IMG/VR virus record: IMGVR_UViG_3300022854_000013
Span: 1-22,550 of that record
Origin: a virus
Reading direction: 5' to 3' (one strand)
DNA: 22,550 nt
A program made the translations under genes and the position numbers. Below, piece after piece: positions 1 through 22,550 of this stretch; positions within the stretch are counted from its first letter, which is position 1, and every line of letters begins with the position of its first letter. The notes under the pieces were generated by a model, which saw only the letters and a list, made by a program, of their open reading frames with translations, was not told the origin of the DNA and did no database searches.

Positions 1-233
1 GATTAGGGATTTTTTCTCCTGTTTTTCCTCCGTTTTTTCTTTCAAAAACCTTGTTTAAAAGGATAAAAGGGGGATAACACCCAAGGTTGGGGGGGATAAC
101 ACCCAAGGTTGGGGGGATAACACCCAAGGTTTTTTTAAAAATCCCTTAGATTAGGGATTTTTTCTCCTGTTTTTCCTCCGTTTTTTCTTTCAAAAACCTT
201 GTTTAAAAGGATAAAAGGGGGATAACACCCAAG
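1..233. repeat. 85-bp perfect direct repeat flanking a 22-bp G-rich tandem repeat
   Basis: Positions 1-85 and 149-233 are identical over 85 bases by eye. Between and within them the unit GGATAACACCCAAGG, each preceded by a run of 5 to 7 G, occurs at about 69-88, 89-110 and 111-131, and once more at about 217-233. No reading frame with a ribosome binding site crosses the block. Because copy one starts exactly at base 1, this may be the edge of a longer array, a phage terminal or origin repeat, or an assembly overlap at a contig end. The sequence alone does not decide between these. Confidence 0.9.
137..162. terminator. AT-rich hairpin with U-tract, possible terminator
   Basis: AAAAATCCCT at 137-146 is complementary to AGGGATTTTT beginning at 153, with a 6-base loop, and the 3' arm continues into T residues. 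With A and T runs on both sides it could act in either direction. The stem holds only three or four G-C pairs, and it lies in the repeat block, so this is tentative. Confidence 0.3.
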
Positions 234-240
234 CTTTAAC

Positions 241-557
241 TAACGAGTCTAACAACTTTTTTTTGCAGAGGAATAACAACTATCGGTGACCGCTTGCTCC
301 GTTACGTTATTTAGCAAACGTGTTACGCCGCTTTAAAAAAAACATGCTAGCATAAACACTTTTTTCCGAAAGGTGCTTAAATCCAGGAATAAAGCTTGCA
401 ATTCTGTGCTAACTGTGGTACTATTAAAGAGTTAGTTTAAATTACCTTTTTATGACATTCCTTGCTATTGGGTAGCTTAAGTTAGACAATAAATGATACC
501 CATTACAATTTGTGCTGATCACTCAATTGTAACGGGAGTTTTCTTACTTTTTATTTG
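241..557. other. non-coding stretch without a recognisable gene
   Basis: I found no reading frame with a plausible ribosome binding site on either strand and no tRNA fold. The only clear structure is a hairpin at 499-536: arms CCCATTACAATT and AATTGTAACGGG pair at 11 of 12 positions around a 14-base loop and are followed by AGTTTTCTT. It may be a terminator for a transcript entering from the left or part of an RNA, but nothing else supports a specific RNA gene. Confidence 0.5.
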
Positions 558-597
558 CGGAAGGCTGTCGTGATTGGTGGCCTTTCGTTTTTATCTT
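558..597 (+). terminator. rho-independent terminator
   Basis: CGGAAGGC (558-565) pairs with GCCTTTCG (580-587), with one G.U pair, around a 14-base loop. A T-rich tail follows directly (TTTTTATCTTT). It would end transcription entering from the left and insulate the promoter that begins at about 600. Confidence 0.55.
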
Positions 598-599
598 TA

Positions 600-629
600 T
601 TGATTTTCCATAAGAATAAGTTTTATACT
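600..629 (+). promoter_or_regulatory. sigma70-type promoter upstream of the 30-aa ORF and portal
   Basis: TTGATT (600-605) and TATACT (624-629) are separated by 18 bases, giving 4/6 and 5/6 matches to the bacterial consensus. Predicted transcription would start near 636, inside the palindrome described next, just after a terminator. It could drive the 30-aa membrane ORF and possibly the portal. This is a motif match only. Confidence 0.4.
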
Positions 630-634
630 GGTCT

Positions 635-651
635 GTCGACAACTTGTCGAC
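635..651. promoter_or_regulatory. 17-bp perfect palindrome, candidate operator
   Basis: GTCGACAA and TTGTCGAC are exact inverted copies separated by one base. The site covers the predicted start of transcription, the usual place for a dimeric repressor operator. It is not followed by a T-run, so it is not a terminator. Which protein binds is unknown. Confidence 0.5.
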
Positions 652-685
652 GGTTGAAAGTGTATGTTTAAATAGGAGGCGAATT

Positions 686-778
686 ATGTTTCGAGTCTAT
701 TTATTGCAAACAAATCCAATACTTCTTTGCTATGCTGTGCTTACCTTTATTGTTCTTACGCTTAATTGGCACAAATAA
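686..778 (+). CDS. 30-aa membrane microprotein
   Basis: This 30-codon frame opens with ATG at 686, eight to ten bases after a strong AGGAGG Shine-Dalgarno, and ends with TAA at 776-778. After a short start (MFRVYLLQTNP) it is a single hydrophobic stretch (about residues 12-27) rich in Leu, Ile, Val and Phe, ending NWHK, so a one-pass membrane peptide is likely. It is the first gene after the promoter at 600-629 and its palindrome, and the portal follows 71 bases later. No family is recognisable at this length. A holin-like, superinfection or regulatory role is possible, but nothing in the sequence points to one. Confidence 0.5.
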   Translation: MFRVYLLQTNPILLCYAVLTFIVLTLNWHK

Positions 779-849
779 CTTGATATCTACTGTTGTCGAT
801 TCTATGATAAGGGAGAACAACTTATATCTGTAAAAAAGGGTGTAGAGTT

Positions 850-2898
850 ATGCTATTTCCAGCGATCGGCCCGCAATTTTATGATGAAAATGATAAATCT
901 ATTCTCGCTAAAATGGAAGCGTTTTATTCTGAGTCTATAACTATCAACCAATCCTTCTGGGGTGAGGCTGATATTGATACAAAGTTTGAGGCAGGTGACC
1001 AATCCCTTTGGAATGATATATATGCCAGCCTACCAATAAGCAATAATAAAAAATTTAACTTTAATCGTATTCGTCGCGTCGTGAATATGATCTCAGGCCA
1101 TCAACGACGTAACCGTAAGTCAATAATTGCTATTCCCATAGAGAACGCAGACGAAGAGACAGCTGATCAATTTACTAAAGTACTTATGTGGGCAACAAGA
1201 CAAGAATGTGTCTTAGAGACGATATCTGAAGCGTTCCAGGGCGGATTAGTCACTGGGATGAATCTGTTGCAGGTCTGGATTGATTACAGATCTGATCCGG
1301 TATCAGGAAATATACGTGTAGACAATTGTTCATACAATTCGTTTTTGATGGATCCTTTTTTCCGCAAGGCTGATTTATCTGACTGTAATGGAATATGGAA
1401 GAGATCATTTTTAACTAGACGTGAATGTGTTTCGTTGTTGCCTGACAAAGCTGAGGAGATTTCTGATCTTCCTGGTGGTCAAGGCTCTGCGAAAGATGGC
1501 AAGTTCCAATTTATGCCAGAATCATTTAACTATGGTTCAAATAATTTGTTAGCGTACGATGAGTTCTATTATCGTGATTACAGAACTCAGAAGATGTTGG
1601 TGGATAGCGAAACTGGTGAAACTTTAGAGTGGACTGCCCCAGACGAGGAGTCTTTAGAAGCTTTCTTGAGGCAGTATCCGCAAGTTACAGTGATTGATCA
1701 GGAGATTCCCACTGTAAAGTTAGCTATCGTATTAGAAGGAAGGGTGTTTTATAATGGGCCGAATCCTACAGGTGACAAGTATCCTTTTATTCCAGTGCTT
1801 GGTTATTATAATCCTCAAATGTCGGACTTCACGTCACGAATCCAGGGTGTTGTCCGTGGTTTACGTGATGCGCAATATCTTTACAATCGCAGAAGAATTA
1901 TTGAACTTGATATTCTTGAAAGCCAAATCAATTCTGGGTGGGTATATAAAGAGAATGCTCTTGTTAATCCAAAGGATGTATTCCTTTCTGGACAGGGACG
2001 TGGACTAGCTCTTAAAGAAGATGCCCAGATGACTGACGTTCAACAGATAGTCGCTCCACAGATACCTCCATCAATGATTCAACTTTCAGAATTACTTGCA
2101 CGTGAAGTTATGGAAATCTCTGGTGTAAATGAAGAATTACTCGGTAGCGCTACAGATGATAAGGCAGGCATTTTATCAATGCTTAGACAAGGAGCTGGAC
2201 TCACTACGTTACAGGTACTGTTTGATAATCTTGATAGATCTCAGAAGCTGCTAGGCAAGTTGATGATTGATATAATACAATCCAACTTCACTCCTGGAAA
2301 GATTAAGAGAATAATTGAAGATGAACCAAGTCCTCAATTTTATAATAAAGCATTTGGTAAATATGATTGTTCTGTTGAAGAAGGTCTTAATACTATTACT
2401 CAGAAGCAGATGCAATTTGCACAGATGTTAGAGCTTCGTGAAGCGGGCGTCCAGATATCAGATCAGGATCTACTTGAAGCCGCTACATTACAGAACAAGA
2501 AAAAAATTATAGAAAACGCTGTTAAGCAACAACAAGAGATGGCACAACAGCAACAGAAAGAAGCACAAGCTGCACTAGAACAGCAAGCTGCTCAGATTAA
2601 CCTAGCTAATGCGCGAGCAAAGGCGGATACTGGTCTGGGGCTGGAAAGAGTAAGCCGTATCGAAGAAAATAAAGCGCTTGCTGTTGAAAGAAAAGCTGAG
2701 GCAGCAAAAGATAGAGAAATGGCTGTACTTAACTTTGCAAGAGCGTTAAAAGAAATAGAAGATGTTGATATCTCGCAACTAGAGAAGTTGCTAAATATCT
2801 CGCAACTAGTTAAAGCTCGTGAAAAAGGTGAAGAAGTAGATGCTGAAAAGCCTACGGAAAAAGAACCCCCTCCGCAGAATTTAGCTGCACTGGGATAG
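850..2898 (+). CDS. portal protein (P22-type head-tail connector)
   Basis: The 682-aa product is best read as the portal, the dodecameric ring at one capsid vertex through which DNA enters and leaves. P22 gp1 is of similar size, about 725 aa. Residues 70-110 (FNFNRIRRVVNMISGHQRRN, then a poorly conserved acidic stretch) match the pattern typical of P22-like portals, and DPFFRKADLSD near 167 fits the family's 'DPxxR' region. Residues about 545-650 form a Gln/Ala/Glu-rich coiled coil, the expected helical barrel extension. The start is the first ATG after an in-frame stop; its Shine-Dalgarno (AGGGTGTAGAG) is weak. It precedes the scaffold and capsid genes, as in many podoviruses. Large terminase is not in this window. 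A short direct repeat (ATATCTCGCAACTAG, about 2768 and 2801) gives the duplicated ISQL near the C-terminus. Confidence 0.85.
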   Translation: MLFPAIGPQFYDENDKSILAKMEAFYSESITINQSFWGEADIDTKFEAGDQSLWNDIYASLPISNNKKFNFNRIRRVVNMISGHQRRNRKSIIAIPIENADEETADQFTKVLMWATRQECVLETISEAFQGGLVTGMNLLQVWIDYRSDPVSGNIRVDNCSYNSFLMDPFFRKADLSDCNGIWKRSFLTRRECVSLLPDKAEEISDLPGGQGSAKDGKFQFMPESFNYGSNNLLAYDEFYYRDYRTQKMLVDSETGETLEWTAPDEESLEAFLRQYPQVTVIDQEIPTVKLAIVLEGRVFYNGPNPTGDKYPFIPVLGYYNPQMSDFTSRIQGVVRGLRDAQYLYNRRRIIELDILESQINSGWVYKENALVNPKDVFLSGQGRGLALKEDAQMTDVQQIVAPQIPPSMIQLSELLAREVMEISGVNEELLGSATDDKAGILSMLRQGAGLTTLQVLFDNLDRSQKLLGKLMIDIIQSNFTPGKIKRIIEDEPSPQFYNKAFGKYDCSVEEGLNTITQKQMQFAQMLELREAGVQISDQDLLEAATLQNKKKIIENAVKQQQEMAQQQQKEAQAALEQQAAQINLANARAKADTGLGLERVSRIEENKALAVERKAEAAKDREMAVLNFARALKEIEDVDISQLEKLLNISQLVKAREKGEEVDAEKPTEKEPPPQNLAALG

Positions 2899-2962
2899 TT
2901 AGAGGTATATTTTTAACCTTGTAGGCATCAATATGCTTGCAGTTTCTATCGAAAGGCCAATA

Positions 2963-3196
2963 ATGGCAAAGAGTAAACGTTACCATAGCTCGATAAAATC
3001 TGGTCCTTGCATGATCAGTGAAGATCGAAGTGCAATATCAAATCTTCCACAAGGTGTTATTATGAAAGAGTACCCAAAAAATGATTACGCTACTTACAAC
3101 TTGAATGATGACCTTCTCGGTATTGACAATCAGATAAGCGATGATTCTCGTGGAGTGCATCGTAAATCTAAAGAGAAATTTCCCAAAAAATACTAA
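2963..3196 (+). CDS. small phage protein of unknown function
   Basis: A 77-aa basic protein (MAKSKRYHSSIK...). An upstream in-frame ATG at 2933 exists, but the ATG at 2963 is preceded by GAAAGG at good spacing and gives a typical MAKSKR start, so it is preferred. The middle contains PQGVIMKEYPKNDY and an acidic NLNDDLLGIDNQISDD segment; the end is Lys-rich (KSKEKFPKKY). No membrane segment or known motif is visible. It lies between portal and scaffold genes, where small head-assembly or decoration proteins are often encoded. That role is inferred from position only. Confidence 0.65.
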   Translation: MAKSKRYHSSIKSGPCMISEDRSAISNLPQGVIMKEYPKNDYATYNLNDDLLGIDNQISDDSRGVHRKSKEKFPKKY

Positions 3197-3224
3197 GTAA
3201 AGTATCTAGAAGAGCTTTCTTTTT

Positions 3225-3273
3225 GTTTTGATATCGGAGCGATGGATAAGCCCTTTAGCTCCGGTATCAAAAC
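3225..3273. promoter_or_regulatory. 16-bp intercistronic hairpin without U-tract
   Basis: GTTTTGATATCGGAGC (3225-3240) pairs over all 16 positions, one as G.U, with GCTCCGGTATCAAAAC (3258-3273) around a 17-base loop. No T-run follows on either strand, so it is not a standard terminator. It sits 17 bases before the start codon at 3291, just ahead of a GAGGAGAA ribosome binding site. An RNA processing or transcript-end-protection element is plausible. Confidence 0.6.
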
Positions 3274-3290
3274 AATAGAGGAGAATTATA

Positions 3291-3440
3291 ATGCCAGTAG
3301 CACCTCGCCCTAAAGGAAAAGCCAAAGACATTGCTGATAATATTCTTGGCGTACCGGATAACTTGAAGACTAAGAAAAGACGTAAAAAATCTAAGATTTC
3401 TGAGCGTTTAATAGCTGAAGAGACTAAGCTAGTACGTTAA
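3291..3440 (+). CDS. 49-aa basic phage protein
   Basis: This short gene has an ATG eight bases after GAGGAG and a TAA at 3438-3440. The product is strongly basic and without hydrophobic segments: MPVAPRPKGKAKDIADNILG, then a Lys/Arg cluster KTKKRRKKSK around residues 26-35, then an amphipathic helix. Such a profile suits an RNA- or DNA-binding protein or a small internal head protein, but no family is recognised. It is in the same orientation as the portal and capsid genes and follows a large hairpin, so it is probably cotranscribed or released from the same mRNA. Confidence 0.6.
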   Translation: MPVAPRPKGKAKDIADNILGVPDNLKTKKRRKKSKISERLIAEETKLVR

Positions 3441-3514
3441 ATAAGCTATTCTTTGATTTTTATACATATTCGTGTCAGTTTTACCATAAAATAGTAACAT
3501 TATGGGGAGATAGT

Positions 3515-3997
3515 ATGGCTAAAGATACTGTAGGTAAAATTGCTACTGATCTATCACAGAAAGAAGCTCCAACTCGTGACCCAATAGAACTACAACGAGA
3601 GATGCATAAAGATTACGAGAAGAGTGTCATTGAAGCCATTGATACTGGCAAAAAAGATTATAATACAGATTTTTTCGTTGTTGTTCTTACTAAGCGTGAA
3701 CGATTGTTAAGCAATGTTATACGTAACTATTTTTTTGTTAGATCTTCTTGCCCAACACCAGAGTATGATCAGACAGTTTACCACTTTCATAAGAAAGAGG
3801 ACCGCGTAGAGTTCTTATGGGTTCTTCCTTCTATGGATACATGTAGCGTATTTATAGATAACTTCTTACAGATAGACCCTAAAGAGAAATGGCTTCTGGA
3901 GTTTATACTCAAAGATAGTTCAGGCGAATTATTAGCCCTTTCAAGAAGATTGAATGGTGAAATTAAAGATACAATTTTGACAGAAAAAGGAAATTAA
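3515..3997 (+). CDS. conserved-type phage head-region protein, unknown function
   Basis: A 160-aa soluble, mixed alpha/beta protein that begins after GGGGAGATAGT, a good ribosome binding site. The N-terminal 50 residues are polar and helical (DPIELQREMHKDYEKSVIEA). The middle has alternating strand-like segments (DFFVVVLTKRERLLSNVIRN; VEFLWVLPSMDTCSVFIDN), and the C-terminus contains KEKWLLEFILKDSSGELLAL. There is no transmembrane segment. The gene ends one base before the scaffold candidate starts, so the two are translationally linked. It could be an assembly factor, but I do not recognise the family. Confidence 0.7.
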   Translation: MAKDTVGKIATDLSQKEAPTRDPIELQREMHKDYEKSVIEAIDTGKKDYNTDFFVVVLTKRERLLSNVIRNYFFVRSSCPTPEYDQTVYHFHKKEDRVEFLWVLPSMDTCSVFIDNFLQIDPKEKWLLEFILKDSSGELLALSRRLNGEIKDTILTEKGN

Positions 3998-3998
3998 C

Positions 3999-4832
3999 AT
4001 GGGTGGAGTACCACAGGTAAGTCAAGGCCAGATAGATGAAATGAATAGAATAGCAGAAGAAAAGTACGGAACTGAGCCAGTTGTTGAAGAAGCTCCAATT
4101 GAAGAAGAGGCTCCAATTGAAGAAGAAGCTCCAGCAGAAGAACAAGAAGTAGCACAAGAAGTAGTTGCTGAAGAACCAGAGCCAGCGAAAAAAGTTACAG
4201 ATAAAGAAGAGAATATGCGTGTTTTGCGCGAACGTTATGAAAGATCTGAACGTTCACGTGATGAACTATCACAGCAAGTACAGGACTTGCAAGGTAGATT
4301 TAGAGAACAACAACCACAGAAAGCTAAAGAACCTGAAGAAGACGATGATTTACAGTTTGAACCGGATGATCTTGCTGAAGGTAAACATTTACTAAAATTA
4401 GTTAAAAAGATTAAGAATCTCGAGGAAAAGCTTGACCGGAATGCTGCTAATGCTCAAGTATCTACTGCTGAGATAAAGGTTAAGAGAGACTTTCCTGATT
4501 TCGAGAAAGTAGCCAGTCAGGAGAATTTAAAGAAGCTACGTGAAATGGATCCAGACCTTGCAGATGCAATCTTATCAGCACCTGGTATATATAAGAAACA
4601 TGCGCTTGCATATAAAATGGTCAAGCAAATGGGTATTTACATTGAAGATAACCATACTAAAGAGCGCGCTGTAGCTGTTAATAATGCAAGCAAGCCTCGC
4701 CCATTAGCCTCTATTTCACCACAACGAGGAGATTCGCCACTATCTAAGGCAAACGCATTTGCAGGCGGCTTAACTGAAGATCTTAAAAAGCAACTCCATA
4801 AAGAAATGATTGAAGCGATGAAAAATCATTAA
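3999..4832 (+). CDS. putative scaffolding protein
   Basis: A 277-aa, highly charged protein immediately upstream of the capsid gene, the usual place of the internal scaffold that guides procapsid assembly and then leaves. Residues 25-65 are an acidic Glu/Pro/Ala tract with a repeated EEAPIEEEAP unit, seen in DNA as GAAGCTCCAATTGAAGAAGA-like copies at about 4088-4140. Residues 70-110 form a coiled coil (NMRVLRERYERSERSRDEL). A second acidic part (EPEEDDDLQFEPDDL) precedes a Lys-rich helical region. The C-terminus is helical and basic (LTEDLKKQLHKEMIEAMKNH), as expected of a capsid-binding tail. The start has AAAGGAAAT upstream. Assignment rests on composition and position; there is no catalytic motif. 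Confidence 0.65.
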   Translation: MGGVPQVSQGQIDEMNRIAEEKYGTEPVVEEAPIEEEAPIEEEAPAEEQEVAQEVVAEEPEPAKKVTDKEENMRVLRERYERSERSRDELSQQVQDLQGRFREQQPQKAKEPEEDDDLQFEPDDLAEGKHLLKLVKKIKNLEEKLDRNAANAQVSTAEIKVKRDFPDFEKVASQENLKKLREMDPDLADAILSAPGIYKKHALAYKMVKQMGIYIEDNHTKERAVAVNNASKPRPLASISPQRGDSPLSKANAFAGGLTEDLKKQLHKEMIEAMKNH

Positions 4833-4852
4833 AAATCTTTCTTGTGTAGTCC

Positions 4853-4893
4853 GGGGCCAGCGATTCTGCTTCCCCATAAACCCTGCTGGCCCC
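4853..4893 (+). terminator. strong hairpin after scaffold gene, possible terminator
   Basis: GGGGCCAGC (4853-4861) and GCTGGCCCC (4885-4893) are perfectly complementary around a 23-base loop and are followed by TATATTTATATA, T-rich but without a continuous U-tract. It may reduce readthrough from the upstream operon into the capsid promoter region, or mark an RNA end. Confidence 0.45.
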
Positions 4894-4908
4894 TATATTT
4901 ATATAATG

Positions 4909-4938
4909 TTTACAATAGTTAAACTATGATCTTATAAT
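4909..4938 (+). promoter_or_regulatory. sigma70-type promoter of the capsid gene
   Basis: TTTACA (4909-4914) and a perfect TATAAT (4933-4938) are 18 bases apart, immediately after a strong hairpin. Initiation near 4945 would leave a leader of about 145 bases before the capsid start codon. This would give the capsid gene its own strong transcription, as expected for the most abundant virion protein. Confidence 0.5.
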
Positions 4939-4944
4939 ATGAAA

Positions 4945-5089
4945 GACGTATTAAAGGTTCGTCACCTTTAGGCGTATTGAGTTTCGCCAACTCGCGACGT
5001 ATAAAGAACTCGTCAATCTTAAGTGTAAATAGGTAGATAAGGAACTCTAAACAGTTTGTTATCTATAATAATTATAACTTAGGAAAAAC
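4945..5089 (+). promoter_or_regulatory. structured 5' leader of the capsid mRNA
   Basis: Two adjacent hairpins are visible: TAAAGGT/ACCTTTA (4952-4970, 5-base loop) and GGCG/CGCC (4971-4988). The sequence GACGTAT occurs on both sides (4945 and 4996) as a direct repeat. The leader ends in AGGAAAAACATG, a modest ribosome binding site. It may stabilise the mRNA. It does not resemble a riboswitch I know. Confidence 0.35.
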
Positions 5090-5401
5090 ATGGCAATTAC
5101 AACGACCACACTCCTTCCGGCGCCAGTAGCGCAAAGTTTTAGTTATAAGCTTTTATCCGTTCCAACACCCAACTTGATTCACAATATTCCAGCAATAAAA
5201 AAATCCATGCCTAGGAACGGTGGAAAGATTCTGCGTATGCGCAGATATAACGCTCTCGGAACGGCAATGGTACCTCTCGGAAATGGAGGTCTAACCCCAC
5301 CGCCTCAAACATTATCAGCGGTTGACATAGATGCAGAGATGTCATTTTACGGAACATATATCGTAATAAATGAGCAGGTTGCACTGCAAAATCAAGACCC
5401 T
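5090..5401 (+). CDS. major capsid protein, exon 1 (N4-gp56 family)
   Basis: Exon 1 encodes residues 1-104 of the major capsid protein, which forms the icosahedral shell. The reading frame goes on past 5401 only to a stop at 5462-5464, adding about 20 unrelated residues. The last exon residues (YIVINEQVALQNQDP) match the N4-gp56 capsid family, in which this is followed by a segment like that encoded from 6186 (VLNEAAARLG...LTRDML). The exon ends exactly after codon 104 (CCT), so the intron is in phase 0. The last six bases, GACCCT, pair with GGGGTC at 5411-5416 to form intron helix P1 with a U.G pair at the splice site. The spliced product is 315 aa, close to the lower end of the family's usual size. 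Confidence 0.88.
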
Positions 5402-5456
5402 AAAATGAATGGGGTCTATAAACCTTTTCTGATTGACTTGGAAGCCGTAGTAGCTT

Positions 5457-6002
5457 TTAGCTAACCGGCGACAGGGGCGAAGGATTTTTTAAAGGATGAT
5501 TATGCCAACGAGAATTAAGATTTCGACTAACCAGCAAGCACTCCTCTCTGATGTTAATAGCATCTTCGGTGGGCTTTGTATGCTGTCCAATTTTATTGGT
5601 AAAGGTTTGTCTAAATTTTATCATATTCTCGCAGTGTCTCTTTTTTATGACAAGGTACGGAAGAATAGAGTGACAAAGCTCCAAGAGTTTATCTCCTGTA
5701 GCAACCCAAGAATAAATCGGTCTTTCGTAAGCTCTATTGGATGTCCATCTTGTTTGAGCGGAGTTAACTCCCTCAAAATTAGTGGTGAGCCATTCAATGA
5801 GAATTTTATCGGTGCTGTCTATTTTAAGAAGGCCACGATGATGCTTAGAAATTTCACCGTTATATTTTCTATTAGCTTGTCCTATATAAAGACAACCTTC
5901 TCCATCTACAATTCCAGCCAAGTAAGCCAACTTAACAGGCTCATAGGTTCTTGGAATGAAATTTGGAGATCTGCGGTAGTATTTTTTACGTTCTTTTTGC
6001 AT
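5457..6002 (-). CDS. intron-encoded LAGLIDADG homing endonuclease (antisense orientation)
   Basis: A 181-aa protein with the motif LAGIVDGEG at residues 28-36. This is the single LAGLIDADG helix of homing endonucleases that act as homodimers; D33 and E35 fall in the region of the catalytic acidic residue. It is followed by the usual beta-sheet part and the helical element SILPYLVIKKRHCENMIKF (residues 113-131), ending in the common EEC...LN region. It would cut intronless capsid genes and so spread the intron. It is coded on the strand opposite to the capsid. AAAGGAA lies four bases before its ATG, and a promoter lies just upstream. The last dozen residues are antisense to the intron core (P5-P6a), so one stretch of DNA serves two functions. 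Confidence 0.88.
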   Translation of the reverse strand: MQKERKKYYRRSPNFIPRTYEPVKLAYLAGIVDGEGCLYIGQANRKYNGEISKHHRGLLKIDSTDKILIEWLTTNFEGVNSAQTRWTSNRAYERPIYSWVATGDKLLELCHSILPYLVIKKRHCENMIKFRQTFTNKIGQHTKPTEDAINIREECLLVSRNLNSRWHNHPLKNPSPLSPVS

Positions 6003-6021
6003 AAAGTTCCTTTCGTTTATT

Positions 6022-6050
6022 ATTATACGTTAGTTAACGATAGATGTAAA
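6022..6050 (-). promoter_or_regulatory. sigma70-type promoter for the homing endonuclease
   Basis: On the minus strand TTTACA (6045-6050) and a perfect TATAAT (6022-6027) are separated by 17 bases. RNA would start near 6015, about a dozen bases before the ATG at 6002, just enough for the AAAGGAA ribosome binding site. This is the closest match to a consensus promoter seen in the window. Confidence 0.6.
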
Positions 6051-6185
6051 ATTATCCACGCTGAACGACTAAGTGAAAAGGCCCTATTTATAGGGATGCG
6101 ATAGTCTGGACTCCAGAGGAAACCTGGAGAGGGAAGTTCGAAGAAGCTTCCTCGCCTAGAAATAGGTCATAAAAGTAACAGAATG

Positions 6186-6821
6186 GTTTTAAATGAAGCA
6201 GCAGCGAGACTTGGAGTCTCCCTTCGTCAGACAGAGGATCAGTTAACAAGAGACATGCTTACTGCCACTGCGGGCTTCATTAACTGCACGGCTGGCGTCG
6301 GTGGAGATAATCCGACAGAGATAACTTTACCAGATATTCAAGATGTAAATCGTGCATTGCTTGGTGACGATGCTTATACCATTATGGACAATATTGAGGG
6401 TTCAAATAAGTTCGGATCCGCGCCTATTCGTGATGCATATTTTGCTATGTGTCATACAGATTTGAGTAAAGGCTTGGAATCTGTTGCTGGATTCATTCAA
6501 AAGAATCAATATCCAGCTCCAATGAAAGCTTTAAGATCTGAGTGGGGCGCAGCTGGCAATACTAGATTCTTGCTCTCTTCGGTTGGTTCTATAACGCCGA
6601 ATGCTTCTCTACTCGATAAGGATGTTTATAACATTATAGTTGCAGGCATGGAAGCATACGCTGTAATTGAACAAGATGGCCATTCTGCTCACTTTCTTTA
6701 CAGACCGGCAATTTTTTCGGATCCACTTGCACAGAATATTTCAGTTGGTTATAAATTTGCAGCTGTACCTAAACTCTTGAATGACCTTTGGGTTCTCAAT
6801 TTACGCTGTACATTGGCATAA
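6186..6821 (+). CDS. major capsid protein, exon 2 (N4-gp56 family)
   Basis: Exon 2 supplies residues 105-315 of the major capsid protein. It opens VLNEAAARLG and LTRDMLTATAGFINC, the core N4-gp56 pattern, and later contains PIRDAYFAMCHTDL, SEWGAAGNTRFLLSS and LAQNISVGYKFAAVP, typical of the family's C-terminal half. An ATG immediately upstream (6183) makes the exon look like a separate gene, but no ribosome binding site precedes it and the protein lacks the N-terminal third. Joining GTT at 6186 to CCT at 5401 keeps the frame and restores the family's sequence. The next gene starts 13 bases after the stop, so capsid and the following virion gene are probably on one mRNA. Confidence 0.88.
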   Translation, partial: VLNEAAARLGVSLRQTEDQLTRDMLTATAGFINCTAGVGGDNPTEITLPDIQDVNRALLGDDAYTIMDNIEGSNKFGSAPIRDAYFAMCHTDLSKGLESVAGFIQKNQYPAPMKALRSEWGAAGNTRFLLSSVGSITPNASLLDKDVYNIIVAGMEAYAVIEQDGHSAHFLYRPAIFSDPLAQNISVGYKFAAVPKLLNDLWVLNLRCTLA

Positions 6822-6834
6822 GGAAGGATGAATA

Positions 6835-7881
6835 ATGAGTAACACAATAATTGAATCAGGAAGCTTCACTTCTAAAGGTGCAATAACTAGCGTGGCTTTG
6901 AGATCTGACTTGGATTGGATGTGGACATATAATTACACTAAAATTGCCGCTAATGCACGTAGTACTGGCTACCAGTTTTACTGGCAGCGCGGTATGGCAG
7001 ATGCTGCAGGTATAGAGTATAAGACTGCGGCAGCAGATGCCTCTATAAACATGTCTGTAATTACCACAGCTGGTTTCACATTACTTGATACAAGTGACAA
7101 GGAATTGCCAGCTAGGGTTGCTTTAGAAGCAATTACTAATGCTAATCCTCCTGCAGTTACATCAGCAGCAAGTTTGCCAGCATTAGGGAGCATTGTGAGG
7201 TTTAGTTCTTTGACTGGCCAAACACAGCTTGGCGGAATTGATTTTACAGTTACGGCATCGGGTGGTGGAGCCTTTTCTATTGGTAACATTAGCATGCTTA
7301 ACACTACTGCTACAACTCCAGGGTATTGGAGAACTATCCCTTTTGATTCATCATTTTATCCAAGACGCAGAGCTATAACCTTTGTTTCATCATCAGCTAC
7401 AGCAGGCAGAGCAAAGATCTACATGTCTGTTACACATACAATCACTGTTGGTGAAAAGGTTAGATTATCATTCCCAGGTGGTTCTGATGTATGGGGCAAC
7501 TATGCACAATTAGATGGACGTCTTTGTACGGTGCTTGCAACAGCTGAAGCTCGTGCTGGTGCTGAGCCTACTAATGCGCTAGGTGACAATAACATTGTAG
7601 TTGATATTGATGTATCAGGATTGGGCAATTGGAATGTATTTGGTGGTGCTACAGCAGCAGCTTATCCACTTTCCACACGTGTTCCATTTACTCATGCTCA
7701 AGTAATTCCTGTTGGTGAAGACCTTGGAATTGCTAATGCTAGTGGACTATCTGGTCTCGCTGATGCAACAATTGATAAAGATTACATTGGAATGCAGCTT
7801 GGAGCAGGGGCTGATGGTCCTGCCGGAGCAGAAAACGATGTAATTTACTGGACAGCAGGTAAATCATTTAGAGTAAGATAA
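6835..7881 (+). CDS. virion structural protein downstream of capsid
   Basis: A 348-aa, largely beta-stranded protein with much Ala, Gly, Thr and Ser and no membrane segment. AAGGAAGG precedes its ATG and it follows the capsid gene by 13 bases, so it is likely made at a similar level. It starts MSNTIIESGSFTSKGAITSV and has a central run of short strand-turn units (about residues 110-260). Composition and position suit a decoration, spike or minor capsid protein. I do not recognise a named family, and similarity to fibre proteins is too general to be used. After the stop comes a strong hairpin (7896-7920). Confidence 0.7.
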   Translation: MSNTIIESGSFTSKGAITSVALRSDLDWMWTYNYTKIAANARSTGYQFYWQRGMADAAGIEYKTAAADASINMSVITTAGFTLLDTSDKELPARVALEAITNANPPAVTSAASLPALGSIVRFSSLTGQTQLGGIDFTVTASGGGAFSIGNISMLNTTATTPGYWRTIPFDSSFYPRRRAITFVSSSATAGRAKIYMSVTHTITVGEKVRLSFPGGSDVWGNYAQLDGRLCTVLATAEARAGAEPTNALGDNNIVVDIDVSGLGNWNVFGGATAAAYPLSTRVPFTHAQVIPVGEDLGIANASGLSGLADATIDKDYIGMQLGAGADGPAGAENDVIYWTAGKSFRVR

Positions 7882-7895
7882 GTAGCAATTAAACA

Positions 7896-7920
7896 TGGTC
7901 GGCCCAAGTCGGGCCGACCA
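7896..7920. terminator. perfect 10-bp hairpin after virion gene, no U-tract
   Basis: TGGTCGGCCC (7896-7905) and GGGCCGACCA (7911-7920) are perfectly complementary with a 5-base loop. The G/C-rich stem resembles a terminator, but the following bases are GCAATAAAG, so a classical intrinsic terminator is not supported. It may mark an mRNA end or processing site between the capsid transcript and the tail genes. Confidence 0.5.
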
Positions 7921-7938
7921 GCAATAAAGAAAGTTACA

Positions 7939-8340
7939 ATGGCAGAAAAAACTCCAACAATAAAAGATTCTTCTTCACAAGTAAAAAAAAGTTTGCGCTA
8001 TATGCGTGATAAAGATAGAGAACTGGTTCGCGGCATCTTCAGATTCCATGAAGTATCTGGCGGAGAACTTAGTTTTAGATATAAAGCTTACAAAGAAGAT
8101 CCATTGGAAAAACATACATTTTTAGATGGTGAAACTTATACTATTCCCCTCGGAATCGCTCGACACTTAAATAATAACTGTTGTTATCCAATACATAGAT
8201 ACACACAAGATGAAAACGGTAAAGTATCTGCTAAGATTGGCCAAAAGGTACAAAGATGTACTTTTCAAAGCTTAGAGTTTGTAGACATTGAAGGACTTGA
8301 ACCTGTTCCTGATATCGTAACCGTTGAAAAGGTTATCTAA
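7939..8340 (+). CDS. phage head-tail region protein, unknown function
   Basis: A 133-aa soluble protein. The first 25 residues are polar and basic (SSSQVKKSLRYMRDKDRELVRG). They are followed by a beta-rich domain with GGELSFRYKAY, GETYTIPLGIARHLNN and CCYPIHRY, ending in acidic strands. The pattern 'G..y.iP.giA.hLN' occurs in small conserved proteins coded near capsid genes of podoviruses that I have seen but cannot name. There is little Shine-Dalgarno before the ATG. It sits between the capsid module and the tail module, so a head-completion or connector role is possible. Confidence 0.65.
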   Translation: MAEKTPTIKDSSSQVKKSLRYMRDKDRELVRGIFRFHEVSGGELSFRYKAYKEDPLEKHTFLDGETYTIPLGIARHLNNNCCYPIHRYTQDENGKVSAKIGQKVQRCTFQSLEFVDIEGLEPVPDIVTVEKVI

Positions 8341-8390
8341 TGGCAATTCTGGCTGTTGAGTCACAAACAATCAGCACAGGATTAAAATAG
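8340..8390 (+). CDS. possible 16-aa overlapping micro-ORF
   Basis: ATG at 8340 overlaps the stop of the preceding gene (TAATG), a common arrangement for coupled translation, and AAAAGG lies eight bases upstream. It codes for MAILAVESQTISTGLK and then TAG. At 16 codons this may be chance. It could be a leftover of a once longer gene, since the 64 bases that follow carry no other gene before the next start at 8455. Confidence 0.2.
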   Translation: MAILAVESQTISTGLK

Positions 8391-8454
8391 TAGAATTGAT
8401 TTGTGAGTGTTGATAGTATTTAACAAAGTGTAGATTAAATAGGGAGAATTCATA

Positions 8455-9471
8455 ATGGCGGAAACAACTTTAAGCGAGATTCGCAAAAAAGTACGTAGGC
8501 TAACGCGTAATTTATCTGAATCTCAATTATCGACTGACCAAATAGATAACTACATTAACACATTTGTCCTTTATGATTTCCCCGAACACTTACGTTTATT
8601 TAATCTAAAAGAAACATTTTCCTTTTATACAACACCTTATGTTGACGTATATGAAACATCTACAAATGCTGCAAGTCCTTTGTTCGACTTTAAAAACAAA
8701 TATCTAACTGTACATGAGCCAGTTTATATTGCTGGTCGTCGTGCACGTTTTTTCCAAGATAGAAATCAGTTCTTTAGCTTATATCCATCAGTTAGCAGCA
8801 TCAAAAGTATCGGTTCAACTGGTAATGGCGTCTTACTGACATTTACTGGATTTGTTGGATCTATTTCTGGCAACAGCAATACTTTATTACGAAATAATGT
8901 GCTATTTGATTCCATTGATGCTGCTGGCAATGGAATGCCTCTAGTTGATTACCCAATAAGTGCCACCATAGGTAACTTATATGTCCCCGGAGGAGCTCCA
9001 ACAGATACTGTAGCTCAAGATGCAGCAAACTATATTAACTATACAACAGGGCAATTTGTTATTACTTTCACAGCAGCTCCTGGTAGTGGTGAGGCAATTA
9101 ACAGCCAAACAGTTATAGTGCCACCATCATTGCCAACTTCAATGTTATATTTTGATGGCAAATTTACATTGCGCCCAGTTCCAGATCATTCCTATAAAGT
9201 AAATGTGGAAGTCTTTGTTCGTCCTACTGAGCTATTAGCAGATGACCAGGATCTTAAACTACAGGAATGGTGGCAGTTTATAGCTTATGGTGCAGCACGT
9301 AAGGTTTTCCAAGATAGAATGGATATGGAAAGTCTGGGCATTATTGAAACAGAATATAAGAAACAAGAAAATCTAATATTAAGAAGAACGATTGTTCAGC
9401 AAACTGACCAAAGAGTTACTACTATCTTTGTTGATAGAAGCGGAACGGGACATTGGGATTCTAGTTATTGA
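8455..9471 (+). CDS. putative head-tail adaptor / tail tubular protein
   Basis: A 338-aa protein starting after GGGAG. The N-terminal 45 residues are helical with the pattern LSEIRKKVRRLTRNLSESQL and IDNYINTFVLYDFPEHLRL, which resembles the start of adaptor proteins that attach to the portal ring in podoviruses (P22 gp4, T7 gp11 functional class). A long beta-rich insertion follows (about 110-230), and the C-terminal third returns to helices (DLKLQEWWQFIAYGAARKVFQ; IIETEYKKQENLILRR). Helical ends enclosing a beta domain, together with position between head and tail genes, support the assignment. Direct sequence similarity to either prototype cannot be shown here. Confidence 0.55.
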   Translation: MAETTLSEIRKKVRRLTRNLSESQLSTDQIDNYINTFVLYDFPEHLRLFNLKETFSFYTTPYVDVYETSTNAASPLFDFKNKYLTVHEPVYIAGRRARFFQDRNQFFSLYPSVSSIKSIGSTGNGVLLTFTGFVGSISGNSNTLLRNNVLFDSIDAAGNGMPLVDYPISATIGNLYVPGGAPTDTVAQDAANYINYTTGQFVITFTAAPGSGEAINSQTVIVPPSLPTSMLYFDGKFTLRPVPDHSYKVNVEVFVRPTELLADDQDLKLQEWWQFIAYGAARKVFQDRMDMESLGIIETEYKKQENLILRRTIVQQTDQRVTTIFVDRSGTGHWDSSY

Positions 9472-9489
9472 AGTTTTTAAGGAGATGTG

Positions 9490-10116
9490 ATGGCCGGACC
9501 TTCGTATACCTATACAAAAGATATTCCACAGGGAGCTCAAAAGCAGAGCGTTACTCAAGCGCCTATACAGAGCAACTTTCAAGCAATTAAAGAGCTAGTA
9601 GAAATAGATCATGAAGCATTTAATTTAGCTAACAACTTTGGAAAACATAAACGTGTTTCTTTGTTAGCTCATGCACCAGCGCCAACATTTGATGCAAATG
9701 ATGCTGGACTATATAATTTTCTAAATCCTACAACTACAAAAAATGAATTATACGTACATAAACAAACGGTTGCTGGAACATCAAACATACCTTTTACAGC
9801 TTCATATCTAAGTAATAATATACCAGCAAATAACGCTGCTGGTTGGACCTATTTGCCATCAGGAATTCTTATGAGATGGACGGGAGTTACTGGTACAGGC
9901 CTTACAACTGTTACGCTTCTTCCTGCTTCAACTCCTGCATTTAGTAATATTTTTATTGTTTTTCCTATAATAAATAGTACTCCTGCTGGAGATGCTAATG
10001 CTGCAGTTAGTTTTGTAGATATAATAAGCAATACACAATTTAGAGTGTATTTTTCTAATAGAACAACAACTGGTGCTGCCGCTGGTGAAGCCAATGTTCT
10101 TATTATAGGAAGGTAG
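9490..10116 (+). CDS. tail fibre-like protein with gp53-type tip domain
   Basis: A 208-aa protein. GTG at 9487 is in frame, but ATG 9490 is five bases after AAGGAG and is preferred. The N-terminal part (residues 1-60; QAPIQSNFQAIKELVEIDH) is helical and may trimerise or attach to the virion. From about residue 115 the segment GWTYLPSGILMRWTG, then VTLLPASTPAFSNIFIVFPI and QFRVYFSNRTTTGAAAGEA, follows the pattern of the C-terminal domain of phage gp53-like tail fibres ('lpnGlimqWG ... FsNRttaG'), a receptor-facing beta sandwich. It is coded within the tail operon ahead of the nozzle candidate, so a short fibre or tail plug is possible. Confidence 0.6.
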   Translation: MAGPSYTYTKDIPQGAQKQSVTQAPIQSNFQAIKELVEIDHEAFNLANNFGKHKRVSLLAHAPAPTFDANDAGLYNFLNPTTTKNELYVHKQTVAGTSNIPFTASYLSNNIPANNAAGWTYLPSGILMRWTGVTGTGLTTVTLLPASTPAFSNIFIVFPIINSTPAGDANAAVSFVDIISNTQFRVYFSNRTTTGAAAGEANVLIIGR

Positions 10117-10118
10117 AA

Positions 10119-12278
10119 ATGGCAATCAATCGCTTTAGAGTTGGTTTTACAGATGAAAGTACCGGCTTGCAAACAAATGTTAAGCCTTGGCTTATTGCTG
10201 ATAATGCGTTTTCAGAGATGCAAAATGCATATATATTTAGAGGACGAGTAAGAAAGCGATTTGGATCCATATTAATGGGCGACTCCCAGTTAAACTCTCG
10301 CTTACGCATGAAATTGGTTCCTGCTGCTCTTGTTATTACAACACCAGAAAACATTGCTGTAGGGCAAGCATTCTCTATTGGTGATGATATATTTACTGTT
10401 ACATCTATTACTGCTCCATATCCAGTAAGTTTATTGACTACATCTGCTGTAACAGCACGATTAACTGCAGCGAATAAGGTAACCTTTTCAGCTATAACAA
10501 CAACAGTTTATTGGTATCCAGCGAAGCCTGTAATGGGTATAACTCAGTTTGAAACAAAGCCAATAAATGATGAACCAACATATGCATTTGATACACGGTT
10601 TGCGTATGAGTTTGATGAAACTATTGGTGGATGGGAAAGACTAGCAACTGGAACGGATACGTGGACAGGCACAGATTCTGACTTTTTTTGGACGTGTAAT
10701 TATAGAGGCGCAACCTCTGACCTTACTCTTTTATGGGCAACAAATTATGTTCCTGCAGACGGAATTAGATATTGGGATCCTGTAGCTACAACATGGACTA
10801 AGCCAACATTAAAGTTTGGAGCTCTTGCAACTGATACTGTTGTTACAGCTCGACTTATTATTTCATTCAGAACCAGGCTGCTTTTGTTAAATACGGTAGA
10901 AAATGTTGCAGGGGTTAATAAAACCTTTGTTAATAGGTGCCGTTATTCAAGTGTTTTTAGTCCTTTGGATGCTAATTCTTGGAGGCAAGATATTCCAGGA
11001 AATGGTAATGCCCTAGATGCTCCGACACAAGAGGCAATTGTCACTGCACAGTTTTTACGCGATCGTTTAATTGTTTATTTTGAAAGGTCTACATGGGAGT
11101 TAGTAGACACAGGCAATAAAGTTTCTCCATTTGTATGGCAAAAAATTAATACAGAGCTTGGAGCTGAATCTACATTCTCGCAAATACCTTTTGATAAAGT
11201 TGTTCTTGGTGTTGGAGATGTAGGAATTCATGCGTGTAATGGTTCAGGTGTAGAAAGAATAGATGGAAAAATCCCGCAGTTAGTTTTCAGAATACATAAT
11301 GAAGATAATGGGCCACGCAGAGTTGGTGGAATTAGAGATTATAATACAGAAATGGTCTATTGGACCTATCCTGATGGAAATGCTGATTCAACAAGTCCAT
11401 ATCCTAACAAGGTTCTAACGTACAACTACAAGAATGACTCATGGAGCATTAACGATGATTCATTTACAGCATTTGGATATTATCAATTAGGTTCTAATAC
11501 GCCAAATATAAAATGGGAAGATGCAAGCATATCTTGGGCAGAGAATGGCAGCTTGTGGAACGATTCAAGTGATAATATTAAAGCTAGAGTTGTTTTAGCT
11601 GGAAATCAGCAAGGGTACATGTTTATCTTACGTCAAAATATCCATAGAAATGCTCCTTCTTTGCAGATTACCACTATTGCAGGAACTACATTGACAGTAA
11701 TTGATCATAATTTAGCAGAAAATGATTATGTTTACCTTGAAAATGTTAATGGTATAACTCTTTCTGAATCTATAGTGCGTGTGTCTGTAGTTATAGATGA
11801 AAATAATTTCACTGTAATTGGAACTTTAACTGGAACTTATACTGGAGGCGGTACATTATCTCGTATAAGCAAAATAAGTATTAAAACAAAGCAATATAAC
11901 TTCTATGTCGAAGAAGACAGAAACGCATATATACAGCGAGTTGATTTTTTAGTAAATACTACCTTGCTTGGCGAGATTTCAGTTGATTACTCTGTTTCAA
12001 CATCAATACTATCTTTAGTAGGCGAAGGAGAGACCACTGGAGCACTACTTGGAACTTCAGTTATTGAGACATTCCCATATGATGAAGATATGGCTCCGTT
12101 AGAGGTAACACAGAAAAGAGTTTGGCACCCAGTTTATTTACAAGCTGAAGGTGAATTTGTTCAGTTACATTTGTATATGAATGCAGATCAACTTAGTAAT
12201 AGATATATTGCTCTTGAAGATTTTCAGCTGCATGCAATGATTTTCTTTGCTCAGCCAACAAGTAACAGGTTGCAGTAA
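10119..12278 (+). CDS. putative tail nozzle / tail stabilisation protein (P22 gp10-, T7 gp12-like class)
   Basis: The 719-aa protein opens RFRVGFTDESTGLQTNVKPW and LIADNAFSEMQNAYIFRGRV, a start common to tail hub proteins that form the distal nozzle of podoviruses ('daf..l.Nayv..grirkR'). Later segments such as LRDRLIVYFERSTWELV (about residue 313), GVGDVGIHACNGSGVERIDG and the Trp/Tyr-rich repeats fit a beta-propeller. A separate strand-rich insertion lies around residues 500-570 (ITTIAGTTLTVIDHNLAEND), possibly an added Ig-like or oligomer domain. AGGAAGG overlaps the end of the preceding gene, and the stop is ten bases before the next start, so these genes form one operon. I am confident that it is a large tail protein, less so of the exact class. 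Confidence 0.65.
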   Translation: MAINRFRVGFTDESTGLQTNVKPWLIADNAFSEMQNAYIFRGRVRKRFGSILMGDSQLNSRLRMKLVPAALVITTPENIAVGQAFSIGDDIFTVTSITAPYPVSLLTTSAVTARLTAANKVTFSAITTTVYWYPAKPVMGITQFETKPINDEPTYAFDTRFAYEFDETIGGWERLATGTDTWTGTDSDFFWTCNYRGATSDLTLLWATNYVPADGIRYWDPVATTWTKPTLKFGALATDTVVTARLIISFRTRLLLLNTVENVAGVNKTFVNRCRYSSVFSPLDANSWRQDIPGNGNALDAPTQEAIVTAQFLRDRLIVYFERSTWELVDTGNKVSPFVWQKINTELGAESTFSQIPFDKVVLGVGDVGIHACNGSGVERIDGKIPQLVFRIHNEDNGPRRVGGIRDYNTEMVYWTYPDGNADSTSPYPNKVLTYNYKNDSWSINDDSFTAFGYYQLGSNTPNIKWEDASISWAENGSLWNDSSDNIKARVVLAGNQQGYMFILRQNIHRNAPSLQITTIAGTTLTVIDHNLAENDYVYLENVNGITLSESIVRVSVVIDENNFTVIGTLTGTYTGGGTLSRISKISIKTKQYNFYVEEDRNAYIQRVDFLVNTTLLGEISVDYSVSTSILSLVGEGETTGALLGTSVIETFPYDEDMAPLEVTQKRVWHPVYLQAEGEFVQLHLYMNADQLSNRYIALEDFQLHAMIFFAQPTSNRLQ

Positions 12279-12288
12279 TGGGGATAAG

Positions 12289-12840
12289 ATGAAGAAATAT
12301 TTACTATTATTTGTAGTATCTTGCTGTTATTCAATGGAAAAAGACGTAGAATCCCCTCGTTTAAAGGTATTAGTTCCTTATAGAATAAGTCGTAGCGCTG
12401 CTCTAGTTGATTTAGTACCCAGTTCTATTTCAGTCTCTTTGTTTGGTGAAGAAGAAGATATTACCCAGCTTGCGCTAACATCTTACTTTCGGCACAACCA
12501 AAGTTCACACAATATAATAATACCTCACTTGAGGAGACATATCAGAGATGCTACTGTTTCACCAAAAGAAGAAGACAGAGCCAAGATAATATTGTTAAAA
12601 AGAATGCTAAATAGCTCTAGCCTTGATCAAAGTGAGCAGGCCTGGAATTACTTGCAAGCCATGATACTATCTTCTACTGCTGATGCTCTTCAACAAACTG
12701 AGGAGTTAGGGAATAAATATAAAAAAGAAAGTGAAAAGAAGCTCAGTAAACGTACTGTTTTTTTAAGCAATGCGGCCATAGGCCTCCTTGGAATAGTGGC
12801 TACTTTGTTTGTACATTTTACTGATAAAGATTGTTCTTAG
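12289..12840 (+). CDS. exported protein with C-terminal membrane anchor (unknown; u-spanin-like layout)
   Basis: 183 aa, starting at ATG 12289 after GGGGATAAG; an upstream in-frame ATG at 12247 lies inside the preceding gene and is less likely. The start MKKYLLLFVVSCCYSMEKD is a very short signal sequence. VVSC at 9-12 fits a lipobox loosely, and cleavage after YS is an alternative. The middle is helical and charged, with a coiled segment at about 130-154 (KYKKESEKKLSKR). Residues 157-177 are a strong transmembrane helix. A lipid-anchored N-terminus with a C-terminal membrane helix is the layout of unimolecular spanins, which join both membranes at lysis. However, the basic residues precede the helix, against the positive-inside rule for that topology, and no holin or endolysin is nearby. 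It may instead be a host-type exported protein carried by the phage. Confidence 0.7.
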   Translation: MKKYLLLFVVSCCYSMEKDVESPRLKVLVPYRISRSAALVDLVPSSISVSLFGEEEDITQLALTSYFRHNQSSHNIIIPHLRRHIRDATVSPKEEDRAKIILLKRMLNSSSLDQSEQAWNYLQAMILSSTADALQQTEELGNKYKKESEKKLSKRTVFLSNAAIGLLGIVATLFVHFTDKDCS

Positions 12841-12855
12841 CTCTTTCACATAAAA

Positions 12856-12883
12856 GGCTGTGAGGAATTAATTCCTCACAGCC
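12856..12883. promoter_or_regulatory. 28-bp perfect palindrome
   Basis: GGCTGTGAGGAATT followed directly by AATTCCTCACAGCC, a perfect 14+14 inverted repeat with no spacer, 16 bases after the stop of the exported protein. It is followed by AAAAAGGAGAG, the ribosome binding site of the next start, not by a T-run. As RNA it would make a long stem and could hide or expose that site. As DNA it could be a protein-binding site. Confidence 0.6.
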
Positions 12884-12900
12884 CAAAAAGGAGAGTAGTA

Positions 12901-12969
12901 ATGAAATCTTTTTTACATTATAGTAACTTTTTTATAAAAGGAACATATAGACATGGCATTGCAAGATAA
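12901..12969 (+). CDS. possible 22-aa leader peptide
   Basis: ATG at 12901 follows AAGGAG with seven bases spacing, one of the better ribosome binding sites of the window, and codes for a basic, aromatic 22-aa peptide (MKSFLHYSNFFIKGTYRHGIAR). The frame ends 17 bases inside the next gene, whose own start at 12953 it overlaps. This looks like a translationally coupled leader, placed right after the 28-bp palindrome. It could be chance, because no homologue can be expected at this length. Confidence 0.35.
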   Translation: MKSFLHYSNFFIKGTYRHGIAR

Positions 12970-13486
12970 CTCTGGATCTTTCGTCCCTACCACAAATATA
13001 TGGGATGCTGGTAGCCTATATGAAGTCGACGTTACAAGCAAAGATTTTAAAGAACTGTTAATTCACTTATATCAAAATATTAACAAGATATCTCTTTCTC
13101 TCAACACTAGAGATGCTGGATATTATACAGAACAAGAGTTTATAAATGGGCAGCTTTTTCCTGGAACAGCTCACGTTGCAGGTGAAGCTGCCCCAGAATT
13201 AAGGCAGGTATTTAGAAAGCTAATAAAGTTTGGCGATCTACCAGATACTGCAACTAAAAGCGTCGCTCATAATATAACTGTAAACGATAATTTAACGTTT
13301 ACGCGTATATATGGTGCTTCATCTAATAAAGTGGCGCACACATATTTACCGTTGCCTTACGCTTCTCCTGTGCTGAATCAGAACATTTCACTTTTAATAG
13401 ATTCTACAAATATAATTATCGCTACAGGAATTAATCGTGCCAGTTTTACCGACACCTGGATTATTGTAGAATTCTTAAAGAGTTAG
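12953..13486 (+). CDS. virion-associated protein of unknown function
   Basis: A 177-aa soluble protein. The N-terminus (MALQDNSGSFVPTTNIWDAGSLYEVDVTS) and the segment DFKELLIHLYQNINKISLSLNTRDAGYY followed by QLFPGTAH suggest a short helix after a strand-rich tag. The second half is a beta domain (VAHNITVNDNLTFTRIYGASS; YLPLPYAS; ISLLIDSTNIIIAT; SFTDTWIIVEFL) like those ending fibre or spike proteins. AAAGGA lies about ten bases upstream of the ATG. It is located between the nozzle and the ejection protein genes, where P22 carries the tail needle and small accessory genes. A tip or accessory structural role is inferred. Confidence 0.65.
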   Translation: MALQDNSGSFVPTTNIWDAGSLYEVDVTSKDFKELLIHLYQNINKISLSLNTRDAGYYTEQEFINGQLFPGTAHVAGEAAPELRQVFRKLIKFGDLPDTATKSVAHNITVNDNLTFTRIYGASSNKVAHTYLPLPYASPVLNQNISLLIDSTNIIIATGINRASFTDTWIIVEFLKS

Positions 13487-13530
13487 AGTTAGGATTAGAC
13501 CGTAGTTACCTAAAAATTAAGGAGATTATT

Positions 13531-14202
13531 GTGAATGAGCTTATATTGAGCCTTTTAAAGTATTTAGGGAAAGCTGGCATTCAAACAGGTGCTAATATGT
13601 TAGGAAATAAGGCCTTTGGTGGTCAGCAACAAGGGCAACAGCAGTTTGGTGGTCAGCAACAAGGGCAACAGCAGTTTGGTGGTCAACAACAAGGGCAACA
13701 GGGCAGTTTTTGGGGTGGGATTCCTGGGCAAACAAGAACATTTTCACCAGTAAATCCACAACAAGAATCCGGAATGATGGCCATGTTACAGAGAGGCCTA
13801 AGTGGCATGGAAGGAAATAACCTTGATTTTGGTCCGATTGAAGATAGGGCTAGAACTCAATTTGCACAACAAACAGTGCCTTCAATTGCGCAAAGATATG
13901 CATCAATGGGAAGCGGAGCAGCTCCAAGTAGTCCTGAATTGATGAGCCAACTTGGTCAGGCCGGAGCAGGATTAGACGCAGATCTAGCGGCGCAACGTGC
14001 TACATATGGTTTAGATAAAAACAGGGCAATGCAAGGCATGGTAGGCTTAGGTCTTCAGCCAACACGGCACAGTCTATATATTCCAAGAAGTCCAGGGATG
14101 GGTGAAAATCTTGGAAGCGCAGCAGCAAGTTCAATTCCCTATTTACTTCAAATGCTAGCTAGTTCAATGTGGGGAAAATCTAGTTCAAAGGGCGGGAAAT
14201 AA
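13531..14202 (+). CDS. putative ejection (internal virion) protein, Gln-rich
   Basis: A 223-aa protein with a GTG start six bases after AAGGAG. After a helical start (NELILSLLKYLGKAGIQTGA) come three copies of a 10-aa unit FGGQQQGQQQ (residues 29-58), coded by a 30-base tandem repeat at 13615-13703. The region IEDRARTQFAQQTVPSIAQR followed by YASMGSGAAPSSPELMSQL and AGAGLDADLAAQRATYGLDK is a pattern I know from many uncharacterised podovirus virion proteins. It is the first of three consecutive genes with sizes and order like P22 gp7, gp20 and gp16, which are injected with the DNA. Two bases separate it from the next gene. Function is inferred from that layout. Confidence 0.65.
   Translation: MNELILSLLKYLGKAGIQTGANMLGNKAFGGQQQGQQQFGGQQQGQQQFGGQQQGQQGSFWGGIPGQTRTFSPVNPQQESGMMAMLQRGLSGMEGNNLDFGPIEDRARTQFAQQTVPSIAQRYASMGSGAAPSSPELMSQLGQAGAGLDADLAAQRATYGLDKNRAMQGMVGLGLQPTRHSLYIPRSPGMGENLGSAAASSIPYLLQMLASSMWGKSSSKGGK
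13615..13703 (+). repeat. 30-bp tandem repeat, about three copies
   Basis: The unit starting TTTGGTGGTCAGCAACAAGG is present at 13615-13644 and 13645-13674 exactly, and at 13675-13703 with small changes. It is in frame and codes for the Gln-rich part of the first ejection protein, so copy number can change without loss of frame. Confidence 0.9.
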
Positions 14203-14203
14203 G

Positions 14204-15427
14204 ATGGGCGTAACAGTTGTAAGAGAACCTGGAGCTGGTGAAAGAATCGGCGAAGCATTTAGTGGATCAGTTCAAGGATTGCTTAAAGGATTGGTAGAAA
14301 GCAAACTACAAACAATGCAAAAAGAGAAGCTTGCAGAGCGACAAGAAAAGACATATCAAGCTCATAGACAACAGAATATTGATGGTCTGACAAAATATTG
14401 GGAAATGCAGGGCTATCCTCACGCAGAAGCTGTAGCTTTCGCAGAGCAAGGACCTGCATTTGCAAAGAGTGTAATGGATCGAATGGAAGGCTTTTCTTTA
14501 GGTGGAGGACAGCAACAACAGCAACAAATGCAACAACAGCCTCAACAAATGCAACAACAGCCTACTGCAGAAGGAAACTTATATTCAAGTATGGGTATTC
14601 CTGAATATAACGCACAAATTGACCCTAATATGTTAACTGGTCTTGGTGCTGGTGCTTCAATGCAACCTGGCATGCAACAAGGAGCAATGCAACCTGCTGG
14701 GCAGCCTCCTGCTGGTGGATTGAGAATAGGACCTCCTCCTGCAGAAAGAAGGCATCGTGAGAATCTTGCTTTAAAAAAGGAATCTCTTGAGCAAAAAGAT
14801 AGGTTGCAAGGCAGAAAAGAGATTGCTAAAGATAAGCAAGAAGACAAGAAAGAACTTCGTCAAAATAGAATTGAAAATAGAAAAGGGTTACAAGTATCCA
14901 AAAAAAAACATGAAGATGCTCAGGTTCAACTTGATTCTTATGACAGACTAGAAGAACTTGAAGATCAAAAACAGTTAGATTCACCTCTTCGTGTAAAGAT
15001 ATTAGATAAAATGGGCCTTGGCTGGATGTTGTCACCTGGCAGTCAGGAATATAATTCAATCTCAAAAAATCTATTTAGGGACTTAGGGCCAACAGGAATT
15101 GCGTTTGAAGCGTTTATGAAGGCCATACCATCACTTACAAATTCTTCTGAGGGCCGACGCAGAATTATAAAAAATATGAAGGCAGCTTACAAGATAATAC
15201 AAACCAAACATGATGCAGTAAGTGAAACTTTAAAGAAAAACAGAGATATTGATCCGCTTGATCTTGAGTTGCAAGCTAATGAACTTAGCTCAAAAAAAGC
15301 AGAAGGTATTCGCAAAGACCTTGTCAAGGATCTTGGAGAGTTTATAGAAGTGGATACGGGTTTTGCTAAAAAATGGAATGAAGGAAAAGGCCAATGGACG
15401 TATATCAAACTTCCGAAAAAAATATAG
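14204..15427 (+). CDS. putative ejection (internal virion) protein, coiled coil
   Basis: A 407-aa protein. The first 100 residues are helical (GERIGEAFSGSVQGLLKGLV). A Gln tract follows (about 102-120, QQQQQQMQQQPQQMQQQP), then a Gly/Pro/Met/Gln-rich linker to about 178. A long basic coiled coil at about 180-265 contains many K, E and R heptads, and a mainly helical C-terminal domain ends the protein. Start MGVTVVREPGAGERIG is of a type seen in phage internal proteins. It follows the Gln-rich protein by one base and overlaps the next gene by 34 bases, so the three are made together. Flexible linker plus coiled coil fits a protein that unfolds to pass the tail channel. No enzymatic motif is visible. 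Confidence 0.65.
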   Translation: MGVTVVREPGAGERIGEAFSGSVQGLLKGLVESKLQTMQKEKLAERQEKTYQAHRQQNIDGLTKYWEMQGYPHAEAVAFAEQGPAFAKSVMDRMEGFSLGGGQQQQQQMQQQPQQMQQQPTAEGNLYSSMGIPEYNAQIDPNMLTGLGAGASMQPGMQQGAMQPAGQPPAGGLRIGPPPAERRHRENLALKKESLEQKDRLQGRKEIAKDKQEDKKELRQNRIENRKGLQVSKKKHEDAQVQLDSYDRLEELEDQKQLDSPLRVKILDKMGLGWMLSPGSQEYNSISKNLFRDLGPTGIAFEAFMKAIPSLTNSSEGRRRIIKNMKAAYKIIQTKHDAVSETLKKNRDIDPLDLELQANELSSKKAEGIRKDLVKDLGEFIEVDTGFAKKWNEGKGQWTYIKLPKKI

Positions 15428-16839
15428 TCGATGAAGCCCTTGATCTCGAAGGTGGCATAGAGGTAACTGCTGAAGAAGCTGGAGCTCGTCCTCGAGGAAC
15501 TGCTAAATCGCAAGTTGACTTGCAATCTACTGCAATCGACCTCGATTCCGACCTCGAAGGTGGCATAGAGGTAACTGCTGAAGAAGCTGGAGCTCGTCCT
15601 CGAGGAACTGCTAATGCCGATAAACCAGATGAAGAATCTTGGGCATCATTTGGTTTGAGAACTGGTGTTCGTGGAGCTTCTCGCGCTGTAGAAACACTTT
15701 TAGGTGCTCCAGGAGATATTGCTCAGACAGCAGATGTTATAGGAAGAACAGCCGCTGAAAAGATGTTTGGAAAACCTAAAATTTCTAAGCATATTGCACA
15801 ATTAACAGGAATAGATCCAGCAGAACCAATGAAGCCAGCGCGTTTTCCAACAACAGAATTTATAAAAGAACATGTTACTGAGCCAATAGCTGAAAAAGTA
15901 TTGCCTAAGGATTATATTAAGCCAAAAAAAGGATGGGAAGAATCTTTTGATGAATATGTTGGTGATTTAACTGGTATTTTACATCCATTATTTGGTGGCC
16001 CCAAAAAAATAAAAAAGGGAATAGCTCTTGCGGCTCCTGCATTAGGACAAGTTGCTAGATGGGGAGCGAAGCAATTGGGCTTTGGAAAAGGAGCTCAAGA
16101 AACGGTTAAGGTTGGCACTATGCTTTTAACATCAATGGGAGGTCGTCCAAATCTAGAGGAACGAGCATCTCAAATGTTTGAGAAAGCTGCTGAAAAGGTT
16201 CCTGTAGGTTTTAAACTTAAAATAAGTCCTGCAAAAAAAGCAATTGACGCCATTGAAAAGCGTATAAGCGTCGGAGATAAAACTCCTGTAAAAGATTTTT
16301 TAATTGATCGTTTTAAATATTTGGAAGAAACTGTAAATCCGATAACTAAAACTATAAACGCTGAAGAAGCGTATCAGTTTACGAGAGATATTAATCAACT
16401 TTATAAGCATGGATTAGTTCCTTCTGAGGCTAGAGGGTTAATGCACGATCTATCTGAAGGTATGAAAAATGTTATAGCTGGAGCAAAAAAGGCGCACCCA
16501 GAATTTGTTGAAAACTTTCAAAATTCAACTAATTTATGGCGTGAATTACATAATTCATCACAAGTAAGTAAATTTGTATCTAAATCTGCGGACGCAATTT
16601 CTCGTAAATTTACGTCACCTTTAACAGCATATCTCTTGGGGTTACCAAAAATGATTGTTGTACCAATAGTAAGCGGCACGGTTAAGGGTGGTTATAATAT
16701 GATTGAAAGATTGCTTACAAAACCAGCTATTAGAAATCAATATATAAAAATAATGAGTGAGGCTGCACGTGAACAGATAGGTCCAACGTCCAAATCTATC
16801 TTGAAGTTTGATAAAATGGTTGGACATTTGGAGAAATAA
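15394..16839 (+). CDS. putative ejection protein with membrane-active segments and duplicated N-terminal repeat
   Basis: A 481-aa protein starting inside the previous gene, after AAGGAAAAGG. Residues 18-38 and 54-74 are identical (DLEGGIEVTAEEAGARPRGT plus Ala), coded by a perfect 62-base repeat with 108-base period. The next part is helical, with GVRGASRAVETLLGAPGDIA, a pattern common in large phage internal proteins. Helix-rich regions and a GGPKKIKKGIALAAPALG stretch follow, and a hydrophobic segment lies at about 410-430 (LTAYLLGLPKMIVVPIVSGT). Amphipathic and hydrophobic helices suit a protein that helps form the channel across the host membrane. No peptidoglycan hydrolase motif is seen. 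It ends the + strand run; the next + gene begins after the minus-strand island. Confidence 0.65.
   Translation: MDVYQTSEKNIVDEALDLEGGIEVTAEEAGARPRGTAKSQVDLQSTAIDLDSDLEGGIEVTAEEAGARPRGTANADKPDEESWASFGLRTGVRGASRAVETLLGAPGDIAQTADVIGRTAAEKMFGKPKISKHIAQLTGIDPAEPMKPARFPTTEFIKEHVTEPIAEKVLPKDYIKPKKGWEESFDEYVGDLTGILHPLFGGPKKIKKGIALAAPALGQVARWGAKQLGFGKGAQETVKVGTMLLTSMGGRPNLEERASQMFEKAAEKVPVGFKLKISPAKKAIDAIEKRISVGDKTPVKDFLIDRFKYLEETVNPITKTINAEEAYQFTRDINQLYKHGLVPSEARGLMHDLSEGMKNVIAGAKKAHPEFVENFQNSTNLWRELHNSSQVSKFVSKSADAISRKFTSPLTAYLLGLPKMIVVPIVSGTVKGGYNMIERLLTKPAIRNQYIKIMSEAAREQIGPTSKSILKFDKMVGHLEK
15445..15614 (+). repeat. 62-bp perfect direct repeat within ejection protein gene
   Basis: Bases 15445-15506 recur at 15553-15614 without a change, offset by 108 bases (36 codons, in frame). 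Identity at third codon positions indicates a very recent duplication or ongoing conversion, or selection on the DNA itself. Confidence 0.9.
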
Positions 16840-16851
16840 ACTAAATATTTG

Positions 16852-16947
16852 CTACCAATCATCATCGTCACTGTCACTACAATGGTTTTCAGCTGGGACA
16901 AAATACATGCTAATAAAAGCGCATAGTACAAGCAATATCACTGACAC
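16852..16947 (-). CDS. 31-aa acidic-tailed membrane microprotein
   Basis: On the minus strand AAGGAG (16953-16958) is five bases before GTG at 16945-16947, opening a 31-codon frame that ends with TAG at 16852-16854. The peptide begins MSVILLVLCAFISMYFVP, one membrane helix, and ends AENHCSDSDDDDW, strongly acidic. The Shine-Dalgarno overlaps the stop codon of the preceding minus-strand gene, as in a tight operon. It is the last gene of the island and ends 12 bases from the stop of the converging ejection-protein gene. Function is unknown. Small size leaves the call moderate. Confidence 0.5.
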   Translation of the reverse strand: MSVILLVLCAFISMYFVPAENHCSDSDDDDW

Positions 16948-16956
16948 TTAAACTCC

Positions 16957-17238
16957 TTAATATTTAAAAAGCTTCCAGCTTGTAGTCAAACCTTCTCTTC
17001 TGTAAGGTTCTAGATCAATGCCTTGTAGTTGAGGAATTTTTGAATATAAGATAGATCCTTTACGTTCTATCTTTTGATATCGAAAGTTTTTGCTTTCAGA
17101 ACTTTCATTTTCTGATAGAAACTTTAACTGTTCAAGCAGCTTTTTTTCAAGCATTTCGTATTCTTTGCGCCTTTTTTGAGCTTTGTAGGCTTCTTTGGCA
17201 ATATTTTCCCACTCTTTTTCACGTTTAATATAGTCCAT
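16957..17238 (-). CDS. protein resembling the C-terminal part of YqaJ-type phage nucleases
   Basis: 93 aa from the preferred ATG at 17238. A first ATG at 17244 lies directly on AAGGA with no spacing, whereas the second is six bases away. Residues about 5-50 are a charged coiled coil (EWENIAKEAYKAQKRRKEYE). Then comes a small strand-rich end with YQKIERKGSILYSKIPQL, GIDLEPYRREG and a final Trp-containing strand. A helical segment followed by 'RKGSvdY..iPeLkGvdlE.yRk....W' is what I remember from the C-termini of YqaJ-type viral recombination exonucleases. The catalytic nuclease domain is absent. It may be a split subunit, a remnant, or a DNA-binding accessory. The resemblance is from memory and needs a profile search. 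Confidence 0.6.
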   Translation of the reverse strand: MDYIKREKEWENIAKEAYKAQKRRKEYEMLEKKLLEQLKFLSENESSESKNFRYQKIERKGSILYSKIPQLQGIDLEPYRREGLTTSWKLFKY

Positions 17239-17249
17239 ATTCATTCCTT

Positions 17250-17495
17250 TTAGTTTTTATATATCCAAATAATTGTGAACATTACTACAATCCCAGTTAT
17301 CAAAAATAGCCGTATCCACCATGAAAACTTTATCTCAAACTTCTCTATCTCTTTCGCCTCAACGTCCTTATCTAACAGCCTTAAATGTTGGAAGCGTTGG
17401 TAGCACTGCTTCGTGCAAAACTTTCGTTTAATGCCGTTTTTTTGGTCATATGCAAACTCTCTGTTACAACCCAGACAATTTTTTATTACTTTCAT
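17250..17495 (-). CDS. zinc-finger protein with C-terminal transmembrane helix
   Basis: 81 aa. Cysteines 7, 10, 27 and 31 (CLGC, then CTKQC) form a C-x2-C-x16-C-x3-C arrangement, a probable zinc-binding knuckle. After a charged helix (about 38-57) follows a single membrane segment at about 61-79 (LFLITGIVVMFTIIWIY). The N-terminal domain should face the cytoplasm, because K/R residues precede the membrane segment. The ATG has GAAGG about ten bases upstream and lies within the end of the RHH gene (32-base overlap), so both are read from one mRNA. A role in holding a complex at the membrane or blocking superinfection can be imagined, but no family is recognised. Confidence 0.6.
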   Translation of the reverse strand: MKVIKNCLGCNREFAYDQKNGIKRKFCTKQCYQRFQHLRLLDKDVEAKEIEKFEIKFSWWIRLFLITGIVVMFTIIWIYKN

Positions 17496-17661
17496 TTATA
17501 AAGACCTTCTCTCTCTCTTTTTTTATTTTTATCAATATTGCATTTTGAACATATGATGTTATAGTTTCTCTATTTTGATATGCATATTCTTTAAGTTGAA
17601 TAGCTAAATTATCACTTATAAATAGTGCTAATCTAGTCCTTCCATGACGCTCTTTACCCAT
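17464..17661 (-). CDS. ribbon-helix-helix (Arc/MetJ-type) transcriptional regulator
   Basis: 65 aa. RTRLALFIS (8-16) has the alternating pattern of the DNA-contacting beta strand. It is followed by helix A (DNLAIQLKEYAYQN), a short turn, and helix B (ITSYVQNAILIKIKKERE): the standard RHH dimer fold used by Arc, Mnt, MetJ and many antitoxins. AAAGG precedes its ATG. It is the first gene of a four-gene minus-strand operon, divergent from the tail fibre gene. A 9-base direct repeat lies in its own promoter, as expected for autoregulation by RHH dimers. No matching toxin is obvious; the next gene is a zinc-finger membrane protein. A free regulator like Arc/Mnt is the more likely reading. Confidence 0.65.
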   Translation of the reverse strand: MGKERHGRTRLALFISDNLAIQLKEYAYQNRETITSYVQNAILIKIKKEREKVFINESNKKLSGL

Positions 17662-17683
17662 ATTTTTTTACCTTTCTATATAT

Positions 17684-17712
17684 ATGTTACCACCGTTACC
17701 ACACAAAGTCAA
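17684..17712 (-). promoter_or_regulatory. promoter and direct-repeat operator of the RHH operon
   Basis: Minus strand TTGACT (17707-17712) and TAACAT (17684-17689) are 17 bases apart, giving 5/6 and 4/6 matches. Between and over them lies, on the + strand, GTTACCACC followed by GTTACCACA (17686-17703), a tandem repeat of nine bases. RHH dimers typically bind such direct repeats on one face of the helix. The same site is about 20 bases from the candidate promoter of the divergent fibre gene. Confidence 0.45.
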
Positions 17713-17720
17713 GTTATTTA

Positions 17721-17749
17721 TTGCTTTTGAGTGTGCGGCGGGGTGTAAT
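17721..17749 (+). promoter_or_regulatory. possible promoter of the tail fibre operon
   Basis: TGTAAT (17744-17749, 5/6) preceded at 17 bases by TTGCTT (17721-17726, only 3/6). Transcription would start near 17756, about 30 bases before the fibre ATG. The element is weak, but a new promoter is needed here because the island upstream is on the other strand. Confidence 0.3.
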
Positions 17750-17785
17750 ATAAGGGTAATAATTTATATTTTTAGGAGAACGTAT

Positions 17786-19438
17786 ATGGCAGTTAGAAGG
17801 TTAGAAAAACGAACGACGTATGATTCTAAGGGAAGAAAAGCAGAAATGGCTCCTCTAGTAATAGATGCGACCAGAAATCCAACTACAAGCGATTTTGCTG
17901 CAATTGGTACCATATGGGTCAATTCTTCCACAGCTACTATTTATGGGCTGGCTAAAATTGCATCTGGCGTTGCTACTTGGACAACTTCGCCAGCAGCTGG
18001 ACTTGGCGTTTTTACGTCTGTCCAAGTAACGACTGGCGATCTTGATATTGATGCCGCAGGATCCACCACCACAATAAATAGTGGGACAATAAATTTCAGT
18101 AACGGTGCTTCTGTTATGTCCTTGGCTGGGGATCTTATTGTTGGCGGCAAGACAACTTTAAGTGGCGATGTAGATATAACCACAGCCTCTCTGTTCGACA
18201 TTACTGCAAATGGTGGACAAGATCCTGCAATTTTACTTGAAACAGACGGAGCGGTTACTGAAACAATTCAGATTATTAATACTCAGGGTACTGCTGATGA
18301 CTCCATTGAATTACGCGGAGTTGCTGGCGGTGTAAAAATCAGTTCTGGTGAAGCGACATCCACAGCAATAAAGTTGGATTCTTACCATGCAGATGGCGGT
18401 GTAACAATTGAAGCAGGCTCAGGAGGAATTTTACTTGGCAACCAAGAAGACTGCACAACGATAGATATTGGCGATACAGCTCCAACAACGAGTCGTACAA
18501 TAAGCGTTGGCGGTGGAACAGTTGTAACAGCAGCCGTTACTGACACGATTGATATTGGCCCTGATGGAGCTACGACAAATGCTAACTCAATCAAAACCGT
18601 TAATGTTAACACTGGCGGAGTTACACTTGGTGAAGTTCTTACAAATATTGCTAGTGGCACCATTACTTCAGGTACGCATACTGTAAGTATTCAGTCAGGA
18701 AATGCAGCGGCCGGAACAGTTGCTACAAATATTTCAACTGGTACAGGAACTAAAATTGTCAACGTTGGTAATGCTGATGGTCTTACAACGTTTAATCTAG
18801 ACGGAATTACAAACATCAATGATGATATTAATGTTGCAACTCAAATTAATACTGGTACAAGTACAGGTGCAGTAACAATTGGTAATGCTGCTGCTGGTAA
18901 TATAGGTATTGATACAGCTGGTACAGTATTAGTAGATGCAGATGGCGTTGTAGAGATTAACTCTAGTGCTGGCATTATTGGTATTGGTAATGATGCAGAT
19001 GCAAATAATATAAACATAGGTACAGGTGCAGCAGCTCGTTCAATTGCTATCGGTAATGTTACAGGTGCAACTGACATATCAATTGATGGCGGTACTGGTG
19101 GAATTGATATTAATTCTGCTGGTATTGTAAGCATGACTCCGGGAACAGGAACTGTATCTGGTGTAGCTATTACGCTGAATTCTCGTGTTGGAAAAGCTCT
19201 GTTTTCTGCACAAACTCCTGCAGCCGGTGCAACAATCGATTTTGACATTACCAATTTATATGCTGCTGCTGATAAAACAATATTAGTTACAATGAGTTAT
19301 AGTGGCGCAGCAGATTGCGACATTACACTTGAAGGTGTAAATATGGCAACCGCTGGCCACATAAATCTTCATTGTAAGAACAATGGTGCAGCACAAGGAA
19401 ATGGCAATATTGTAGCTTCCTGGTGGATTTTAGACTGA
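17786..19438 (+). CDS. tail fibre protein 1
   Basis: 550 aa from ATG 17786, six bases after AGGAGA; an open frame reaches back to 17684 but runs through the promoter region. Residues 30-67 form an N-terminal module (RNPTTSDF, GTIWVNSS, IYGLA, ATWTT) also seen in the last fibre gene of the window, likely the virion attachment part. The next 400 residues are short beta repeats rich in Gly, Thr, Ile, Asn and Asp (for example INIGTGAAARSIAIGN), as in trimeric beta-helical fibres. The last 75 residues (FSAQTPAAGATIDFDITNLY ... HLNLHCKNN-like ending) form a separate tip domain. It binds the host surface, by inference. The repeats make antisense frames open, which should not be taken as genes. Confidence 0.75.
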   Translation: MAVRRLEKRTTYDSKGRKAEMAPLVIDATRNPTTSDFAAIGTIWVNSSTATIYGLAKIASGVATWTTSPAAGLGVFTSVQVTTGDLDIDAAGSTTTINSGTINFSNGASVMSLAGDLIVGGKTTLSGDVDITTASLFDITANGGQDPAILLETDGAVTETIQIINTQGTADDSIELRGVAGGVKISSGEATSTAIKLDSYHADGGVTIEAGSGGILLGNQEDCTTIDIGDTAPTTSRTISVGGGTVVTAAVTDTIDIGPDGATTNANSIKTVNVNTGGVTLGEVLTNIASGTITSGTHTVSIQSGNAAAGTVATNISTGTGTKIVNVGNADGLTTFNLDGITNINDDINVATQINTGTSTGAVTIGNAAAGNIGIDTAGTVLVDADGVVEINSSAGIIGIGNDADANNINIGTGAAARSIAIGNVTGATDISIDGGTGGIDINSAGIVSMTPGTGTVSGVAITLNSRVGKALFSAQTPAAGATIDFDITNLYAAADKTILVTMSYSGAADCDITLEGVNMATAGHINLHCKNNGAAQGNGNIVASWWILD

Positions 19439-19451
19439 TAACATTGCATAT

Positions 19452-19480
19452 TTGGCGTAAACACTATGTTGCCATATAGT
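19452..19480 (+). promoter_or_regulatory. possible promoter before the small fibre-associated genes
   Basis: TTGGCG (19452-19457) and TATAGT (19475-19480) are 17 bases apart, with 4/6 and 5/6 consensus matches, in a 99-base gap after the fibre gene. CACTAT and ATAGTG also make a short inverted repeat here. It could add expression of the downstream fibre genes. Confidence 0.3.
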
Positions 19481-19537
19481 GAGGACTCTTTTATAAGATG
19501 TATTATGGATAGATAATTTTAAACTTGAAGGATAAAA

Positions 19538-19774
19538 ATGTCTCTTAAATCAGTAATTATTGTAGAAGTAGAAAAGGGTGATAACAAGTATGTTCTTCAT
19601 ATGCCAGCAGGAGTTCCATTGCATGAATGCTATGATGCATCTGTTGAAATAACTAAAAAGATTGTGGACTTTTCCAGAAAAATGGAAGAGCAGCAGCAAG
19701 AAAAAAAAGAAGCTGTTGTTACAGAAAAAGAGATAATAGAAGAGGAAAAAGATGAGCTTATCAATAAAGTTTAG
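19538..19774 (+). CDS. small fibre-region protein, possible chaperone or accessory
   Basis: 78 aa, starting after GAAGGAT. The first half is a compact domain with two strands and a helix (SVIIVEVEKGDNKYVLHMPA; GVPLHECYDASVEITKKIVD). The second half is a highly charged coiled coil rich in Glu, Lys and Gln (about 50-74). It overlaps the next gene by 23 bases. A small soluble coiled-coil protein between fibre genes suits a fibre assembly chaperone, but no known family is recognised. Confidence 0.55.
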   Translation: MSLKSVIIVEVEKGDNKYVLHMPAGVPLHECYDASVEITKKIVDFSRKMEEQQQEKKEAVVTEKEIIEEEKDELINKV

Positions 19775-20102
19775 CGCTGAGCCATTACGTACCACGGCTT
19801 TTGGCGCCATTGCAACCATTGGAGTTCCTGAATACATTGGTGTTGGAACTTCACTTGGACGACCAGTTAGGCAGATATTAATTCAAAATTTAACAGACGT
19901 GCTATTGATGTTTTCCTTTGATGGCATTGAGGACCACTTTCCTCTGCTATCAAATGGGTACCTTATTCTAGATATCACTTCAAATAAAACTTTACCACAA
20001 GGATTTTTTCTAGCTGAGGGTGAGCGATTGTACGTAAGAAAGTGTATTGTTAATCCTACTTTAGGGGCTGTTTATTTTACAACATTTTGTGGAGCGGAGT
20101 AA
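19752..20102 (+). CDS. small virion protein of unknown function (beta sandwich)
   Basis: 116 aa, with its ATG inside the preceding gene and GAGGAAAA as ribosome binding site, so translation is coupled. The chain is almost wholly beta: RQILIQNLTDVLLMFSFDGI, NGYLILDITSN, LAEGERLYVRK, GAVYFTTFCG. The order 'i.IqNlTd..l..SfDGi.dh..l..g......t.......f.l..Gt.lyvr......sGavy.t' is one I associate with small phage and prophage virion proteins of unknown role, probably a collar or fibre-joining protein. Neither signal nor membrane segments are present. Confidence 0.6.
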   Translation: MSLSIKFSAEPLRTTAFGAIATIGVPEYIGVGTSLGRPVRQILIQNLTDVLLMFSFDGIEDHFPLLSNGYLILDITSNKTLPQGFFLAEGERLYVRKCIVNPTLGAVYFTTFCGAE

Positions 20103-20108
20103 AAGATT

Positions 20109-20699
20109 ATGAGCCAACTAGGACAATTTAACTCTCGTTATGCAGGTATTGCACCAGTAGTAAACGGCGGAACTGGCGCAAGCACGTTGACATCTCATGG
20201 TATTTTATTAGGAAATGGAGTTGTAGATATACAGGCTCTTGATGAAGCAAAGAACGGACAAATTCCGATTGGTAGTACAGGAAATAACCCAACACTTGCA
20301 ACATTGAGTGCAGGTGCTGGTGTATCAATAACCAATGCAGCGGGAAGTATCACGATTGGAGCAGTTGGTGGAGGCATTGGCTGGGAGGTTGTTACCGACG
20401 CAACTAAGGCAATGGCTATTGATGTTGCCTATGGTGCAAATCTTGCAGCTGGTGTTACCTTCACGTTACCAGCGTCAGTAGCTGCAGGATCTCGCTTTGA
20501 GGTTATTGGTATGGCTGGATTATGGGTTTTAGCTCAGAATGCAGGGCAGACGGTTTATATTGGAGATACGAACACCACGGCTGGAGTTGGTGGCAGTTTA
20601 ACTGCGACTGATGCTGGTGATTGTATTGAATTAATATGCACGGTTTCAGACACAAATTTTAGAGTATTTAGTATGATGGGGAATCTTACAGTTGTTTAG
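20109..20699 (+). CDS. tail fibre / fibre-extension protein
   Basis: 196 aa, start at ATG after GGAG, six bases after the preceding stop. Residues 15-75 hold the pattern APVVNGGTGASTLTSHGILL, NGQIPIGSTGNNPTLATLS and GVSITNAAGSITI, common in long phage tail fibres just before the tip. The second half is a beta domain (GWEVVTDATKAMAIDVAYGA; GVTFTLPASVAAGSRFEVIG; TDAGDCIELICTVSDTNFRV), as in C-terminal fibre domains with a bound shell of hydrophobic strands. It may be a separate fibre, or a distal part that binds to fibre 1. No enzymatic motif is seen. Confidence 0.65.
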   Translation: MSQLGQFNSRYAGIAPVVNGGTGASTLTSHGILLGNGVVDIQALDEAKNGQIPIGSTGNNPTLATLSAGAGVSITNAAGSITIGAVGGGIGWEVVTDATKAMAIDVAYGANLAAGVTFTLPASVAAGSRFEVIGMAGLWVLAQNAGQTVYIGDTNTTAGVGGSLTATDAGDCIELICTVSDTNFRVFSMMGNLTVV

Positions 20700-20707
20700 G
20701 AGAGAAT

Positions 20708-21409
20708 ATGGCCACACAAAATGGCTGGAACAATAAAATATCAACAGGATCTGCAATAACACTTAATTGTGGAACTAACGATTTAAATATATCAAGTGAT
20801 GCGAGTGCTGGAGCAGTGAATCTTGCAACTGGAGCAGCTCCTAAAGTTGTAACTCTCGGTAGTACTAATGCCGCAAGTTCATTGGATTTACAGTATGGAA
20901 CAGCTGACTTTAGTCTGGCTTCTGCAACTGGAAATGTAATGGTTGCTCTTGATTCTGGCGAAGTTACTGAACCATTACAACCAGCTTTTTCTGCTTATTT
21001 ACCAAGCGCGGATCTTAACCAGACAGGTACAGGTACTGTTTATGATTTAGGAACTGTAACTGCATTAACTGAGATATTTGACCAAAACGCAGATTTTAAT
21101 GTAAATGGGACATTCACTGCACCAGTCACAGGAAAATATCAATTAAATACAAAAGCATTAGCAACTGGCTCTACAACTGGCTCTGCGATTGTTCATGAAA
21201 TTATAACCTCCAACAGAACGTATGCGTATGCTTTCTATAGAGCGGCTAGTAGTTTAAATCTTACTGGTACTAATTCAGTTTTAGCTGATATGGATGCGGG
21301 TGATACAGCTTATGTTAGAATTGTAACTTACGGGGATTCGGCTGATACAGTTGATATTGTTGGTACTGCAAATTCGGTTACCTCGTTTAGTGGTTGTTTA
21401 GTTTGTTAA
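20708..21409 (+). CDS. tail fibre protein with C-terminal C1q/TNF-like domain
   Basis: 233 aa. AGGAGAG precedes the ATG. Residues 1-90 are short beta repeats as in fibre 1 (TLNCGTNDLNISSDASAGAV). From about residue 92 to the end the pattern PAFSAYLPSADLN, TVYDLG, EIFDQNADFNVNGTFTAPVT, GKYQLNTKA, NRTYAYAF, LADMDAGDTAYVRIV, FSGCLV is that of the C1q/TNF-like jelly roll: 'F.a....G.Y.f...'. This fold makes trimers and is used in phages for receptor or glycan binding. The next gene follows after ten bases. I am fairly sure of the fold, not of the ligand. Confidence 0.75.
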   Translation: MATQNGWNNKISTGSAITLNCGTNDLNISSDASAGAVNLATGAAPKVVTLGSTNAASSLDLQYGTADFSLASATGNVMVALDSGEVTEPLQPAFSAYLPSADLNQTGTGTVYDLGTVTALTEIFDQNADFNVNGTFTAPVTGKYQLNTKALATGSTTGSAIVHEIITSNRTYAYAFYRAASSLNLTGTNSVLADMDAGDTAYVRIVTYGDSADTVDIVGTANSVTSFSGCLVC

Positions 21410-21419
21410 GGAAATAATT

Positions 21420-21728
21420 ATGAAAATCTCAATTAACGATTTAGAATTATTCACACTTTCAGATACACAGAAAAAAGTTATTCAAAATGATATCAATGTA
21501 GATACTTTTGATTTTGATATGAAAAGACGACTGCAATACATATTAATGCACAAATACGAGAGATGCTTTAATCGTCTAAAGATTGAATGGGATGAAAAGT
21601 TAATAGAAAATGGTGTTGGATCAGTTCCAACTGATAAAGATGCATATGCAGAATTAGTATTCACTCAGCCAAATTATAAAGATTACAAATCGCGTAAATT
21701 AGAGGCTGCTAAACAAGGAAAAATATAA
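21420..21728 (+). CDS. conserved-type small phage protein near fibre genes
   Basis: 102 aa, helical, after AAGGAAATA. It includes DTQKKVIQNDINVDTFDFDM, then LQYILMHKYERCFNRLKIEW, and EKLIENGVGSVPTDKDAYAE, LVFTQPNYKDYKSRK. The layout 'yi..hk...c...l..eW...l...g....P.d...fa.lvf.qp.Yk.r..re' occurs in small proteins of many phages close to tail-fibre genes that have no established function. The stop overlaps the start of the next fibre by one base. A fibre assembly or baseplate-side role is possible. Confidence 0.65.
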   Translation: MKISINDLELFTLSDTQKKVIQNDINVDTFDFDMKRRLQYILMHKYERCFNRLKIEWDEKLIENGVGSVPTDKDAYAELVFTQPNYKDYKSRKLEAAKQGKI

Positions 21729-22550
21729 TGAGTCTCAAAAGATCGGGTATAAATTCCTTAGCATACTGTGGTGTGGAGGCAACGCAGCCTCCACAGTTTG
21801 AGATGCATGGTCGGGCTCCGACAGCAAATGACTATATTTCATTTAATGTCGGAACTATATGGCTTGATATAAGTGGATTAAGCGATTCGCCAAAAGTATT
21901 ACCAACCAATGAGCAGATTTATATGTTGGTAAGCAAAAATAATAGAACTGCCACCTGGGTAAATATGGGTGGTGGAGACATGGAAACGCTGACTGGAGAT
22001 GCCGGTGGCGTGATTAGTCCAGATGCTAGCGATAACATTAATATCACAACAGGTTTGGCTACTCTTAATTCAGGTTCAACTGTTTATTTTAAAGGCGATT
22101 CAGGAACGAACACTATACAATTGAACGTCACTGATGCTAATAGTAACACAACTCTCGGGAGAGATTCTGGGAAATTAGGCATTGCAGGTGCTAACAATAC
22201 TTCGCTAGGATTTGCATCCTCGAATTCCTTGACCACTTCCGCAAATAACAGCTCTCTAGGCTCTAATTCGCTACAATTATTAGAATCTGGGGGAAACAAT
22301 TTAGCCGCAGGCCAGGGAGCAGGTCCTGCGATTCTAACTGGATCAAACAATATTTTTCTTGGACAAGCTGCTGGTACAGGTTATACAACTTCTGAAAGTG
22401 GTAATATTGTTATCGGAAACAGCACGTGTCTAGTTGGTGAAACAGGTGTTATTAGAATTACACATGCGAACGCTTCAAATACAGATAATATTTTTATAGG
22501 TCATAATTCTGGTAACAGTGCATATACACTTGCTACAGCTATAAGTAACG
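21728..22550 (+). CDS. tail fibre protein 2, partial (runs off the window)
   Basis: The frame opens with ATG at 21728, one base overlapping the previous stop (TAATG), with AAGGAA seven bases upstream, and is open for 274 codons to the end of the window. Residues 29-80 (RAPTANDY, GTIWLD, IYMLVS, ATWVNMG) match the N-terminal module of fibre 1. Later parts hold repeats such as GSNNIFLG, ESGNIVIGN and DNIFIGHNSGN, as in trimeric beta-roll heads of YadA-like adhesins and of many phage fibres. The C-terminal receptor-binding end lies beyond the window. Open antisense frames here follow from the repeats. Confidence 0.75.
   Translation, partial: MSLKRSGINSLAYCGVEATQPPQFEMHGRAPTANDYISFNVGTIWLDISGLSDSPKVLPTNEQIYMLVSKNNRTATWVNMGGGDMETLTGDAGGVISPDASDNINITTGLATLNSGSTVYFKGDSGTNTIQLNVTDANSNTTLGRDSGKLGIAGANNTSLGFASSNSLTTSANNSSLGSNSLQLLESGGNNLAAGQGAGPAILTGSNNIFLGQAAGTGYTTSESGNIVIGNSTCLVGETGVIRITHANASNTDNIFIGHNSGNSAYTLATAISN

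Follow-up and report, generated by a model that had tools for sequence, protein, structure and literature searches.

Probable mobile group I intron in a phage major capsid gene, and candidate coreless introns in related phages

Introns are known from phage capsid genes. In the mycobacteriophage LittleE, splicing of a capsid intron carrying an antisense LAGLIDADG ORF was demonstrated using RT-PCR (PMC3706429), and a capsid intron in the lactococcal phage Tuc2009 is cited in the same paper (PMC3706429). Several introns in one phage gene have been described in the Bastillevirinae (PMC11878797), small degenerate group I introns of 56–81 nt occur in fungal rDNA (PMC3160393), and engineered group I spliceozymes, a laboratory construct, use one core to remove an intron that is not its own (PMC4094466). 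A search of the open-licence literature turned up neither a capsid gene with intron sites in the dozens nor, in phages, coreless introns beside core-bearing ones.

Here, we analysed a 22,550-base virus record (the window, meaning the whole stretch of DNA), in which an ORF list located two frames at 5090–5464 and 6183–6821, each with a start codon. The locus resembles LittleE in its host gene (the major capsid gene), the U at the exon end, the G at the intron end and the bottom-strand LAGLIDADG ORF. Its clade, of tailed phages, differs from LittleE in phage type and in that the introns occupy dozens of sites, with as many as five in a single gene, where LittleE has one; moreover, splicing in LittleE was shown by RT-PCR, whereas the group I assignment made here is based on covariation. 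A sequence-only reading of the window had called the capsid gene an unusual intron host, which proved overstated given the LittleE and Tuc2009 precedents and the hotspot in this clade. LittleE thus provides a known example of a capsid intron bearing an antisense LAGLIDADG ORF, and the novelty lies in the intron family, not in the window copy. The features of the window are as follows.

5090–5401, plus strand: capsid exon 1, residues 1–104 (TIGR04387 positions 1–102, PHROG 1357 positions 22–135; 99.6% identical in strain L468)
5396–5416, plus strand: P1, GACCCU (5396–5401) with guide GGGGUC (5411–5416), from the sequence; 6/6 pairs in 170/183 family introns
5402–6185, plus strand: predicted group I intron, 784 nt (precisely absent from L468; core located by model R1; helices covary in homologues)
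5407–5410, plus strand: P10 guide, pairing with GUUU at 6186–6189 (four pairs, two of them G.U), from the sequence
5423–5429, plus strand: P3 5' strand, pairing with 6075–6081 (homologue alignment, location in the window)
5437–5479, plus strand: P4 (CUUG/CAGG), P5 (GCC/GGC) and the P6 5' strand (homologue alignment, location in the window)
5457–6002, minus strand: putative LAGLIDADG homing endonuclease ORF, 181 aa (PHROG 5046, I-MsoI; homologues antisense in 53/57 introns)
6022–6050, minus strand: promoter-like TTTACA-17-TATAAT preceding the endonuclease ORF (11/12 match, by consensus only)
6057–6153, plus strand: 3' catalytic core with P6', P7, P3', P8, P9 and P9.1 (model R1, 87.2 bits, E 2.7e-15)
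6185, plus strand: terminal G of the intron (sequence; conserved)
6186–6821, plus strand: capsid exon 2, residues 105–315 and stop (TIGR04387 positions 101–322, PHROG 1357 positions 132–340)

The proposal that the two frames are parts of one N4-gp56 capsid protein was borne out by profile searches. The frames matched consecutive parts of the TIGR04387 (N4-gp56 capsid) profile, and PHROG 1357 ("major head protein") was split across them in the same way. When joined, the 315-aa protein matched TIGR04387 over its full length (positions 1–322, E 2.5e-39), scoring 135.4 bits against a cut-off of 60. Of the 80 best IMG/VR relatives, 79 had an uninterrupted capsid frame, mostly of exactly 945 nt; the intronless relatives were 70–75% identical, continuous and of the same length as the joined window product. 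Since relatives of the same length are intact, the insert is 5402–6185, 784 nt. These boundaries are exact in L468, a strain of the same phage (97.7–99.6% identical) that lacks precisely this segment and in which 5401 and 6186 are contiguous. The restored QNQDP-VLNEAA junction drawn in the earlier reading holds as well. L468 does have another, different intron, at capsid site 116.2. Upstream of its capsid gene it also contains some 250 bases (L468:3377–3627) that are missing from the window at about 4901–4915. Four genome_contigs matches, considered as clues to the host, fell in MAGs of unrelated phyla.

All of the elements previously drawn from the sequence (P1 with a U.G pair, P3, P7, P8, P9, the terminal G and P10) were located in the window, and the same helices covary in homologues. 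The U5401.G5411 pair of P1 lies at the 5' splice site. P3 is CCUUUUC/GAAAAGG, GGCG of P6 (5476–5479) pairs with CGCU (6059–6062), P7 is GACUA/UAGUC (6067–6071/6102–6106), P8 is CCCUAU/AUAGGG (at 6082–6095), and P9 and P9.1 occupy 6111–6129 and 6131–6151, respectively. We evaluated these helices in an alignment of 40 introns of the same family that lack an endonuclease gene (HEG-less introns), taken from many different sites in the capsid genes of relatives. Standard pairs made up 95.1% of the aligned helix positions, as against 39–46% when the helices were slid as a control, and 358 double-sided changes were counted versus 106 ± 8 in shuffles. Such changes occurred in 33 of the 43 pairs; covariation was seen in P3 and P5–P9.1 and was strong in P3, P6, P7, P8 and P9. 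The window copy therefore has a covariation-backed P3–P8 pseudoknot with P7 and P4–P6.

The Rfam search suggested in the earlier reading gave a divided result. No Intron_gpI match was obtained in the window at gathering or lax thresholds; in L196, by contrast, the HEG-less intron occupying this site matched Intron_gpI (RF00028) end to end, with 31.8 bits, which is below the Rfam gathering score of 50, and E 1.3e-6, which refers to a small search of 281 bases. The missing match at the gathering score reflects a limit of model sensitivity, not a structural feature of the class. Matches of the window to c-di-GMP-II and other weak Rfam matches were taken as chance. R1, built from homologous introns as a covariance model of the 3' core, found a single match in the window, at 6057–6153, and none in 31 of the top-ranked relatives, almost all of which are intronless. 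Together, the covariation, the L196 match and the R1 match identify the insert as a group I intron.

The antisense LAGLIDADG ORF, which the sequence-only reading did not mention, lies mostly within the P6 loop, with its 3' end overlapping the P5/P4/P6 strands. It is a single-motif ORF containing LAYLAGIVDGEG and matched PHROG 5046 (E 9e-21) and the I-MsoI chain 3fd2 (E 8e-6); the Pfam LAGLIDADG_1 match was weak and suggestive only (E 0.022). An AAGGA ribosome site of its own accompanies the ORF, and its predicted homing endonuclease product would mark the intron as mobile. Close relatives of this protein are all encoded antisense in the same capsid gene, at the same place or at most 2 nt away, and in introns of at least 480 nt 53 homologues were antisense and 4 sense. 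On the plus strand, a 202-aa open sense frame (5496–6104) overlaps the endonuclease ORF, and a long open sense frame is present at that place in many sister introns too.

Taken as a whole, the sequence evidence makes it almost certain that the major capsid gene is interrupted at 5402–6185 by a mobile group I intron whose excision would restore the capsid protein. In the predicted pathway, the intron RNA would fold through P3–P9, guanosine would attack at U5401, the 3' OH of the exon would attack after G6185, and the joined mRNA would encode the 315-aa capsid protein. The endonuclease may be expressed leftward from its own putative promoter and would cut intronless alleles, leading to homing. 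It is very improbable that the insert stays unspliced, with the capsid gene either broken or translated as two separate frames whose products assemble as two chains. Both frames do have a start codon, but that of frame 2 lies within the conserved intron end (AACAGAATG), the ribozyme helices covary, near-identical contigs (L082–L087) keep both the intron and the frames intact, and family introns occupy dozens of other sites in the same gene with in-frame joining. Equally improbable is a homing endonuclease gene residing on an intron that has lost the ability to splice: the endonuclease frame is intact and overlaps ribozyme strands at its 3' end, but the window retains every core helix intact and gives a high model score, and without splicing the phage would be deprived of its main virion protein.

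Comparisons of strains point to intron gain and loss among near-identical phages. L083, 99.8% identical to the window in the upstream part, has the window intron and a second, HEG-less intron of 239 nt at site 184.0, and L468 has a different one. In addition, L003 is 100% identical to genome contig L379 over 2394 nt but lacks one intron; the missing segment is precisely the 201-nt intron predicted for capsid site 261.0 (L379:5284–5484). L003 is probably spliced RNA, as judged from this alignment, and could also be an intronless allele. Whether L003 is cDNA or not, the comparison indicates that the family boundary rule is correct to the base, because L003 equals L379 minus exactly the predicted intron.

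Using a spliced protein-to-DNA aligner, we called 183 distinct full introns in the capsid genes of relatives, 170 of them with a complete six-pair P1. They occupied 37 site/phase positions by a strict rule (P1 6/6, P10 of at least three pairs, P4 motif) and 53 on P1 alone, and one capsid gene carried up to five introns, one of the five being a mini-intron (L089/L112). In about 1 Mb of capsid-centred loci, R1 matches lay nearly all within the capsid gene; the exceptions noticed were in L151 and L159. Dozens of positions in the capsid gene of this clade have thus been entered by one and the same intron family. Landthaler and Shub reportedly described, in 1999, a gene of phage Twort with three introns, which is like this clade in having several group I introns in one phage gene. 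The Twort gene is not known to be a capsid gene, and we know of no coreless introns in Twort.

In relatives, not in the window, we found two classes of much shorter insert, as follows.

L104, L114, L119, L191, L201, L232, L243, L314, L338, L345, L353, L384 and others, capsid residue 88: mini-introns, frame-breaking inserts of 28–59 nt
L097, L160, L350, L355, L371, L389 and L436, capsid residue 118: micro-introns

The longer class, the mini-introns, was present in at least 38 capsid genes, none sharing 95% identity, at sites 81.0, 86.1, 88.0, 91.2 and 104.0, each just upstream of a full intron and lacking a catalytic core of its own. All 38 had a 6/6 P1 with U.G at the junction, a P10 of at least three pairs and a terminal G, a combination that arose in 31 of 11,400 trials with shuffled inserts; a P1 with G.U and a P10, as in the fungal small introns, were found in 38/38. 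The guides covaried with their targets, both in P1 (UACGGU/GCCGUA, UAUGGU/GCCAUA, UUCGGU/GCCGAA) and in P10 (ACC/GGU, ACU/AGU, ACG/CGU, ACA/UGU), and a permutation test gave 22 double-sided changes in P1 versus 4.2 ± 1.6 and 29 in P10 versus 7.5 ± 2.2. Removal of the inserts restored conserved residues, even where the site lay inside a codon (86.1 and 91.2). L179 carried a complete intron at site 88.0 with the same guide as the mini-introns. No P7-like element was seen in the mini-inserts by eye, only about 10–20 nt following the guide, and a search of IMG/VR with the junction pattern found no spliced transcripts of mini-intron loci. Among 74 loci fetched by exon 1 (residues 1–88) only, a full intron at residues 92–125 accompanied 22/22 mini-introns (two of these full introns being cut off by the contig end) versus 14/52 loci without one (p 1e-9, the relatives not being independent); this link could have arisen through co-conversion.

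A second hairpin spans the 3' splice site in many site-88.0 mini-introns (stem of at least 8 in 39% of mini-introns versus 10% of shuffles). The intron of L086, L119, L345, L346, L360, L367, L380 and L385 lies at 104.2, 2 nt downstream of the usual 104.0, and the loci with a 104.2 intron also carry a mini-intron at 88.0, except for the distant L171.

At 118.0, a known intron site between CGU and CAA, the micro-introns are frame-breaking inserts of only 4–5 nt (UAUG, UACG, UUCG or UAAUG), present in seven records, two of which (L097 and L160) look like the same phage. All seven had GGCGGAGU in the exon directly before the 144.0 intron, and with it the complementary guide GGCGGAGT in the exon preceding that intron. 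For GGCGGAGU, the P1 partner is CUCCGU, while CAA or CAG can serve as its P10 partner (e.g. in L350 and L097); GCGGAG was present at that place in 7 of 186 other capsid genes. Together, these results strongly suggest group-I-type guide pairing in both mini- and micro-introns.

Other readings of the short inserts were rejected. Ribosomal bypass or programmed frameshifting is disfavoured by the lack of matched codons, by sites inside codons and by the occurrence of 4-nt and 5-nt inserts at one site. In the mini-inserts the take-off codon would be GGT and the landing frame is usually preceded by TTG, AAG, ATG or CTG, so the matched take-off and landing codons of T4 gene 60-type bypass were not found. 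Exon skipping, joining 88.0 to 96.2, 104.2 or 116.2, would break the frame. As for assembly error, the sole frame-breaking insert outside introns in alignments scoring above 900 was at the known site 118.0.

We consider it fairly probable, from the arrangement of these sequences, that several introns of one capsid mRNA share a single group I core, with mini- and micro-introns removed by the core of the full intron 26–96 nt downstream. The cutting is ascribed to the downstream core because the short introns have no core, and by position. Removal of the mini-introns by an unknown factor is an alternative. Another is splicing by a cryptic minimal core, as claimed for the 56–81-nt fungal rDNA introns, but micro-introns cannot contain any core.

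The window copy adds a well-supported case of a homing group I intron, and its host gene encodes a product that the phage requires in very large quantities. In the family as a whole, an essential structural gene has been invaded at dozens of sites, and at least half of the message can be intron. Coreless introns, if confirmed, would show how introns lose their own catalyst and come to depend on a neighbour, which is normally considered only in connection with spliceosome origins; a shared core, if true, would parallel, among group I introns, the transition from self-splicing introns to a common splicing machine.

Among known systems, T4 gene 60 bypass resembles the short inserts in having a short non-coding gap in a phage gene. 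Mini-introns differ from it in lacking matched take-off and landing codons, in lying inside codons too and in having P1/P10 guides. The fungal small introns are closer, sharing with the phage mini-introns a P1 with G.U, a P10, intron/3'-exon pairing, which the 3'-junction hairpin described above resembles, and the loss of most core helices. Fungal introns, however, retain P7, end in U and reside in rRNA genes, whereas the phage mini-introns are 28–59 nt long, end in G, have no P7 that we could see and are followed downstream by a complete intron. Finally, a core shared in this way, if true, would be a counterpart of the engineered spliceozymes that is natural and acts within the same transcript.

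Follow-up and report, generated by a model that had tools for sequence, protein, structure and literature searches.

A LAGLIDADG endonuclease gene encoded in reverse, with a promoter-like sequence of its own, within a group I intron of a phage capsid gene

The capsid locus and its intron

The DNA analysed here, called the window throughout, is the whole stretch of 22,550 bases given as IMG/VR virus record IMGVR_UViG_3300022854_000013. It encodes a P22-like portal and a major capsid protein split into two exons, both of which match the phrog_1357 major head protein (Table 1); in intron-free relatives the capsid gene is contiguous exactly at the corresponding junction of codons 104 and 105. The capsid gene has a long leader (4832-5090), and the promoter-like sequence within it carries nearly the same hexamers as the promoter of the endonuclease gene described below. 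Further along the window, three small ORFs (95, 81 and 65 aa) lie on the minus strand (16957-17661) amid plus-strand structural genes. A near-identical relative (L002) exhibits an extra gap of ~240 nt near capsid residue 185 in exon 2, absent from the window, which is probably a polymorphic second intron.

Relatives were collected by capsid exon 2, regardless of homing endonuclease genes (HEGs; the best 80 of 466), and by a scan of viral contigs with a profile built from 20 antisense HEGs (the best 80 of 399). A further set comprised the best 80 of 139, and the size of one more is to be read as 'at least'.

Table 1. Features of the capsid locus in the window (strand relative to the capsid gene, +)
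Feature	Position	Strand	Basis or remark
Promoter-like TTTACA-N18-TATAAT ahead of capsid gene	4909..4938	+	motif scan
Major capsid protein exon 1 (codons 1-104)	5090..5401	+	phrog_1357
P1	5395..5417	+	exon AGACCCT 5395-5401 with guide GGGGTCT 5411-5417
Group I intron, 784 nt, terminal G	5402..6185	+	P1/P3/P7/P10 covariation in site-104 introns
P3 5' strand	5423..5429	+	partner 6075-6081
P4, P5, P6 5' strands	5437..5479	+	manual assignment checked against sequence
Single-motif LAGLIDADG HEG, 181 aa	5457..6002	-	phrog_5046, E=9e-21
P6a/L6 region holding the HEG cassette	5482..6057		comparison with HEG-less introns L027, L048, L061, L079
Shine-Dalgarno sequence and ATG for open frame, AAAGGATGATTATG	5491..5504	+	sequence
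Open frame exactly opposite the HEG codons (proposed translational cover)	5496..6104	+	ends at TAG of P7 3'
Shine-Dalgarno sequence AAAGGAA of the HEG	6007..6013	-	sequence
Sigma-70-type promoter TTTACA-N17-TATAAT (predicted)	6022..6050	-	-35 TTTACA 6050-6045; -10 TATAAT 6027-6022
P6 3'; P7 5'	6059-6062; 6067-6071	+	
P3 3'; P8; P7 3'	6075-6081; 6082-6095; 6102-6106	+	
Major capsid protein exon 2	6186..6821	+	phrog_1357; joined translation is one open frame

Judged by its sequence, a real, though divergent, group I intron interrupts the capsid gene. The P1 helix places a U.G pair at the 5' splice site and the intron ends in G, both as expected of group I, and the P10 strand (AAT, 5408-5410) pairs with 6186-6188. 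The P10 pair that involves the third, silent base of codon 105 is Watson-Crick in 20/21 site-104 introns with all four pair types, a level reached by 0/20,000 shuffles. Of 19 site-104 introns, 18 have all 7 positions of P3 paired, using several pair types, and 18 have all 5 positions of P7 paired; the exception (L036) belongs to a different intron subtype, and two further introns without a match to the P7 anchor were dropped from this count. Covariation was counted for the P1, P3, P7 and P10 pairings only, P4-P6 having been assigned manually. Homologous introns of 219-239 nt that lack a HEG share the same core, which identifies the HEG together with its promoter as an insert in L6. The gene's stop codon (5457-5459) sits in the P5a loop, and thus the last codons of the gene overlap the antisense of the ribozyme core.

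The Rfam group I model gave no match to the intron, either at the gathering threshold or at E-values up to 10, which we read as divergence because the pairings that define group I are present; capsid introns of an abundant group of uncultured phages thus escape Rfam. A weak c-di-GMP-II riboswitch hit on the minus strand (5364-5439, E=0.01, 24.9 bits against a cut-off of 53.5), which overlaps the P1 hairpin, was taken as chance. Folding of the whole intron RNA (z -2.6) did not yield a usable core and was set aside.

Outside the window, 40 distinct relatives (L051, at 4661-4698, L056 and 38 others) exhibit an insert of only 28-54 nt after capsid codon 88, which has its own P1 made of TACGGT with GCCGTA or GCTGTA, a P10 whose pair at the third, silent position of codon 89 is Watson-Crick in 40/40 with four pair types (best of 20,000 shuffles: 29), a terminal G in all 40, and an in-frame stop in 39. 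These inserts are far too short for a catalytic core, hence such mini-introns are probably spliced by the core of the neighbouring full group I intron downstream. Their 3' half pairs with exon sequence immediately before the next intron (stem score averaging 20.6, vs 14.7 for swapped partners), and among capsid regions not fetched by the mini-intron motif, 23/80 contain one, all of them with a downstream intron (sequences read by eye). The site-97 introns L264, L266 and L279 and most site-104 introns occur without a mini-intron. Translational bypass is unlikely, the codon before the landing site being GGN in 0/40. In Bastillevirinae, small exons between phage introns have been observed, as has the skipping of exons (PMC11878797); core-less group I mini-introns were not found in the mostly open-access literature searched.

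The endonuclease gene and the strand opposite to it

The HEG starts with an ATG at 6002-6000 and encodes the motif AYLAGIVDGEG, in which D33, G34, E35 and G36 are invariant among 20 HEGs, so that a LAGLIDADG motif with its catalytic acidic residue is present. The product is related to I-MsoI (E=8e-6), although its match to Pfam LAGLIDADG_1 (16.1 bits) falls under the cut-off of 23.1. An AlphaFold model (pLDDT 84) has I-MsoI and I-CreI as its nearest folds in the PDB, and the protein thus models as an I-CreI/I-MsoI-like fold. Comparison with the HEGs of four relatives (L005, L007, L008, L015) gave dN/dS of 0.19-0.27, i.e. the sequences indicate that the gene is under purifying selection.

The preliminary description of this DNA placed a LAGLIDADG gene inside the intron on the strand opposite to the capsid gene, preceded by TTTACA-N17-TATAAT and AAAGGAA, and all these elements were found where it had put them. 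It also regarded most intron endonucleases of phages as lying in sense and controlled by a hidden ribosome binding site, which holds for T4 (PMC2988022) but not as a general rule, since antisense is the norm in this phage group and a reverse precedent exists in LittleE (PMC3706429). Among the relatives chosen by capsid exon 2 (best 80 of 466), 22/80 loci have antisense HEGs and 5/80 have sense HEGs, with L063 carrying both; the first 87 loci gave 28 antisense vs 6 sense HEG ORFs. In the profile scan (best 80 of 399) 72/72 new loci are antisense, several of them sharing a contig with other loci; the choice of query biases that scan toward antisense genes, a bias of which the capsid-based sample is free. 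In the HEG tree, 94 antisense domains fall on one branch (90/95), and 9 of the 10 sense domains form a separate group outside it, the tenth (L144) joining the antisense base. In the loci sampled, the reverse HEG is the rule for capsid introns of this phage group.

Sense genes occur as well. In the named isolate StenR_269, a related HEG in sense orientation immediately precedes the capsid gene, and two-domain LAGLIDADG genes lie in sense in the capsid introns of L018 (3809-4864), L077 (3873-4931) and L059 (3684-4931). The introns of L018 and L077 are at the same site as that of the window, and the sense frame of L077 runs on into core sequence, which means that one site holds both solutions.

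For comparisons across relatives, a hand-made list of 27 entries was removed first (HEGs in sense, second HEGs, near-duplicates, and L223, whose start was unclear), and 79 entries were reduced to 61 at 75% identity. A constraint absent from the preliminary description concerns the capsid-sense strand opposite the HEG. The three codons whose reverse complements are stops (TTA, CTA and TCA) make up 1 of the 29 Leu and Ser codons in the window HEG, compared to 43% in the other genes of the phage, and their counts over the 61 antisense HEGs are bimodal, with 0-3 in 46 genes, including that of the window, and 6-15 in the other 15. The ratio TTA/(TTA+TTG) is 0.12 in the 46 HEGs vs 0.82 in the 15 and 0.69 in the window genes; CTA/(CTA+CTG) is 0.10 vs 0.90 and TCA/(TCA+TCG) 0.33 vs 0.88. 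The control ratios for ACA, CCA, GTA and GCA in the 46 are 0.76-0.83, like those of the window genes, which rules out a bias toward AT or GC as the cause. The avoidance is thus specific to reverse-complement stops and argues for selection to keep the opposite frame open: this frame is open for ≥120 codons in 46/46 and in 0/15. A strict Shine-Dalgarno sequence with ATG near its start was found in 19/46 (in the open frame in 18, in another frame in one) and in 0/15; in the window, AAAGGATGATTATG lies 27 nt downstream of the stop codon at which translation from exon 1 ends within the intron. The open frame of the window is in phase with exon 2, not with exon 1; the phases vary across loci, so that coupling to capsid translation is not general, and a continuation of the capsid frame is ruled out.

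The loci without an open frame have a different feature in common. The pattern [AGT][AT]TCTTTGA[AC]A on the capsid-sense strand occurs within 700 nt upstream in 15/15 HEGs without an open frame and in 0/46 with one; within 260 nt the numbers are 14/15 and 0/46 (Fisher 7e-13, kinship ignored). The window is without such a sequence. Among 33 held-out antisense domains (L223 and other distinct antisense HEGs outside the 61), 29 are open without the pattern, 3 closed with it and 1 closed without it, i.e. 32/33 agree. The state changes 6 times on the HEG tree by parsimony and at least 4 times by supported branches; one of the switches (L015, whose copy of the pattern sits in a separate upstream intron) lies inside the clade of the window itself. 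The one that disagrees, a HEG domain on a long branch (L207f_2929, in L207), has neither an open strand nor an upstream boxA-like sequence. The pattern resembles the boxA of rRNA operons. In one genome 7/7 16S genes have GTTCTTTGAAAACTGAA 93-157 nt upstream; in another, the two loci examined have no such sequence upstream of 16S. The sequences of the relatives are putative boxA elements, named by likeness to the rRNA leaders of one genome.

A long frame that is kept open, with a Shine-Dalgarno sequence and ATG in many loci, might also be a real second gene, e.g. one encoding a maturase or a regulator, whose codons coincide with those of the HEG on the other strand. We regard this as unlikely. 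The HEG has dS >0.9 in all computable pairs, and since its third positions are the first positions of the opposite codons, a second product would be changing fast. The plus-frame product gave no PHROG matches and only a sub-threshold match in Pfam. Moreover, loss of the open frame tracks the boxA-like sequences, which a protein function does not predict. An open strand kept for the passage of ribosomes, with an irrelevant product, is the reading retained below.

The promoter of the endonuclease gene

Within the 90 nt before the HEG ATG of the window, the promoter score was reached by 0/200 dinucleotide shuffles (p=0.005), compared to p=0.32 for the opposite strand of the same 90 nt; a scan of the whole region was by itself not significant (12 sites vs 8.8 +/- 2.7). 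Across the 61 non-redundant relatives, the best sigma-70-type site attained p<0.05 in 23/61 on the HEG strand and in 1/61 on the opposite strand (35/61 vs 2/61 if 90% of shuffles have to be beaten), the remaining 38/61 being singly non-significant on the HEG strand. With spacers of 10-25 nt equally allowed, a spacer of 17 nt was best in 20/61 vs 3.9 expected, fivefold over shuffles, and spacers of 23-24 nt were likewise over-represented (16/61 vs 5.8 expected). A few of the assigned HEG starts, namely L056, L269 and certain GTG or TTG starts, are probably incorrect, and such starts weigh against a promoter. The position is fixed: in 20 of 21 loci compared, the promoter, ribosome site and start codon lie within 32-95 nt after the antisense of P7/P6, the last locus (L052) having no match to the anchor. 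Hexamers spaced by about 17 nt thus occur beyond chance and are kept in relatives, as expected of sigma-70 promoters; the promoter is clearly enriched and is a class feature of this HEG family.

These results support the earlier proposal that the HEG has a promoter of its own. The expectation that the motif be kept in the closest introns was borne out in part: it is strong in L007 (TTTACA-17-TACAAT, p=0.005) and L008 (TTGACT-17-TATAAT, p=0.005), whereas weak or shifted versions are seen in L005 (p=0.035), whose -10 in the corresponding position departs from the consensus, and in L015 (p=0.11). An operator of the I-TevI type, i.e. a copy of the homing site in the promoter, was sought in the window, and the best match was worse than all shuffles.

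It is distinctly unlikely that the promoter-like sequence is incidental and that the HEG depends on other transcription of the minus strand or is barely expressed. Chance promoter sites are many in AT-rich DNA, and several relatives score poorly; against this stand the enrichment confined to one strand and the preference for a 17-nt spacer in the 61 relatives, as well as the purifying selection on the gene.

The preliminary description further suggested that the antisense mRNA could affect the capsid pre-mRNA. The predicted minus-strand transcript would span L6 together with the 5' strands of P4-P6, to which it is complementary by construction, its last HEG codons overlapping the antisense of the latter. 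Regulation of splicing by such pairing is nevertheless very unlikely: introns without the cassette are presumably functional, and the start site leaves P3-3', P7, P8 and P9 outside the antisense RNA.

A proposed mechanism and its relation to known systems

The preferred reading is that L6 of a mobile intron carries a full reverse cassette, consisting of a sigma-70-type promoter, a ribosome site and a HEG for a LAGLIDADG protein of the homodimer type. The endonuclease would be made from its own short mRNA, early or constitutively, independently of the late capsid transcript, and would cut intron-free capsid genes, the double-strand break leading to copying of the intron (homing). The cost would be ~550 nt of non-capsid sequence inside a highly expressed late operon, where, we infer, Rho-dependent polarity could be the cause of the constraint on the sense strand. 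In the window and most relatives the capsid-sense strand, kept open and provided with a start signal, could be covered by ribosomes, while a minority would rely on a boxA-like antitermination sequence and does not keep the frame open. We consider this explanation as a whole fairly probable. For its most specific part, namely that a stop-cleared translated cover frame (whose product is irrelevant) and a boxA antiterminator in the intron are two alternative devices against polarity, the balance tips only slightly in favour.

If the mechanism is correct, the need to keep certain codons off the antisense strand shapes the codon usage of a gene. The loci also show that a mobile element can constrain coding on the strand facing its gene. 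That the avoided codons are merely a bias imported with the mobile HEG from another genome is scarcely credible, as only the three reverse-complement stops drop while other A-ending vs G-ending pairs are normal, and as the open state switches within HEG clades together with the boxA-like sequences. There are ~95 natural replicates of a strict choice, either a sense strand kept open or a boxA-like element; the choice has switched independently several times, which makes polarity directly testable by adding stops or boxA.

Reverse LAGLIDADG genes in capsid introns and antisense HEGs as such are already known. What is new is the rule across a clade, the conserved promoter and, above all, the alternative of open strand or boxA, which was not found in the mostly open-access literature searched. 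The closest precedent is mycobacteriophage LittleE (JF937101), in which a bottom-strand LAGLIDADG frame, gp14, was described in 2013 within a spliced capsid intron (part of PMC3706429); as in the window, this is a phrog_5046 HEG opposite the capsid gene inside its intron, and it matches the family profile of the window HEG (E=2e-11, one-sequence search). The two proteins share ~27% identity over 99 aa; gp14 differs in having matches to endonuclease families beyond its LAGLIDADG part as well, and the promoter-like sequence upstream of it is no better than shuffles (144/300 as good).

Among eukaryotes, the Didymium nuclear rDNA introns Dir.S956-2 and Dsq.L2066 have HEGs antisense to the intron, with a potential internal promoter reported for Dir.S956-2 (PMC9548176, in part). 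These differ in encoding His-Cys box enzymes in eukaryotic rDNA, with spliceosomal introns and poly(A), and the same paper proposes that the antisense conflict is avoided through nuclear compartments and poses, as an open question, how a conflict with the host transcript is avoided. In phage T4 the intron HEGs (td/I-TevI) are likewise served by dedicated middle or late promoters, but they lie in the sense direction, their ribosome site is hidden and an operator controls them, and the window HEG is neither in sense nor preceded by an operator copy; segD is antisense beside the capsid gene but free-standing, and no promoter was found for it (PMC2988022).

With regard to antitermination, the relatives without an open frame have GTTCTTTGAAA-like sequences of the kind seen upstream of 16S genes. 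The boxA/Nus system is known from rRNA operons and the nut sites of lambda, and a role in phage introns is our suggestion. In an E. coli reporter (PMC4807359), a 567-bp noncoding insert led to Rho termination, which boxA partly relieved, although rRNA itself was argued hardly to need boxA for antitermination. Finally, the ShiLan insertion element offers a parallel for the shared DNA, in that a homing endonuclease overlaps a stop-free frame on the host strand (PMC11855218, in part). There both are on the same strand, the enzyme is of the HNH type, the frame is continuous with the host gene, and the element is not an intron; in the window the gene is antisense and of the LAGLIDADG type, and the phase of the open frame is not tied to that of the capsid gene.
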